From a bacterium (GTDB taxonomy: Bacteria > Actinomycetota > Acidimicrobiia > Spongiisociales > ZC4RG35): a stretch of DNA of 64,000 nt. How positions within the stretch are numbered: position 1 is the first letter of the stretch; each line of letters opens with the position of its first letter. The position numbers and the translations under genes are program-made. Below are positions 1 through 64,000 of the stretch, in pieces. The stretch spans positions 46,520 through 110,519 of the forward strand of contig JAHEJW010000006.1 of assembly GCA_024638655.1 (NCBI GenBank). Reading direction: 5' to 3'. The notes beneath the pieces are model-generated. The model was not told the origin of the DNA. It saw only the letters and a list, made by a program, of their open reading frames with translations, and made no database searches.

Positions 1-946
1 GGTCGAGCTCGAACTCCTCGACGACCTCAGCGGCTCCCGCCTGGCGGAAAAAGCTTGCGTTGCCCGATTGATGTCCGGTGGACCCGAAAAGACCAGGAAC
101 CAGGATCGAAGGACACTCCGCAGACGAGAGCTCGGCTACCGCACCGCCGGCCCTCGCCACCACGAGATCGGAGACCGCATAGAAGCTCTCCATCGCATCC
201 TCGAAGGCCTCCCTGTGCCAGACGACACCGGGGCCCCCCCGCCTCCGGGACATCCGGTCGTGATGGGCTCTTCCCGTGAGGTGCACGACTTGAATCGGGT
301 CGGCCCGCCAGTCTTCGAGCATGGCAGCCACGGCGTCGTTGATCAGACCTGCCCCGAGCGATCCACCGAAGATGCCGAGTATCGGGGCCCCGGCATCCAA
401 CCCGTACTTCGCCAGAGCACGTGGCCGCAGCGACTCGCGGTCGAACGACCAAAAAGCCTTCCTGACCGGGTTGCCCACCCACTCGCCATGTTCCAACCCC
501 CCGGTGCCGGGGAACGAGACGAAGGTGCGGTCGGCCCACCTCGTAGCGATGCGATTGGCCAGGCCGGCCGTGGCATTTTGCTCGGAAACGTATAGGGGAA
601 CCCCGATGCGCCTTGCTGCCAACGCCGCCGGGATCGTCACATACCCACCCATTCCAAGGACCGCGGTGATCTCGTTGTCTTCGATCGCCTCCTCGATGCG
701 CGCCTTCGCCCGCATGACGACGAACGGAAGCGTCATGTTGCTCAGGCTGATGGCCCTCTTCAGGCCTCGGATCTCGACCACCAGGAACGGAAAGCCTTCC
801 TCCGGATAGACCTGGGCTTCCAGACGATTCCCACCCACGTACATGACATCTCGCCTCGACACGCCGAGGTCGACCAGGGCCTCGCCAACCGAAAGGCCGG
901 GAAAGACGTGTCCCCCGGTGCCGGCCGCCGCAACCAAGTACCTCAT
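1..946 (-). CDS. murG: UDP-N-acetylglucosamine--N-acetylmuramyl-(pentapeptide) pyrophosphoryl-undecaprenol N-acetylglucosamine transferase, C-terminus cut by window edge
   Basis: Reverse-complement translation from ATG at 946: MRYLVAAAGTGGHVFPGLSVGEALVDLG...VLGMGGYVTIPA... (GTGGHxxP motif). Absent from the ORF track because it runs off the edge. ATGA overlap with ftsW. Confidence 0.95.
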   Translation of the reverse strand, partial: MRYLVAAAGTGGHVFPGLSVGEALVDLGVSRRDVMYVGGNRLEAQVYPEEGFPFLVVEIRGLKRAISLSNMTLPFVVMRAKARIEEAIEDNEITAVLGMGGYVTIPAALAARRIGVPLYVSEQNATAGLANRIATRWADRTFVSFPGTGGLEHGEWVGNPVRKAFWSFDRESLRPRALAKYGLDAGAPILGIFGGSLGAGLINDAVAAMLEDWRADPIQVVHLTGRAHHDRMSRRRGGPGVVWHREAFEDAMESFYAVSDLVVARAGGAVAELSSAECPSILVPGLFGSTGHQSGNASFFRQAGAAEVVEEFELD

Positions 947-2106
947 GGCTTCTTGTGGACACCACTCTGAGCAATATTGACCAGCACGCCGAGGGCAGCC
1001 ATGGAGACGATCAGCGCAGTAGAACCGAATGAGACGAAGGGCAGGGCGATACCCGTGATCGGAATCACCCCGAGGACTCCACCGATGTTGACCAGCGCTT
1101 GAAAGGAGAGCCATACCGTGATGCCCATCGCGATCATCCGGCCAAAGCGGTCCGGAGCTCGGGAGGCGACTACCCATCCGGTCACACCAAGGACGAGAAA
1201 GAGCGCTATGACCGTCAACCCCCCGAGGAGGCCGGTCTCTTCACCGATGATCGCAAAGATGAAGTCGGTGTGAGCATTGGGTAGATAGAACCATCGCGCC
1301 CTACTCGCCCCCAGCCCGACACCAAAGAGCCCGCCATTTCCCAACGCGTAATACCCCTGGATGACCTGATATCCGGTGCCCGAGGAATCGGCGTATGGAT
1401 CGAGGAAAGCCGTCATGCGTTCGGCGCGATAGGACTCGGAGAATGCGAGCAGCGAAGCGGCGATGACCGCGGTCAGACCGAGGATCATCACAAACCGCAT
1501 GGGGGTGTCGCTGGCCATGATCACCGCCATGGCTGCAGCACCTATGACCAGCAGCGTTCCGAGGTCCGGCTCCTTCATGACGAGGAACCCGACTACGCCG
1601 ACCGTGGCCAATACCGGCACTACGAAGTGTCCGAAACGATTCAGGAGCTTGGCCTTTCTCTCCAAGAGGAAGGCGAGCACGAATACGACTGAGACTTTGG
1701 CTATCTCCGATGGCTGGAAGGTGAACCCGGGGGCGGCCAACCACCGTCTTGCTCCGTTGGTTTCGATACCCGATATCAGCACTGCGATGAGGAGCCCAAC
1801 GCTGAGGGCAAAGAGCGGGATCGCGATCTTCTTGTAGAACCGGTATGGGACCCGGCTTGCCACGAGCAGTGCGACAGTCCCCACTCCCACTCCCACCAGC
1901 TGTCTCTTGAAGAAGTGGTAGGGATCCTCTGTCTGATCGAACGCCACGGCCGACGACGCCGACTGAGTGGCCCCGAGACCGATGACGACCAGCACAACGG
2001 TTATCACCAGCAGGGCGGTTGCCGCCCGGTTGTTGACCCTGAAGCGCTCGGCACTGTCCCGGGCCGCCGCCCGAACCTTGGCGATCGAAGTCACGTTGGC
2101 CGTCAT
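943..2106 (-). CDS. ftsW: Cell division/lipid II polymerase FtsW (SEDS family)
   Basis: Multi-TM SEDS protein (GARRWLAAPGFTFQPSEIAK, FAIIGEETGLLGG). Start MTANVTSIAKV overlaps the murD stop. Confidence 0.93.
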   Translation of the reverse strand: MTANVTSIAKVRAAARDSAERFRVNNRAATALLVITVVLVVIGLGATQSASSAVAFDQTEDPYHFFKRQLVGVGVGTVALLVASRVPYRFYKKIAIPLFALSVGLLIAVLISGIETNGARRWLAAPGFTFQPSEIAKVSVVFVLAFLLERKAKLLNRFGHFVVPVLATVGVVGFLVMKEPDLGTLLVIGAAAMAVIMASDTPMRFVMILGLTAVIAASLLAFSESYRAERMTAFLDPYADSSGTGYQVIQGYYALGNGGLFGVGLGASRARWFYLPNAHTDFIFAIIGEETGLLGGLTVIALFLVLGVTGWVVASRAPDRFGRMIAMGITVWLSFQALVNIGGVLGVIPITGIALPFVSFGSTALIVSMAALGVLVNIAQSGVHKKP

Positions 2107-3398
2107 CTCGTCCTGCCTCCCAGTCTCTCGCCGACCAGTTCCTCGAAGCGATCGCCCCTCGCCCGGTACGACTCGAATTGATCGAAGCTGGCGCATCCCG
2201 GCGCAAGCAGGACCGTGTCGCCTGGTGTCGCGGCCTGCGCCGCCATCTCGACTGCTATGTCGAGGGTTCCGGCCAGTCTTCCCCTGTCCCCGGCAGAACC
2301 AACAAGAGCCGGTCCGGACTCTCCGATGCCGATGACCATCCTCACGTTCGGTTCAGCCGCCAGCGGTGACAGATCGAGGCCTTTGGCTCTACCTCCAGCG
2401 ATCAGGATGACCGAATCGTGGGCGCCGATCGAAGCCGCCGCGGCATGCGGGTTGGTGGCTTTGGAGTCGTTGATCCATTTGACTCCCCCGACCTCGGCAA
2501 CGAGAGCTCTTCGATGAGCCCCCGACCGATACCCGATCGCAGCCGAAGTCACGCCTTCGGTTGATGCGCCCATTTCGAGCGCCATCGCTGCGGCCATCGC
2601 CAGGTTGACCAGATGCGTCGGGTCGTCTGAGGTCAGATCCTTGACTTCTATCGAGACTGGTCCGACAACGAGTCGCCCACCTTGGACTCCCGACCCTCCC
2701 TCGGGGAGACTGTTCCCGGAGACCGGGACCAACCTCGATGCGGCTCGCGTGGCCAGGTCGGTGGCTCCCGGATCGTCGCAGTCATAGACGAGCACATCGT
2801 CCTCGCCTTGGTTGGCGTATATGAGCGCCTTGGCCTCCTTGTATTGGTGATGAGAGCCGTGCCAGTCGATGTGATCCTCGGCCACGTTGGTGATGGCAGC
2901 GATACGGGGATGAAACTCTTCGGTGAACCTGAGCTGGAAACTGGAGACTTCGACCACCACGGCGTCGTAGCTCTTGTCGGTGAAGTCAGACAGCGGCGCT
3001 CCGATGTTGCCGGCTGCGGGCGCATCGAGACCAGATGCTTGGAGCATGGCGGCGGTCGCCTCGGTGACACTGGTCTTGCCGTTGGTCCCGGTCACGCCAA
3101 TCACCGGGCTCGTTATGTGGCTCCAGGCAAACTCGATCTCACTCATCACGCGGAGCCCGGCTTCGAGGGACTCGACTATCGGAAGTGATCTCTCCGAGAA
3201 TCCGGGGCTGGCTACCACCAGATCTACCCCGGCGAGAAGACCGGAGTCCCACTTGCCCGTCGCGATGCCGAACCCTTCCTCGATGGCACGAGTCCGGGGG
3301 TTCTCGTCATAGAGCGAGACTCGCATCCCGGATCGACGAGCCAACCTGCCCGCCGCAAGACCCGAGACCCCAGCGCCCAAAACCAACACCCGGCTCAA
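2103..3398 (-). CDS. murD: UDP-N-acetylmuramoylalanine--D-glutamate ligase
   Basis: VLGAGVSGLAAGRLARR..., GVTGTNGKTSVTE, NVAEDHIDWHGS. The 673-aa ORF is over-extended; the likely TTG start is at 3398, overlapping the mraY stop. Confidence 0.93.
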   Translation of the reverse strand: MSRVLVLGAGVSGLAAGRLARRSGMRVSLYDENPRTRAIEEGFGIATGKWDSGLLAGVDLVVASPGFSERSLPIVESLEAGLRVMSEIEFAWSHITSPVIGVTGTNGKTSVTEATAAMLQASGLDAPAAGNIGAPLSDFTDKSYDAVVVEVSSFQLRFTEEFHPRIAAITNVAEDHIDWHGSHHQYKEAKALIYANQGEDDVLVYDCDDPGATDLATRAASRLVPVSGNSLPEGGSGVQGGRLVVGPVSIEVKDLTSDDPTHLVNLAMAAAMALEMGASTEGVTSAAIGYRSGAHRRALVAEVGGVKWINDSKATNPHAAAASIGAHDSVILIAGGRAKGLDLSPLAAEPNVRMVIGIGESGPALVGSAGDRGRLAGTLDIAVEMAAQAATPGDTVLLAPGCASFDQFESYRARGDRFEELVGERLGGRTR

Positions 3399-4444
3399 AG
3401 GATGTCCTCCAGCACAAGGAAGTCCCCGTAGAAGAAACCGAGACCCAGTGCGACCCCGATGCCGGTGAGGATCCAGAACCGGATGACCACAGTCGTCTCG
3501 GGCCAGCCCCCAAGATCGAAGTGGAAGTGCAGCGGCGCCATCCTGAATATGCGCTTCCCCGTGGTGCGAAAGCTGGCCACCTGGAGGATCACGGAAAGCG
3601 TCTCGGCAACGTAGATCCCACCGAGGACGGCCAACAGGAAGTGAGTGTTGGTGAGAAGAGCCAGCGCGGCGAGCAACCCACCGACTGCCTGGCTGCCCAC
3701 ATCGCCCATGAAGATCTTGGCCGGCGGGGCGTTCCACCAGAGGAAACCGAGCAGCGCACCGAACATCGCGGCTGACACGATGGCGAGCTCGAGAGGGTCG
3801 ACGGCCTGATAGACCTCGCTGTTTCGGAACTGCCAGAAAGCAATGACGGTGTAGGACGCGACAACCAAGGCAGCCGAACCCGCGGCAAGGCCGTCCATGC
3901 CATCGGAGAGATTCACACCATTGGCGGCACCGGTCAGCATCACCAGAACCCAGATGACGAAAAAAGCCCCGAGATCGATTCCCAATGGCCTTACGAAGGA
4001 CAGCTCCGTCACCACACCCGCCTGGCTGGCACCCCAGGCAAACAGGGCCGCGATCGCCAGCTGGCTTCCGAACTTGGCTGCTTTGGAGAGGCCGAGGCTT
4101 CTCTTTCGCGAGTACTTGATCCAATCGTCGAAGAATCCGACCAATGCCATTCCGGCGAGTGCGAGGATGGCCAGGTAGCCGCCCGCATTGAATTGGCGAA
4201 GCTGGAAAGCCAGCCCGGTGCTCGGCGTCCAGAGCTGAACGTGTGAGACGAGCCAGCCAAAGATCGCAGCGGTGACGAACACAACACCGCCCATGGTCGG
4301 AGTCCCCTGTTTGTGGGCGTGGCCCTTTATGTCCTCCTGGATGAACTGCCCTATCTCCCGTCTGCGGAAGTACCTGATCGCATACGGAGTGCCAAAGATC
4401 GATGCCGTCAAGGAGACGGCCGCCGCGATCAGGAGAGGTATCAC
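3395..4444 (-). CDS. mraY: Phospho-N-acetylmuramoyl-pentapeptide-transferase
   Basis: RREIGQFIQEDIKGHAHKQGTPTMGGVVF, NGVNLSDGMDGLAAG, APPAKIFMGDVGSQAVGG, PLHFHFDLGGWPETTVVIRFWI. GTG start at 4444 inferred. Confidence 0.95.
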   Translation of the reverse strand: MIPLLIAAAVSLTASIFGTPYAIRYFRRREIGQFIQEDIKGHAHKQGTPTMGGVVFVTAAIFGWLVSHVQLWTPSTGLAFQLRQFNAGGYLAILALAGMALVGFFDDWIKYSRKRSLGLSKAAKFGSQLAIAALFAWGASQAGVVTELSFVRPLGIDLGAFFVIWVLVMLTGAANGVNLSDGMDGLAAGSAALVVASYTVIAFWQFRNSEVYQAVDPLELAIVSAAMFGALLGFLWWNAPPAKIFMGDVGSQAVGGLLAALALLTNTHFLLAVLGGIYVAETLSVILQVASFRTTGKRIFRMAPLHFHFDLGGWPETTVVIRFWILTGIGVALGLGFFYGDFLVLEDIL

Positions 4445-4469
4445 AATCGGACCTCGAATCTCGTTCGCA

Positions 4470-5960
4470 TCAGTCAATGCTCCCTGATCCGAGATCTGTT
4501 TCAGCGGACATCCGGCGAAGCTGGAGAGCACTCCGGGCGACAAGACGATCGTCGAATGGCAGCCTCTTGTCGCCTATCTCCTGAAACGGCTCATGCCCTC
4601 GCCCGAGTATCAGGACGACATCGCCGGGTGCTGCCTCATCGATTGCTCGATGAATGGCTGTCCTGCGATCCAGCTCGTATATGACCTGTGTTCGGTCCTC
4701 CACGCCCCCAAGAACAGATCGGCCGATCTCGTCCGGATGCTCCGAGCGAGGGTTGTCACTGGTGACTATGGCCAGATCCGCAGCAGACACCGCCTCTCCC
4801 ATGATGGGGCGTTTGCCGCGGTCTCTGTCACCACCGGCGCCGACGAGTGCAATTACCCGTTCTTCGGTCATTTCGCGCGCTGCCGAGATCACCTGGCTGA
4901 TGCCGTCGGGAGTGTGGGCGTAATCGACGATCACCAGGATCGGGTCGCTTCCACTCACCACCTCGAACCTTCCGGGCACGCCATCGAGTGCCTCGAGGCC
5001 GGCAACGACTTGTTCGAAGCCCATACCGCATGCCAGGGCCGAAGCGGCAGCGAGTGCTGCGTTGTCGACGTTGAAGACACCCACAAGGGGCGCCTCCACC
5101 TGCGAGTCGCCCCAGGGTGTGCGAAGCTCGAAACTCGTGCTGCTCCCCAGGGGCTGCACACTCGACGCCTCGACGTCGCCCCCATGCCCGACGGTGACGA
5201 GTTCTCCCCGGTGTCGTTCGGCGATCGCTCTGCCCGACGGATCGTCGATGTTGACTACCGCCATCTCGACGTCGTAGTCCTCGAACAAGCTCCTCTTGGC
5301 GCGGTAGTAGGTCTCCATGTCGCCGTGGAAGTCGAGATGGTCCTGGGACAGGTTGGTGAAGACTGCAACTGCGAAACGGGTAGCCCTCACTCGACCGAGG
5401 GTCAGGCCATGAGAGGACACCTCAACGGCGACGAGCTCCGCACCTTTGTCCCGCATCTCTGCGAGGAGCCTTTGGAAATCGGATGCCTCGGGTGTGGTGC
5501 GTACCGCTTCGATCGTCTCGCCATCGAGCTTGGTGTGAATGGTGCCAACCACCCCCGTCTTGACGCCTGCCTTGGCTCCGATCGAGGACAGATAGTGTGC
5601 CACGGTCGTCTTTCCGTTTGTACCGGTGATGCCAATGACCTTCATCGCAGTCGACGGCTCACCGTGGACGACGGAGGCCAGCGTGCCAAGAGCCATTCGT
5701 GTGTCCTCGACGATGATCTGGGGGACTCTCTCCTCGACGAAATGGGTGACACAGACCGCGGGCGATCCCTGGTTCGCCGCCAGACCGACGAAGTCGTGCC
5801 CGTCGAAACGCTCACCGGCGATCGCGACAAACAGACAGCCCGGCCCTGCCGCCCTCGAGTCGTGAGTGACGTCGGAGATCAGTATCGAAGGATCTGCCTC
5901 GCCCCGGATCTTCCCCGCCACGGCATCAACCAGGACAGCCAAGGGCTTACCCGCGGCCAT
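4470..5960 (-). CDS. murE: UDP-N-acetylmuramoyl-L-alanyl-D-glutamate--2,6-diaminopimelate ligase
   Basis: GITGTNGKTTVAHYL, TNLSQDHLDFHG, DNPRSEHPDEI (DNPR motif typical of meso-DAP-adding MurE). ORF-track start (6131) is over-extended. Confidence 0.94.
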   Translation of the reverse strand: MAAGKPLAVLVDAVAGKIRGEADPSILISDVTHDSRAAGPGCLFVAIAGERFDGHDFVGLAANQGSPAVCVTHFVEERVPQIIVEDTRMALGTLASVVHGEPSTAMKVIGITGTNGKTTVAHYLSSIGAKAGVKTGVVGTIHTKLDGETIEAVRTTPEASDFQRLLAEMRDKGAELVAVEVSSHGLTLGRVRATRFAVAVFTNLSQDHLDFHGDMETYYRAKRSLFEDYDVEMAVVNIDDPSGRAIAERHRGELVTVGHGGDVEASSVQPLGSSTSFELRTPWGDSQVEAPLVGVFNVDNAALAAASALACGMGFEQVVAGLEALDGVPGRFEVVSGSDPILVIVDYAHTPDGISQVISAAREMTEERVIALVGAGGDRDRGKRPIMGEAVSAADLAIVTSDNPRSEHPDEIGRSVLGGVEDRTQVIYELDRRTAIHRAIDEAAPGDVVLILGRGHEPFQEIGDKRLPFDDRLVARSALQLRRMSAETDLGSGSID

Positions 5961-7719
5961 CGGGCGTCGCCCCCAGACGATGCAGAGCCTGTTCCATGAC
6001 TTCGGAGAACACCGGTGCGGCCGCGAGGCCCCCGGTCCGGAATCTTCGGTCCGGGCTATCGATGACGACGGCGACCACCACCTGTGGATCGTCGATCGGG
6101 GCCATCCCGACAAAGGACGCTCTGGTCTCATCCGTGTAGCGCCCGTCCTCCCCCAGCTTGTTGGCTGTTCCCGTCTTGCCTCCCACCCTGTACCCGGGCA
6201 CCGATGCGCCCTGACCCGTGCCGCTCTCGACCACCGAAGCGAGCAGCTCTCGCATCAGCTGAGCAGTGGTCTCCGACACGACTTTGCGAGTCTCGAATCC
6301 CGCTACTTCGGTGTCACCGTCGACATCCGTGGTGCTCGCGACGATATGGGGTGTCGTCCAAACACCGTCGTTCCCGATCGCCGCATACGCGGCGGCCATC
6401 TGGAGGGGGCTCACGGCGACCGAGTAGCCGATGGCGGCCGACGCCCAGCATGTCTCACACCCTGCGTCGAATCGGAGGATGCCCTCGGCTTCTGCGCTGT
6501 AGTCGACTCCGGTTCTCGAGCCCAGCCCGAATGCCTCGATGTATTCCACGAGCCTGTCCTGCCCAATTCTCTCCGCCACTTTGATCGTCCCGATGTTCGA
6601 GGACTGCGTGAAGATCTGAGCGACCGTCATGTCCTGGGTCTCGTGCTCGTTGAAGTCTCTGTAGCAGCCATGCACTTCATCGTCGGAGGAACGGCAGGCG
6701 TCTTCGAGCAGTTCCAATTCGTCAGCTACCTGTGGAATCGTGGTGCCGATGCCAACCTCACCCTCTTCGAGGGCCGCAGCCACCGTGATCAACTTCTGAG
6801 TGGACCCAGGCTCGAGGATCCCTCGCACCACGAAGTTGGAGAAAGCTCGGCAGGCAGGAGGATCTTCGGCAGCATCGCAATCGACGTCGACGGTCTGCCG
6901 GAGATCCGGGTCGAACCCAGGTGCGCCGGTCATTGCCAGGATCTCACCGGTTTCGACGTGCAGGGCGACGACCCAACACGACGCGCTCCCCGTCCTCTCC
7001 ACCGCGTCGACACAAGACTGCTGCGCCTGATACTGGAGGGGGAGATCGATCGTGGTGTTCAGATCGACGCCGGGGACCGCCGGCACGATTCGGGTGTATC
7101 CCTGGGGTATCACCTCACCGCTCAGCGATCGCTCGAATTCCGCCTTGCCTGGGATCCCGGTCAGGTCCTGGTCGTAGATCAGCTCGAGACCTTCCTGGCC
7201 AACACCGTCGATGTCCACGAAGCCAGCGACGTGGCTGGCCACTATGCCGGCGGGATAGATCCGCTTCGGCTCGGGGAGGCTGTAGACGCCCCTCACTCCG
7301 AGAGAGAGGATCTCCTCTGCCAGAACACCGTCTACTTGTCTCTTCAGGTAGACGAACTTCTGGTCGCTGTTGAGCCTATCGAGCAAGGTATCGGCGTCGA
7401 CATCGAGCAGCCCGCCGATTTGCTGCGCGACCCAAACGGGCTCTTCGACCTGGCCAGGCACCGCATAGAGACTCTGCGACTCGACGGTCAGCGCGAGCAA
7501 CTCTCCGTTTCGGTCGAAGATCTTGCCGCGCTGAGGGGCCAGGTCCCTGGACACAAAGCGCTGGCTGAGCCCTTGTTCGGCCAGCTCCGCCGCCTGAACC
7601 ACTTGGATCTGAACGAGCCGATATGCCATTCCGAGCCAGGCTGCGACGACCAGGAGACCAATGAGTGCAATACGGAGCTTCGACCGATTGACCTTGCGGG
7701 CGGCCTTCGTGGCAGCCAC
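5947..7719 (-). CDS. ftsI: Peptidoglycan transpeptidase FtsI/PBP3
   Basis: N-terminal TM, RGKIFDRNGELLA, EPGSTQK (SxxK), QSSN (SxN), VGGKTGTANK (KTG). Confidence 0.94.
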   Translation of the reverse strand: MAATKAARKVNRSKLRIALIGLLVVAAWLGMAYRLVQIQVVQAAELAEQGLSQRFVSRDLAPQRGKIFDRNGELLALTVESQSLYAVPGQVEEPVWVAQQIGGLLDVDADTLLDRLNSDQKFVYLKRQVDGVLAEEILSLGVRGVYSLPEPKRIYPAGIVASHVAGFVDIDGVGQEGLELIYDQDLTGIPGKAEFERSLSGEVIPQGYTRIVPAVPGVDLNTTIDLPLQYQAQQSCVDAVERTGSASCWVVALHVETGEILAMTGAPGFDPDLRQTVDVDCDAAEDPPACRAFSNFVVRGILEPGSTQKLITVAAALEEGEVGIGTTIPQVADELELLEDACRSSDDEVHGCYRDFNEHETQDMTVAQIFTQSSNIGTIKVAERIGQDRLVEYIEAFGLGSRTGVDYSAEAEGILRFDAGCETCWASAAIGYSVAVSPLQMAAAYAAIGNDGVWTTPHIVASTTDVDGDTEVAGFETRKVVSETTAQLMRELLASVVESGTGQGASVPGYRVGGKTGTANKLGEDGRYTDETRASFVGMAPIDDPQVVVAVVIDSPDRRFRTGGLAAAPVFSEVMEQALHRLGATPDGRG

Positions 7720-7806
7720 GACGCTAAAACTCGCGCCAGAGCCCCGGCCCGACGGGGCTCGTCAAGGCCCCGATCATGACCCCGGTCCCAGCGCGTTCAC
7801 GGGTTC

Positions 7807-8193
7807 TCATTGATTCTGCCCTTCGGTCCCAGCGTCGGCGACCACGGGGGACGTCGGCTCCAGATCGACCAGTAGCTGGTTGGTCGTCTCGGGGGCGACC
7901 AGGCCCATCTCCTCGGCGAGCGGTGCGATTCGCGCCGGGTTCTCCAGTCTGGCTATTTCGAGCTCGAGAGCCCGGTTGATCGCGATCTGCTCGTTGATCG
8001 CCTTGTCGAGCTCGGCGAGCTCGAAAGCGCTGCGATCGAGGCTGGTGCGGGCAAAACCCAATCCGAGAAAAGCAACTACACCGATCATGGCCATGATCAT
8101 CCACGGTGCGATCGTCGGTTTTCGTAGCCGCTTGCCTGGCAGGACGCGCAACCGGTTCCGATCTGGGACCTGACGTAGGGGGCGGACACTCAT
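7807..8193 (-). CDS. FtsL-like septum formation protein
   Basis: Short basic N-terminus, one TM, coiled-coil (ELDKAINEQIAINRALELEIARLENPARI), located between rsmH and ftsI. Confidence 0.75.
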   Translation of the reverse strand: MSVRPLRQVPDRNRLRVLPGKRLRKPTIAPWMIMAMIGVVAFLGLGFARTSLDRSAFELAELDKAINEQIAINRALELEIARLENPARIAPLAEEMGLVAPETTNQLLVDLEPTSPVVADAGTEGQNQ

Positions 8194-9125
8194 GCAGCCA
8201 CCTTCTCTGCAGCTCGGAGAACTGCTGATCGCGACCTGCGATTGACCTCGATCTCCTGTTGTGAGGGCCTTATGGGTTTGCGGGTCAAAAGCCGCAGCTC
8301 AGCAGATCTTCCGCAACCGCAAACCGGCATTTGTGGAGGGCACGTGCACCCGGTGGCTCCGTCGGCGAAGCGTCGTTTGACGATGCGATCCTCCAGCGAG
8401 TGGTATGAGATGGCGACGATCCGTCCCCTTTCTCGCACTAGCCGAATTGCCTGATCGAGGCCGTCCCGGATCGAATCGAGCTCGGAATTGACCGCTATTC
8501 GAATCGCCTGGAACGTGCGTCGGGCGGGATGACCCGCCCGACGCCGGGCCGCGGGCATCGCTTGAGCGATGACGGTGGACAGGCGGCTTGTGGACTCGAT
8601 GGGACGGGCACGGACAATGGCACCGGCGACGCGTCTCGCCGAAGGCTCCTCGCCGAACTCGCGAATGATGCGGGCGAGATCGGGCTCCGGCCACTCGTTC
8701 ACGATCACGTCGGCTGTCAGCGTCGAGTCGGGGCCCATGCGCATATCGAGAGGCCCGTCGTCGTGATAGGAGAATCCTCGCTCGGGACGATCGAGCTGGT
8801 GTGACGAGACCCCGAAATCGAAGATGACCGCAGCGGGTGCCTCATCGACGTTCGCCGCGACCAGATTCTCGAGCTCGGCGAAGTTCCCGAGAACAGCGGT
8901 CAGGCCGAGGGCCGTGGCATTCTCGAGGGCTGCCGGGTCGCGGTCTATACCAACAATTCGCACATCTGCTCCGTACTCTTCCAACAGCCTTCGGCTGTGG
9001 CCCCCGCCACCAAACGTCGCATCGATGACGACGCCCGGCATGACGGGGGCCAACAGCCTGGTGACCTCCTCTGCCAGGACCGGACGGTGATATCCGTCCT
9101 CGCTCCTGTACGGGTCCTGGTCCAT
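8190..9125 (-). CDS. rsmH: 16S rRNA (cytosine-1402-N4) methyltransferase RsmH/MraW
   Basis: YHRPVLAEEVTRLL, DATFGGGGHSRRLLE, FDFGVSSHQLDRPERGFSY, SYHSLEDRIVKRRF. ATG at 9125 preferred; ORF track uses 9152. Confidence 0.95.
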   Translation of the reverse strand: MDQDPYRSEDGYHRPVLAEEVTRLLAPVMPGVVIDATFGGGGHSRRLLEEYGADVRIVGIDRDPAALENATALGLTAVLGNFAELENLVAANVDEAPAAVIFDFGVSSHQLDRPERGFSYHDDGPLDMRMGPDSTLTADVIVNEWPEPDLARIIREFGEEPSARRVAGAIVRARPIESTSRLSTVIAQAMPAARRRAGHPARRTFQAIRIAVNSELDSIRDGLDQAIRLVRERGRIVAISYHSLEDRIVKRRFADGATGCTCPPQMPVCGCGRSAELRLLTRKPIRPSQQEIEVNRRSRSAVLRAAEKVAA

Positions 9126-9206
9126 TGCCAGCCCCCCGGGCGCTGGTACCAACTAGAAGCGGGCGGAGTCAGGGGCCTTCCAATTGGTTCCGGGGGGCTG
9201 GCAATG
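9123..9206 (-). promoter_or_regulatory. Perfect 17-bp inverted repeat (CATTGCCAGCCCCCCGG ... CCGGGGGGCTGGCAATG, 50-nt spacer) spanning the rsmH RBS and ATG; candidate translational-control hairpin
   Basis: 9123-9139 and 9190-9206 are exact reverse complements. In the minus-strand mRNA the 3' arm contains GGGGGG and the rsmH AUG. Confidence 0.75.
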
Positions 9207-9234
9207 AGCCAAGCCATCTCGTCAGGTGTATCTC

Positions 9235-9648
9235 TCAGTGCTCCTCCTCCAGGTAGAGCTGATCGCCCGAGGCGCGCTCACCCAGATAACGTTCCTTGTC
9301 CCACAGTTCGACGTGGTCGAACACCCCCACCACCGCAATCTCGGTCGACGGCTCGAGCCCGGCGTAATCACGCAGCTCAGGTTTGACCAGCACCCGCCCC
9401 GATTTGTCCGGGGTTTGCATGTCGGCTCCACCGAACACGGTTCGGGAAACCCGACGCCCTACCTTGTCCTGCGGTTGCTCGATCACCTCGGCGGCCTTCT
9501 TCTCGAAGTCCTCGACCGAGAAGATCACCAGCTGACCGTCCTGTCCTTTGGTGATGACACAGCCGTCCTCCAGGGTCTCGCGGAACGAGGACGGCATCAC
9601 CACGCGACCTTTGCCGTCGAGAGTGTGGAAGTAATCACCAAGGAACAC
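9235..9648 (-). CDS. mraZ: Transcriptional regulator MraZ
   Basis: MFLGDYFHTLDGKGRVVMPSSFRE...DKSGRVLVKPELRDYAGL (two AbrB-like repeats). GTG at 9648 gives the canonical MFLG.. start; ATG at 9681 is an alternative. Confidence 0.93.
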   Translation of the reverse strand: MFLGDYFHTLDGKGRVVMPSSFRETLEDGCVITKGQDGQLVIFSVEDFEKKAAEVIEQPQDKVGRRVSRTVFGGADMQTPDKSGRVLVKPELRDYAGLEPSTEIAVVGVFDHVELWDKERYLGERASGDQLYLEEEH

Positions 9649-9703
9649 TTCTGCTCGTTTCCGTCCGTCCTCACCGTCCATCTCCCCTATTGGAGAGCGT
9701 GTG

Positions 9704-9765
9704 CCACTATGGCCCACTTCCCCCCACTTGTCAACCTTTTGTCCCACCTGATTCCACCAGGCCAC
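9704..9765 (-). promoter_or_regulatory. mraZ promoter with 10-bp-phased GTGG (MraZ-box-like) repeats; -35 TTGACA (9729-9734), 17-bp spacer, -10 CATAGT (9706-9711)
   Basis: CCAC (GTGG on minus) at 9704, 9714, 9724, 9744 and 9754, exactly 10-bp phased, plus one at 9762 off phase. The TTGACA/CATAGT pair overlaps the array. Confidence 0.75.
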
Positions 9766-9817
9766 ACCGAGGCCCCCCTGGCCGGTTGACCGACCCATCG
9801 GCACTACGTTCCTGCCG

Positions 9818-10522
9818 ATGTCCGATGTCAACGAATTCGGCCAACCGGTCGGCGAGCCCGTGGGGCTGTGGGCTCCTCCCCCTCTTCCCCAGAGTGTCGC
9901 CCTCAGCGGCAGCACCACCGTCCTCGAACCGCTCGAGTGGACGAGGCACGGTCACGGCCTCTTCGCCGCCTTCTCAACTGCGGGAGAAGACCTCTGGACC
10001 TACATGACGTTCGGTCCGTTCCCCCACCCCGACGCGCTGCGAGACACGATCGATTGGATGGCATCTCAGGAAGACTGGGTTCCCTACGCCTTCGTGGTAG
10101 ATGGCAAGCCACTCGGCTTCGCTTCCTATCTGAGGATCGACCCGTCCCAGGGTGTCATCGAGATCGGAGCGATCGTCCTCTCGCCACGACTACAAAGATC
10201 TGTGCCGGCTACCGAGTCGCTCTATCTGATGATTCGGAACGTCTTCGATCTCGGCTATCGCCGCTGCGAATGGAAATGTGACTCCTTGAACGAGCCGTCT
10301 CGCCAGGCCGGTGAACGACTCGGCTTCCGATACGAGGGGACCTTCCGCAAGGCGATGCACTACAAGGGTCGAAATCGTGATACCGCCTGGTTCGCGATCA
10401 CCGACGACGAGTGGCCCTCGCTCGATCTGGCCTATCGCAGATGGCTATCCGAGGACAACTTCGACATGGATGGGAGACAGTCGAGACGGCTCGGCGAGTT
10501 GATCGAAGAGACCCGCATCTAG
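9818..10522 (+). CDS. GNAT family N-acetyltransferase (RimJ/RimL type)
   Basis: YRRCEWKCDSLNEPSRQAGERLGFRYEGTFRKAMHYKGRNRDTAWFAITDDEW. Confidence 0.88.
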   Translation: MSDVNEFGQPVGEPVGLWAPPPLPQSVALSGSTTVLEPLEWTRHGHGLFAAFSTAGEDLWTYMTFGPFPHPDALRDTIDWMASQEDWVPYAFVVDGKPLGFASYLRIDPSQGVIEIGAIVLSPRLQRSVPATESLYLMIRNVFDLGYRRCEWKCDSLNEPSRQAGERLGFRYEGTFRKAMHYKGRNRDTAWFAITDDEWPSLDLAYRRWLSEDNFDMDGRQSRRLGELIEETRI

Positions 10523-10534
10523 GGTTCCCGGCGA

Positions 10535-11413
10535 ATGGACCTCGATCGAGCCGCCCTGCAACGCCGGGTCAATGAGATGTACCAGCACCATCACGATGCA
10601 CTCGGGATCGAGGGCACTCATGAGATGCTCGATCGCGCAGCTGAGCGCTGGGACCTCGGTGGTCTGCTCGAAGCCGGTGGTGTGATCGATTTTGCTCACG
10701 TCGACGTCGCCGACTGCGGCACCCATGTCGCTGCTGCCGTCAACGCTGCCCTCGACTCTGGCGCCGACACGGTGCTGGCAATCAGTGTCCTTCATGCCTT
10801 CTCGTCGGAGATGGAGATCGCCCGACGTGATGTCGCCGCCGGAGGTGCGCCAGCGGCTCACCCGACCTGGGGCATCCAGGGGCCCGGTCTCGACTTCCGT
10901 GAGGAGTGGCGGGGCGACCATGCGATGCGAAGCCTCAGGCACTTCTGGGCAGCTGCGACGAAGCGGCGTGGCATCTCCGATCGGCGTCTCATCGAGCGGT
11001 ACCCCTATCTGGCGGGCGGAAATCCCCAGGATCTGCCCAATCTCGAAGAGACTGCCGTGCTTGCCCAGAGCGCAGTGATCCTGGCGACGGGCGATCAGTT
11101 CCACCACGGGATCGGTTACGGCATGTCGCCCGATGAGTCGTTGCCGGCAGAGACCAACGGTCTCCAGGCAGCTCGGGAGAGCATGCAGATTGGGATTGAG
11201 CTGATCGAAGCCGGTGATTATTGGGGATACGACCAGCACTGTGTCGAGGCGAAGAGTGACGACCGGGATGTCGCCCAACTCTTCAGGTTTCTCCGGGGGC
11301 CGATGCAGGGACGTCTACTCGATATCGCCTGGTCGGACTCGACCCAGCTCTACGGAGAGCCTCCGCCGACGTGGGCGGCAGGAGGATTCATCGTCTTCGA
11401 GCCTGCAGACTGA
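10535..11413 (+). CDS. Uncharacterised conserved-looking protein
   Basis: Long ORF with clean coding character in an operon-like position after the GNAT gene; family not recognised. Confidence 0.7.
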   Translation: MDLDRAALQRRVNEMYQHHHDALGIEGTHEMLDRAAERWDLGGLLEAGGVIDFAHVDVADCGTHVAAAVNAALDSGADTVLAISVLHAFSSEMEIARRDVAAGGAPAAHPTWGIQGPGLDFREEWRGDHAMRSLRHFWAAATKRRGISDRRLIERYPYLAGGNPQDLPNLEETAVLAQSAVILATGDQFHHGIGYGMSPDESLPAETNGLQAARESMQIGIELIEAGDYWGYDQHCVEAKSDDRDVAQLFRFLRGPMQGRLLDIAWSDSTQLYGEPPPTWAAGGFIVFEPAD

Positions 11414-11501
11414 CTCATTCATCGCGGATCAGACCGACGATTCGAGGCTTGGTCCTTTGATACTCGAAGAAGACGCAGCGAGCAGGGAGGCTTGCGAACC
11501 G

Positions 11502-11849
11502 TTACACGCTCTTATCGAGATAGGGCGTCACTGCGAAAACCACCAAGACGAGGGCGGCCATCACCAGGAAGAAGGCCTGCTCCGTTCCTTCGAGCCCAAG
11601 CCACCCGATCAACCCCAGAGCGATCCCCAGTCCGGCTTCGACGAGGCCGTGAAGTGCCAGAGGAATGAGGCGACCAGGCGAGAGAGGAAGACCTGCCGTC
11701 AGCATTGTCATGACGAGATGCACAACCGCCAATGAATAGGAGAGCACGGCAGCGCCACCTTCCATGCCGAGACCGACCGGAGCCAGTGCGAACACTCCAA
11801 CGATGATGATGTCGATGTAGTTGTGTTGAGCCTTTGTCAGGAGAGTCAT
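11502..11849 (-). CDS. Small multi-pass membrane protein (SPW-repeat-like)
   Basis: MTLLTKAQHNYIDIIIVGVFALAPVGLGMEGGA... about four hydrophobic segments. Confidence 0.65.
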   Translation of the reverse strand: MTLLTKAQHNYIDIIIVGVFALAPVGLGMEGGAAVLSYSLAVVHLVMTMLTAGLPLSPGRLIPLALHGLVEAGLGIALGLIGWLGLEGTEQAFFLVMAALVLVVFAVTPYLDKSV

Positions 11850-11889
11850 TCGACGCCGAAGTTAATCGGAGTCGGCAATTCACCCGACG

Positions 11890-12393
11890 TCAAGCCGACT
11901 CGGCCAACAGATAAGGCCGCCAGTCGGGATCGACTTGAAAACCAGTGGAGGCGTAGATCCAGGCGAATCGTCTCGGGGGACCGGGAGCGCTTCGCAGACG
12001 GAACCCGCTCTCGTCCGGAGTGCGGTCACCTTTCCGCACGTTGCATGCGCGACAACACGCCACCACGTTTTCCCAACTGTGGTCTCCTCCACGCGAGCGC
12101 GGGGTGACGTGGTCCAACGACTCCGCGGGTGCTCCGCAGTATTGGCACTCATGCCCGTCTCTACCGAACACTGCCCTCCGGGTGACCGGGACGGCACGTC
12201 GATAAGGGACCTTCACATATCGGTTGAGCCTGACGACTGAAGGCACCTCGATCGATAGGCTCTCCGACCGCCAGACCTCATCCTTCGTGACGACAACGCT
12301 GGCCTTCTGGGCCATGACGAGCACCAAGGCCCGCCGCTCAGCGACAACCGAGAGCGGCTCGTAGCTGGCGTTGAGTACTAGCGAACGGGCCAT
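11890..12393 (-). CDS. HNH endonuclease domain protein
   Basis: RDGHECQYCGAPAESLDHVTPRSRGGDHSWENVVACCRACNVRKGDRTP. Confidence 0.9.
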   Translation of the reverse strand: MARSLVLNASYEPLSVVAERRALVLVMAQKASVVVTKDEVWRSESLSIEVPSVVRLNRYVKVPYRRAVPVTRRAVFGRDGHECQYCGAPAESLDHVTPRSRGGDHSWENVVACCRACNVRKGDRTPDESGFRLRSAPGPPRRFAWIYASTGFQVDPDWRPYLLAESA

Positions 12394-12462
12394 GTTCTGT
12401 GTGTTGTTTTCGACCTACCTCGTCCGAAAGAGTAGCCCGATAGCGCTTTTGAACCGTCCGAG

Positions 12463-13092
12463 TCAAGAAGAGTTTGAGGCGAGGGGGCGGTCCGCTTGCT
12501 GACCGGTGTCGGACGACCAGAGTGCCTCCCCAACCGCCTGCGTCAGGGCCTCCTCCCATCCCAGAGACACATTTGCGGTCCCAATCGTCTGGTTGACTCC
12601 ATCCGAGGCCACGATCGTCAGGTCACCGTCATCACCGATCGTCACGCCGAGGATCTCAACGGGAATCCGCCCTTTCACCTGACACCACGCATCCGACAGG
12701 CCTTGGGCTATCGCCGACGGATTGGCGGGGACCACACGGAACGACCGCACGTTCTTGCTGAAGACCTCGACGCGGGCACCGGTCTTGAGAGGAGTGATCG
12801 TGACATCGACGTCGAATTCGCGTTTGGGTCGATGGGCCCGCCTGGTCGACCGACCCAGCTGCACCTTGGGATCAGCAGAGCGAATCCCGTACGCGACGAG
12901 AATCTCCCTGAGCTTCTCCATCACGAGGATCTCGTCCGCGCCAGGCTCGAGCCTCACATTTATCCCCCCGCCGATGTCGGTGAGATCGATGGTGACCGCG
13001 GCCACACCGGGGATCTGTTCGAGCCGATTGGCGAGGGTGCCTGTCATGACGTCCGCCTTCTGGCTCTTGTTCGGCGGTGGCGCCGACGCCAT
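12463..13092 (-). CDS. Hypothetical protein
   Basis: MTGTLANRLEQIPGVAAVTIDLTDIGGGINVRLEPGADE...; no family recognised. Start may be 13047. Confidence 0.6.
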   Translation of the reverse strand: MASAPPPNKSQKADVMTGTLANRLEQIPGVAAVTIDLTDIGGGINVRLEPGADEILVMEKLREILVAYGIRSADPKVQLGRSTRRAHRPKREFDVDVTITPLKTGARVEVFSKNVRSFRVVPANPSAIAQGLSDAWCQVKGRIPVEILGVTIGDDGDLTIVASDGVNQTIGTANVSLGWEEALTQAVGEALWSSDTGQQADRPLASNSS

Positions 13093-13298
13093 TCGAGGAA
13101 ATCGATGACGTCGTCACTCTCGAAAGCGGCGTTTTGCTCGCCGTAGGCCGTGAACGCCCGCCAACGCAGATAGGCACGTGACGGTGTGAGCCGTCTTCTC
13201 CGACGCATCGCGAAATAGGTCCTCATCGCCTCAATGAGCAACAGCGGACGACGAAACAGCTCCCCCATGATTTCTCCCAGACCCAGCCTTCTCAACAC
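13044..13298 (-). CDS. Small Arg-rich hypothetical protein
   Basis: 84-aa ORF overlapping the start of the downstream hypothetical gene. Confidence 0.5.
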   Translation of the reverse strand: MLRRLGLGEIMGELFRRPLLLIEAMRTYFAMRRRRRLTPSRAYLRWRAFTAYGEQNAAFESDDVIDFLEWRRRHRRTRARRRTS

Positions 13299-13347
13299 GA
13301 AATCCTGATAGGCCTCCCGGGCCAGAGGCTAGCCCCCACAAACACCG

Positions 13348-14370
13348 GTGGTCGTTATTGTTTCAACAAGCGCGAAGGGACTAGCCCTGACTCAGACAGC
13401 CAATTCCGAGAGCATCGACCGTTTCGGCGATTTATTTCAGAAGATCACCTCGAACGTCGAGACGGTGATCCAGGGCAAGCGCGACGTAATCGAGATGATG
13501 GTGCTGGCACTCGTCTCGGAAGGTCACGTCCTCGTCGAGGATGTCCCCGGGGTGGGAAAGACACAGTTGGCCAAGTCCATCGCGAGATCAATTCACGGCA
13601 TCTTCCACCGCATCCAGTTCACACCGGATCTGTTGCCCTCCGATGTAACTGGAATCTCGGTCTGGGACAGGGACCGCCGTCAGTTCGAGTTCAAGCCGGG
13701 CCCGATCTTTGCCAACATCGTGGTCGGCGACGAGATCAATCGAGCCAGTCCGAAGACCCAGTCGGCGCTACTCGAGGCCATGGAGGAGAAGCAGGTCACT
13801 TCCGACGGCGTCACCCGCCAGGTTCCCCTTCCATTCATGGTCATAGCCACACAGAACCCATTGGAGCACGAAGGCACCTACCCGCTCCCCGAAGCCCAAC
13901 TCGATCGTTTCATGATGAGGGTCGTGATCGGCTATCCGAGCAGGGAGAAGGAGCTCGAGATACTCGACACGCACGGAGTCAGATCGACTTTCCTCGACCT
14001 CGAGCCCGTTGCCACCACCGAGGACATCCAGAGGATGATCGACATCGCCCGTCGCATCTCGGTCTCACAGTCGGTCAGGAACTACATCGTCGATCTGGTT
14101 GAAGGCACGAGGCTCCATCCGGACGTGATGTTGGGAGCCTCCCCCAGGTCGGCCCTCTTCCTACAGCGGCTCGCCAGAGCCAGGGCGGCATCGAATGGCC
14201 GTGACTATGTGATGCCCGACGACATCAAGGCCCTTGCCAATCCGGTCCTGGAACACCGCATGGCCACCAGGCCGGAGGCACAGATGCGAGGCCTCTCCGT
14301 CACCAATCTCATCAACGACGTCTTGTCCAGCATCCGGGTTCCCGGGACCACCTCGAGAATCGCCACATGA
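13348..14370 (+). CDS. MoxR-family AAA+ ATPase
   Basis: EDVPGVGKTQLAKSIARS, GDEINRASPKTQSALLEAMEEKQVT, ATQNPLEHEGTYPLPEAQLDRFMM. Confidence 0.95.
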   Translation: MVVIVSTSAKGLALTQTANSESIDRFGDLFQKITSNVETVIQGKRDVIEMMVLALVSEGHVLVEDVPGVGKTQLAKSIARSIHGIFHRIQFTPDLLPSDVTGISVWDRDRRQFEFKPGPIFANIVVGDEINRASPKTQSALLEAMEEKQVTSDGVTRQVPLPFMVIATQNPLEHEGTYPLPEAQLDRFMMRVVIGYPSREKELEILDTHGVRSTFLDLEPVATTEDIQRMIDIARRISVSQSVRNYIVDLVEGTRLHPDVMLGASPRSALFLQRLARARAASNGRDYVMPDDIKALANPVLEHRMATRPEAQMRGLSVTNLINDVLSSIRVPGTTSRIAT

Positions 14371-14413
14371 AGATCTCACGAGCCAGCCCCAGGATTGGCT
14401 CCGGAGGCAACTG

Positions 14414-15583
14414 ATGCTGACCATCCGGGGTTGGGCACTGCTCGGGGCCGGGCTGGCCATTGTCCTGCTCTGGTACTTGCTGGGAGACCCCGAACTTTTG
14501 CTAACCGGAGTGTTCCTCACGTTGGTGGCCGGGATCGCTCTTCTCTATGTCCGCCTGCACCGGCCCCATCTGAGCGTTGGCCGAAGACTCGGATCGACAA
14601 CCGTCCACAACGGCGACACGACCTCGGTCACGCTGATCCTCACGAATCGCGGTGAGCGCCCTCTCAGGAACATATCTCTGGCTGACGAGGTCCAGGGTTT
14701 GGGCCTCGCCTCATTCGAAATGGCCGGATTGACGCCCGACCAAACCGCATCTGCGACATATCGCGTCACGTGCAGGCCGAGGGGAATCTACGAAGTAGGC
14801 CCCGCCACTGTCACGACGAGAGACCCACTGGGACTGGCAGAGCTCCCCGCGCAGCCTGGGCCCATCGATCGCATCGTCGTGTACCCCACAGTCGAGGATC
14901 TCACCGGTTTCCCGATGACACGGGGCCAGGACCCGGCTATCAACGCGTCCCGCCCGGAGCACAGCCAGAGAGGTGGTGAGGACTTCTACACCTTGAGGGA
15001 GTACCAGCGGGGCGATGACCTCCGGCGTATCCACTGGCCCTCCTCGGCGAAGACCGAAGAGTTGATGATCCGACAATTGGAAACACCCTGGCAGTCGCGA
15101 GCGCTGGTTCTACTTGACGTGCGGCAATCGGTCTACGAGTCATCTGACGCGTTCGAGACGGCGGTCTCGGGTGCTGCCAGCGTCGTCACCCATCTCGTGC
15201 GCTCCGGGTTCGACGCGGATCTCTGGGCTGGAGACGCCAACATCATCGACGCCTCCCGCTACTCGGCGGCCATGGAACGCCTGGCCCTCGTAGAGCCCGA
15301 CCCTTTGATCGACATCACCGCCGTGGCGTCCCGGATCAGACAGACAGGCGGAGGTGGAGCCCTCGTTCTCGTCTCAGGGCTCCCGGACAGAGAACTGCTC
15401 GGAGTCCAACAGTTGCTCTCGAACGACTACCGGACAACCCTCCTGATGGGTGCATCCTCGACCACGCCTCAGACATTGATTGGATTCCATCGAATGGGCG
15501 TGGCCACGATCACGGTCACACCCGGATCCGATTGGGCGGATGAGTGGGCACAGGCGATGAGGAACGCATGGGTCGTCGCATAG
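14414..15583 (+). CDS. DUF58 domain-containing protein
   Basis: LREYQRGDDLRRIHWPSSAKTEELMIRQLE (DUF58 hallmark). Start refined to ATG 14414. Confidence 0.92.
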   Translation: MLTIRGWALLGAGLAIVLLWYLLGDPELLLTGVFLTLVAGIALLYVRLHRPHLSVGRRLGSTTVHNGDTTSVTLILTNRGERPLRNISLADEVQGLGLASFEMAGLTPDQTASATYRVTCRPRGIYEVGPATVTTRDPLGLAELPAQPGPIDRIVVYPTVEDLTGFPMTRGQDPAINASRPEHSQRGGEDFYTLREYQRGDDLRRIHWPSSAKTEELMIRQLETPWQSRALVLLDVRQSVYESSDAFETAVSGAASVVTHLVRSGFDADLWAGDANIIDASRYSAAMERLALVEPDPLIDITAVASRIRQTGGGGALVLVSGLPDRELLGVQQLLSNDYRTTLLMGASSTTPQTLIGFHRMGVATITVTPGSDWADEWAQAMRNAWVVA

Positions 15584-17874
15584 GTCAGGTGGCGGGAATC
15601 GCGGGATTGGTGATGGTCATCACCCGGCTGGGACGTCTGCTTCAGTCCGGACCCGAGATCGTCCAGTGGGAGCTCATCCTGGTGGCATCGGTCTTTCTCG
15701 GTGCGGTCATATGGTGGCTGCTCGAGCAGCTGTCACTCACGCGTTCGATTGCGATAGCCATCTTCGCCGCCGCCGGCCTGATTCTGTTGATTCGGATCAG
15801 TGTTCCGATGACCCTCATCGGAGGGATACTCCCGTCGGTGGAGACGCCGGGAGCCCTGGCCGACGAGATGGTCAGCGCCTTTCGGATAATCCGATCCGGG
15901 GTGCCTCCCGTGCTGCCGACAGAGGGAATCGTCGCCATCCTGGCGATGGTGATGTGGGCGTTGGGAGCCCTCTATTCATGGGGTCTCAGCGTTGGGCCGG
16001 TCGGTGCCCTGACGCTCCCATCGCTCGTCGTCTATCTGCAGTTCGCCGTCTTCGATCGCATCGGCGCAGGGCTCGGCTGGATGACGCTTGCCGCGGGTCT
16101 GCTCGTAGCGACGATCATCTCTGTTGCCCTGGACCGGCGATCCGAAACAGGTCGCGCCCGCGATGCCGAGGGTCGTACGATGCCGAGACGATCGCTGCCC
16201 GGATCGATCACGATGGCGGGATCGATCGCACTGGTTGCGCTTCTGGCGGCATCCACGATCGGGGGAATCCCCTCTGAGTACGGCAACATCCCCTGGCGAT
16301 CAGGTGGGAGTGGCTTCGGAGCAGAAGGTGGGCGCATATCCTTCGACCGCTTCGTCGACCTGCGGCAACGGCTGATCAATCGGAGCAACGAGGTGGTATT
16401 CCGAGCCACGCTGGGCGAAGGCGCACCGCCACCAGAGTCGCTGTACTGGCGTATGGAAACGCTCGACGTCTTCGATGGTGTCGGTTGGAGTCGGTCCTCG
16501 GGGAGCATCCGCAACTACGAGTCCGATGGAGATGTCGGCGCCGACTACCTCCGATATCAGGGAAGCAGCGCCGACGTGCTGCAAATGGTCCAGGTGCAGG
16601 CGCTGGCCGAGACGAGGGTGCCAACGGCCGGAGTCGCAACCGAGATACACCAGCTCTCCAGCCGCCGGGCGATCGATCCTCTGGCCTTTCGGGTGGCTCA
16701 GGATGCGTCGGTTGTCTACCCACCCGTTTTGAGAGAAGGCGATATCTACCAGATTCGCGCCCTGTATCCCGACTACGACGCCGACCTTGGTGTGCTCGCA
16801 TCCAACAACACGGGAGAACTGAGCCCGATGTTCCAGGCCGCCTCGAGTGAGGGCGTGTTCCCCGTTCTGGCAGAGCAACGTGACATCTCAATTGAGAGCC
16901 CGCCCGATCTGGACTTCTACATCGCACTTCCGGAGGACACTCCTCTGACCCTCCGGGGTGTCGCCGCATCTGTCACCCGGGGGGCGACCACCGATTTCGA
17001 GCAGGCATGGATGCTCGAGCACTGGTTCCGCAACAGCGGGACGTTCGAGTACTCCACGGAGGTGAGCACGGGCCATGACTCCCTCGTCCTGGAGGAATGG
17101 CTGAGCGACCCGACCAGCCAGAACTACCGAACCGGCTACTGCGAGCAATTCGCCACGTCGATGGCGGTCCTGGGACGAATGCTGAACATCCCGAGCCGGG
17201 TTGTCCTCGGATTCACACCTGGGGAGGTCACGTCTCAGGACGTGATCCAGGTCAGAGACACCAACGCCCACGCTTGGGTGGAGATGTGGATGCCGGAAGT
17301 GGGATGGGTTCAATTCGACCCCACCCCACGGGGCGAGTTCCTGCCAGAGAGCCTCACCGCCGGATTCGATCCCGATGAGTTCGTCGACGACCCCGGATTC
17401 CCCGACTCCTTGGCGGGAGAGATCAATCCACCCGATGCCGGCAACGCCACCGGCATAGAGGACATCCCGCCCGCCACCGGTGGCGAGCTGGCTCCGCGCT
17501 GGTGGCCATTGCTCATTCCGATACTGATCCTGATCGGCTCCCTGGTACCGGCCGCCAAGCGGGTCCGGCGCAGACGCAGGCTGCGACGGGCTCGCAACGG
17601 CGACATCACGGCGGTATGGGACGAGATCGTGGACCGGTTGGTCGACCTCGGTGAGCCGGTGCCTTCATCCCTGACTCCCATGGAACTGGCCCGAAGCACC
17701 GACGCCGCTCTTCTCTCGCTCGCCGTCGGTTACTCGGCGACGGTATACGGCGGCCGGGAGGGATTGGGATCGGAGCTCGACCTCCTGAGTGCCGAGGGTT
17801 GGCTCTCGCAGAGATACGACACCGGCAGACGCATTCGAGCATCGATGAGCACCCGATCGCTTCTCGACCGCTGA
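15568..17874 (+). CDS. Transglutaminase-like (TgpA/DUF3488) membrane protein
   Basis: N-terminal TM block; GYCEQFATSMAVLGRMLNIPSRVVLGF...DTNAHAWVEMWMPEVGWVQFDPTP. Confidence 0.92.
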   Translation: MGRRIGQVAGIAGLVMVITRLGRLLQSGPEIVQWELILVASVFLGAVIWWLLEQLSLTRSIAIAIFAAAGLILLIRISVPMTLIGGILPSVETPGALADEMVSAFRIIRSGVPPVLPTEGIVAILAMVMWALGALYSWGLSVGPVGALTLPSLVVYLQFAVFDRIGAGLGWMTLAAGLLVATIISVALDRRSETGRARDAEGRTMPRRSLPGSITMAGSIALVALLAASTIGGIPSEYGNIPWRSGGSGFGAEGGRISFDRFVDLRQRLINRSNEVVFRATLGEGAPPPESLYWRMETLDVFDGVGWSRSSGSIRNYESDGDVGADYLRYQGSSADVLQMVQVQALAETRVPTAGVATEIHQLSSRRAIDPLAFRVAQDASVVYPPVLREGDIYQIRALYPDYDADLGVLASNNTGELSPMFQAASSEGVFPVLAEQRDISIESPPDLDFYIALPEDTPLTLRGVAASVTRGATTDFEQAWMLEHWFRNSGTFEYSTEVSTGHDSLVLEEWLSDPTSQNYRTGYCEQFATSMAVLGRMLNIPSRVVLGFTPGEVTSQDVIQVRDTNAHAWVEMWMPEVGWVQFDPTPRGEFLPESLTAGFDPDEFVDDPGFPDSLAGEINPPDAGNATGIEDIPPATGGELAPRWWPLLIPILILIGSLVPAAKRVRRRRRLRRARNGDITAVWDEIVDRLVDLGEPVPSSLTPMELARSTDAALLSLAVGYSATVYGGREGLGSELDLLSAEGWLSQRYDTGRRIRASMSTRSLLDR

Positions 17875-17884
17875 GCGCCCTCCC

Positions 17885-18388
17885 TCAGGACCCGGTGTCC
17901 TCCAGCTCCTCGACTACGTCGTCTTCGACGCGACGGAGCATCGTGAGAAAGCTGTCCCGGTCGTATTCGAAGTGGGTCACGTCCTCTTCCACCTCACGGG
18001 CGATCTCATCGATAGCGACGAAGAACGCCAACTGACCCTGACGAAGGGCATCCATCAACTCCCCCTCGTCGCTGCCCACATGAAAGATCGTGTGGCCGTC
18101 GGTGACGAGCTTCACATCGCTCAGATGCTCTTCCATCCGGCCCTCGCGACGCAAGTAGTCCCACGCCCGTCGAACGCGCTGGAGAGACATGCCGTTGTCT
18201 AGAAGGCTGCGAACGACGCGTAGTGCCACGAGGTCCCTGAATGAGTAGAGCCTGCGGACTCCCGGGCGCCCCCCTGTGCCCTGAATCGAGGGGCTGACCA
18301 GTGCCACGCGGTCCCAATACCGAAGCTGGTGGTGCGTGCAGTTGCTGAGCCGAGACGCCTGCTCGGCTGTGAAGCCTCTCTCCTCCAA
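17885..18388 (-). CDS. MerR-family transcriptional regulator
   Basis: FTAEQASRLSNCTHHQLRYWDRVALVSPS...RRLYSFRDLVALRVVRSLLDNGMSLQRVRRA. TTG start. Confidence 0.85.
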   Translation of the reverse strand: MEERGFTAEQASRLSNCTHHQLRYWDRVALVSPSIQGTGGRPGVRRLYSFRDLVALRVVRSLLDNGMSLQRVRRAWDYLRREGRMEEHLSDVKLVTDGHTIFHVGSDEGELMDALRQGQLAFFVAIDEIAREVEEDVTHFEYDRDSFLTMLRRVEDDVVEELEDTGS

Positions 18389-18526
18389 TGTTCCTTCCTA
18401 AACCTATAGACCAAGCCCGAAGCAGGGCTCGTGTTCTCCTCGTAGCCAGCGCGCTCCCGTCTACGGAACCGGCGGGATGGGCAACAATAGCCTCTTGCGT
18501 CGAACGACGCAGAACCGCGAAAATCG

Positions 18527-18829
18527 CTACTCGGCGGGTTCTTCCGAGGGCTCTTCCTCGGTGTGACGCCAGCCACGAACACGCATTGCGTTGACCAGGC
18601 TCGTCGCCGATGCCACCAGCAAAGCGAAGCCGAGCGCGGCGATCCATGTCACGGACACGTAAGCGATGACGATGGCGAGACCTGCGATGACACCGACTAT
18701 CGAAAAGCGCAGGCCAATCCGGGATGGCTTCTCGATCCGCTTGACCGCCCGCGCCAAATCCGGGTCTTCCTCATAGAACTGACGCTCTATCTCCTCGAGG
18801 ATTCGTTGCTCTTTGTCATCTAGAGGCAT
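18527..18829 (-). CDS. DUF3040 family membrane protein
   Basis: MPLDDKEQRILEEIERQFYEEDPDLARAV followed by two TM segments. Confidence 0.88.
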   Translation of the reverse strand: MPLDDKEQRILEEIERQFYEEDPDLARAVKRIEKPSRIGLRFSIVGVIAGLAIVIAYVSVTWIAALGFALLVASATSLVNAMRVRGWRHTEEEPSEEPAE

Positions 18830-18901
18830 CTACAGGACCCCATGACCGTGTGACTGTGCCCAAAGGAAACAATACACGGGCTTGGGCTTCAGTAGACAAA
18901 G

Positions 18902-20104
18902 TTAGGAGGATTTCGAGCTTCTTCTTCCCGGGGCGCGGTCTGCATCTCTCCCGACGAGTCTGGCCGGGGCCACCGAACCTTCGCCGAATCTCTCCTTTAC
19001 CTCGGCTATGGCGTCCTCGAGCGAGTCCCAGGCGCGATCGTGCCCCAGATCGAGCTGTCTGGGTCGGTCCGACGGGTGGAGCGACGTCGCTCCGAGGCCG
19101 AGTAGCCGGACGGGTCGCCGCAAATCGAGCTGGGTGAGCAGCGAGGTTGCGACTTTGAAGAGATCATGGGCGCCGTCGATTCCACCTGAGAGCGTCTGGC
19201 TTCGGGTAATCGTTGTGAAGTCGTCGTAGCGGGCTTTCAGTGTGACTGTCTTGGCCGCTAGCCCGGCTCGATGAAGCCGCCACGAGAGCTTTTGGGCGTG
19301 GGACAGCATTGCGGTCTCGATAACGTCGACACCGGTCAGATCGGAGTCGTAGGTCTCCTCGACCGAGATGCTCTTCGCCTCGCCATCGGGCTCGACCGGT
19401 CTTTCGTCCCTTGCATTGGCCAGCTCGTGCAGATGGTGACCAAGAGTTGGGCCCAACGCCTTGGCCAGGGCTGCGGCGGGAATTGCGCCGATGTCGCCAA
19501 CGCTCTCCACTCCGAGTCGTTCCAGGCCTGCGAGTGTCGCAGGCCCGACCCCCCAGAGAGCGTCGGCCGGGAGCCGATGAAGAAATCCGAGCTCATCGCT
19601 TCGGGGGACATGGTGGACACCGTCGGGTTTGGCCTCCTGGGAGGCGAGTTTGGCCAGGAGTTTGTTCGAAGCGACGCCGACAGAAGCCGGGAGACCGAGG
19701 TGGGAGCGGATTTGTTGTCTGATCTCCCGAGCGACATCGATAGTCGAGTCGAAGTGGAGCCTCAGCCCCCGGACGTCGAGAAACGCTTCGTCGAGGCTGA
19801 GGCCTTCCACCAAAGGGGTGAAAGACCTGAACACCTCGAAGACCGTCAATGACATCTCCCGGTACCGCCCGTGCTCCGGCGCAACAATCTCCAGTTCGGG
19901 GCATAGTCGGAGAGCAGTCGCGGATGGTTGTGCCGAGTGGACTCCTAATCGTCGAGCCTCGTAGGAAGCGCTGGCGATCACGCCGCGTGGCCCTTTTCCA
20001 CCCACAGCGACCGGTCTCCCCTTGAGTTCAGGGTCGCGGAGACGCTCCACCTCCACGAAGAACGAGTCCATGTCGACGTGGAGAATGGGCTCGGTCCAAG
20101 ACAC
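18902..20104 (-). CDS. dinB: DNA polymerase IV
   Basis: ILHVDMDSFFVEVERLRDPELKGRPVAVGG, EGLSLDEAFLDV, GVASNKLLAKLASQEAKPDG. Confidence 0.94.
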   Translation of the reverse strand: MSWTEPILHVDMDSFFVEVERLRDPELKGRPVAVGGKGPRGVIASASYEARRLGVHSAQPSATALRLCPELEIVAPEHGRYREMSLTVFEVFRSFTPLVEGLSLDEAFLDVRGLRLHFDSTIDVAREIRQQIRSHLGLPASVGVASNKLLAKLASQEAKPDGVHHVPRSDELGFLHRLPADALWGVGPATLAGLERLGVESVGDIGAIPAAALAKALGPTLGHHLHELANARDERPVEPDGEAKSISVEETYDSDLTGVDVIETAMLSHAQKLSWRLHRAGLAAKTVTLKARYDDFTTITRSQTLSGGIDGAHDLFKVATSLLTQLDLRRPVRLLGLGATSLHPSDRPRQLDLGHDRAWDSLEDAIAEVKERFGEGSVAPARLVGRDADRAPGRRSSKSS

Positions 20105-20147
20105 TGTTGGTCGAAGTTACCCGGCCCCGGGACGGCCAACAGCCAAA

Positions 20148-20834
20148 ATGAGGGCCATGGCTGCCCTCGTTCACATGGTTTGTCACGCGGAAGTGGACAA
20201 TCCGGAGCACGTCGTCGAAGGAAACATCACAGGATTCGGCCTGTCGCCCCACGGGCTAGACCAGGCTCGCCGGATCGGCCGTTACCTGGGCCCGAGAGCC
20301 CTCGTTGCCATCTGGTCTTCACCAATGGAGCACTGTCTTCGCACTGCTGAGGAGATCGCGGCCCGAAGTGGTGTCCCGGTGAGAGTGGAATCCGACCTCA
20401 GGGAGTGGTCGATAGCCGAGCGCTGGCAGGGTCATCCCTGGTCTCAACTGGCGAAAGAGTTTCCGGGCGAGCTGGAGGCTTATTTGGAGAGACCCCACAA
20501 CCTCGAGTTTGTCGACGAATCTCTTGCAAACCTCGCCGAGCGAGTTGCCCGGGTCGCACGACGTCTCGACGACCAGCACCCCCATGGCGACCTCGTGGTG
20601 GTCTCTCACCAGGATCCGATTCAGGCGGCTCGCCTGCTACTCACCGGATCCAGACTCGAGGATCTCCACGATGAGAAACCGGCGCAGAGCGCGGTAGTGA
20701 CACTGCGCCCTGGTGGGACCTGGATCGAGGAGACTGTCTGGCAGCCCGGCGACTCCCCGGACTTCGGGAGAAGAACGGGTCTGCGCGTGGTCGGCTCATC
20801 CGAGCCGTCCGCTCCCCCGCCGACTTCGGCTTGA
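20148..20834 (+). CDS. Histidine-phosphatase (phosphoglycerate mutase-like) superfamily protein with substituted catalytic residues
   Basis: ALVHMVCHAEVDNPEH (VRHGE expected), SSPMEHCLRTAEEIA (SPLxRxxxTA expected), VVSHQDPIQAA. Confidence 0.82.
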   Translation: MRAMAALVHMVCHAEVDNPEHVVEGNITGFGLSPHGLDQARRIGRYLGPRALVAIWSSPMEHCLRTAEEIAARSGVPVRVESDLREWSIAERWQGHPWSQLAKEFPGELEAYLERPHNLEFVDESLANLAERVARVARRLDDQHPHGDLVVVSHQDPIQAARLLLTGSRLEDLHDEKPAQSAVVTLRPGGTWIEETVWQPGDSPDFGRRTGLRVVGSSEPSAPPPTSA

Positions 20835-20862
20835 CGCACCGCCGCTGCGAGACTTCCTGGCA

Positions 20863-21591
20863 ATGACCGCCCTACCGCTCGTCGCAGCTCTGGCTTGGAC
20901 GGCGGCACTCATCGCCGACAAAGGGCCTCTCGGGTCTGCCGGGGCTCTACTGACGGGAGTGGGTCTGGTGATCATCGCCGCCGTCGCAGTCGTAGGGATG
21001 ACCGTCACAGGAGGGCGGTGGGCCCACAGGCTCGCCCTGGTTAGCGTTGGGGCCGGTCTCACAATCGCGACGATTCGACCGATCGATGGATTTTGGGTCG
21101 CCGCCACCACTGCGTCAGTCATCTCCGGCTCGACATTGTTCCTTCCCCGACTTACCCGGGGGATTCGCAAGCTGCCGGCGGCAACAGGGCCCCCGCAGTC
21201 GGCGGTAGTTCTGACCCTGGCGCTGCTCACCATTCCTTTCCTCCTGGGGGTTCTGTCGGGTCGATCTGCGACCTGGGCGATACTCGTGGTCGGCTTGACG
21301 GCGCCCCTAGTCGCCTTCCTGTATGCCCGGGTGATCCCCGGTGGGCTGTTGGGCGTGCGGGTGGCCTGGCCACTCCTCGCCCTGAGTCTCGCGCCGGTGC
21401 TCACCCTGGTCGCCGGAATACTCACCGCGCTCTCGGCGCTCGCTGTCCTGGCTATCGCATGGCAACCGGAAGTGAAGACATCATTTCATCCCCCGCACGA
21501 GACCGGCTCCACATATCCGATCCCACCCGAGCTGACACCGAAAGACATCCTCGATGCGGCCAGGCTGGACGATCGGGGAAGACCGAAGTGA
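20863..21591 (+). CDS. Multi-pass membrane protein, hypothetical
   Basis: About six or more hydrophobic segments. GTGA overlap with the next ORF. Confidence 0.65.
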   Translation: MTALPLVAALAWTAALIADKGPLGSAGALLTGVGLVIIAAVAVVGMTVTGGRWAHRLALVSVGAGLTIATIRPIDGFWVAATTASVISGSTLFLPRLTRGIRKLPAATGPPQSAVVLTLALLTIPFLLGVLSGRSATWAILVVGLTAPLVAFLYARVIPGGLLGVRVAWPLLALSLAPVLTLVAGILTALSALAVLAIAWQPEVKTSFHPPHETGSTYPIPPELTPKDILDAARLDDRGRPK

Positions 21592-21833
21592 GACGACGCC
21601 CCAATCCGTGGATCGCTGTCCCCTCGTTGTTGTTGGGCCTCCTGGCAGGTGCACTTGGCTATGCAGTGACAGACGTGAGCTGTCGTCAACCAGATCTCAG
21701 CGGGTTGGCGGGCCCTTGTCCGGGCTGGGCAGTGGTGGCCGCCGGGCTGTCTTTCGTCACCGTCACCGTCGGCGTAGGGCTCGTGCTGGTTCTCGTGTTC
21801 CGGAGTCTCGCCGAGTGGCGCGAGAGGGAGTAG
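21588..21833 (+). CDS. Small two-TM membrane protein, hypothetical
   Basis: VRRRPNPWIAVPSLLLGLLAGALGYAVTD...; GTG start overlapping the upstream stop. Confidence 0.55.
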   Translation: MRRRPNPWIAVPSLLLGLLAGALGYAVTDVSCRQPDLSGLAGPCPGWAVVAAGLSFVTVTVGVGLVLVLVFRSLAEWRERE

Positions 21834-21841
21834 CCGCCCGG

Positions 21842-23098
21842 CTAGGACTCGAACTTGCTGAAGATGAGGGTGACGTTGTGGCCACCAAACCCGAACGAGT
21901 TGGACATGACGTTCTGCAGTTCGGCTTCACGGGCCTCGTTGGGGACATAGTCGAGATCACACTCGGGGTCTGGAGCCTCGTAATTGATGGTGGGCGGGAG
22001 CACCTGATCTCGCAAGGCGAGAATCGCGAAAGCAGCCTCGACCGCGCCGGCGCCTCCGAGCACGTGCCCCGTCATCGACTTCGTGGACGACACCGGCGTA
22101 GACCACGCATCGTTGCCGAGGGCGAGCTTTATAGCCGCGGTCTCTGTCGAGTCGTTGGCCTCCGTAGAGGTTCCATGGGCGTTGATGTAATCGACGTCAC
22201 CACTGCCAAGACCCGCATCTTCGATAGCTGCGATCATGGCTCGGGAGGCACCTACGCCCCCCGGCTTGGGAAGCGTTATGTGATAGGCGTCGGCCGACAT
22301 GCCATAACCGGACACCTCGGCGAGAATCTCAGCACCCCGCTCGAGGGCGTGGTCCAACGATTCGAGTACCAGCGCGGCGCCCCCCTCCCCCATCAGAAAG
22401 CCGTCTCGCCCCGCGTCAAATGGTCTCGAGGCTGCAGTCGGATCATCATTTCGCGTCGACAGCGCCCTTGCCTTGGCAAAGCTCGCTATTCCGTAGGCGT
22501 TGATGGCCGCCTCGGCGCCCCCGGCCACCATGACATCTGCTGCGCCGCGACGAATGATCTCGGCCGCATCACCAATCGCATTGGCCGAGGCGCTGCAAGC
22601 CGTGACCACACATGAGACCGGCCCGGTCAGGTTGTGCTCGATCGAAGCGAGCCCGGCGGCCATGTTCGGAATCATCTTCGGGACACCGGTCGGGCTGACC
22701 CGATCAGGCCCACGTTCAGCAAGAACGTAGACGTCTTCGATGAACGAACTCATCCCGCCGAAACCCGCGCCGACCATTACGCCGGCCCGTGCCGACCCCT
22801 GCTCGTCATCGCCATATTCGAGCCCGGCCGCCACCATGGCCCCGCGCACAGCCACGAGGAAGAACTCCGCATACCGATCGAGGCGACGTGCGTCCTTCTT
22901 CTCGAAGTACCTGGTGGTGTCCCAATCGCTCACTTCCGCTGCGATGGTCACCTTTTGGTCCGAGGCATCGAAGAGCGTGATGGGCCCCGCTCCCGAGGCG
23001 CCGGCCAGCACTGCCTTCCAGGACGTGTCCAGGTCGAGCCCGACCGGCGTTATCGCCTCAATACCGGTTACGACGACCCGAGGTCGGTCGTTGCGCAT
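21842..23098 (-). CDS. fabF: Beta-ketoacyl-ACP synthase II
   Basis: VVVTGIEAITPVGLDLDTSWKAVLAG, CVVTACSASANAIGDAAE, NAHGTSTEANDSTE, SSTKSMTGHVLGGAGAVEA. Confidence 0.95.
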   Translation of the reverse strand: MRNDRPRVVVTGIEAITPVGLDLDTSWKAVLAGASGAGPITLFDASDQKVTIAAEVSDWDTTRYFEKKDARRLDRYAEFFLVAVRGAMVAAGLEYGDDEQGSARAGVMVGAGFGGMSSFIEDVYVLAERGPDRVSPTGVPKMIPNMAAGLASIEHNLTGPVSCVVTACSASANAIGDAAEIIRRGAADVMVAGGAEAAINAYGIASFAKARALSTRNDDPTAASRPFDAGRDGFLMGEGGAALVLESLDHALERGAEILAEVSGYGMSADAYHITLPKPGGVGASRAMIAAIEDAGLGSGDVDYINAHGTSTEANDSTETAAIKLALGNDAWSTPVSSTKSMTGHVLGGAGAVEAAFAILALRDQVLPPTINYEAPDPECDLDYVPNEAREAELQNVMSNSFGFGGHNVTLIFSKFES

Positions 23099-23106
23099 CA
23101 GGGCGC

Positions 23107-23352
23107 TCAGCCCTCCAACTTCTGATGAACCAGGTCGACCGCCTGACCCACTGTCACTATCGACTCGGCTTCTTCGTCCGGGATCTTGACTTCGAACTCG
23201 TCCTCGAGGGCCATGAGCAACTCCACCACGCCAAGACTGTCGACGTCGAGGTCTTCCTCGAAATGGGCTTCATCATTGATCTTGTCCCCATCGAGCCCGA
23301 GCTCGGAGACGAGCACCTCCTTGAGGCGATCCGACACCTGACTTCTGTCCAT
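23107..23352 (-). CDS. acpP: Acyl carrier protein
   Basis: FEEDLDVDSLGVVELLMALEDEFEVKIPDEEAESIVTVGQAVDLV (DSL phosphopantetheine site). Confidence 0.95.
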   Translation of the reverse strand: MDRSQVSDRLKEVLVSELGLDGDKINDEAHFEEDLDVDSLGVVELLMALEDEFEVKIPDEEAESIVTVGQAVDLVHQKLEG

Positions 23353-23388
23353 GCTTTCTCTCCTTTATCTCTCGATTGTCGGCTGAAC

Positions 23389-24138
23389 TTACAGGGCGAG
23401 ACCGCCATCGACCGACAAAACCTGGCCTGTTATGTAGCTGGCAGAATCCGATGCCAAGAAATCCACGGCGTCGGCCACTTCTTCCGGTCGGCCGAAGCGG
23501 CCCAGCGTGATCGAGTTGATTGCCCGATCCTTGACCTGGTCGTCGAGCACTTCGGTCAGGTCGGTCTCTATGTACCCCGGGGCGACGACATTCACCGTTA
23601 TCCCACGGGAACCAACCTCTTTGGCAACGGCTTTGCTGAATCCGATCAGGCCGGCCTTGGAAGACGCATAGTTAGCCTGACCTGGATTTCCCACGAGACC
23701 CGCCACCGACGATATCGAAATCACTCTTCCCCACCGCGCCTTCAGCATGGCGCGGAGAGCGGTCCGGGTACAAAGAAATGCGGATCTCAGATTGGTGTTG
23801 ATCACCTCGTCGAACTCGGTCGCGCTCATTCTGAGAAGCAGGTTGTCGCGGGTGATCCCTGCGTTGTTGACGAGGATGGTGACGGGTCCGAAGGCCTTGC
23901 CCGCTTGTTCGAAGAGGCGCACAACCTCATCCTCATCGGCAACATCGGCACCGAGGGCTGTTGCCTCGCCTCCCCCTTCCCTGATCAGATCCACGACCTC
24001 TGAGGCCGCCTGTGGGTTACGCGAGTAGTTGACCACGATGCGGTGACCGGATGCAGCCAACCTGATCGCCATCGCCCGCCCCAGACCACGGGAGCCTCCG
24101 GTGACCAGAGCTGTCTTGGTAGACCCAGCTTCGGTCAC
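23389..24138 (-). CDS. fabG: 3-oxoacyl-ACP reductase
   Basis: ALVTGGSRGLGRAMAIRLA, NNAGITRDNLLLRM, YASSKAGLIGFSKAVAKE. Confidence 0.95.
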   Translation of the reverse strand: MTEAGSTKTALVTGGSRGLGRAMAIRLAASGHRIVVNYSRNPQAASEVVDLIREGGGEATALGADVADEDEVVRLFEQAGKAFGPVTILVNNAGITRDNLLLRMSATEFDEVINTNLRSAFLCTRTALRAMLKARWGRVISISSVAGLVGNPGQANYASSKAGLIGFSKAVAKEVGSRGITVNVVAPGYIETDLTEVLDDQVKDRAINSITLGRFGRPEEVADAVDFLASDSASYITGQVLSVDGGLAL

Positions 24139-25220
24139 GACAACTTCTCCGGCAAGCCGAAGAAGTCGAAGTTGGGGCGGAGGAGTTCCATGGTGTCTCG
24201 GTCGGGTGGGGGCAGTTCAGCGTCGCTCTCGTCGAGTGGCTCTGTTCTGGCCCCCCATCGATATACGGCCGAGCCCCAGGTGAGACCACCTCCGAAGGCC
24301 GCAAACAGCACGATGTCACCCGCCGAGATCCGTCCTTCCTCGAGCGCCTCCGTGAGGGCGACCGGGATCGTGGCGGCAGAGGTGTTGCCGTAGGAATGGA
24401 TGTTCACGTAGACCTTGCCCTCATCGAGGCCGAGTCTCCTGGCCGTTGCATCGATGATCCGCACGTTCGCCTGGTGAGGTATCAGGAGAGCGACATCCTC
24501 CAAAGCAATCCCCGCTTTCTCCAGGGAACGGGCAGCCGACTCGCCCATCTTCGTCACTGCCCGCTTGAAGACCTCCTGGCCCTCCATTGTGATTCCGCAG
24601 TGACGTGGGTTCAGTTCGCCACGGTCTCCCATTGTCCCATCCACCGGGACCTCGAGAATGTGGCCGACCGATCCGTCCATCCCAAGGTCGGAGGCGAGGA
24701 GGCCGATTTCGCCGTCGGTTGCCTCGAGGACGACTGCGCCTGCCCCGTCACCAAAGAGGACACATGTGTTGCGGTCGGTGAAGTCCATCAGATGATGGAG
24801 CTTTTCGGTGCCGACGAGGAGGACCGTTTGGTGAGTGCCGCCCCGGATCATGTTGGTACCAACGACCAGCCCATAGACGAAGCCCGAACAGGCGGCATTA
24901 AGGTCCATGGCGGCGGCGTTCCAGGCCTGCATGTGTTTCTGGACGACACTCGCAGTCGAAGGGATGATCGAGTCCCCACTGCATGTCGCCACCAGCAGAA
25001 GGTCGACGTCTTCGGGGCTCTTCCCGGCGGCTGCAAGTGCTCTGAGGCCGGCTACGGCTGCCAGCTCGGACGCCTCGACATGGCTAATCCGACGCTCTTT
25101 GATTCCCGTGCGTGTCGTGATCCACTCATCGGAGGTGTCAACAAGCTGCTCGAGGTCGTGGTTGGAGAGAACGTTCGGTGGCATGCACTTTCCCCAGCCG
25201 GTTATCTCAGCGCTACGCAT
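24135..25220 (-). CDS. fabH: Beta-ketoacyl-ACP synthase III
   Basis: SDEWITTRTGIKERRI, DLNAACSGFVYGL, IPHQANVRIIDATARRLGL, YGNTSAATIPVAL. Confidence 0.95.
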   Translation of the reverse strand: MRSAEITGWGKCMPPNVLSNHDLEQLVDTSDEWITTRTGIKERRISHVEASELAAVAGLRALAAAGKSPEDVDLLLVATCSGDSIIPSTASVVQKHMQAWNAAAMDLNAACSGFVYGLVVGTNMIRGGTHQTVLLVGTEKLHHLMDFTDRNTCVLFGDGAGAVVLEATDGEIGLLASDLGMDGSVGHILEVPVDGTMGDRGELNPRHCGITMEGQEVFKRAVTKMGESAARSLEKAGIALEDVALLIPHQANVRIIDATARRLGLDEGKVYVNIHSYGNTSAATIPVALTEALEEGRISAGDIVLFAAFGGGLTWGSAVYRWGARTEPLDESDAELPPPDRDTMELLRPNFDFFGLPEKLS

Positions 25221-25234
25221 TTGCTCCTCCTGCT

Positions 25235-26170
25235 TCAGGTCATCGTACCGAGGGCGGTGGCAACCTCGCCTGCCTTGGCAACGGTCGAGACAACCGACAC
25301 CTCGGCATCCGGGACCGTGCGCCGAGCCATACCGGCCGTCACATCACCAGGGCCGACGTGGACGAAAGTCTTCACACCTGCTCTCGACATTCCCCTCAAA
25401 GCATCGCTGAACCTCACCGGGGAGATCACCTGGCGCACGAGGAGGGTGGGTAAGTCATCGACGGAGTGCGGCCGGGCTGTCGTGTTCGACCAGACGTCGA
25501 ACCCGGGCTCGACAAAGGTGACCCCGGTGAGAGCCTTTTGAAGTTCGGAGGCCGCGCTGTCCATGAACGAAGAATGAAATGCGCCGGCGACCTTCAACGG
25601 GATGACACGTCTGACCCCGAGGTCGCTTGCGTTCTCGGATAGCCACTCAATGTCGTCTCCCCCGCCTGCCAACACGATCTGGCCGGGAGCGTTGACGTTC
25701 GCAACTTGTAGACGACCGCCGCTACTCGCTCTCGTCGCAACGATCTCCTCGGCAGTATCCAGATCCGCTCCGATCAGGGCAGCCATACCTGAGTCTTCTC
25801 GGTCCGCTGCCTCGGCCATGGCCTTGCCTCGAGCGGCCACCACGGAAAGGGCCGAGTCATAGTCGATCGCCTCAGATGCGCACAAGGCGGTGTACTCACC
25901 GAGTGAGTGACCGGCTCCGGCCGACGGGGTCTGACCGATCTGGCGGCAAAACACATCCCACATGGCATAGCTGAGTGCGAATAGGGCCGGCTGTGCGTGT
26001 TCGGTTCTCGTGAGTTCCTCTTCGGGGCCTTGGAGACACATGTCTCGAAGCGACCATCCAAGGATCTCATCTGATCGACCTCCGAGCAGGTCGGTTCGTT
26101 CCTCGAACAGATCCTCGCCCATTCCAACGAATTGGCTCCCTTGACCTGGGAAGAGAACTGCGAACGACAC
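25235..26170 (-). CDS. fabD: Malonyl-CoA:ACP transacylase
   Basis: FPGQGSQFVGMGEDLFE, GAGHSLGEYTAL, AFHSSFMDSA. Confidence 0.94.
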   Translation of the reverse strand: MSFAVLFPGQGSQFVGMGEDLFEERTDLLGGRSDEILGWSLRDMCLQGPEEELTRTEHAQPALFALSYAMWDVFCRQIGQTPSAGAGHSLGEYTALCASEAIDYDSALSVVAARGKAMAEAADREDSGMAALIGADLDTAEEIVATRASSGGRLQVANVNAPGQIVLAGGGDDIEWLSENASDLGVRRVIPLKVAGAFHSSFMDSAASELQKALTGVTFVEPGFDVWSNTTARPHSVDDLPTLLVRQVISPVRFSDALRGMSRAGVKTFVHVGPGDVTAGMARRTVPDAEVSVVSTVAKAGEVATALGTMT

Positions 26171-26200
26171 CTGGATACGACCTCCTGTACAGACGAAGGG

Positions 26201-27226
26201 TTACCGGAGGAATTCGACCAGCCGGTCTACGTCGGAATCATCGACATCGCGGTGGGTCACCAGTCGCCACAAGTCGCCAAATGGGGGGTTGACCAGAATC
26301 CGGTCCCGACGCATTCGCTCGCTCATTTCAGGCCAGTCGAACGCAACCTTCGTGATGTCCACGTTGACGATGTTGGTGTCGACGTCGGCCGGCTCCACAC
26401 TTCCCGGAAAGCTTTCCGCCAGACGCGTCGCCAGCTTCCCGGCCAGCACGTGGTCCTCAGCGAGACGGTCGCGATCTCTCAGGGCAATTCGAGCGGCAGC
26501 GGCGATGACACCCACTTGGCGCATACCTCCCCCCAGCCTCTTTCTCAGATACCGGACCTCATCGATCGTCTCTTGATCACCACAGACGACGGACCCGATC
26601 GGTGCTCCTAGACCCTTGCTGAAGCAAAACTGGATGGTGTCACCCGTCTCGGCATATCGGTGGGCCGGCACGCCGGTTGCGGCGACGGCGTTGAAGATGC
26701 GGGCGCCATCGACATGAATCGAGAGACCGTGGCGCCGCGCCACCGAGGTCGTCTCGGTCATGAGATCCAGCGGAATCACCCTCCCGCCGCTCAAGTTGTG
26801 GGTGTTCTCCCAGATCATCAGAGAAATCCTGGGATAGAAGCCGGCCATCTCCATTGCTGCTTCGACGTCCTCTGGCGTGATTCGCCCGCCTTCGCCGGAA
26901 GTTGTCCTGAAACCCACTCCGGAGAGCGCCTGGGGTCCCCCACGTTCCACTGAGCGCGAATGGGTCCCTTCGTCGGCCAGGACTTCCTCGCCGGGGCTGG
27001 TGTGATACATGATCGACAGTTGATTGCCCATCGTGCCCGTAGGGACGAAGACTGCAGCACTCTTGCCTACCACTTGAGCCGACTCCTCCTCGAGCGCGTT
27101 GACGGTCGGATCGTCGCCGTAGACGTCGTCTCCGACCTCGGCCGAAGCCATTGCGGCGAGCATCTCTCCCGTGGGACGGGTAACCGTGTCCGATCTGAAG
27201 TCGGCTGTTCCATCTGCGAAAGCCAT
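26201..27226 (-). CDS. Threonine aldolase family PLP enzyme
   Basis: DFRSDTVTRPTGEMLAAMASAEVGDDVYGDDPTVNALEE..., FCFSKGLGAPIGSVVCG. Confidence 0.92.
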   Translation of the reverse strand: MAFADGTADFRSDTVTRPTGEMLAAMASAEVGDDVYGDDPTVNALEEESAQVVGKSAAVFVPTGTMGNQLSIMYHTSPGEEVLADEGTHSRSVERGGPQALSGVGFRTTSGEGGRITPEDVEAAMEMAGFYPRISLMIWENTHNLSGGRVIPLDLMTETTSVARRHGLSIHVDGARIFNAVAATGVPAHRYAETGDTIQFCFSKGLGAPIGSVVCGDQETIDEVRYLRKRLGGGMRQVGVIAAAARIALRDRDRLAEDHVLAGKLATRLAESFPGSVEPADVDTNIVNVDITKVAFDWPEMSERMRRDRILVNPPFGDLWRLVTHRDVDDSDVDRLVEFLR

Positions 27227-27296
27227 GACCTGATGCTACGAGGATGGGCCCCGGCGGTTCAAAGCATCAGCCGGTCAGCCGGCCTTTGGCGGAAAC

Positions 27297-27725
27297 TCAG
27301 CCGGAGAGTCGATCGATGATGCTGGTGATGCGCCGAGGGATGACCGATCGAGATAGGCCAACTATCTCTCTCACCAGGCTGAGAAGATCGCCGGGGCCGT
27401 CCCAGTGCTCGTCGACGATGTCCGAGCCGGCACGGTCGATCAGTGAATCGATCGCGAACATGAGGATCAGCACATCGTCGGCCCACCCGAGGACCGGGAT
27501 CATCTCGGGCACCAGATCCACGGGGCTGGCGACGTAGGCAGCTGCCATGCCGAGGGTGATCTTGGCTCTCCTCGGGACCCTGGGGTCGAGAAGGAGCCTG
27601 CCCACCAGTTTGACGATGTTGGGGACCATCAGCGCCGCATCGCCGAGGAGACGCTTCATCTGGACGTTGGTCCCATCGGGAGGCAACACCTCGTCGGGTC
27701 GCAGTCTCTTGGGCTCCTCGGTCAT
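27297..27725 (-). CDS. DUF1232 (YkvA-like) protein
   Basis: RVPRRAKITLGMAAAYVASPVDLVPEMIPVLGWADDVLILMFAI. Confidence 0.85.
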   Translation of the reverse strand: MTEEPKRLRPDEVLPPDGTNVQMKRLLGDAALMVPNIVKLVGRLLLDPRVPRRAKITLGMAAAYVASPVDLVPEMIPVLGWADDVLILMFAIDSLIDRAGSDIVDEHWDGPGDLLSLVREIVGLSRSVIPRRITSIIDRLSG

Positions 27726-27907
27726 TCGATTTCTATCCTCTGCCGTTGGGAGGTCTCGTCGTCTCGTTTGTCGTCTCCTATACCGCCGATTTCTTCGATT
27801 ACCGCCTCGACCGCCTTGAGCCCCTCGACTGCCGCCTGGAGGAGATGGAATACGGCGCGGCGACCCGCCCGACCCATCGCCGCCACGGTCTCGGACTGCT
27901 CTCTCAC
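27722..27907 (-). CDS. Small hypothetical protein
   Basis: 61-aa ORF between the ArsA-like and DUF1232 genes on the same strand, overlapping DUF1232 start. Confidence 0.5.
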   Translation of the reverse strand: MREQSETVAAMGRAGRRAVFHLLQAAVEGLKAVEAVIEEIGGIGDDKRDDETSQRQRIEIE

Positions 27908-27908
27908 G

Positions 27909-29081
27909 TCAGGAATCCGGATCCCCGAACGTAACCATCAGTGTTCCGGCCTCGAGATGGGCGCGGATCACCTGGCGCCGGTGGAGGGCGTCCGGGAGGA
28001 TGAACGACCGTCGGTAGGGGCCCAATTGCACATAGAGCTCATTGCCGTGTCTGAAGACGTCGAGCTCCTCCTTTTCTACGAAAGGCACATCGAGCTCCAT
28101 GGACACGGTCTCTCGACCCTCGGAGATGCGGAAGGGGCTGTGAGCCTGATAGCCCTTGATCGGATCTGCATCGCCGTATAACTCGTCGGCCATGAGACGC
28201 AACCGATCCACACCCACCATCTCGTCGTCGAACAACCTGAGAAGCAGTCTTGGTATCTCGGCAAACGCCTCGTCGATGGTATCGAGGTGCTGTTTTTGGA
28301 TGGTCCGCCACCTCTCGAAGTAGGGGTCGGCGACAACGTCGGGAAGAACACGGTTGACCACCACGCCGTCTACGCCGTAACCGAAGAGACCGAGGTAGCT
28401 GTAAGTGCGCCGCGCCTCGTCGATGACCATCTTCTCGGGATTGACCACGAGACGCGCCGACGTCACCTCGGGCTGCGACATCAGCTCCCTGACTCCCTCG
28501 ATGGACTCGAACACGGACTGCGCTGCGCTGAACACCTCGTCCTCAGGCAGTGGAAGATCTGTCATCCGGGACAGGAGGGGCCGAGCGGCGCGCATTATCT
28601 TGCGCTCGGTTGGCAACACCTTCTCGAAGTACCAGGAAAGCACCTCCGGCAGGGAGAGAAGCCGCAGCGTCTCGGCTGTTGGCGCACAATCCACGATGAC
28701 CACGTCATATGAGCCGGATCGGGCGTACCGGTTTACTTCGAGCAATGCGAAAAGCTCGTCCATTCCCGGGAAGATCAGGAACTCCTCAGCTTCAATCCCG
28801 GCGGCTCCACCCCAATCCAGAACGTCGATCAGCTGACGCCGAATCGACCCCCAGTACTTGTCCAATTGCTTCTGCGTGTCGATCTGCTGGCCGTCGAGAC
28901 GGTCGACGACCGGCGTCGGGTCGGAGCCCAGATCGAAGGTGAGCGCATCGGCGAGTGAGTGAGCCGGGTCGGTGGATGTCACCAGGGTGCGATGACCGCG
29001 ATCCGCTGCGGCGAGCGCCGTGGCAGCGGCAACCGTTGTCTTTCCGACCCCGCCCTTACCCGTGACGAGCACTATCCGCAT
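27909..29081 (-). CDS. ArsA/Get3-like P-loop ATPase
   Basis: VTGKGGVGKTTVAAATALAAADRGHRTLVTSTDPAHSLADAL, VDCAPTAETLRLLSLPE. Confidence 0.92.
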   Translation of the reverse strand: MRIVLVTGKGGVGKTTVAAATALAAADRGHRTLVTSTDPAHSLADALTFDLGSDPTPVVDRLDGQQIDTQKQLDKYWGSIRRQLIDVLDWGGAAGIEAEEFLIFPGMDELFALLEVNRYARSGSYDVVIVDCAPTAETLRLLSLPEVLSWYFEKVLPTERKIMRAARPLLSRMTDLPLPEDEVFSAAQSVFESIEGVRELMSQPEVTSARLVVNPEKMVIDEARRTYSYLGLFGYGVDGVVVNRVLPDVVADPYFERWRTIQKQHLDTIDEAFAEIPRLLLRLFDDEMVGVDRLRLMADELYGDADPIKGYQAHSPFRISEGRETVSMELDVPFVEKEELDVFRHGNELYVQLGPYRRSFILPDALHRRQVIRAHLEAGTLMVTFGDPDS

Positions 29082-29084
29082 GAC

Positions 29085-29522
29085 TCAGGCGCTCTCGGCT
29101 ACCCGTTTTCTCAAGCCCCTCAACGCCGTCGTGACGATCTGCTTCTCCGCCTGACGCTTGATGAAGCCTGGGATGGTGAAATTCGGCTCGACGGTGAGGG
29201 AGTAGACGACCTCGGTGGCATCGTCTCGGGCCGTGAACTGATAAGAGCCTTCCAGCATCTTCAGGTCGTCGCTCTCTTCGGCAACCCAGCTGAGAGTGTT
29301 TGGGCGATCGTGGGTGTACTTCAGCACGTACTCGATCTCCTTGATGAATCCTTCGAGAACGAATCGCGCTCTGTCGACGCGCCCATCCGCGTCTGTCTCG
29401 AGAACCTCGACCTCTTTTACCCCACTGGCCCATTCGGGGTAGGACGCAACGTCCGCGGCGGTGTCGTAGAGGACGCCGGGATCGGCGTCGATCTCCAATG
29501 TCGAAAAGGTTCCTTCGGTCAT
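29085..29522 (-). CDS. SRPBCC/cyclase-dehydrase (START-like) protein
   Basis: DADPGVLYDTAADVASYPEWASGVKEVEVLETD... Confidence 0.85.
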   Translation of the reverse strand: MTEGTFSTLEIDADPGVLYDTAADVASYPEWASGVKEVEVLETDADGRVDRARFVLEGFIKEIEYVLKYTHDRPNTLSWVAEESDDLKMLEGSYQFTARDDATEVVYSLTVEPNFTIPGFIKRQAEKQIVTTALRGLRKRVAESA

Positions 29523-29599
29523 TCGGTCCCGTCTCCTGCTCCCGAGGAGGCTAGTGCGCGGCTGCAGTTGTATATCAGGGGTCGCGATAACCGGCTGCG

Positions 29600-30382
29600 T
29601 CACCTGGCGGGCCTGACCCCGGTGGCATCGAGACGCAGGTACCGGCCGGTCGCTCGGAAGTAGCCGGCGTTGTGGCAGCGGGTGGCACCGAGTCGCCACG
29701 TCGTCGCCTGGGCCTGGTGAATGTCACCGAATAGATGGAAACGCGGTCTTCTGGCCAGCACGTACTCACGGACGGGGTCGGACCCCCGCTCCTCCATACC
29801 GGTGATCACGTCGGTGCGCAGTGCTTGCACCGCTGGAGGGACGTGTGTGCAGAGCACGTCGACATCACCGAGACCTCCGAGCAGCGAGGTCATCTCTGCA
29901 TCGCTCACCTCGCCTGCAGCCTGGATCGGAGTCGAAACACCTCCTCCAGCGAACCCGACGAGGAAGTCTTCGACCTCGACTGTCTCGCCCTGGACGTATC
30001 GAAACCCGGCGGGAAGTGATCTCATCAAGAGCTCCGGCCTGTCGACATTGCCATGTATGACGTATCCGTGACCGCCATCGATCGCCTCGCCTACCTGTTC
30101 ATATTGCCGACTCAATGAGTCGCCGATAGAACGTCGCACCTCGTCGGATTGGTCGCCAACCCGCTCGGCCCACAAGGCACGCATCTCGGCATAGTCCCCT
30201 GAGGCGCGCGCTTCCGCTGCGGATTGCGCGAACTCCAGACCCAATGCGTCGGCGATCGCACCTTCGCCACTGCGATAGTCGGTCAGATTGACCAGGTCAC
30301 CGAGGATGATCAGGGTCTCACCGGAAGCGGCAAGTCGTCTCAAGGGCTCTAGAGCTCCATGGACATCCGAAACGACGATCAT
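29600..30382 (-). CDS. Metallophosphoesterase
   Basis: VVSDVHGALEPLRRL, ILGDLVNLTD, YVIHGNVDRPE, FHLFGDIHQAQA. Confidence 0.85.
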   Translation of the reverse strand: MIVVSDVHGALEPLRRLAASGETLIILGDLVNLTDYRSGEGAIADALGLEFAQSAAEARASGDYAEMRALWAERVGDQSDEVRRSIGDSLSRQYEQVGEAIDGGHGYVIHGNVDRPELLMRSLPAGFRYVQGETVEVEDFLVGFAGGGVSTPIQAAGEVSDAEMTSLLGGLGDVDVLCTHVPPAVQALRTDVITGMEERGSDPVREYVLARRPRFHLFGDIHQAQATTWRLGATRCHNAGYFRATGRYLRLDATGVRPAR

Positions 30383-30675
30383 TGGCGCTCGGCTAGCTCC
30401 GTTGCGTAGCGCACCCAGAACACCGCAACGACCCCGGCGGCCAGCGCAATCAGCAGTGACACTCCAGTCCCGAACCCGATCGGCGAGAACTCGGCGGCCA
30501 TACCTCCCATGCCGAACCCTGCCACTGCCCCTACAGCCATCCGCGACCTCGAGCCGAACCTGTGCGCCGGATCGAGACCCGGGCGCCCCAGGTTCTCGGC
30601 GAGGGCCGTTCCGAAAATCGCCACGAGGAGCCCGACGAAGCCGACTGCGAGCGAAACCGCATAGACGGTGATCAT
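30379..30675 (-). CDS. Small membrane protein, hypothetical
   Basis: 98 aa, about three TM segments. GTGA/ATGA-type overlap with the metallophosphoesterase gene. Confidence 0.6.
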   Translation of the reverse strand: MITVYAVSLAVGFVGLLVAIFGTALAENLGRPGLDPAHRFGSRSRMAVGAVAGFGMGGMAAEFSPIGFGTGVSLLIALAAGVVAVFWVRYATELAERQ

Positions 30676-30716
30676 TGGCGGGAGAGTAACCCCGGTGGCG
30701 AATCAGAGATCGGTGC

Positions 30717-30905
30717 TCAGGAGACCCGGCGCTCGGCCGGAATGAGACGAAGTCGGGGCACGAGGCCTTGATCGGCCAGGTTCCTGAGAGCCTCCTCTTG
30801 GGTGTCGCTCATGTCGATCGGGCCATCCCCGAGAAGACAGGTAACGACGCAGTCATCACACGCACTGGTGTCCTTCATGGCGCACTGTTCGCAATCGACG
30901 AGCAT
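30717..30905 (-). CDS. Small Cys-rich protein
   Basis: MLVDCEQCAMKDTSACDDCVVTCLLGDGPIDMSDTQEEALRNLADQGLVPRL. A strong SD (aggaggtgaat) precedes the ATG. Confidence 0.7.
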   Translation of the reverse strand: MLVDCEQCAMKDTSACDDCVVTCLLGDGPIDMSDTQEEALRNLADQGLVPRLRLIPAERRVS

Positions 30906-31047
30906 TGATTCACCTCCTGTTCGCCCAACGTATCGACCGGGTGTGACACATTTGGGACCCGGCCGTCTGACGACCGGGTGTGTCTCGGGAGTGCGGACGG
31001 GCTCGGGCTAATGTCGTCGGGGATCGTGTCCTGGAAGGTCGCCACCC

Positions 31048-32340
31048 ATTAACACAGCCGCTGGTCTGGCACTCGTCGCGTTTCTCCTCTTGGTCAACGC
31101 ATTCTTCGTGGCGGGCGAATTCGCCCTCGTCACCGTGGAGCGAAACAGAGTCACACGCCTCGCCGAGGGTGGCGACCGGGGGGCAAGGCGGATCCTCGCC
31201 GGTTTGAAGACCCTGTCTTTCCAGCTGTCCGGGGCTCAACTCGGCATCACAATCTCCTCCCTGATCTTGGGACTGGTAGCCGAACAGACCCTCGGGCCCT
31301 TGTTCGAGCCCCTTTTGGAGAGAATCGGCCTCTCAGGTGACGCTCTCCCTGTGGTCACCATCACCCTCGCCCTCGTCCTCGGGACCTCGCTGCAATTGGT
31401 GTTCGGCGAGCTGGTCCCCAAGAACCTGGCTATCACCTACCCCTTCCCAACGGCACGACGGGTCGGAGTTCCGATGCTCCTGGTCAACGGCGCCCTGTCA
31501 CCCATCATCAGGGTGCTCAATGCCTCCGCCAACTGGACCGTTCGCCTGCTGGGCATTGAGCCTCGAGAGGAACTCGCCGGCGTGCGTTCCATAGAGGAGC
31601 TCGAGATGATCATCCGAGCCTCCGGCGAAGGCGGTCATCTCACTGACGAGGAATTCGGTCTGCTCACGCGCTCTATCACCTTCGCAGCGAACCTCACAGC
31701 CGATGTCATGGTCCCCCGGGTCCAAGTGGTCGGTTTGCGCTCTGACACAACAGTGTCCGACCTGCAGGAGCTGGCGATCGAGTCAGGGCACAGCCGGTTC
31801 CCCGTCTTTGGCCAGGATCTGGACGAGATTCTCGGCGTAGCCCACGTCAAAGACAGTCTGCGGGTGCCTCCAGACCAGAGACCGAAAGAGCGGGTCACCG
31901 ACCACATGCGCCCGGCACTGGTGATCCCCGAATCCCAACCGATCGACACTGTTCTCTTCGAGCTCAGGACCAAAGGATCGGGCCTGGCCGTGGTCACCGA
32001 CGAATACGGAGGGACAGCGGGAATCGTGACTTCGGAAGACCTGCTCGAAGAGTTGGTCGGTGAGATTCGTGACGAACATGACCCGTCACCGGCGACAACT
32101 ACGCAGCCCGATGAGCTTTCCGGGCTACTTCACCGCCATGAAGTCGAGGTGGCCGTGGGTTTCGCCTGGCCTGAAGGCCGATACGAGACGCTCGGTGGGT
32201 TCGTCACCGCCGTGTTGGGAAGGCTTCCCGCACGAGGCGACGTCGTGGAAGTCGACGGCTGGTCTTTCGAGGTCACAGCTGTGGATGGCTTCCGGGTTGA
32301 CCGAGTCCGGGTTCGTGAACGCGCCGAGGACACGCTGTGA
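31048..32340 (+). CDS. CNNM/TlyC-type (DUF21-CBS-CorC_HlyC) transporter
   Basis: LALVAFLLLVNAFFVAGEFALVTVERNRV, CBS pair (DVMVPRVQVVGL), C-terminal CorC domain. No ATG/GTG/TTG in frame upstream of TTG 31090; ATT 31048 would restore TM1. Confidence 0.85.
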   Translation: MNTAAGLALVAFLLLVNAFFVAGEFALVTVERNRVTRLAEGGDRGARRILAGLKTLSFQLSGAQLGITISSLILGLVAEQTLGPLFEPLLERIGLSGDALPVVTITLALVLGTSLQLVFGELVPKNLAITYPFPTARRVGVPMLLVNGALSPIIRVLNASANWTVRLLGIEPREELAGVRSIEELEMIIRASGEGGHLTDEEFGLLTRSITFAANLTADVMVPRVQVVGLRSDTTVSDLQELAIESGHSRFPVFGQDLDEILGVAHVKDSLRVPPDQRPKERVTDHMRPALVIPESQPIDTVLFELRTKGSGLAVVTDEYGGTAGIVTSEDLLEELVGEIRDEHDPSPATTTQPDELSGLLHRHEVEVAVGFAWPEGRYETLGGFVTAVLGRLPARGDVVEVDGWSFEVTAVDGFRVDRVRVRERAEDTL

Positions 32341-33650
32341 CGATCGGAGCTCTGCTGGTGGCTTTGTTCCTCGTGATATTCAATGGCTTCTTCGTGGCCG
32401 TCGAGTTCGCTTTCACGGCCTCTCGGCGACCGGCCCTGGAGGAGCTGGCCGCAGGCGGGAATCGCTTCGCCTCGTGGGCACTCGCTTCGATGAACGAGCT
32501 GCCCGTGACCTTCGCGGGGGCGCAACTGGGCGTCGCCGGAGCTTCGCTGGCTCTCGGCTTCGTCATCGAGAGCTCCCTCGAGGTGGCTTTCGAGGACCTC
32601 TATGAAGCGGTGGGTGTCCCCAGCGGCGCAATCGCAGGCGTTTCCCTGATCACGGCGCTCCTGATCGTCTCCTTCGTGCACAACGTGTTCGGGGAGATGG
32701 CGCCCAAGAACGCCACGATCGCGGCTCCCGAAAAGGCAGCGCTGATCCTCGCCGCTCCATTTCGCGCATACGTGACGGTCCTTCGTCCGATCATTCTCTC
32801 CTTGTCTTGGGCGGCTGGCGCGGTGCTCCGCTTGTTCGGGGTCAAGACGAGTCACAAAGTGGAGGTGACCCACTCTGCGGACGACATCGCCAGCCTGGTG
32901 AGGACCATTGGCGCCGGCGGAGTCATCGATGCCAGCTCATCTCGACTGCTCACATCTGCCCTGAGATTCCAGGACACACAGGTCGCAGAGGTCATGGTGC
33001 CTCGACCCGACCTGATCGCGATGCCCGCGGCGAGCTCGGCTGCCGAGCTCGAGAACACGGTTGTCTCGACAGGCCACTCCCGGATACCGGTTTACGGTGA
33101 TGATCTCGACGACGTGCTCGGATTCGTGCACGCCAAAGACCTCATCTCCATCGACCAGGAGGGTCTCAGCTCCCCGATCGACAGGTCGCTCATCAGGACG
33201 GCCCCGGTTGTTCCGGAGACCATGCCGGTCTCGCCGGTATTGGAGATGATGCGGTCCAACGGGGTCCATATCGCCTTGGTCGTCGATGAACATGGCAGCA
33301 TCTCGGGCCTGGTGACCTTGGAGGACATCGCCGAGGAGCTGGTTGGAGAGATCAAGGATGAGCACGACTTCCGGGAGGTGATGGAGATCAGGAGAGCCGG
33401 GCGTGACCGATATCTGGTCGCCGGACAGACCAGAGTTGACCGACTCGGCCGGGTCGGCGCGCTGATCGAGGAAGGCGACTACGAGACGGTGGGCGGGTAT
33501 CTCATGGCGAAGCTGGGCAGGGTCCCGATGCATGGCGACTCGGTGGAAGCGGACACCTTCCGCATGGACATCAGGCGGATGGACGGAAGACGTGTGCGCG
33601 AGGTCGTGCTAGAAGTGAAGCCAAGACCTGCCGACCCGGATGATGACTGA
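32337..33650 (+). CDS. Second CNNM/TlyC-type transporter (tandem paralogue)
   Basis: NGFFVAVEFAFTASRRPALEELAAGG, VMVPRPDLIAMPA, CorC domain. GTGA coupling with the upstream gene. Confidence 0.92.
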   Translation: MTIGALLVALFLVIFNGFFVAVEFAFTASRRPALEELAAGGNRFASWALASMNELPVTFAGAQLGVAGASLALGFVIESSLEVAFEDLYEAVGVPSGAIAGVSLITALLIVSFVHNVFGEMAPKNATIAAPEKAALILAAPFRAYVTVLRPIILSLSWAAGAVLRLFGVKTSHKVEVTHSADDIASLVRTIGAGGVIDASSSRLLTSALRFQDTQVAEVMVPRPDLIAMPAASSAAELENTVVSTGHSRIPVYGDDLDDVLGFVHAKDLISIDQEGLSSPIDRSLIRTAPVVPETMPVSPVLEMMRSNGVHIALVVDEHGSISGLVTLEDIAEELVGEIKDEHDFREVMEIRRAGRDRYLVAGQTRVDRLGRVGALIEEGDYETVGGYLMAKLGRVPMHGDSVEADTFRMDIRRMDGRRVREVVLEVKPRPADPDDD

Positions 33651-33664
33651 CCCGTAGCCTCCGG

Positions 33665-34576
33665 TCAACCGAGCCGATCGAGGAAGTCGAGCACCTCTTC
33701 CACATAACCCTCAGGGTCCAACTCGTACGACTCGGCATGACCTGCATCCCGCACCTGGACGAGGGTGATCATCTCGGGATTCTTTCCGGCAAAATCGATG
33801 CTCTGCTCCAACGGGACCTGCTGATCGGCAGTCCCGTGGTGTACCAGGACCGGCACGCGAAGGGACCGGTCGGTCTTCTCCACGTAGTCGATCGATTTCC
33901 AGTTGACCCCGATCTTGAGTGACGTGATGAACTTGGCTACCTGAGCCATGGTGCCTGGAACCTTCACGGGGACGAGTGGCATTTCTCTTTGGCTCAGGGT
34001 GTAGTCCACGGTTTCCGCGAAGTCGATATTGGGGGCATCGAAAACGAGCCCACTCACAACGTCGAGGTTGTTCTTGTAGACGAAAGAGAGGATGTGCGAC
34101 GCACCCGTTGAGAAACCGCTGAGAACGACATCGTCTGCGCCGTTGGACACGGCGTAATCGATAGCCCCTCCGACATCCTCCCACTCGGTTGTCCCGTATT
34201 GGTAGTAGCCGCTTTCATCACGAGGCTGGCCCTCGTCGTTGCGATAGGTGATCGCCAACTGTGGATACCCGGCGTCTCTCAGCGGCACGAACAAGTGCTC
34301 CGCCTCGGATGGTGTGGCACCCCTCCCATGGACGTGTATGACCCACGTAGACCCGTTGGCCGGTATGAACCATGCGTCGAAGTCGCCGACGGGGGAGTCG
34401 TACGACGTCGGAGTCACCTCGACTCCCGAGTCCGGAATGATGATGGCGGAGGGTTGCGGGGTGAAGCCGTCATCGACGAGCTCCCCGCTGTAGTACCAGC
34501 CACCGCCTAGGTGGATGAGCAGGATCAGCCCCACCAGGATCCAGAATCCGTTTCTCAGCAGTGATCGGGCTCTCAT
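33665..34576 (-). CDS. Alpha/beta hydrolase with N-terminal TM
   Basis: VIHVHGRGATPSEAEHL, VLSGFSTGASHIL, VLVHHGTADQQVPLEQS. Confidence 0.85.
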   Translation of the reverse strand: MRARSLLRNGFWILVGLILLIHLGGGWYYSGELVDDGFTPQPSAIIIPDSGVEVTPTSYDSPVGDFDAWFIPANGSTWVIHVHGRGATPSEAEHLFVPLRDAGYPQLAITYRNDEGQPRDESGYYQYGTTEWEDVGGAIDYAVSNGADDVVLSGFSTGASHILSFVYKNNLDVVSGLVFDAPNIDFAETVDYTLSQREMPLVPVKVPGTMAQVAKFITSLKIGVNWKSIDYVEKTDRSLRVPVLVHHGTADQQVPLEQSIDFAGKNPEMITLVQVRDAGHAESYELDPEGYVEEVLDFLDRLG

Positions 34577-34601
34577 GTTCGGTCCAGGATTGTGCTGGTC
34601 G

Positions 34602-35603
34602 TCAGGAAACGGGCAATGACAGAGCCCCAACCAGATGCTCGTCGTGGTCGGTGACAGGGATCGGGTCGGGCCCGAACGTCGGAGTCAGCACCTCGGCCTC
34701 TTCCAGAGTCTCATCGACCCGCACGGACACTGCGTCCTCCATGACAGTGCCGACCGGCGAGTTCCCGGCCGCGAGCAGCCTCTCACGTCTGACCAGCCCG
34801 ACCAGGATCCCCTCGTCGGCGACGGCCAGAGTCTTTTGCTCGTGAATGCGGAGAGTGTCGTCGGCGTGTCTCAACGAGGCCACGTAGACGGGTTCGCCCA
34901 TGAATCGAAACACGCGGTCTGGCGCCGACCGTACGACCACCGCTCCGGCGTGTGCCGTCCGTCTGAGACGTGCGCCGGGACCGAACATGTTTCGTTGCAG
35001 CCAGGTTCCTCCTGGGGCTCCGAGCACTAGCAAAGCCCCGTCATCGAGATCCTCCACCAGCTCGGCGATCCCGTCGACCTCGACCACACGGGAGCTCAAG
35101 TCGGGCACCTCGACGGTCAGTTGGTCGAGGAGTACCCCGGCTTCTCCTGAATCGTCATCCGGGCTGGTAGCAGAAACCATCTCCGAAGGGACTCCGAGCG
35201 CTCGGCCGATCGATTCGGCGGTTTCGGCTGCGAGGAGGGAGTGAGGGCCGCCTCCGACTGCTGCCACGACACTTGTCACCTTCTCGGGTTGGAAGTCGAC
35301 CGGCACGGCCACGTTGACCAAATCGAAATTGCCCGGCAAGCGTCGAGAGACGAGAAGATCGGCACGTCTCTCGATACAGGCATCCTCCAGACTGCCCTTG
35401 ATCTTGTCTGCCTCGTCACCGCCGAGGATCCCGGCAAGCTCGAGGCATCCCTTCCCCCGGGTCCACACAACGTCCATGCCCTTCTCGAAGGACTTGTTTT
35501 GGTTCATCTCCGACACTGAGTCTGCCACCTGCCTCGGCCAATCTCCATCACTATTCCTCAGAGCATCGATCGATCGGCGCACAATGGCGTCAGCTTGACA
35601 CAT
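34602..35603 (-). CDS. Universal-stress-like protein with C-terminal CBS-like region
   Basis: LVLGAPGGTWLQRNMFGPGARLRRTAHAGAVVVR (USP-like) followed by LAVADEGILVGLVRRERLLAAG...VTDHDEHLVGALSL (CBS-like). Confidence 0.65.
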   Translation of the reverse strand: MCQADAIVRRSIDALRNSDGDWPRQVADSVSEMNQNKSFEKGMDVVWTRGKGCLELAGILGGDEADKIKGSLEDACIERRADLLVSRRLPGNFDLVNVAVPVDFQPEKVTSVVAAVGGGPHSLLAAETAESIGRALGVPSEMVSATSPDDDSGEAGVLLDQLTVEVPDLSSRVVEVDGIAELVEDLDDGALLVLGAPGGTWLQRNMFGPGARLRRTAHAGAVVVRSAPDRVFRFMGEPVYVASLRHADDTLRIHEQKTLAVADEGILVGLVRRERLLAAGNSPVGTVMEDAVSVRVDETLEEAEVLTPTFGPDPIPVTDHDEHLVGALSLPVS

Positions 35604-35623
35604 CGAAGTGACAGGATTGGGTT

Positions 35624-36220
35624 ATGGAGTTCCGCAACGTTCTCGCCAAACGCCGAATGGTCCGCAACTACACAAGCGACCCGCTTTCCCGGGAGCTGGT
35701 CGATGAGGTGGCGGCGGCGGCACTACGCGCCCCCTCTGCAGGGAACAGTCAGGCCATCGTTGTGGTCGTCGTCACCAGTGAGGCCAAACGTCTCGAGATC
35801 GCATCCGTGGCCGACGAGCAGTCCTACGTCGATGCGGGTTTCGACCCCTGGATTTCCGGGGCACCGGCACACCTGGTGCTGGCGGTCAGCGAGAAGATCT
35901 ATCGCGACCGCTATTCAGAGCCCGACAAACTCGGTCCTGACGGAGGTGAGATCGAATGGCCCGTGCCCTATTGGTGGGTAGACGCCGGGGCCGCCTTGAT
36001 GGCTATCCTCCTTGCCGCGGTGGATCGAGGTCTCGGGGCGGGATTTCTCGGGGTGCACAGCCTTCCCGAACTCTCCCGCATCGTCGGCCTTCCCGATGAC
36101 TTTCAGCCAATCGGTGTCGTCACATTGGGCCATCCCGCACCGGATCGGAGGTCCGGCAGCCTCGATCGGCCCCATCGCAGGCCCGATGAGGTCATCCATC
36201 ACGAAGAATGGACGGAATAG
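35624..36220 (+). CDS. Nitroreductase family protein
   Basis: MEFRNVLAKRRMVRNYTSDPLSRELVDEVAAAALRAPSAGNSQ... Confidence 0.9.
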   Translation: MEFRNVLAKRRMVRNYTSDPLSRELVDEVAAAALRAPSAGNSQAIVVVVVTSEAKRLEIASVADEQSYVDAGFDPWISGAPAHLVLAVSEKIYRDRYSEPDKLGPDGGEIEWPVPYWWVDAGAALMAILLAAVDRGLGAGFLGVHSLPELSRIVGLPDDFQPIGVVTLGHPAPDRRSGSLDRPHRRPDEVIHHEEWTE

Positions 36221-36246
36221 CTGTGGAGCTCACAGAAAGGGCGCGG

Positions 36247-36471
36247 TCAGTCCTCGGGGGCGGGCAGCATCCTCTCGAGGACCTCGTAGGCGTCCGCCAG
36301 ATCAGCCTCCCTGACCAAGACCTTCACACCTTCGATCCTCTCTAGAACGGGAAGGGTGGAGGAACCGACGTCTGCCTCAACGGCCGACTCGATGCCATTC
36401 ACTGCGAGTTTCGCCTTGACCAGATTGGCCTCGGTCAGGGTGGGAAAAGTCGCCAGTCGTGCCAGCGTCAT
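36247..36471 (-). CDS. DUF2007-like putative signal transducing protein
   Basis: LARLATFPTLTEANLVKAKLAVNGIESAVEADVG...VKVLVREADLADAYEVLE. Confidence 0.75.
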   Translation of the reverse strand: MTLARLATFPTLTEANLVKAKLAVNGIESAVEADVGSSTLPVLERIEGVKVLVREADLADAYEVLERMLPAPED

Positions 36472-36508
36472 GAGGTGACTGTATTGCGTGCAGTGCGATA
36501 CTCGGTGG

Positions 36509-37300
36509 GTGCCGTCCTTCGAGATCACTTCGCCGCAGAACGATCGGATCAAGAGACTGCGCCGACTTCGGGACAGACGTCATCGTGACGAAGAGGGTGT
36601 CTTCGTCGTAGAAGGAGCCCGTCTGCTCTCGAGGGCCCTCCATGCCGGCCTCGAGCCGCTGGAGGTGTATACGGATCGGACAGTCGAGAACCCCAGCGGT
36701 GCTCCCGAGATCCTGGTCGAGAGTTCGGTACTGGACGCAGCTTCCTACCGAAAGGCTTCCGAGGGGCTGATCGCAGTCTTTTCACAGTGGTCATGCCAAA
36801 TCGAGGACCTACAGCTCTCGGACCCTTCTCTGCTCGTCGTCGCCGAGTCGCTCGAGAAGCCAGGCAATCTCGGTGCCATGATGAGGACGGCCGCAGCGAT
36901 CGGCGCCGATGGCCTGGTGACTGTCGGAGGTTCGGGCGACCCGTTCAACCCAAATGCCATCCGCGCTTCGGCCGGGGCCGTCTTCTCCGTACCAGTCGTC
37001 AACACCAACTCCGAAGCCCTTCGTCGCTGGCTCAGCAAGAAGTCACTCCCCCTTGTCGCTCTGACCCCTGATTCGCCACAGACGATCTGGGAGACGGACT
37101 TGACTCGCTCGTTCGCGCTGCTGGTGGGTGCCGAGGACACCGGTCTCAGCCAGGAAGCTCTCACACTGGCCCAGAAGGCCGTGTCGATCCCAATGCACCG
37201 CAACAGCATCGACTCGCTGAACACATCGGTAGCCCTGGCCGTCGCCGCCTACGAGGTCTTTCGCCAGCGGACTGCGCAGTCGAGCCCAAACGATCTTTGA
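36509..37300 (+). CDS. TrmH/SpoU family RNA 2'-O-methyltransferase
   Basis: VAESLEKPGNLGAMMRTAAAIGADGLVTVGG, VGAEDTGLSQEAL, IPMHRNSIDSLNTSVALAVAAYE. Confidence 0.92.
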   Translation: MPSFEITSPQNDRIKRLRRLRDRRHRDEEGVFVVEGARLLSRALHAGLEPLEVYTDRTVENPSGAPEILVESSVLDAASYRKASEGLIAVFSQWSCQIEDLQLSDPSLLVVAESLEKPGNLGAMMRTAAAIGADGLVTVGGSGDPFNPNAIRASAGAVFSVPVVNTNSEALRRWLSKKSLPLVALTPDSPQTIWETDLTRSFALLVGAEDTGLSQEALTLAQKAVSIPMHRNSIDSLNTSVALAVAAYEVFRQRTAQSSPNDL

Positions 37301-37301
37301 C

Positions 37302-37317
37302 TCGAACACCTGTTCGA
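37302..37317. promoter_or_regulatory. LexA/SOS box, TCGAACACCTGTTCGA
   Basis: Exact match to the actinobacterial/Gram-positive SOS box TCGAAC-N4-GTTCGA. Palindrome extends to 8+4+8 (ACTCGAAC ACCT GTTCGAGT), 16 nt upstream of the next CDS. Confidence 0.88.
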
Positions 37318-37333
37318 GTTAGCTTTCGATGGC

Positions 37334-38956
37334 GTGCAACACGTCTTCCAGCCGAGTTTCGACGACCTGTCGAGCCCTCTTTTCGATGTGCCCTTCTGCA
37401 CTCTCGACCTCGAGACCACCGGAGGAAGCCCTCGGGATTGCGAGATCACGGAGATCGGTGCGGTGAAGCACCGGAGTGGCGAGCAGATAGGTACCTTCCA
37501 AACACTGGTGGACCCCGGGATGCAGATTCCGCCGTCGATCACCATCCTCACCGGAATCACCCAGGCCATGGTGGTCGACGCTCCCCGTATCGAGACCGCG
37601 CTTCCGGCGCTGTTGGAGTTCCTCGGCGACAGCGTCCTGGTCGGTCACAATGTCAGGTTCGACCTCTCATTTCTCAACGCAGCGGCCGAGCGCCTCGGTT
37701 ACGGAGCACTCCCCAACAGATGGGTGGACACCGCTGCCCTCGCCCGCCGGTTGGTCCGCCCCGAAGTGAGGAATCTGAAGCTCAGGACCCTCGCCGCCCA
37801 CTTCCGGAGCCCGGTGACGCCCAACCACCGGGCCTTGGAAGATGCAAGAGCGACGGCACACGTGTTTCACGCCCTACTCGAGAGAGCAGGGACGATCGGA
37901 GCGACCAATCTCGACGACCTGCTCTCGTTGCCCAGAGCCCGAGGATCGGCCCACTATTCGAAGATCCGCATGACCGACGGTCTTCCCCGGGCTCCGGGGG
38001 TGTACATCTTCAAGGATCGCCACGGTGTCCCGATCTACGTGGGCAAGGCCACGAATCTCCGGTCTCGAGCCCGTCAATACTTCTACGGCGACAAGAGACG
38101 GTCGATCGCCAACATGATGCGAGAACTCAATTCGATCGATCATCGACCGTGTGAGACCTTGCTCGAAGCCGAAGTAACCGAGCTTCGTCTCATCCACACA
38201 CACCGGCCGCGGTACAACCGCAGGTCGCGTCCACCAAAAAGCTCCCACTTCGTCAAGCTGACCAAGGAGGCCTATCCACGTCTCTCGATCGTGCGAGCCG
38301 TTCGCACAGACGGGCTGTTGTACCTCGGGCCGTTTCGATCGAAGAAGAAGGCCGACCAGGTGGTACATGCCATCTGGGACGGGTTGCCTTTACGCAGGTG
38401 TCGCAGCCGACCAGGATCGAGAACCGGAAAGTGCGCCCCCGCTCAACTCGGGCTCGCCCTTTGTCCTTGTGACGGCTCTCTCAGTACCGCCCAATATGAC
38501 CTGATCGTGCAGAGGTTCATAACCAGCGTCCGATCGGCCCCTGAGCTCCTGCTCGTCCCCCTGGCAGAACGAATGACGCAACTCTCCGACCGCCAACGCT
38601 ACGAGGAGGCGGCGTGGCTTCGGGATCGATACGAGGCTCTGGCGGGAGCACTCGAGGCAAGATCGATCTGGTGTGCTCTCGAGCAGGCCGGGGTCATGCG
38701 ACTCGAGGACCGCAAGGGTCATGAGATCATCGTCGATCATGGCCGATTCGCCGGGGGCGCCGGCACCCTGTTGGACCTTCCCCAGACAGTTCAGAGGGTT
38801 TCTACCTCGGTTCCCGACGACGTAGGGACCGCCGAGGAGGCCAGGTTGATCTGGCGCTGGCTGGAGAGCGGCGACTTGAAGCTCGTCGAGTGCACAGGTC
38901 TGCTTGCCCTGCCAATTCGGAGGATTGTCGACCTTCGGACATTGAAGGCGGCATAA
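37334..38956 (+). CDS. DEDDh (DnaQ-like) exonuclease fused to GIY-YIG/UvrC-like endonuclease
   Basis: FCTLDLETTGGSPRDCEITEIGAV...HNVRFDLSFL...HRALEDARAT; then APGVYIFKDRHGVPIYVGKATNLRSRARQYF. GTG start. Confidence 0.92.
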   Translation: MQHVFQPSFDDLSSPLFDVPFCTLDLETTGGSPRDCEITEIGAVKHRSGEQIGTFQTLVDPGMQIPPSITILTGITQAMVVDAPRIETALPALLEFLGDSVLVGHNVRFDLSFLNAAAERLGYGALPNRWVDTAALARRLVRPEVRNLKLRTLAAHFRSPVTPNHRALEDARATAHVFHALLERAGTIGATNLDDLLSLPRARGSAHYSKIRMTDGLPRAPGVYIFKDRHGVPIYVGKATNLRSRARQYFYGDKRRSIANMMRELNSIDHRPCETLLEAEVTELRLIHTHRPRYNRRSRPPKSSHFVKLTKEAYPRLSIVRAVRTDGLLYLGPFRSKKKADQVVHAIWDGLPLRRCRSRPGSRTGKCAPAQLGLALCPCDGSLSTAQYDLIVQRFITSVRSAPELLLVPLAERMTQLSDRQRYEEAAWLRDRYEALAGALEARSIWCALEQAGVMRLEDRKGHEIIVDHGRFAGGAGTLLDLPQTVQRVSTSVPDDVGTAEEARLIWRWLESGDLKLVECTGLLALPIRRIVDLRTLKAA

Positions 38957-38960
38957 CGCC

Positions 38961-39494
38961 TTGTCCCGGCCTGTTGGCTCAGATGTGCCCAGACAGGTTC
39001 GATCCGTCCTACCGAGAGCCCCGGTGATCATTGCAGCGCTTGCGATTGTCCTCAGTGCGTGTGGCGCCGATGGGGATACGGGATCGAACCTGCGCGAAGA
39101 CCTGCCCCCCATCACGGCCGAGGAGTTCGAGGCCCATATCGAGACGGTCAACCGACCCGTGGTCGTCAATGTGTGGGCTTCGTGGTGCCTGCCCTGTCGA
39201 TCGGAGGCGCCCCTGCTCAATGAGGCTTTCGCCGCGTATGGCGATCGTGTCGAATTCATCGGCATCGACGTTCAGGACAACCAAGCAGGCGCAAAACTCT
39301 TCCTCGAGGAGTTTGGTCTCGACTTCGACCACTTCTTCGACCGCGGCCGAGAGATTCCCAACGCCTATGGAGGGATCGGAACGCCAATTACCTTCTTCTT
39401 CGCACCCGGTGGCCAACTGGTCAACACGCACAACGGTGTGGTCGACGAGAGGACGCTGGCATTGAACATCGACGAATTGCTCGCTCGAGGGTGA
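38961..39494 (+). CDS. TlpA/ResA-like thioredoxin lipoprotein
   Basis: Lipobox LSAC; NVWASWCLPCRSEAPLLNEA; cis-Pro GIGTPITFFFAPGG. Confidence 0.9.
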   Translation: MSRPVGSDVPRQVRSVLPRAPVIIAALAIVLSACGADGDTGSNLREDLPPITAEEFEAHIETVNRPVVVNVWASWCLPCRSEAPLLNEAFAAYGDRVEFIGIDVQDNQAGAKLFLEEFGLDFDHFFDRGREIPNAYGGIGTPITFFFAPGGQLVNTHNGVVDERTLALNIDELLARG

Positions 39495-39538
39495 CAGGGC
39501 GAAGACCTGCCCGGAGCAAAGCTGAGATGAGGGTCTGA

Positions 39539-40216
39539 TTGGAATTCACCCTGCTTTGGGCAGCAGTGACGGGCGCAGCTGCGCTTTGGGTAGGCACCAA
39601 GATCTGGGACACGGACGCCCCGGACGACTACTTCGACCGGCTCTTGGCGGGTGCCCTCGTCGGTCTGGTTGTCGGCCGTCTCGCAGCGATGCTGGCGCAG
39701 GGGGTGAACCCAGTCACCAATCCGCTGGAGTTCATCGTCATTCGGGGAGGGGTATCGACGCCGGCTGCAGCAGCGGGGAGCGTCGGATGGCTCCTCTGGA
39801 GCTCGCGACACGACATCGCGAAGCTCGATGCCCTTGCGTCTGCCGCCCTTCTCGGCCTGGCCGGCTGGCATGCCGGTTGTCTCTGGCGGGGAGCTTGTCT
39901 GGGAACGGCCTCCGACCTTCCCTGGGCTTGGAGCAGTCCAACGAGTGATGTCACCCGGCATCCCGTGGAGTTGTACGCAGCTCTCCTCCTCGTAGTTGCA
40001 GCAATCACCGTGGGAGGGCTGGGACGGCGAGTGCTACTCAAATCCGGAGCGGCTCTCGCTCTCGCAGGTCTGGCTCGTTTGGCCACCGAGCCCATGCGAC
40101 CGAGTCTCACCGGCGGCCCGGTCGGCTGGTATGTCCTTGCGATCGTCGTCGGGCTCGGTGTTGTCATTTGGGGGGGTCACATTGGCCGATGGGTCGAGAA
40201 GCGGGCGCCAACTTGA
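39539..40216 (+). CDS. Lgt-like (prolipoprotein diacylglyceryl transferase family) membrane protein
   Basis: GWHAGCLWRGACLGT, RHPVELYAALLLV, RLATEPMRPS resemble Lgt signatures. TTG start. Confidence 0.7.
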   Translation: MEFTLLWAAVTGAAALWVGTKIWDTDAPDDYFDRLLAGALVGLVVGRLAAMLAQGVNPVTNPLEFIVIRGGVSTPAAAAGSVGWLLWSSRHDIAKLDALASAALLGLAGWHAGCLWRGACLGTASDLPWAWSSPTSDVTRHPVELYAALLLVVAAITVGGLGRRVLLKSGAALALAGLARLATEPMRPSLTGGPVGWYVLAIVVGLGVVIWGGHIGRWVEKRAPT

Positions 40217-40247
40217 GTGTCGGTCGACCGCACATGAGACTCACATC

Positions 40248-40892
40248 GTGCCTCGTATCGCCTTTCTCGCTCAGGCCCGGGTCTCTTTGGGTGACCAGAC
40301 GGTCCTCCAGGACATTGACTTCACTCTGGAGAGAGGTCATATCGCCGGGGTCACCGGCCCGAACGGATCGGGCAAGACGACTTTGCTCCGAACACTCGCA
40401 ACCCTCGTACGTGTCGACCAGGGACGAGGCGAGATCCTCGGGAGCGACATCAAGGGCGACGACATAGTTGCCGTCAGGCCATCAATCGGGCTGATAGGTC
40501 ACAATCCGACCACAATCCCGCACTTGACTCTGCGGGAGAACCTCGATCACGTGGCGAAGCTCAGATCTCTCGAGCCATCCAGGGTGGATCGTGTGCTCGA
40601 GGTCGTTGGGCTTGGCGAGGTATCCGCGAGGACGGCCAAAGACAGCTCCTATGGGATGCAGCGCAGGCTCGAGGTTGCTCGCCTGTTGTTGACCAAACCC
40701 CGGCTGCTCCTGCTCGACGAATCGTTGTCGGGCCTCGACGTCGCAGCCTCCGAGTTGATCTCGGCACTCATAGAGCGCACCGTCTCCAATGATGGAGGTG
40801 TGGTCATGGTGTCCCACGACACCGATCTCCTGAAGCGCGTCTGTCATAGCCTGTTTCATCTCGATCGGGGTCGGCTGGAGGATGCGAAATGA
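40248..40892 (+). CDS. ccmA: Heme exporter ATPase CcmA
   Basis: VTGPNGSGKTTLLRTLATL, SYGMQRRLEVARLLLTKPRLLLLDESLSGLD. GTG 40248; the ORF-track start (39996) is over-extended. Confidence 0.85.
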   Translation: MPRIAFLAQARVSLGDQTVLQDIDFTLERGHIAGVTGPNGSGKTTLLRTLATLVRVDQGRGEILGSDIKGDDIVAVRPSIGLIGHNPTTIPHLTLRENLDHVAKLRSLEPSRVDRVLEVVGLGEVSARTAKDSSYGMQRRLEVARLLLTKPRLLLLDESLSGLDVAASELISALIERTVSNDGGVVMVSHDTDLLKRVCHSLFHLDRGRLEDAK

Positions 40893-41563
40893 GCTTCTGG
40901 TCGCAGGCTCTCGAGATTGCAAGGGTCGACCTCCGGTTGGAGAGACGTATCGGTGACTCCCTTCGAATCGTCCTGCCTTTTGCAGTCGTGTCCCTACTGA
41001 TCGTTCCCTTGGCACTCGGCGTGCGTCTGAGCCTTGCTCCACAAATCGGATTCGCAGTCTTCTGGGCGCTGGGGATTCTCTTCGGGATGCAGATCGCGCT
41101 ACGCCACTCCGCATCCGACAGTCGAGTGCGACGCGATCTCTACACGCTGCTTGGCGTCGACCCAGCAGCCCGCTTCGTCGGACGCACGATCTCCGGTGCC
41201 TTGCTCACGTTCGCCTTCCTGCTGGCACTATTCGCCACCATGCTCGTCATCTACGGACCGGATCTACCTCCACGAGGGATAGTCGTAGGACCCCTGACGT
41301 CGGCTCTTCTCGCAATCGGCTTGACTGAGTTGGGAACCCTTGCCGGCGAAGTGACATCCGATCTGCGAAATCGGAGCACTCTTGCCTCTTTGATAGTCGC
41401 ACCATTGGCGATACCTCTGGTCATTGGAGCTTCCCAATCCATAGAGGCACTAGCCCGGGACACCAGTATCCTTCCATGGGTGCTGCTGATTCTCGCTACC
41501 GACCTGGCCCTGGCCGTCGCCGGTGTCGGGTTGGCCCGGCCGTTGGAGGACGCGACGCGATGA
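40889..41563 (+). CDS. ccmB: Heme exporter permease CcmB
   Basis: Multi-TM, between ccmA and ccmC with ATGA overlaps; LRHSASDSRVRRDLYTLLGVDPAARFVGRTISG. Confidence 0.82.
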   Translation: MSFWSQALEIARVDLRLERRIGDSLRIVLPFAVVSLLIVPLALGVRLSLAPQIGFAVFWALGILFGMQIALRHSASDSRVRRDLYTLLGVDPAARFVGRTISGALLTFAFLLALFATMLVIYGPDLPPRGIVVGPLTSALLAIGLTELGTLAGEVTSDLRNRSTLASLIVAPLAIPLVIGASQSIEALARDTSILPWVLLILATDLALAVAGVGLARPLEDATR

Positions 41564-42267
41564 CCAGAGTGAGAGTTTGGTTCGGTGTGGCTGCGGTGAG
41601 TGTCGGAGTCGGTCTCTGGTATGCCTTGACAGCACCGCCGGACGCACTCCAAGGAGCGTATAGCCGGCTCATCAACATCCACGTCCCATCCCTTTGGCTC
41701 GCCTTTCTCGCCTTTGGTGTGACTGCGCTCGGCTCCGTGATGTGGTTGGTCAAGAAGACCGACTTCTGGGATCGTCTTGCCGCCTCGTCAGTCGAGGTGG
41801 GAGTCGTATTCACGGGAATTGGTCTCTTCACCGGGATGGTGTGGGGTAAGGCCGTCTGGGGCACAGCCTGGGACTGGAACGACCCCCGTCTTGCCACGAC
41901 AGGGATGATGTTCTTCGTGTACGTCGGATACCTCGCACTCCGCTCTGCAATCGACGATCCTCGGGTTCGAGCTCGGAGGTCAGCCATTCTCGGCGCGTTG
42001 GCCGTAGTCCAGGTGCCACTCGTCTATTTCTCAGTCAATCTCTTCAGAACACTGCACCAGACTCAGTCGATCCGGCCGGACGGCTCGACCCTGCCTCCGG
42101 AGATGCTCAGGGCGATGCTGGTGAATGTGATCGCATTCACCGTTCTCTATATCGCGTTGATGTCGGCAAGGATGTTCGTGGCGCGTAGCCAGGCCGAGAT
42201 GGGCGCTCCGGACGCAGCAGGGGCGGCCGTCCGACCGCCCCGGATCTCGGAGGTGAAAGATGTCTGA
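41560..42267 (+). CDS. ccmC: Heme-handling protein CcmC
   Basis: NIHVPSLWLAFLAFG, GMVWGKAVWGTAWDWNDPRLATT (WWD motif), HQTQSI. Confidence 0.9.
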   Translation: MTRVRVWFGVAAVSVGVGLWYALTAPPDALQGAYSRLINIHVPSLWLAFLAFGVTALGSVMWLVKKTDFWDRLAASSVEVGVVFTGIGLFTGMVWGKAVWGTAWDWNDPRLATTGMMFFVYVGYLALRSAIDDPRVRARRSAILGALAVVQVPLVYFSVNLFRTLHQTQSIRPDGSTLPPEMLRAMLVNVIAFTVLYIALMSARMFVARSQAEMGAPDAAGAAVRPPRISEVKDV

Positions 42268-42373
42268 AACAGTGGTCGTGGCAGTGACGTTCTCGGTCTC
42301 ATATCTGGCCATCATCGCCTATTCGGTGTATCTGCATCTCCGAAGCCGGGACACCGGAACCAACGGGCCCTGA
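42260..42373 (+). CDS. CcmD-like small membrane protein (37 aa)
   Basis: MSETVVVAVTFSVSYLAIIAYSVYLHLRSRDTGTNGP: single TM plus basic tail, located between ccmC and ccmE. Below the ORF-track length cutoff. Confidence 0.75.
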   Translation: MSETVVVAVTFSVSYLAIIAYSVYLHLRSRDTGTNGP

Positions 42374-42781
42374 ATGGCACATCGTCGGTTCGTCCTCTTC
42401 GGCCTCGGAGGGGTGCTCGCCCTGGTCCTGGCGGTCACATTCTTCGGCCTCAGTGAGAATCTCACCTACTACTTGTATCCCAACGAGGCCGTAGAACAGA
42501 GGCAGGACTTCCCGGACGGAGAGCGATTTCGACTCGCCGGATTGGTCGTCGCTGGCTCGATCAACGAAGACGGCGGAGTCATACGATTCGAGGTGACAGA
42601 CGGAGCCGAGACCATCCCGGTCGAGCTGTCCTCGACTCCCCCACCACTGTTCGGAGACGAGGTGCCGGTCCTGCTCGAGGGCTCCTGGCATGGCGCCACG
42701 TTTGCCTCTGACAGCGCCCTGATCAGACACGACGAGAACTACGAGGTCCCCGAGGAGGGCGGGGGCTACCCGGCCGGTTGA
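42374..42781 (+). CDS. ccmE: Heme chaperone CcmE
   Basis: FRLAGLVVAGSI...FEVTDGAETIPVELSSTPPPLFGDEVPVLLEG...RHDENYEVPEE (HxxxY heme-binding motif). Confidence 0.9.
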   Translation: MAHRRFVLFGLGGVLALVLAVTFFGLSENLTYYLYPNEAVEQRQDFPDGERFRLAGLVVAGSINEDGGVIRFEVTDGAETIPVELSSTPPPLFGDEVPVLLEGSWHGATFASDSALIRHDENYEVPEEGGGYPAG

Positions 42782-44808
42782 TGATCTCCCTCCTTGGCTC
42801 TCTAGGGCTGGTCGCTTCGCTCGCGGGCGCCCTCGTGCTCACAGTCAGGGGGATAAGGGTGAGCCGTCGCGGCCCGGGCCCCGACCTCGTCGGCCCGGCA
42901 CGGATTCTCATTGTCGGCTCGGTCGTCGCGATGGGCGCCATGCAACTGGCCTTGGTCACAGACGACTTCTCCCTCTCCTATGTCGCCAACCATCACTCGA
43001 CCTCCACTCCGTTTCCCTTCGACGTCGCCACAGCGTGGGCAGCCTTGGAGGGGTCGATATTGCTTTGGGGTCTCGTATTGGCGGGGTTCACATGGGCGGC
43101 GGTGAGCCGATACCGCAGAGCTCCGGATCAGCTCGCAGGTGGCGCCATGGCGGTCATGGGTGGTGTGGGGATCTTCTTCTACGGCTTGATGCTCACGGTC
43201 GCCAACCCCTTCGAAGTATGCATCGAAGCCGCTCGAATTGGCTGTCTCTCGTCGTCACCCTGGCCACTCGCCTCCGTTCAGGCACCACTGGAAGGGCCAG
43301 GCCCAAACCCACTGCTTCAGAACCATCTGTTGATGGCGATCCACCCCCCGATGCTGTATCTCGGCTACGTCGGTCTCACTGTTCCGTTTGCCTATGCCGT
43401 GTCTGCTTTGGCACTTGGGCGCGGTGGCGCCGAGTGGCTGCGACGAAGCCATCGCGCAACACTGGTGGCCTGGTCCTTCCTGACGATCGGCATCGTCCTG
43501 GGTGGCTGGTGGGCGTACGAAGTCCTCTCCTGGGGTGGCTACTGGGCTTGGGATCCGGTCGAGAACGCTTCCCTCATGCCCTGGCTGGTAGCCACAGCAT
43601 TCCTTCACTCGGCTCTCGTCCAGCGACGCCGTGGCATGCTCCAGGCCTGGAACTTCGTTTTGGTCATCAGCGCCTTCGCCCTGACCATCCTCGGCACCTT
43701 TTTGACCCGGTCAGGGACGATCAACTCCGTTCACTCCTTCACCCAGTCGGCGATTGGTCCGGCACTCCTGGGGTTTCTGGTTCTGGTTTTGGTCGGATCC
43801 TTCACTCTCTTCTCCACCAGGGCACATCTGGTCTCCACATCTCCTCGTCTGGAGTCATTCGTCTCCCGCGAGGGATCGTTCCTCATCAACAACCTGCTGC
43901 TCAGTGTGTATGCGTTCGTTGTGTTGATCGGAACGACCTATCCGCTGATCCTCGAGGCATTCACCGGTACCCAGGTAGGCGTAGGAGAGCCCTTCTACAA
44001 CCGTCTCGCGGTGCCACTCTCTTACGGCTTGCTGCTGGTCATGGGTATTGGACCGGTGACTCCGTGGCGGCGGGCCAGCGGAGAGACCATCTGGAGAAGA
44101 ACCAGGGGCCCTGGTGTGATCGCATTGGGCGCCGGTCTCATGACCGGCTCAACGGTGACGAGGAACGGCTGGGTGATCCTGGCCGTGACCCTGGGCGTCT
44201 TCGTGGTGTCGTCGTCGTTGGGCCTCCTTCTCGAGCAGACGAGGCGTCGGCGAGAGAGAACCGGTGAGTCGAGGATTTCGGCCTTGCGCGATGTCGTTGT
44301 CGGTGGTGACACGGCGTTCTGGGCCGGACAACTGAGTCATGCGGGCGTCGTGCTCGTCGCCGTGGGAATTGCCTTCGCTGCGAATCTCGGAATGCACGCA
44401 GAGATACAGCTGTCGCCTGGAGAAACAACCGAGTTCGAGGGCTACAGGGTCACATACGAGTCCCCGTTCCGCCGTACTGAGCCGGGCAAGGTGACTCAAG
44501 GGGCTCGCATCACGGTCTTCGAGAACGACTCGCTTCTTGCCGTCATGGAACCCGCCGCCAACTACTTCGGCGGCGATACCACAGGCGTTAGCACACCAGA
44601 CGTGTTGACCCGACCCGGTGGCGATCTGTATGTGACCCTGCTGAAGCTCGCCCCCGACTCGGCGACGTTGACTCTCGACACTTCTCCCCTCATCTGGCTC
44701 ATCTGGCTGGGGGGTCTGATCACGGCCGGCGGAGGCGCCTGGTCGATCTCGGCTCGGCGAGCCACCGAGCCGATTCGTGAGGCTTCGCCCGACCTGGCAC
44801 ATGTCTGA
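42781..44808 (+). CDS. ccmF: Heme lyase CcmF
   Basis: GPNPLLQNHLLMAIHPPMLYLGYVG, GWWAYEVLSWGGYWAWDPVENASLMPWLVATAFLHS. Confidence 0.95.
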   Translation: MISLLGSLGLVASLAGALVLTVRGIRVSRRGPGPDLVGPARILIVGSVVAMGAMQLALVTDDFSLSYVANHHSTSTPFPFDVATAWAALEGSILLWGLVLAGFTWAAVSRYRRAPDQLAGGAMAVMGGVGIFFYGLMLTVANPFEVCIEAARIGCLSSSPWPLASVQAPLEGPGPNPLLQNHLLMAIHPPMLYLGYVGLTVPFAYAVSALALGRGGAEWLRRSHRATLVAWSFLTIGIVLGGWWAYEVLSWGGYWAWDPVENASLMPWLVATAFLHSALVQRRRGMLQAWNFVLVISAFALTILGTFLTRSGTINSVHSFTQSAIGPALLGFLVLVLVGSFTLFSTRAHLVSTSPRLESFVSREGSFLINNLLLSVYAFVVLIGTTYPLILEAFTGTQVGVGEPFYNRLAVPLSYGLLLVMGIGPVTPWRRASGETIWRRTRGPGVIALGAGLMTGSTVTRNGWVILAVTLGVFVVSSSLGLLLEQTRRRRERTGESRISALRDVVVGGDTAFWAGQLSHAGVVLVAVGIAFAANLGMHAEIQLSPGETTEFEGYRVTYESPFRRTEPGKVTQGARITVFENDSLLAVMEPAANYFGGDTTGVSTPDVLTRPGGDLYVTLLKLAPDSATLTLDTSPLIWLIWLGGLITAGGGAWSISARRATEPIREASPDLAHV

Positions 44809-45811
44809 GAGGCTCAGGAGCCGTATCTACGCGCTGGCGATCTCGGTCATGGCTTCTTTGGTTCTAGTGCTCATCTTGACGAGCCCTGGTGAGGCGGATC
44901 GAGTTCAAGAGCTCGGCAACAGCATCAAATGCCCGGTTTGTCAGGGTGAGTCCATTGCCGACTCCCCCTCGGCGATGGCTCGAGACATGATGTCCCTTGT
45001 CGCCGAGCGAGTCGGTGAGGGTCGGAGTGATGGCGAGATCATCGACGAATTGCTCGGCTCGTACACCGGGGCCGTCCTGCTGGACCCACCAGCGAGCGGG
45101 TCGACCCTCTTCCTCTGGGTAGCTCCTGCATTGGCGTTTCTCATCGGCGCAGGCGTGATCATTTGGTGGGAGCGACACCCTGGAGAAGCGCTAACCAAAC
45201 CGGACCAACCTGCGACTCGCAGCAGACAACGCATGCTCATCGGAGGGTTGGTGCTCGCCGGCGCGTTTGGAGTGATCGTCGTCGTTGCCGGCTTCTTCAT
45301 TCAAGGGGAACGTGCTGATCCTGGGTCCGGCGTTGCAGAACTCGCCGGCCAAGACCTCGAGGATGTGTCAAACGAGACGATGGAGGCGGTGATCGCCGCC
45401 AACCAGGACAATCCCCAGATCAGTGGCATGCGGCTGGCCCTGGCCGAGCGGTACTTCGCAGCTGGTGACTACCGGTCGGCCTTCCCCCACTATCTCGCCG
45501 TCGCCGAGGCGGAGTCCTCGTCTCGATCTCAAGTGGTGGAAGCGTTGATTCGGCTCGGCTGGATGGCATGGGATGGCAACGGCGAAATCGAGCCGGCCCT
45601 GGGCATGTTCGACCAGGCACTTGCGCTCGAACCTGGGTCGTCAACCGCCCTCTATCTGAAGGGGAAGGTCGTCTGGTGTGGAGTCGGTGACTTTTTGGAG
45701 GCGGAGAGGCTCTTCACGGCGGTGATCGCCAACGCTGACCTGCCCTCCGAATCTATCGAGCTGGTCGAGTCGGACCTTCGAGCTGTCAATCGCGGAGAGG
45801 TCTGCCCATGA
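44801..45811 (+). CDS. CcmH/CcmI fusion (apocytochrome c thioreductase plus TPR)
   Basis: IKCPVCQGESIADSPSAMARDMMSLV (CcmH) followed by TM and a TPR-like C-terminus (CcmI/NrfG-like). Confidence 0.88.
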   Translation: MSERLRSRIYALAISVMASLVLVLILTSPGEADRVQELGNSIKCPVCQGESIADSPSAMARDMMSLVAERVGEGRSDGEIIDELLGSYTGAVLLDPPASGSTLFLWVAPALAFLIGAGVIIWWERHPGEALTKPDQPATRSRQRMLIGGLVLAGAFGVIVVVAGFFIQGERADPGSGVAELAGQDLEDVSNETMEAVIAANQDNPQISGMRLALAERYFAAGDYRSAFPHYLAVAEAESSSRSQVVEALIRLGWMAWDGNGEIEPALGMFDQALALEPGSSTALYLKGKVVWCGVGDFLEAERLFTAVIANADLPSESIELVESDLRAVNRGEVCP

Positions 45812-46401
45812 GCGGCCGGTGGCTGCGTTTCACTGGAATCGCGATCGCCGCCGCCACCATCGTCTTCGCCGTCGTCCTCGCCTCACGCTTCGGAAGCGAC
45901 CCGGGGCTGGTCGAGTCACCATTGATCGGCCGAACCGCACCCGACTTCATGTTGTCTACCCTCGACGGCTCCGATTCTTTGGCCCTATCGGAGCTCCGCG
46001 GAGGTGTGGTGGTCATCAACTTCTTCGCTTCATGGTGTCTCGAGTGCCGCAAAGAGCACGACGACTTGGTGGCAACTGCGGACGCCTTCTCCGATCGAGG
46101 CGTGCACTTCGTTCAGATCGGGTACCAGGAGGATTCCGCCAACTCTCTGGAGTATCTCGACGAAGCCGGCGCCTCGGCGTTCACGACTTACCTGGCCGAC
46201 CCCGGCAGCCGCACCGCCATCGCCTACGGGGTCTTCGGGATCCCCGAGACGTTCTTCGTCGATGGGAATGGAATGGTGGTCGGCAAGATCATCGGCGAGG
46301 CCGACGCGTTCACTCTGGGAGCCACACTGGACACCATCCTTGGCGGAGGCACCCCAGGTCAGACGATCACGGGTGATACCCAACAGCAGCCCGGCGGCTG
46401 A
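45808..46401 (+). CDS. CcmG/DsbE/ResA-like thioredoxin
   Basis: GRTAPDFMLSTLDGSDSLALSELRGGVVVINFFASWCLECRKEHDDL; GIPETFFVDGNG. Confidence 0.9.
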   Translation: MSGRWLRFTGIAIAAATIVFAVVLASRFGSDPGLVESPLIGRTAPDFMLSTLDGSDSLALSELRGGVVVINFFASWCLECRKEHDDLVATADAFSDRGVHFVQIGYQEDSANSLEYLDEAGASAFTTYLADPGSRTAIAYGVFGIPETFFVDGNGMVVGKIIGEADAFTLGATLDTILGGGTPGQTITGDTQQQPGG

Positions 46402-47799
46402 TCACCCTGGAGCCAGCAGCTCCACGGTCACCTCATCGAAACTGACGGCATCGAGCGCGGCAGATCCGGTCTCGAGGAGAAAAACATCGAAGAAGCCGAG
46501 CAAGTAGTTGTCCAGAATCGGCAGAATCCGACCCGGAGGGATGGGGCCTTTCAACCCTATGCGCCCCCCCAAAGGCGACAAGAGGGGAACAACGACGAAG
46601 TCGTAGTGCCCTGCGCCTTCGATGCCGATCCAATAGGCGACGTTTTCGCTCCGTGCGGCGATCCCTCTGAGCACCGCATCGTTCTCGGTGCCCCTCCAGC
46701 CGTCAGACCTCAGATACATGGCCGGCTTGTCAGCGCTGAGCTTGAGCACTTCATCGGGGAGGTACTCAACCCAGGGGTCCATGCCCAGAACTGCGTCGCA
46801 TCGCTCATCCTCGAGACACACCTTGACGGCGGCACCGCCGCCCGTCGAGTGGCCATAGACGCCTATCCGGGACAGATCCGCGTTGTCGGTGATGTAGGCG
46901 AACCGCCCGTTCGGTCCTTCGTCGAGCTCGTTGAGGATTGTCACGAGATCGCCGGCAAATGTTGCCACCAGGTTCTGTACACCCTCCTCGTACTGAGCCG
47001 GCGTGACCGTCTGCTGGTCGGGCAGGGCGGCGGGATCGAACTCGACGACGTCACCGTCTTCGAGCCTCGTGGCTACCGCACCGTAGGTGTGGTCAGGAGC
47101 GACGACTATGTACCCGTTCGACACGAGAGCCTCTATTTGGTTGATCGCTATCGACCGGAACCCGGTCCAGCCGTGGCTGTAGATGATCACCGGAAAGTTG
47201 CCCTCGGCAGGTGGAATCGACTCTCGTGCATGTGACCGCGTGTATCTCGTGTGATCGAGGAACCATGAGGGGAAACCAAGACGCTTCGCCGAGGCAGGAG
47301 CCACGATTTCCCATTCCTCCGCCCAGGCCTGGAAACCCCCAGATCCGTCTGGCCGTCCCGGGTACCACACCTGAGCCACGATCACCCGGGGGGAACCGGC
47401 CCTCGACCCATACATCTCCGGCCTCTCGGAATCGGTGATCTGGACCGTCACCGTCCCAATCGGCTCCGGCCCGGTCGGTGTGGGCAGCTCGGGCACAGGC
47501 AACAACAGAGCTGGTGCTGCAGCAAGGACTATCCCTGCCACACCGAAGGTGCCCCGGGCCACCCTGTTGGGCCATTTCAGCGTTCGCTCGATGAAGATGA
47601 CATCACCAATCGCCAGCCCCAGCGATACCAGATACAGCGGCAGCATCTGCCACCTGAACCCTTCGAACCTGAGGTGCACGACGACGGCGCCCAGAAGCGA
47701 CAACGAGATGATCCCCCGACGCGGCCGCACGCCAAAGACTGCGGGCCATGCGACAGCGACCAGGGTGACGAAGGCGAGCAGGAGCTCGAAACGTCTCAA
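46402..47799 (-). CDS. Alpha/beta hydrolase (PAF-acetylhydrolase-like) with N-terminal TM region
   Basis: FPVIIYSHGWTGFRSIAINQIEALVSNGYIVVAPDHTYG, GVYGHSTGGGAAVKVC. Confidence 0.88.
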   Translation of the reverse strand: MRRFELLLAFVTLVAVAWPAVFGVRPRRGIISLSLLGAVVVHLRFEGFRWQMLPLYLVSLGLAIGDVIFIERTLKWPNRVARGTFGVAGIVLAAAPALLLPVPELPTPTGPEPIGTVTVQITDSERPEMYGSRAGSPRVIVAQVWYPGRPDGSGGFQAWAEEWEIVAPASAKRLGFPSWFLDHTRYTRSHARESIPPAEGNFPVIIYSHGWTGFRSIAINQIEALVSNGYIVVAPDHTYGAVATRLEDGDVVEFDPAALPDQQTVTPAQYEEGVQNLVATFAGDLVTILNELDEGPNGRFAYITDNADLSRIGVYGHSTGGGAAVKVCLEDERCDAVLGMDPWVEYLPDEVLKLSADKPAMYLRSDGWRGTENDAVLRGIAARSENVAYWIGIEGAGHYDFVVVPLLSPLGGRIGLKGPIPPGRILPILDNYLLGFFDVFLLETGSAALDAVSFDEVTVELLAPG

Positions 47800-47818
47800 G
47801 ACGACCAGAGGTTACGGG

Positions 47819-48451
47819 CTATCCGGAGGCAGCGATCAGATCGTCGAGGTGTGCCCGGATCTCGTCTTCTGGCAGCAATCCTGCCCAAGCCTGCGCAACC
47901 CGCTTGCCAGCTGTGATCAAAACTGTGACTGGCTGATAAGGGACACCGTATTTCTCGAAAATGTCCTCGTCTTCGTCGAGACCCCAGAGAACTTTGCCTG
48001 AGACGAATGTGGCGACTGCCAGCGATTCAGTCCGGGCGAAGTCTGACTTCCAGGCAGGGGCCACGAAGTCGACCGCGTCGCCGTAGTCGGCAGCTATGGC
48101 ATCGACGACGGGCAACTCCCGCCTGCAGGTTGGTCACCACTCGGCCCAGAAGACCAGGTAGACAGGGTTATCGGTGTCAGTTAGTCGATACTCCCCACCG
48201 GTTCCCAACTCCAGTGTGAAATCGGGAGCCAGGGGAAGATCAGAAGCAGTAGTAGTCGTCTCGTCCGACGACCCTGAGGTGGTTCCCGTCTCGGATGTCC
48301 CAGGGCTTCCTGCGGTGGTGGTATCCGAGGCATCGGCGGTGGTCGTGGTGGGATCACTGCCAGATGAGCTGGTCGGGCTCTCTAGGGCGGACCCACCGCA
48401 TGCGGCAACGAGCATGAGCAATGTCAACAAGAAGCGGGACACATCGACCAA
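47819..48451 (-). CDS. Candidate selenoprotein: thioredoxin/TlpA-like lipoprotein with in-frame TGA (Sec106) in a UPTC active site
   Basis: Two same-frame ORF-track entries (48134..48451 and 47819..48115) join through TGA 48134-48136: ...YLVFWAEW-[TGA]-PTCRRELPVVDAIAADYGD...; N-terminal lipobox LVAAC; cis-Pro GVPYQPVTVLI downstream. Confidence 0.72.
48107..48133 (-). promoter_or_regulatory. Candidate bacterial SECIS hairpin: GGCGGG-AGUUG-CCCGUC
   Basis: 6-bp stem (one G-U pair), 5-nt loop with G at the second position, loop starting 17 nt after the UGA (C-C-A-A-C-C-U-G-C-A-G-G-C-G-G-G then loop). Confidence 0.55.
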
Positions 48452-48534
48452 CCTAGATGCGCCTGTGTTTAACCCGGGTAAATCGCCGGAGAGCTGACAA
48501 GGTGTCGGGCGCCGGAAGCTACAATCCGCTATTC

Positions 48535-48996
48535 GTGCCAGAGAAGACCCTCTACTTCGCCTATGCCTCGCTGTTGGACCCGGATCGGATCGCGGCCGTT
48601 GCCCCAGGTGCCGAATTCCTATTCACCGCCCACTACCCAGAGACGAAACTCGACTTCGTTCCGTCACAAGACGTGGTGGCCCTGCCCACTTTGATCAAGG
48701 AGTCCGGCCACACGGTTTGGGGCGGAGTATTCGAGATCCCGCCGGAAGATCTGGATGCCCTGATCGAGGCAGAGCGAGCCGAAGGGCGGGTGCCCGGCTT
48801 CGACCACCGGGCCGTCGACCGCGAGGGCAACAAGCACGATTGCCTAGCCTTTACTGCCCCCGGTGTGCCGAATGGCGACCATCGACCCTCCCCCGAGTAC
48901 CTCGAGGCAATGGTCAAGGGCGCCAAACACTGGAGTCTCCCCGCCGGGTGGGTGATGGGGTTGGAGGATCTGGGCGAGGACCCCTTCTTCTCCTAA
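48535..48996 (+). CDS. Gamma-glutamylcyclotransferase/AIG2-like protein
   Basis: LYFAYASLLDPDRIAAVAPGAEFLFTAHYPETKLDF...VWGGVFEIPPEDLDALIEAE. GTG start. Confidence 0.75.
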   Translation: MPEKTLYFAYASLLDPDRIAAVAPGAEFLFTAHYPETKLDFVPSQDVVALPTLIKESGHTVWGGVFEIPPEDLDALIEAERAEGRVPGFDHRAVDREGNKHDCLAFTAPGVPNGDHRPSPEYLEAMVKGAKHWSLPAGWVMGLEDLGEDPFFS

Positions 48997-49031
48997 CCGC
49001 CGGAAGGAGTCACTCGGGTGATAGCTGCCTG

Positions 49032-49682
49032 CTACTCGGCATCCGAACCTGCCGGGAACAGCCGGTACAGACCCCAAGCCACCAGCGCTCCTATCAGCGG
49101 CGCATACACATAGACCAAGAGCTGGGACGAGGCACCACCTACGATGGCCGGCCCGAAGGAGCGCGCCGGGTTGACAGACGCTCCCGAGAACGGGATTCCC
49201 GATATGTGAATACCCACCAGGACAAGAGCTATGGCCAGTGGCGCGTGGTTCTCTCCTTGTCGCACCACGGCGAGAATGGTCCATACGAAGATCGCAGTCA
49301 GGGCGATTTCGACCAGGATTGCGGTGCTCAGATCGGAATAGCCGGTAGCCGTCAGCGCGACCTCATTCCGGCTCGACGCCAGCATCACGGCCAGGGACGC
49401 GACGGCCGCACCGCCGAACTGGGCGACCCAATAGCCAACCGCATCACTCAGTGTCATCCGCTTGTCGGCCAGAAATGCCAAGGTCACAGCCGGGTTGAAG
49501 TGGGCTCCCGAGATATGCCCAAAGATCCAGATCCCGGCCAGGAGTGCCAGCCCAAAGCCCAGGCCGATGCCGAGGATCTTCGCCGGCGTGTCGGCGCCCT
49601 GCATCGACAAAATGGCCAGGGATCCTCCGAACACCAGGATGAAAGTCCCGATGAATTCGGCCAGATACTTGTTGATCACCAT
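49032..49682 (-). CDS. Aquaporin (MIP family)
   Basis: GAHFNPAVTLAF and GASVNPARSFGPA (two NPA motifs), six TM. Confidence 0.94.
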   Translation of the reverse strand: MVINKYLAEFIGTFILVFGGSLAILSMQGADTPAKILGIGLGFGLALLAGIWIFGHISGAHFNPAVTLAFLADKRMTLSDAVGYWVAQFGGAAVASLAVMLASSRNEVALTATGYSDLSTAILVEIALTAIFVWTILAVVRQGENHAPLAIALVLVGIHISGIPFSGASVNPARSFGPAIVGGASSQLLVYVYAPLIGALVAWGLYRLFPAGSDAE

Positions 49683-49810
49683 CAAGCTCACCTCTCTGCT
49701 GAAATGCGCGTCCCAGGACCGGAGCCCGGTCGCCAAGTTCTCCTGGGGAGAGGCTATTTCGCCCGCACGCGAACTGTCGGATTTCAGAGCCAGGCGGGAA
49801 CCTGGGATAC

Positions 49811-50203
49811 GTGCCTGTGTCTGCCAAGATCGTGGACGTGCTGGCAGCGCTGAACATAGGAGCCGTCCTGTTGGGCGTGGCCAGCGGAGGGTTGGTGGCC
49901 TCCCTGGTGGGTCTCCTAATCGGTGGCGGCCTCGTGGTGGCAGGCGTTGACTCCGGGCCAGGGATCGGGCTCGTAGCCGGCATATTCGCCGGCATGGCCT
50001 CCGGCGGCTTCGTTTCCGGGGCTCGAGCGACCCACTCGAGCCGATTCCATGGAGCGGTGACCGGGTTGGCGCTTGCCTTTCTGGTGATGATGGTTGCTGT
50101 CCTCGGTGGCAGCCCTGCTTCCACGCTGGCGATCATCTGGCTGGCGGTTCTTTCAACGCTCGTGGCCGGTCTGGGGGGATGGCTGGCGGGTAAACGCAGG
50201 TAG
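49811..50203 (+). CDS. Small multi-TM Gly/Ala-rich membrane protein
   Basis: Four hydrophobic segments; the stop codon TAG overlaps the rnpB -10-like element. Confidence 0.6.
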   Translation: MPVSAKIVDVLAALNIGAVLLGVASGGLVASLVGLLIGGGLVVAGVDSGPGIGLVAGIFAGMASGGFVSGARATHSSRFHGAVTGLALAFLVMMVAVLGGSPASTLAIIWLAVLSTLVAGLGGWLAGKRR

Positions 50204-50212
50204 AATTGTCGT

Positions 50213-50583
50213 CGGCGAGCCCGTCGGACGGCCGCGCCGAGCGGCGAGAGTCGTTCGTCGAGGAAAGTCCGGACTCCAAAGGGCAAGGGTGCTGGATAAC
50301 GTCCAGGCGGGGCAACCCGACGGAAAGTGCAGCAGAGAGCAGACCGCCGATGGCGTCCCGATCGCAACATCGGGACGATCAGGCAAGGGTGAAACGGTGA
50401 GGTAAGAGCTCACCAGCGTCACGGGCAACCGTGGCGGCTCGGCAAACCCCACCCGGAGCAAGGCCAAGCAGGAACCGGTTGCCCGCCGAATGGTTCCGGG
50501 TAGGCCGCTAGAGCGCAGGGGCAACCCTGAGCCGAGATGGATGGCCGTCGTCGACAGAATCCGGCTTACAGACGGGCTCGCCG
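50213..50583 (+). ncRNA. rnpB: RNase P RNA (bacterial class A)
   Basis: Conserved GAGGAAAGTCCGGACTCC near the 5' end and ACAGAATCCGGCTTACAGACGGGCTCGCC at the 3' end; terminal complementarity GGCGAGCCCGTC/GACGGGCTCGCC. Confidence 0.95.
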
Positions 50584-50587
50584 CTCC

Positions 50588-50611
50588 ACCCTCCGAGAGA
50601 CTTAGGAGGGT
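50588..50611 (+). promoter_or_regulatory. Hairpin ACCCTCC-(10 nt)-GGAGGGT sequestering an AGGAGG Shine-Dalgarno
   Basis: 7-bp perfect arms (50588-50594/50605-50611). AGGAGG 50604-50609 lies 10 nt before ATG 50620. No T-tract follows. Confidence 0.6.
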
Positions 50612-50619
50612 TCGGCACC

Positions 50620-51102
50620 ATGGCACGCCACCGTTGTTGTGTTGCTCAGGCTGGCCATCGAGCCGATACTTCGCCGATATTGATGCCATCGAAGCGACCG
50701 CCTGATCGCTCCAATCCCTGGGGCGACGCCGCAACTCCGTTCGAGGAGATCGGAGGTGCCGACGGCGTACGTGCGTTGGCTGAGGCTTTCTACGACGTGA
50801 TCGGAGAGGACTCCCCAAGACTCCGCGAGATGCTCCCGGTCAACACCTCCAAAACGCGAGAGAAGTTCTTCATGTATCTATCGGGGTGGCTGGGTGGGCC
50901 TCCGCTCTACGAAGAGAAATGGGGCCATCCAAGGCTTCGGATGCGCCACCTGCCCTTCCAGATCGGCCGTTTCGAGGCGGTTGAGTGGATGAGATGCATG
51001 CGGCAGGCCCTGAAACGTTCGGGCGTGGGGAGTCCCCTCGCCGAATTCCTAGAAGACCGCTTCGAACAGTTGGCAGATCATATGAGAAACCAAACCGAGT
51101 GA
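50620..51102 (+). CDS. Truncated hemoglobin (group II/TrHbO-like)
   Basis: LAEAFYDVIGEDSPRLREMLP...MYLSGWLGGPPLYEEKWGHPRLRMRHLPFQIGRFEAVEWMRCM. ATG 50683 is an alternative start. Confidence 0.9.
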   Translation: MARHRCCVAQAGHRADTSPILMPSKRPPDRSNPWGDAATPFEEIGGADGVRALAEAFYDVIGEDSPRLREMLPVNTSKTREKFFMYLSGWLGGPPLYEEKWGHPRLRMRHLPFQIGRFEAVEWMRCMRQALKRSGVGSPLAEFLEDRFEQLADHMRNQTE

Positions 51103-51179
51103 CTGTGGCTCTCGAATAGCGATTGAACAGGCAGTTCCAGACTCCGATTGCCCTACGTCAGCAACCTATTCTCGTCAAT

Positions 51180-51863
51180 GTGTGCGGCCGATTCTCCATC
51201 ACAGGCGACCTCGACTTCTACGCCGAGTACTTCGGCATCGATGAAGTCGTCACCGATTCGCTCGACCCTTCCTGGAACGTGGCCCCAACCGACCCGGTTT
51301 ACGTGATCGCCGAGCGCGATGGCCAGCGTCAGTTGGGGACCATGAGATGGGGCTTGATCCCTCATTGGGCCGGTGACACCAGGCCGATCCACATCAATGC
51401 GCGTTCCGAGACCGTGGACACGACACCTGCGTTTCGCGACTCATTCTCTCGAAAGCGTTGCATCATCCCCGCCGATGGCTTCTACGAATGGGAGCCTCCG
51501 GAGTCGGGTCGCATTCCGCATTGGGTCTTCCGAGGCGACGGCCATCCGATGGCTTTTGCCGGGATTTGGGCTACTCGACAGGACCCCGCGACGGGAGCGT
51601 GGCAGCGTACCTGTTCGATCTTGACCAGCGTCGCGGCGGGTGTGATCGGCACGATCCACGACCGAATGCCGGTGGCCTTGCAGCCCGAGGTTTGGGATGC
51701 CTGGCTCGACAGAGAGCTCACCGACCCCGAGCTCGCCAGGGGGTTGATAAGGCCGATCGACCCGGATCTGATAATGGAGCACCGGGTGTCAACGAAGGTC
51801 AACTCGGTGAAGAACAACTCACCGGACCTCAAGCAGCAGGCCGCTCCCGAGACGCTCTTCTGA
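51180..51863 (+). CDS. SRAP domain protein (HMCES/YedK family)
   Basis: GTG start gives MCGRFSI with the catalytic Cys2; NVAPTDPVYVI, NARSETVDTTPAFRDSFSRKRCIIPADGFYEW, HDRMPVAL. Confidence 0.93.
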   Translation: MCGRFSITGDLDFYAEYFGIDEVVTDSLDPSWNVAPTDPVYVIAERDGQRQLGTMRWGLIPHWAGDTRPIHINARSETVDTTPAFRDSFSRKRCIIPADGFYEWEPPESGRIPHWVFRGDGHPMAFAGIWATRQDPATGAWQRTCSILTSVAAGVIGTIHDRMPVALQPEVWDAWLDRELTDPELARGLIRPIDPDLIMEHRVSTKVNSVKNNSPDLKQQAAPETLF

Positions 51864-51869
51864 AGTCCA

Positions 51870-53045
51870 ATGACGGCGAGGCTCTCACGCGAGCTCGGAC
51901 TGTCCGGAGCGATCGTCACTGGTCTGGGCTCGATCCTCGGGACAGGGGCATTCGTCTCAATTGGCCTCGCTTCGGGCATGTGGGGTGATGCAGTCATCTG
52001 GGCGATTCCCCTCGCCGCCATGGTCGCCACGTTCAACGGGCTCTCATCGGCATACCTCGCCGGCAGGTTCCCCGTTGCCGGGGGAACCTACGAATACGCA
52101 TATCGATCGATCAACCCGTGGTTTGGATTCACCGCGGGCTGGCTGTTCCTCCTGGCCAAGACTGCGTCCGCGGCCAGCGCCGCCCTTGGAATCGGCCTCT
52201 ACCTCGGCACTGACTCAGTGTTGATACCGCTGACAGCCGCCGTCGCGGTGACCCTCCTGGTTGTCGCCGGTTTGAGACGGACTGCGGCGGCGAACGCGGC
52301 CCTGATCACCCTGACGGTTGCGGCGATCTCCTGGTTCGCCCTGACTGGCCTGACAGACAACGGACCCGCCGCGAACACGATCAGCTCAGGTCCTTCCGGC
52401 GACATTCTGGCAGCCGTCGCTTTCCTCTTCGTTGCGTACACCGGCTACGGGCGCATCGCCACCTTGGGTGAAGAAGTGAAGGACCCGGTGAGGACAATTC
52501 CACGCGCTGTGATTGTGACTCTCGCCGTCGCAGCCGTTCTCTACTTGGCGATCGAAGCCGGAGGCAGGGCAATGGCCGGACCGGGCTGGGGCGCGGCCAT
52601 CCAGATGGGATTCCTCGACATGCCGTTGGTGACGGTCGGGGCAATCACTGCGATGCTCGGTGTGTTGCTCAATCTCGTGCTCGGGCTATCCCGAGTGTGG
52701 CTCGCCATGGGTCGTCGCCGCGACATGCCTTCACGACTGGCGCAACTCAGTGGTCGCGGTCAGCCCGCTGCGGCAATCCTCCTGTCCGGCCTGCTGGTGG
52801 CGCTGGTGTCACTCGTCGGTGACATCTCCCTTGCCTGGAGCTTCTCGGCGATGACGGTCCTCCTCTACTACGGGATAACCAACCTCGCGGCTCTCAAGAT
52901 CGACCCCAGACGCGTGACCGCCTGGGCCGGACTCGCCTCGTGTCTCTTCCTGTCATTCTTCGTCCCTCTCCAGATCTGGCTGCTCGGCGTTGGTCTCGTC
53001 GCAGCCGGCCTTGCCTGGAAGGTCGCCTTTTCGGGGGGACGCTAA
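51870..53045 (+). CDS. APC-family amino acid permease
   Basis: LGLSGAIVTGLGSILGTGAFVSIGLASG...; multi-TM. Confidence 0.9.
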   Translation: MTARLSRELGLSGAIVTGLGSILGTGAFVSIGLASGMWGDAVIWAIPLAAMVATFNGLSSAYLAGRFPVAGGTYEYAYRSINPWFGFTAGWLFLLAKTASAASAALGIGLYLGTDSVLIPLTAAVAVTLLVVAGLRRTAAANAALITLTVAAISWFALTGLTDNGPAANTISSGPSGDILAAVAFLFVAYTGYGRIATLGEEVKDPVRTIPRAVIVTLAVAAVLYLAIEAGGRAMAGPGWGAAIQMGFLDMPLVTVGAITAMLGVLLNLVLGLSRVWLAMGRRRDMPSRLAQLSGRGQPAAAILLSGLLVALVSLVGDISLAWSFSAMTVLLYYGITNLAALKIDPRRVTAWAGLASCLFLSFFVPLQIWLLGVGLVAAGLAWKVAFSGGR

Positions 53046-54748
53046 GTACCCTGCCCAGCGCTCTGAATCTCCTCAGATCGTCCACTGTGGTCGCAATCGC
53101 CGTCATCGGGTCGGCGTGCTCCGCACTGGTGGGCGAAACTCCGGTGGAAACGGGCTCGAGTCCGGTGGCGAGCGCCTCGACCGAGGCCGACACACGAAGA
53201 TGCGCACCGGGGGAGGCGGGGACTGTCTCGGTGGAGACCGGTTCGCCTGCTGGTGATGCCTTGTTCCTGGCGGGAGAGCTATTCACCTGCTCAGACGATG
53301 TGGTCGTGGTCGATCATCGAGTGCTCAACGAACTGGCAATCGCCGCCCAGCTCGCCGCGGCATTGGAGGCTCCGCTCCTGTTTCCAGAGCCTCGACTGGC
53401 AGCCGAGATCGGGAGATTGAAGCCTCTCCGAGTCCACTTGCTCGGGCGTGTGGACGTCACCACGCCCCCATCGGCGGAAATCGTTCGTCATGACGTGCTC
53501 AGTGCGGCGGAGTCGGTCAAGACCGCTCTCGATGTGTCGGCCGAACTCTCATTACCGGCCACGCCGGATTCCTCAACAGTTGTGGACACGGTCCAGGCAA
53601 TCATCGACCAAGACCGTGTGGCGGTGCCCCAACCAGAACCCACCTCAACCGTCGGCTCCGCGCCCAACCCCGACATCTCTGCACTTGACGTCATCAACGG
53701 TCTCGCCGTCCCGTCTGCTGCTGAATCCATATGGATCGTCGATGGCCAGGACGCCGTGTCCGCCCTCCTGGCATCTGCTGTGGGTCGAAATGTGGGCGCC
53801 GTGCCGGTGGCCATCGACCCCTCCGATGTCTTACGTCACGGGGTCGTCGCTGATGCGATTGGGGGAAGACCGCTCGATGAGCTCCGCTTCATCGGCGGGC
53901 AACCCGATGCGTCACAATGGGAGCTCCAGGTTCTGGCCAACGGTGTCGAGGTGCCCGGAGGAGGTTTTCGGATCCTCCCCTCAGACATGAATCGCCGATA
54001 CATCGCCTTCTACGGACATCCGGAGACCACGGCTCTGGGGGCGCTCGGGGAGCAGGATCCAACACAGACTCTGGAGCGAATGCAGCCTTTTCTCGCCTCA
54101 TATGCGGGGGACGGCTCGCAGACCGTGGCCACATTCGAGATGATCGCCTCAGTTGCCAGCGCCGGGCCCACCGACGATGGCGACTACAGCTTCGAATGGC
54201 CGATACCCACATTCGAGGCCTGGATCGAAGTTGCTCGCGAGAACGACGCCTATGTGATTCTCGACCTGCAGCCCGGACGAGAGGACTTCCTTTCACAGGC
54301 AATGTTCTACGAGGAACTCTTGAAACTGCCATTCGTGGGCTTGGCATTGGATCCCGAGTGGCGTCTCGGCCCCGATCAGGTCCATTTGCAGCAGGTGGGG
54401 CGCGTTGAAGGCTCCGAGGTCAACCAAGTCATACATTGGCTTGCCGACCTGGTACGGGACAATGGGCTGCCTCAGAAGATGATCATCGTCCACCAATTCC
54501 GCACGACGATGATCCAGAACCGGGAGGTCCTCGAACAGCGTCCTGAGCTTCAACTGGTGATTCAAATGGACGGTGATGGGACCGAAGCCCAGAAAGACAA
54601 CACGTACAACCAGCTGAACGCCGGCGCCGAGGACGCCTTCTGGAGTTGGGGTTGGAAGAACTTCTTCGACGAGGACGAACCGGGCCCACCTACCCCGGAA
54701 AGCACGATGTCCAAGCAGCCTTCCCCCGTGTACGTCAGCTATCAGTAG
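52940..54748 (+). CDS. Large secreted/lipoprotein-like protein, uncharacterised
   Basis: Hydrophobic segment with lipobox-like IGSAC; conserved-looking C-terminal LALDPEWRLGPDQVHLQQVGRVEGSEVNQVIHWL...IVHQFRTTMIQNRE. True start uncertain (overlaps permease, or GTG near 53087). Confidence 0.75.
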   Translation: MSLPVILRPSPDLAARRWSRRSRPCLEGRLFGGTLSTLPSALNLLRSSTVVAIAVIGSACSALVGETPVETGSSPVASASTEADTRRCAPGEAGTVSVETGSPAGDALFLAGELFTCSDDVVVVDHRVLNELAIAAQLAAALEAPLLFPEPRLAAEIGRLKPLRVHLLGRVDVTTPPSAEIVRHDVLSAAESVKTALDVSAELSLPATPDSSTVVDTVQAIIDQDRVAVPQPEPTSTVGSAPNPDISALDVINGLAVPSAAESIWIVDGQDAVSALLASAVGRNVGAVPVAIDPSDVLRHGVVADAIGGRPLDELRFIGGQPDASQWELQVLANGVEVPGGGFRILPSDMNRRYIAFYGHPETTALGALGEQDPTQTLERMQPFLASYAGDGSQTVATFEMIASVASAGPTDDGDYSFEWPIPTFEAWIEVARENDAYVILDLQPGREDFLSQAMFYEELLKLPFVGLALDPEWRLGPDQVHLQQVGRVEGSEVNQVIHWLADLVRDNGLPQKMIIVHQFRTTMIQNREVLEQRPELQLVIQMDGDGTEAQKDNTYNQLNAGAEDAFWSWGWKNFFDEDEPGPPTPESTMSKQPSPVYVSYQ

Positions 54749-54787
54749 CGCCCCGATAACGTCTCGGGCCGAGCTCGAAAGGATTCA

Positions 54788-55777
54788 ATGACGAAATTCG
54801 CCTACTTCTGTGGTCACGAGCAATGGCAGCCGGAGGACCTAGTAGAACATTCCGTTCTCGCCGAGAGAGCCGGGTTCGACATGGCAGTCGTATCCGAGCA
54901 CTTCCACCCGTGGGTCGACGACCGATCTGCCTCAGGTTTCGCATTCGCAACCATCGGTGCGATGGCCCAAGCTACCGACGGGTTGGAGTTCACAACAGGT
55001 GTTACCACTCCCCTCTTCCGATACCACCCGGGTGTAGTTGCCCAAGCAGCAGCGACTCTCGACCGGCTCTGTGGCGGGCGCTTCACTCTCGGAGTCGGCA
55101 CCGGTGAGAACATCAACGAAGGTCCGCTCGGCTATGAGTTCCCCAAGTACGCAGAGCGCAATGCACGAATGGGCGAAGCGCTGACCATCATGCGAAGTTT
55201 GTTGGACGGCGAGAAGCTCAGCTACGAGGGGGAGTACTACCAGACCAACCACGCCCGCCTCTACTCACCTCCGCTCGGGCCGGTACCGATTCTGATGGCA
55301 GCAGGCGGCCCGAAATCGGCGACGCTGGCCGGTGAGAAATCTCAGGGCGTGATCACTTCGGTCAAGGATCCGGCCGACACGATGGAGAAGGTCATTGAGC
55401 CGCTTCGCAAGTCAGCCAGTCGGCATGGACAGCCGGAACCAACTGTCTTGACCACACGCTGGTCGATCTTCGCCGAGGACGAGGACGAAGCCTGGGAGGC
55501 ACTCTTCTCCTGGCGAGGTCTGCGCGCCCCAGGGCGACTCGAGGCGGTCGACCCGGAAACGCTGAGAAGGAGGGCGGACGAACTGCCCCGAGACGAGGTC
55601 CTGGGACGCTACAGCTTGGTTTCCAGTCCCGAGGAGATCGTCGAGGTCTACCGCCCACTGGTCACCGAGCTCGGCGCCGATGTCGTCACATTTCAGATGG
55701 CATCTCTGGACCAGGCTGGGCTGATTGAGATGCTGGGCCGGGATGTGCTTCCGGCCATGGCCCAACTGAGCCACTAG
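54788..55777 (+). CDS. F420-dependent LLM-class oxidoreductase (FGD-like)
   Basis: FDMAVVSEHFHPWVDD, TTPLFRYHPGVVAQAAATLDRLCGGRFTLGVGTGENINE. Confidence 0.9.
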   Translation: MTKFAYFCGHEQWQPEDLVEHSVLAERAGFDMAVVSEHFHPWVDDRSASGFAFATIGAMAQATDGLEFTTGVTTPLFRYHPGVVAQAAATLDRLCGGRFTLGVGTGENINEGPLGYEFPKYAERNARMGEALTIMRSLLDGEKLSYEGEYYQTNHARLYSPPLGPVPILMAAGGPKSATLAGEKSQGVITSVKDPADTMEKVIEPLRKSASRHGQPEPTVLTTRWSIFAEDEDEAWEALFSWRGLRAPGRLEAVDPETLRRRADELPRDEVLGRYSLVSSPEEIVEVYRPLVTELGADVVTFQMASLDQAGLIEMLGRDVLPAMAQLSH

Positions 55778-56454
55778 CCGACTCGGGTTATCAGCTCAAC
55801 CAAGCGCAATACCGACTGAACGACTTCGGCCGGCTGATCTGGCCGTTCGGCCGCGACCAGCAGCGATGGGACAACTTCTCGCAGTTCTGACAGGACGAGA
55901 CGTGCGTCGGCAGTCTGAGCCGCCAACAGTCGCTCGACCGGGCCGACCATGCGGGGAGCCAGGCCGGGGGCGAACGAGGCAAACAAGTCGATGCGATAGC
56001 CCTCATTGTCGCGAGCCATCACCTCCCTCTCTCCCCCGGACTCGGGGATGATTCGCACGATTTCGTATTCGATGCCGTCGCGCTCCACTACCTCTCCTGG
56101 CTCGAGCTCCACGCTCTCGGTGAGAAACGAGCCGGCTCCCTGGGCGAAGCCTGCCCAGAAGTTGGCGACGATTGCCTGGTCGTTGCTTCGAATGGCGTCC
56201 GCCACCTGCCCGAAAGTGGCTCCCTCGGCAAGCGTGGCAAGGGCGGCCTGATTGGCCACGGCCAAGGAAACAGTCGAGTCGAAATCGGCGGCGCCGAGCG
56301 ACTCGATCAGCGCATCGACGGCTGATTCTGGGCTCTCGCCTCCGGGCCCCAGGGTGTCCGAGGTCTCACCGGGGTCCACCTGTCGGCACGATGCGAGCAT
56401 GACGGCCATGAACGCCACGATGGCCAGGCTCACCACCAGTCGAAGCCACCTCAT
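55774..56454 (-). CDS. Putative lipoprotein
   Basis: Signal peptide with lipobox LASC (MRWLRLVVSLAIVAFMAVMLASCRQ). Confidence 0.7.
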   Translation of the reverse strand: MRWLRLVVSLAIVAFMAVMLASCRQVDPGETSDTLGPGGESPESAVDALIESLGAADFDSTVSLAVANQAALATLAEGATFGQVADAIRSNDQAIVANFWAGFAQGAGSFLTESVELEPGEVVERDGIEYEIVRIIPESGGEREVMARDNEGYRIDLFASFAPGLAPRMVGPVERLLAAQTADARLVLSELREVVPSLLVAAERPDQPAEVVQSVLRLVELITRVG

Positions 56455-56464
56455 CCGCTTTCCA

Positions 56465-57004
56465 TCATGTTGCCCCGGCCACACGCCCGGGAAGCCTCCC
56501 TGTGCTAGCGACAGTTTCTCGTCGCTTCGCATCCTTCAAGCCGAGAGCCAGCCAGAGCCATGCCAAATAGGCGAGACCGGCGACCTCGAGAATCCACCTC
56601 CAGGGATCGCCGAGAGCCCTCTCCCAAGCTGCCTGCCAGAAGGGACCCGGGCTCGATGGAAGATCCCAACCAAGAAACGGCCACACGAACACCTCCTCGT
56701 TGAGCCACATCCCGTCCAACAAAAGGTGGAACAGCCAACCGACCCCGAGCGCCATCCATGCCCGACGACGACGACCTCTTCGCGTAGCAACCAGCACGAC
56801 TGACATATACGCGGAGACGGCGACCAGGGAGTGTGCCCAGAGCTCCGACGTGGAGAACCGCTCCGCCAGGACCAGAGTTCCGATCGGCATGTCGATCAGG
56901 TCCGGGATCAGCGCCCCCAGGAGTAGAAAACGGACGTCGACCTTCGGGTCGCGAAAGATCCACCTGAACAACCAGAGAGTTGCTCCTAGATGCCAGAACA
57001 GCAT
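56465..57004 (-). CDS. Membrane-bound metal-dependent hydrolase-like protein (YdjM/DUF457-like)
   Basis: LLLGALIPDLIDMPIG, ELWAHSLVAVSAYM, GVGWLFHLLLDGMW. Confidence 0.75.
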   Translation of the reverse strand: MLFWHLGATLWLFRWIFRDPKVDVRFLLLGALIPDLIDMPIGTLVLAERFSTSELWAHSLVAVSAYMSVVLVATRRGRRRRAWMALGVGWLFHLLLDGMWLNEEVFVWPFLGWDLPSSPGPFWQAAWERALGDPWRWILEVAGLAYLAWLWLALGLKDAKRRETVASTGRLPGRVAGAT

Positions 57005-57071
57005 GTTCGGTCTGACGGAGAGGCGGCCAGCTTCGTCACCCTTCCTGACCCGCCACCTCTTGGATTACCGA

Positions 57072-57779
57072 TCATGCAACGAGCAGACGGCGGCAGTGGA
57101 CACACCGGGGAAGGTCGTCCCTGAAGGCCTCTTCCTGCTCCGTTGGTGAGAGTGCCATGTGACAGCCTCCACACACCCCATGGTCGAAGGGCGCAATGGC
57201 GACGCCCTCTTTGATCCTCCGGAGCTTTTCGTACATCTCAACCAGCTCTTCACCGATGGGGGCGATAGCTTCCGACTTCCGCTCTTCCTTGCGGGCGATT
57301 TCGGCGTCGATTCGTCTCCATTGCTGCTTGATACCTGCCTCGAGCTCGGACCGCTCTTTCGACTCGACGTCTGTCTTGGCCTCGAGCCCCGCAACGGTTT
57401 CTCTAGCGGGATCGACTTTCTCGAGCTGCCCCAAGACCCGTTCCTCCAAGGCGTCTTTCTGACCCCTGAGGCTCTGTACCTCGAGCCTCTTGTGCTCGGT
57501 TTCTCTGCCGCTCATCCCGCCGGCAAACAGCCTCGTCTCGTGCTCGTCGAGCTTCAGCTCGAGGATCTCCAACTCCCCTTCGGCTTTGTCGAGCGCCAAT
57601 TCGAGTTCTCGCAGGTCGTCGCGAGCCTTTTGGAGTTCCTCCTCCAGGGAAGTCACTCTTTCATGTGCTTGCTTGTAGGACTCGAGCTCGGGAAGAGATT
57701 GGCGCTGCTCGAGTAGACGATCGATCTGGGTGTCTAGGACCTGGACGTCCAGGAGATCGGCGAGGCTGGTCAACTCCAT
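57072..57779 (-). CDS. Coiled-coil zinc-ribbon protein (CT398/DUF164-like)
   Basis: Long coiled coil followed by CGGCHMALSPTEQEEAFRDDLPRCVHCRRLL. Confidence 0.9.
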   Translation of the reverse strand: MELTSLADLLDVQVLDTQIDRLLEQRQSLPELESYKQAHERVTSLEEELQKARDDLRELELALDKAEGELEILELKLDEHETRLFAGGMSGRETEHKRLEVQSLRGQKDALEERVLGQLEKVDPARETVAGLEAKTDVESKERSELEAGIKQQWRRIDAEIARKEERKSEAIAPIGEELVEMYEKLRRIKEGVAIAPFDHGVCGGCHMALSPTEQEEAFRDDLPRCVHCRRLLVA

Positions 57780-57824
57780 GCGTCGTGATCACAGTAGCGG
57801 TGCGGCTTCGCCAAGTGCACCGCA

Positions 57825-58643
57825 TCAACTCCACGTGGTCGGATCGATCCCGGTCAGGTCATGGGTCACATCGGATATCTCGCTGACCATCCTCACCAGA
57901 GCCTCCATCCCGGGTCGTTCCGTCGCCACGTGCCCGGGATCGACGATTGCGAGACCCAGGTCAAGGGCTCTGACCGCCCGATGATGGGAAACATCACCGG
58001 TGACCAATGCATCTGCGACTTCCGCGGCCGCCTCGATGAAGCTGGCCCCCGAACCAGGCACAACTGCGAGCTTCTCGAGTTCGGTGCGCCGGTCGCCGCT
58101 CACCCTGAGCCCGTTGGATCCGAATGCGTCAGCCGTCATTGCGTCCAAAACACCGAGACTCCCGTCGAAATCGCCCACCCGACCGATAGGGGGGACTCTG
58201 CTCTCCTCAGCTCCCCCGAGTGGGGAGACGTCATCTCCCCCAAAGGGGGAGACGTGATCTCCCCCAAAGGGGGAGACGTCGAGCAGTTGATAGACCTTGG
58301 CCAGTGAGTCGGCTGTGCCCCCTTCTGCCATGTCGAAGTCAGTGTGGGTGACTACCAAGCTGATACCGGCTCTGATCAAGCGATAAGCCCGAGCCTGTGC
58401 CGAGCGACCCGTCACCAGCCGGTTGACCGGAGTGAACAACAGCGGGTGATATGTCACAAGCAGGTCGACCGGCTGCTCCTCCAGCCGCGCAACGACCTCT
58501 TCGTTGACCTCATGACACACCGCCACGCTCCCGACCTGTGCATCCGGGTCCCCCAGTTGCAGCCCGACAGGATCCCACTCGGGTGCTTCCTCCGGCTGGG
58601 TCAGTTCTGCGAGAGCCCGGGTTATCTCGGAGACGGTGGCCAC
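57825..58643 (-). CDS. NIF3/YbgI-like dinuclear metal centre protein
   Basis: EAPEWDPVGLQLGDPDAQVGSVAVCHEVNEEVV...LLVTYHPLLFTPVNRLV...VVTHTDFDMAEGGTADSLA...VTGDVSHHRAVRALDLGLAIVDPGHVATE. GTG 58643 preferred. Confidence 0.92.
   Translation of the reverse strand: MATVSEITRALAELTQPEEAPEWDPVGLQLGDPDAQVGSVAVCHEVNEEVVARLEEQPVDLLVTYHPLLFTPVNRLVTGRSAQARAYRLIRAGISLVVTHTDFDMAEGGTADSLAKVYQLLDVSPFGGDHVSPFGGDDVSPLGGAEESRVPPIGRVGDFDGSLGVLDAMTADAFGSNGLRVSGDRRTELEKLAVVPGSGASFIEAAAEVADALVTGDVSHHRAVRALDLGLAIVDPGHVATERPGMEALVRMVSEISDVTHDLTGIDPTTWS
58209..58280 (-). repeat. Three 24-bp tandem repeats, each with a CTCCCCC-AAA-GGGGGAG-type palindrome, in frame inside the NIF3 gene
   Basis: AGCTCCCCCGAGTGGGGAGACGTC / ATCTCCCCCAAAGGGGGAGACGTG / ATCTCCCCCAAAGGGGGAGACGTC; encode the 8-aa repeat VSPFGGDH/VSPFGGDD/VSPLGGAE. 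Confidence 0.9.
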
Positions 58644-58695
58644 GGCGGGGATCGTAATGTGGTTCTCACTTCGTGAAGTCCGTCGAGGTTGAACA

Positions 58696-59742
58696 ATGCG
58701 ACCTTTGATAACAGCCAACGCCATGACCTGGTCACCGCCTGAGCACTGGGAGCGCTTCATCGTCATCGACTCACACACTGGCGGCGAACCGTTCCGTGTG
58801 GTTGTCGACGGGCTACCTGACCTGGTGGGCGACGACGTGATCGGGATGCGTCGTCATGCGCAGACTCATCTCGACCGTTACAGGAGGATCCTCACCTGGG
58901 AGCCGCGAGGACACGCCGACATGTATGGAGGATGGTTGGGACCACCTATCAGGTCGGACAGTGACATGTCGGTGTTGTTCGTGCACAACGATGGATTCTC
59001 CACCATGTGCGGTCACGGCATAGTCGCTTTGGCCAAGGTGGCAGTCGACACCGGCATCGTGGAAGCGATCGAGCCTGAGACCAAGCTTCGCATCGACACC
59101 CCCGCAGGTCAGGTGACAGCCGTCGCCGAGGTGGAAGGCAAGACTGCCGGACTCGTGACTTTCCGAAACGTCCCGTCTTTCGTCGCCGAGCTCGAAGCGT
59201 CAGTGCTCGTGCCGGACCACGGTGAGGTGCGCTACGACCTGGCGTTCGGCGGGGCCTTCTACGCATACGTGGATGCCGGCGAAATCGGCCTAGACGTGCT
59301 CGAGGATTCCGCGGCTCTCATCGAAGCGGGGCGGGCGATAAAGGCCGCTATCTCAGAGACTCGCGTGATCAGTCACCCAGAATCCCACGACCTCGGGTTC
59401 TTGTATGGGGTGATCTTCACCGGGCGCCCCATCGACCCGGCCAATCGGCATCGCAGCGTTTGTGTCTTCGCCGATGGGGAGCTCGATCGCTCGCCGACCG
59501 GCACCGGAGTTAGCGGAAGCCTGGCGATCCTCCATGCGCTAGGGCAGATCGACACGGGTGAGATGATCAGCGTGGAGAGCATCGTCGGAAGTGTGTTCGG
59601 TGGCAAGGTCATCGGCCAGACGACCGTCGAAGGTCGAGCATCGGTGATTCCGGAGATCTCTGGCACAGCTCACATCACCGGCCGCGCCGAGTTTTGGGTA
59701 GATCCGGCTGATCCCCTGGGCGAAGGCTTCTTTCTTCGTTGA
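58696..59742 (+). CDS. Proline racemase-family protein, likely trans-3-hydroxy-L-proline dehydratase
   Basis: DSHTGGEPFRVV, STMCGHGIVAL (first Cys), DRSPTGTGVSG (second Cys replaced by Thr). Confidence 0.9.
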   Translation: MRPLITANAMTWSPPEHWERFIVIDSHTGGEPFRVVVDGLPDLVGDDVIGMRRHAQTHLDRYRRILTWEPRGHADMYGGWLGPPIRSDSDMSVLFVHNDGFSTMCGHGIVALAKVAVDTGIVEAIEPETKLRIDTPAGQVTAVAEVEGKTAGLVTFRNVPSFVAELEASVLVPDHGEVRYDLAFGGAFYAYVDAGEIGLDVLEDSAALIEAGRAIKAAISETRVISHPESHDLGFLYGVIFTGRPIDPANRHRSVCVFADGELDRSPTGTGVSGSLAILHALGQIDTGEMISVESIVGSVFGGKVIGQTTVEGRASVIPEISGTAHITGRAEFWVDPADPLGEGFFLR

Positions 59743-59748
59743 AACGGG

Positions 59749-61446
59749 CTAACGGGAGTATTCCACCCTCAGTGGCTGGGCCGGCTCTTCGATGACACAG
59801 CCAGGGATGGTGAGAGCGAAGCAAGCCCCGCCAAGACGCTCCGACTCGCGATAGTGGGCGATGCCGCCATGCGACTCGGCAACCGCTCGCACGATTGCAA
59901 GGCCGATGCCAAGTCCGGGGGTGGTTGCGTTGAGACGATGGGCCCCACGCTCGAATCTATGCCAGATGGCCGACTCGAATTTCGTCGGCACTCCCTCTCC
60001 GTTGTCGTGGACCTCGATGACGAGGTCCTCGCCCTCGACCCGCGTGTGCACGATGACCCGGTCACCGCCGTAGCGAATCGCGTTGGATAGGAGGTTGCTC
60101 AGAGCCTGCTGAAGTCGATCACCGTCTACGAGGACATGCACGTCGCCGGCCACGCGCTCGTCGATGCGCGTGCCGTCTGCTTCGACGCTGCGAAGTGCCG
60201 ACATGACGACGTCCGAGACCATCACCTCACTCAGGCGAAGTGGGAGCGAGCTCGTGTTGCCCCGGGCAAGCATCACGAGATCGTTGACGAGCCTGCTCAT
60301 GTGCCGAGCTTCACCCGAGGCTTCGGAGATCATCTCCCGCCGGGCATCTTCGGGGAACTCGTCCTGTGTGTCGTTCAAGAGGGTGAGGTATCCCACGATC
60401 GCAGTCAAGGGTGTCCTCAACTCGTGACTCACCGAAGCCACCAACTCGGACCGCTGCACCTCGACTCGCTGCCGATTGCGATGAATCTCGTACACCTGCC
60501 TCAGGAAGATGATGGCACCGATGAGAATCAGGGCATCCAGGAGAATCACGTCGTCGGAATCGATCACCGATGATCGGTACCTGACGACATGGGTGGCGAG
60601 TAGAGCAGACGCCAACACGTAGGGCCATATCATCGCCCAGACGGGGGCCGAACGATCCGGATACTCGCGACGCGCCGGCACGATGTCCACGACGGACGCT
60701 GCCAGCACCATAAGGGTCACCGCGAGCAGCAGCAGTGGCCAGGAGGGCTGAGCTTCAGCGAATGTCCGTCCCACCCCGCGGCTGAAGTAGGTGAAGTCCG
60801 ACAAGACCTGAATCGTCATCCCCAACGCCACGGCCACGAGCCGAATGTCGAAGTGGTAGTTGCTGCGGCGGATGACCATGATCATCAGACCGACCACGAT
60901 GGCGATGTCGAGGATCGGATAGGAGATACCGATGGCCGTCTCGATGCCCGACGCCATTCGAACTTCGATCAGATCGTGAAGGAAGGCTGTCCACACCAGG
61001 GCACTGAGGGCTACTCCACCGACGAGCGCGTCGAGAAGGGTGGTCACCCAATGGGACCCGCCCGCATCGATGCGGGCCAGACGCACAAGAGCCACCAGCA
61101 GGATCCCATAGCCGGAGAGGAAGAACACATCGAGAGCACCAAATGCCGGCGGGTCGCCTACGAGTGTCGACCACACTCCGAAAGCCAGCACGCCTCCAGC
61201 AGCTGTCAGTATGGCAACCCCATACAACGACCATGCCCGCCGCTCGCGCGGTTCCAGTCTTCGAGCCCGACGCACAGCCAGAACCCCGGCAGCGACTTGG
61301 CCGACCAGCAATGCGGCGAAGCCAAGCGTCTCACCGGTCTCAGGGATCCCGATGACCAGGATGAGAGCGATGATCAATAGCACGATGACCGGGCCAGGCA
61401 CAAGCCATCGACGTGCCGACATGAGAGACTCGAGGGGCAACCCCAT
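59749..61446 (-). CDS. Membrane sensor histidine kinase
   Basis: Multi-TM N-terminus; SVSHELRTPLTAIVGYLTLL (H box), SNLLSNAIRYGGDRV (N box), VHDNGEGVP, GLGIGLAIVRAVAESHGG. Confidence 0.94.
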   Translation of the reverse strand: MGLPLESLMSARRWLVPGPVIVLLIIALILVIGIPETGETLGFAALLVGQVAAGVLAVRRARRLEPRERRAWSLYGVAILTAAGGVLAFGVWSTLVGDPPAFGALDVFFLSGYGILLVALVRLARIDAGGSHWVTTLLDALVGGVALSALVWTAFLHDLIEVRMASGIETAIGISYPILDIAIVVGLMIMVIRRSNYHFDIRLVAVALGMTIQVLSDFTYFSRGVGRTFAEAQPSWPLLLLAVTLMVLAASVVDIVPARREYPDRSAPVWAMIWPYVLASALLATHVVRYRSSVIDSDDVILLDALILIGAIIFLRQVYEIHRNRQRVEVQRSELVASVSHELRTPLTAIVGYLTLLNDTQDEFPEDARREMISEASGEARHMSRLVNDLVMLARGNTSSLPLRLSEVMVSDVVMSALRSVEADGTRIDERVAGDVHVLVDGDRLQQALSNLLSNAIRYGGDRVIVHTRVEGEDLVIEVHDNGEGVPTKFESAIWHRFERGAHRLNATTPGLGIGLAIVRAVAESHGGIAHYRESERLGGACFALTIPGCVIEEPAQPLRVEYSR

Positions 61447-61486
61447 GGGGTTTGTTGTCGGCAGAGACCGACGCTCTATTTAGCCG

Positions 61487-62767
61487 CTAATTGTCACGAA
61501 AGCCTGAAGGCTCCTCGACTGAATCCACGTCGACGACGATCTCGGTTTCACCAAACAACTCCAGGCGTGTGTCATTCAGACATACGAGCATGTCTTCGAC
61601 TTGGGCGAGGGACAGGTCGAGGGTCACTGTGAATCTCAAGCCGGCATGACCGTAGGGAACCACCGGGAACCCTGCTCCGTTCAGGAAGTAGCCCTTGTCG
61701 CGCATCGCAGACGTCAGCCGCATCATGTCCTTTACGTCACCGACGTCGAGGAACCACAAGGGCGTCTCATCTAGCGAGGCCAACTCGAGACCCATTTCGC
61801 CTGCCAGCTTGTTGACCAGTCGCATCCGCTCCATCAGATGCTGTTGCTTCTCGGTGATCTCGGGGCTCAAGAAGATGTCCGCCGAGGCGATAGATGCACC
61901 GAGGTTGGGTGGCGGTATCGGGCCCCCAAAGGTCAATGCCGGACCGCACAGCTCGATGTCCTCGACAAACTCGGCGTTGGTGGATGCGACGACTCCACCG
62001 ACTGACCCGAATGACTTGGCAAGACCCACGATCACCACCACGCGATCGTGCCATCCCACGCGCTCGAGGTACTGACCTCGTCCGTGCTCCCCTGCCCACC
62101 CGAAGCCATGAGCGTCGTCGACATAGAGATGAAGACGCTCATGGCGATCGATGAGATTCATCAGGTCCTCAGCGGGAGATGTATCGCCCCCCATCGAGAA
62201 GACCCCGTCCGTCATGTACCAGATACGGCGCGATTCCGAGTCATCGGCGATGACCGACTCGAGGAGATTGATGTCGTTGTGAGCCATCGGCGTCACCGAT
62301 ACCCCACCTGCCTGAAGCATCTGGGTCGCCGTCATCACCGAAGAGTGAGTCTGTGCATCAACGAGCACCCGATCCCCGGGCATCACCAGCACTGGCAGAG
62401 CGGTCAGGTGACCCAGAGTCGTGGTGCCCGTGATGACGACGCCGGCCCCGAAGATGCTCTGCATCCTCTCTCGGAGCTCGCCGTAGAGTGGCACGGCTGT
62501 ATAGGCGATCGACGACGAGTAGGAGGCACCGTACTTGTCCACCGCCTCCTTTGCTGCGACCTTGACCCTGGGATCGTCGCCCAGACCCAAATAGGAGCAC
62601 AGCCCGAAGTTCAGTACGCGATCCCCCCTCAGAGTCATCGAGTCACCTCTGAACTGCTCGTCGCCTATCAGTTGCCGGGACAATCCCGCCTCACGCATAT
62701 CGAGCGCGATTCGCTTGAAGACTCGAAGTAGTCGATCGGCTCGAGTTGGGCTGAGTGCTTTTTCCAT
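61487..62767 (-). CDS. Alpha-oxoamine synthase family PLP enzyme (KBL/BioF/SPT-like)
   Basis: NFGLCSYLGLGDDPRVKVAAKEAVDKYG, HLYVDDAHGFGWAGEHGRG, IVGLAKSFGSVGGVVAS. Confidence 0.9.
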   Translation of the reverse strand: MEKALSPTRADRLLRVFKRIALDMREAGLSRQLIGDEQFRGDSMTLRGDRVLNFGLCSYLGLGDDPRVKVAAKEAVDKYGASYSSSIAYTAVPLYGELRERMQSIFGAGVVITGTTTLGHLTALPVLVMPGDRVLVDAQTHSSVMTATQMLQAGGVSVTPMAHNDINLLESVIADDSESRRIWYMTDGVFSMGGDTSPAEDLMNLIDRHERLHLYVDDAHGFGWAGEHGRGQYLERVGWHDRVVVIVGLAKSFGSVGGVVASTNAEFVEDIELCGPALTFGGPIPPPNLGASIASADIFLSPEITEKQQHLMERMRLVNKLAGEMGLELASLDETPLWFLDVGDVKDMMRLTSAMRDKGYFLNGAGFPVVPYGHAGLRFTVTLDLSLAQVEDMLVCLNDTRLELFGETEIVVDVDSVEEPSGFRDN

Positions 62768-62828
62768 GGAGGAGTACCAGTAGACCGCCCAGTTAAATCT
62801 AGGTCGGGCTGGCGCATACGTCGCGTCA

Positions 62829-64000
62829 ATGCGGCCGGGGGTGCCGCTCACAGAGCTGAGGGGCCGTCTTAATCTCGGCGTCTTGTCCCTTCTTCTGGCC
62901 CGCTCGCTCGTGTTCTGGACATCCGCCTCGGTGCTGGTGATCGAGATTCTGGCCGCCCGGATACTGGCGCCCTACTTGGGTGTGAGCTTGGAGGTGTTCA
63001 CCGGAATCATCGGCGTGATCCTCGCCGGGATCTCAGTCGGGGCCTGGCTAGGCGGCCGCTATGCCGACCGAGTTGTGCCAAGACGCTTGCTCGGGCCGCT
63101 CCTTGTCACAGGCGGACTCACCTCTATTGCCTCACCTCTGGTCATCGATCTCATAGGCCCTGCACTCTCGACCGGTCCGGGGTCGATCGTGATCGCCTCG
63201 GCTCTGGGGTTCTTCATTCCAGCAGCGGTCCTGTCGGCTGTGCCGCCAATCGTGGTCAAGATCAGACTCGCCTCTCTCGAGCACACGGGCGGAGTCGTAG
63301 GATCGTTCTCTGCAATAGGCACAGCTGGGGCAATCTTCGGGACCTTCCTCACCGGCTTTGTCCTCATCGCCTCATTCCCGACCAGGCCGATAGTGATAGT
63401 GGTGGGCAGCCTTCTCACGTTCGCCGGGTTGTTTCTGTGGGCATCGGGCCGCCGCCGCCGGCTTCCGCTCACCTTGGTTGTCTTGCTGGCCCTGGCGGCA
63501 CTGGTTCTCGTGTTCGACGGGCCATGCGAATACGAGACGACTTATCACTGTGCCATCGTCACGGAAGACGAGGGTCGTCCCACTGGCCGCACTCTGGTGT
63601 TGGATCGCATCCGCAACAGCTACGTAGACCTTGCAGACCCCACCCATCTGGAGTTCCGGTATATCAAGTTGATTTCAGACATCATCGATATCCACGCCCC
63701 CGAAGGACCGCTGGAGGTCGTATCGATCGGCGGGGGCGGTTTTACTCTCCCTGGCTACTTCGAGACGACCCGACCAGGATCTACCAACATCGTGCTGGAA
63801 ATCGACGCGTCATTGGTTGAAATCGGTACAAGCGAGTTGGGTCTAGATCCCAACGTCCGGGTGATAGTCGAGGATGCCCGAACTTCCTTGCAGGATCTAC
63901 CAAGCGGTCGCGCCGACGTCGTCGTTGGCGATGCCTACAGCGGAGCGTCGGTTCCCTGGCACCTGACTACCTTCGAGTACTTGTCACGGATCGAGGTTTT
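62829..64000 (+). CDS. Fused MFS/spermidine synthase-like protein, C-terminus cut by window edge
   Basis: Translated from ATG 62829: multi-TM LVIEILAARILAPYLGVSLEVFTGIIGVILAGISVGAWLGGRYADR..., then VVSIGGGGFTLPGYF...VLEIDASLVEIG (SAM-binding-like). Open at 64000, so absent from the ORF track. Confidence 0.88.
   Translation, partial: MRPGVPLTELRGRLNLGVLSLLLARSLVFWTSASVLVIEILAARILAPYLGVSLEVFTGIIGVILAGISVGAWLGGRYADRVVPRRLLGPLLVTGGLTSIASPLVIDLIGPALSTGPGSIVIASALGFFIPAAVLSAVPPIVVKIRLASLEHTGGVVGSFSAIGTAGAIFGTFLTGFVLIASFPTRPIVIVVGSLLTFAGLFLWASGRRRRLPLTLVVLLALAALVLVFDGPCEYETTYHCAIVTEDEGRPTGRTLVLDRIRNSYVDLADPTHLEFRYIKLISDIIDIHAPEGPLEVVSIGGGGFTLPGYFETTRPGSTNIVLEIDASLVEIGTSELGLDPNVRVIVEDARTSLQDLPSGRADVVVGDAYSGASVPWHLTTFEYLSRIEV

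What the first reader, a model, noticed from the sequence alone, without database searches (positions are those of the whole stretch)
47819..48451. Candidate selenoprotein: thioredoxin/TlpA-like lipoprotein with in-frame TGA at the active-site Cys (W-U-P-T-C)
Seen directly: the minus strand reads ...CTG GTC TTC TGG GCC GAG TGG TGA CCA ACC TGC AGG CGG GAG TTG CCC GTC..., i.e. LVFWAEW-*-PTCRRELPVVDA. Joining the two same-frame ORFs through TGA 48134-48136 gives a 210-aa protein with a lipobox (LVAAC), a Ser/Thr linker, a TlpA-like core and a downstream cis-Pro (VPYQPVTVLI). The TGA replaces exactly the first Cys of the WCxxC motif, and coding quality stays high on both sides, unlike a decaying pseudogene. 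Immediately 3' is a hairpin GGCGGG-AGUUG-CCCGUC whose loop starts 17 nt after the UGA and has G at loop position 2, which fits the general bacterial SECIS layout. Inference: Sec insertion. The two other TlpA-like proteins here (38961..39494 WCLPC; 45808..46401 WCLEC) keep Cys.
Basis: partly seen in the sequence, partly recalled or inferred. Interest (0 to 1): 0.88.

Follow-up and report, generated by a model that had tools for sequence, protein, structure and literature searches.

The report
Order-wide selenocysteine thioredoxin-like lipoprotein family
A gene that seems broken by a stop signal instead encodes an outward-facing redox protein with the rare amino acid selenocysteine in its active site; at least 94 related genomes of mostly uncultured actinobacteria keep the same signal, often near genes for cytochrome c assembly.

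Summary
The window's genome has selA-selB, selD (itself with an in-frame TGA) and tRNA-Sec with a TCA anticodon. In 138 genomes of the same order, 94 carry an orthologue with an in-frame TGA, at exactly this active-site column in all copies inspected. Only five have just a Cys form; four of those lack SelA and at least three also lack tRNA-Sec. In the Sec forms the 3' hairpin (CGGG-AGUUG-CCCG) has frozen synonymous sites (Leu TTG/TTA 72/81 versus 15% elsewhere, p~1e-44) and covarying pairs; the Cys forms have lost it. About half of the Sec genes also end in TGA, so TGA is not globally recoded. The protein is a predicted lipoprotein with a ResA/DsbF-like thioredoxin fold. It often lies tail-to-tail with the cytochrome c maturation operon or with a TlpA + Lgt-like pair (38 of 72 loci). 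Best reading: a selenocysteine (UxxC) extracytoplasmic thiol:disulfide reductase, probably serving cytochrome c maturation or envelope thiols (function inferred). UxxC thioredoxin-like selenoproteins are a known kind; no NCBIfam model claims this family and I found no paper on it, though older metagenome bins may include it. A distant second Sec family occurs in sister groups of the class.

The parts
47819..48442 (-). Sec-containing TlpA/ResA/DsbF-like lipoprotein CDS, 207 aa from GTG 48442 (TTG 48451 possible, 210 aa), ends TAG
48134..48136 (-). in-frame TGA = selenocysteine codon (residue 103), first position of the UxxC motif
48125..48127 (-). resolving Cys (residue 106) of UxxC
48107..48123 (-). 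SECIS-type hairpin GGCGGG-AGUUG-CCCGUC, loop 48113-48117, 16 nt after UGA
   Evidence: model constraints
48116..48118 (-). invariant Glu (Sec+6), same offset as Glu80 of ResA
   Evidence: offset to ResA from the Cys74/Cys77/Glu80 names of the structures
48398..48400 (-). lipobox Cys (LVAAC)
47930..47932 (-). cis-Pro of the Trx fold, preceded by invariant Gln (YQP)
46402..47799 (-). downstream same-strand alpha/beta hydrolase (PF03403-like), possible co-transcript
39996..46401 (+). convergent cytochrome c maturation cluster: ABC ATPase (CcmA position), CcmB, CcmC, CcmE, CcmF, CcmH, CcmG/DsbE
   Evidence: neighbourhood conservation
38961..40216 (+). Cys TlpA lipoprotein (WCLPC) followed by an Lgt-like membrane protein with a Cys pair

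Best explanation
It is a genuine selenoprotein gene. UGA 48134-48136 is decoded as selenocysteine by SelB and tRNA-Sec, directed by a hairpin whose loop starts 17 nt downstream. The product is a lipid-anchored, extracytoplasmic thioredoxin-fold protein with a WUPTC active site, nearest to ResA and to actinobacterial DsbF. Most likely mechanism: the selenolate attacks disulfides and the resolving Cys releases the substrate, so the protein acts as a fast thiol:disulfide reductase in the cell envelope, re-reduced from inside through CcdA or a similar carrier, and helps keep apocytochrome c or other envelope thiols reduced alongside CcmG and CcmH. Shown by computation: Sec coding, SECIS, fold, gene neighbourhood. 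Inferred: redox direction, partners, substrate. Confidence in Sec coding is about 0.97; in the reductase / cytochrome c role about 0.5; the figure below is for Sec coding of an envelope thiol oxidoreductase as a whole.
For: Sec machinery in the genome; TGA conserved in 94 of 138 genomes of the order and in 70 of 73 loci of another collection; Cys forms go with missing machinery; frozen codons and covarying stem, lost in Cys forms; 42 of 85 Sec genes end in TGA, so no global recoding; coding conserved on both sides with constant length; ResA best by fold, DsbF best by profile; ccm or TlpA + Lgt-like neighbours in 38 of 72 loci; CcdA in the genome.
Against: No protein or selenium data. Nearly all relatives are metagenome bins. 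One Cys-form genome (G136) keeps SelA and tRNA-Sec. About half of the loci show no Ccm or TlpA/Lgt neighbour within 4 kb. The tree-based covariation test was underpowered (3 pairs for, 0 against). Redox direction is not shown.
Confidence: 0.93

Rival explanations
1. Isolated nonsense mutation, decaying pseudogene or sequencing error at an ordinary Cys codon.
For: All sequences are draft genomes or bins; six Cys forms exist.
Against: TGA recurs at the same column in 81 of 87 distinct copies from eight families, with conserved coding on both sides and a frozen hairpin.
Confidence: 0.01
2. TGA is read as another amino acid (global recoding, or a natural suppressor inserting Trp/Cys) rather than as selenocysteine.
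For: The frame is open under any TGA = residue code.
Against: 42 of 85 Sec-form genes stop at TGA; tRNA-Sec(TCA), SelA, SelB, SelD are present; SECIS-type constraint; Cys forms track loss of the machinery.
Confidence: 0.02
3. It is a Sec protein, but works as an oxidase/isomerase of secreted proteins (DsbE/DsbF-like) or as a thiol peroxidase, not as a reductase for cytochrome c maturation.
For: Best profile match is DsbF, with the same Gln-Pro at the cis-Pro loop; the sister Sec family matches MPT53/DsbF best; Redoxin and AhpC-TSA are the best Pfam hits; many loci lack Ccm neighbours.
Against: Fold search ranks ResA first; Glu at Sec+6 as in ResA; ccm or TlpA + Lgt-like genes lie next to it in several families; UxxC with a resolving Cys suits thiol exchange.
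Confidence: 0.4

Closest known systems
UxxC thioredoxin-like / redoxin selenoproteins of marine metagenomes (Trx-like 1 COG0526, Prx-like 3 PF08534, thiol-disulfide isomerase-like cd02966; PMC2398784, PMC13188914)
   Same: UxxC motif in a Trx fold, Pfam Redoxin over cut-off, bSECIS right after UGA
   Different: Those are broad bins by domain; I could not test whether sequences of this family lie in them. This family is a lipoprotein of one actinobacterial order with its own SECIS and neighbourhood
NF041057 Rcas_1661 family thioredoxin-like (seleno)lipoprotein
   Same: Sec-containing Trx-like lipoprotein
   Different: Score 24.5 against a cut-off of 190: not a member
ResA (Bacillus thiol-disulfide oxidoreductase of cytochrome c biogenesis)
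   Same: Best fold match, TM 0.90 on the target, rmsd 1.5; Glu at +6; anchored outside the membrane; ccm neighbours
   Different: Cys (CEPC) instead of Sec; 24% identity; 49 bits against the NCBIfam cut-off of 170
Mycobacterium tuberculosis DsbF and MPT53 (DsbE)
   Same: Best profile match to a solved structure; Gln-Pro at the cis-Pro loop
   Different: Cys active site; about 26% identity
NF041054 ResA-like WAxxUGC selenoprotein
   Same: ResA-like selenoprotein
   Different: UGC motif instead of UxxC; score 16 against a cut-off of 300

Membership tests
Bacterial selenoprotein | in-frame UGA at a column that is Cys in homologues | tested here: met
Bacterial selenoprotein | selA, selB, selD and tRNA-Sec in the genome | tested here: met
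Bacterial selenoprotein | bSECIS: loop 3-9 nt, stem 4-16 bp, G in first two loop positions, 16-37 nt from UGA, MFE <= -7.5 (constraints read) | tested here: met
   loop 5 nt, stem 6 bp or more, G at 2, 16 nt (the minimum), -10.4 kcal/mol
Bacterial selenoprotein | SECIS under selection at the RNA level | tested here: met
   frozen codons, covariation; independent-pairs test underpowered
Bacterial selenoprotein | selenium in the protein | not testable with these tools
   needs MS or 75Se labelling
TlpA/ResA/DsbE-like thiol oxidoreductase | thioredoxin fold with CxxC-type motif and cis-Pro | tested here: met
   (with Sec for the first Cys)
ResA (NCBIfam NF002854) | score over the curated cut-off (170) | tested here: not met
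   49 bits
ResA / cytochrome c thioreductase | needed for reduction of apocytochrome c | not testable with these tools
   only neighbourhood and fold support it
NF041057 Rcas_1661 (seleno)lipoprotein | score over the curated cut-off (190) | tested here: not met
   24.5 bits
Lipoprotein | signal peptide with lipobox Cys | tested here: met
   by inspection of LVAAC and of aligned N-termini; no dedicated predictor was run

The most novel reading that the evidence does not exclude
An entire actinobacterial order runs a selenium-dependent envelope thiol relay for cytochrome c maturation: a Sec lipoprotein, a Cys TlpA lipoprotein and an Lgt-derived membrane protein whose catalytic motif is replaced by a Cys pair, next to ccm genes. 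As far as I know that step has been described only with Cys proteins.
Probability: 0.25. Interest if true: 0.75.

Novelty: new member of a known kind. Interest (0 to 1): 0.5.

Why it matters
It is a strongly conserved selenoprotein family across a whole order of mostly uncultured actinobacteria that standard gene calling would split into two fragments. At least four changes between Sec and Cys on one tree, with loss of the SECIS hairpin in the Cys forms, make it a clean natural experiment on when Sec is kept. Its cytochrome c maturation neighbourhood gives a testable hint of selenium use in cytochrome assembly.

Tried and rejected
Pseudogene and global TGA recoding were rejected. Viral copies: none found. 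Comparing raw folding energies of Sec and Cys forms was uninformative (means -14.8 and -11.8, wide spread), so I relied on pairing and codon tests. The tree-based covariation test had too few independent pairs. ABC-transporter hits near the gene in other loci (about 30% identity) were not counted as CcmA. Literature searches for selenoproteins together with TlpA, Acidimicrobiia, UBA5794, Ilumatobacter, DsbE or cytochrome c maturation gave nothing on this family. One relevant paper (Haft and Tolstoy 2025) is not held in the library.

Full report
OBSERVATION. The minus strand at 48451-47819 is one frame interrupted only by TGA 48134-48136, which stands at the first position of a Trx CxxC motif (WAEW-U-PTC). 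Pfam sees one Redoxin / AhpC-TSA / Thioredoxin domain across the TGA. Orthologue N-termini suggest that the start is GTG 48442 rather than TTG 48451.

MACHINERY. The window is C19:46520-110519 of a 2.87 Mb, 75-contig, 93% complete assembly. It encodes SelA (378 bits) and, directly downstream, SelB (328 bits). SelD (384 bits) itself has one in-frame TGA, GSG-U-ACK. tRNA-Sec scores 72.4 bits, and ARAGORN gives anticodon TCA.

DISTRIBUTION. Searching P0001 in 138 genomes of the order gave 94 genomes whose best orthologue (87 bits or more) has an in-frame TGA. Five genomes have only a Cys form; G053 carries a Cys copy beside its Sec copy. Sequence inspection of 87 distinct copies shows TGA in 81 and TGC/TGT in 6, always in the FWAEW-[U/C]-x-x-C context. 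A scan of GTDB r220 contigs found 73 loci. One (L183, Gordonia) is another TlpA; the rest are nearly all titled Acidimicrobiia, Actinobacteria/Actinomycetota or plain 'bacterium' (three Acidobacteria), 70 with TGA and 2 with Cys. Two record titles (UBA5794, UBA4744) suggest GTDB order UBA5794 of Acidimicrobiia; that order name is from memory. Among 398 genomes sampled over the phylum, no strong match lies outside the order. A tree needs at least four changes between Sec and Cys.

CO-OCCURRENCE. SelA is in 118 of 138 genomes. Sec form with SelA 87, Sec form without 7, Cys form with 1 (G136), Cys form without 4; Fisher p=4e-4 (genomes of one genus are not independent). Of the seven Sec-form genomes without SelA, five are only 56-75% complete, and the other two (G033, G099) have tRNA-Sec over the cut-off. 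G137, G048 and G036 (Cys forms) have no tRNA-Sec. The 51.6-bit hit in Cys-form G135 is in the range of tRNA-Ser (compare L007, 55 bits, which is tRNA-Ser).

SECIS. Counting from U of UGA, the stem is 14-30, 15-29, 16-28, 17-27, 18-26, 19-25 with loop AGUUG at 20-24. Pair 14-30 reads GC 53, AT 18, CG 2, TA 1, GT 2, non-pairs 5; no shuffle of 5000 is as high (shuffles ignore relatedness). The pair changes at least 12 times on the tree; the independent-pairs test gave 3 for, 0 against, too few for significance. L027 changed Arg to Leu (CGA to CTA) together with Val GTC to GTA, which restores U-A; L104 has a rebuilt stem CAAGGG/CCCUUG. Codons under the hairpin are frozen compared with the rest of the same genes: Arg CGG 75/78 against 36%, Leu TTG/TTA 72/81 against 15%, Pro CCC 75/81 against 38%, Val GTC/GTT 66/73 against 51%. 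Cys forms mostly use AAG GAG CTC/CTG CCG and lose most pairs. The element meets the published bSECIS constraints, with spacing at the 16-nt minimum. Because 42 of 85 Sec genes end in TGA as true stop, decoding must be context dependent.

PROTEIN. AlphaFold gives a confident Trx-fold core (118 residues with pLDDT 90 or more) behind a disordered linker. Foldseek ranks ResA first (TM 0.90 on the target, rmsd 1.5); DsbF, MPT53 and CcmG follow. The profile's best sequence match is DsbF. A Glu six residues after the Sec corresponds in offset to ResA Glu80. No NCBIfam model is over its cut-off; the nearest Sec-aware models are NF041057 and NF041054.

CONTEXT. In the window the Sec gene is convergent with a ccm cluster and is followed by an alpha/beta hydrolase. 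Of 72 loci (4 kb flanks, some truncated), 23 carry CcmG/DsbE (usually with CcmH and CcmF) and 15 others carry the TlpA + Lgt-like pair that heads the same cluster in the window. CcdA exists elsewhere on the contig. This supports, but does not prove, a role in reducing apocytochrome c or other envelope thiols.

SISTER FAMILY. A distant Sec protein with FWAP-x-U-[ST]-x-C occurs in other families of the class: 17 of 19 listed matches have one TGA. In the loci inspected it has its own frozen stretch CCUC-GGUC-GAGG, loop 26 nt after UGA, and it matches MPT53 and DsbF best. In G292 a Cys paralogue stands just upstream of the Sec gene.

NOVELTY. UxxC Trx-like selenoproteins have been known since the Sargasso Sea and GOS surveys, and the 2026 review lists redoxin and TlpA-like examples (PMC2398784, PMC13188914). 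This is therefore a new, unmodelled family of a known kind. What is new here, as far as I could check, is its order-wide conservation, its SECIS evolution and its ccm linkage.

CAVEATS. All evidence is comparative. Nearly all relatives are bins. Searches used thresholds and one peptide pattern, so distant members may be missed.

Noticed in passing
window 39539-40216 (+): Lgt-family membrane protein (PF01790, 49 bits) in which the stretch corresponding to Lgt's GNxxNGE motif (recalled) carries a Cys pair (GWHAGC-x5-CLG). Most of 15 aligned orthologues keep both Cys and one (L173) lost both; it always stands beside the TlpA lipoprotein: candidate membrane thiol carrier.
   Followed up: partly
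L196-L207 (other families of the class): Second Sec TlpA/DsbF-like family, FWAP-x-U-[ST]-x-C, with its own frozen hairpin CCUC-GGUC-GAGG; some genomes have single-contig assemblies and may be cultured.
   Followed up: partly
L132, L133, L141, L142: One genus has three tandem Sec-TlpA genes, each with its own UGA and mostly its own hairpin.
   Followed up: partly
L005 (G000 C29:51742-52665): selD itself carries an in-frame TGA (GSG-U-ACK), a known Sec-type selD.
   Followed up: partly
window 48457-48996 (+) and 49032-49736 (-): An AIG2/GGACT-like gene divergent from the Sec gene and an aquaporin-family gene are conserved neighbours in 32 and 30 of 72 loci.
   Followed up: no
G105, G113, G114, G122-G124, G134 and others: Genomes of the same family with SelA but without a strong orthologue of this gene, so other selenoproteins must sustain the Sec machinery there.
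   Followed up: no
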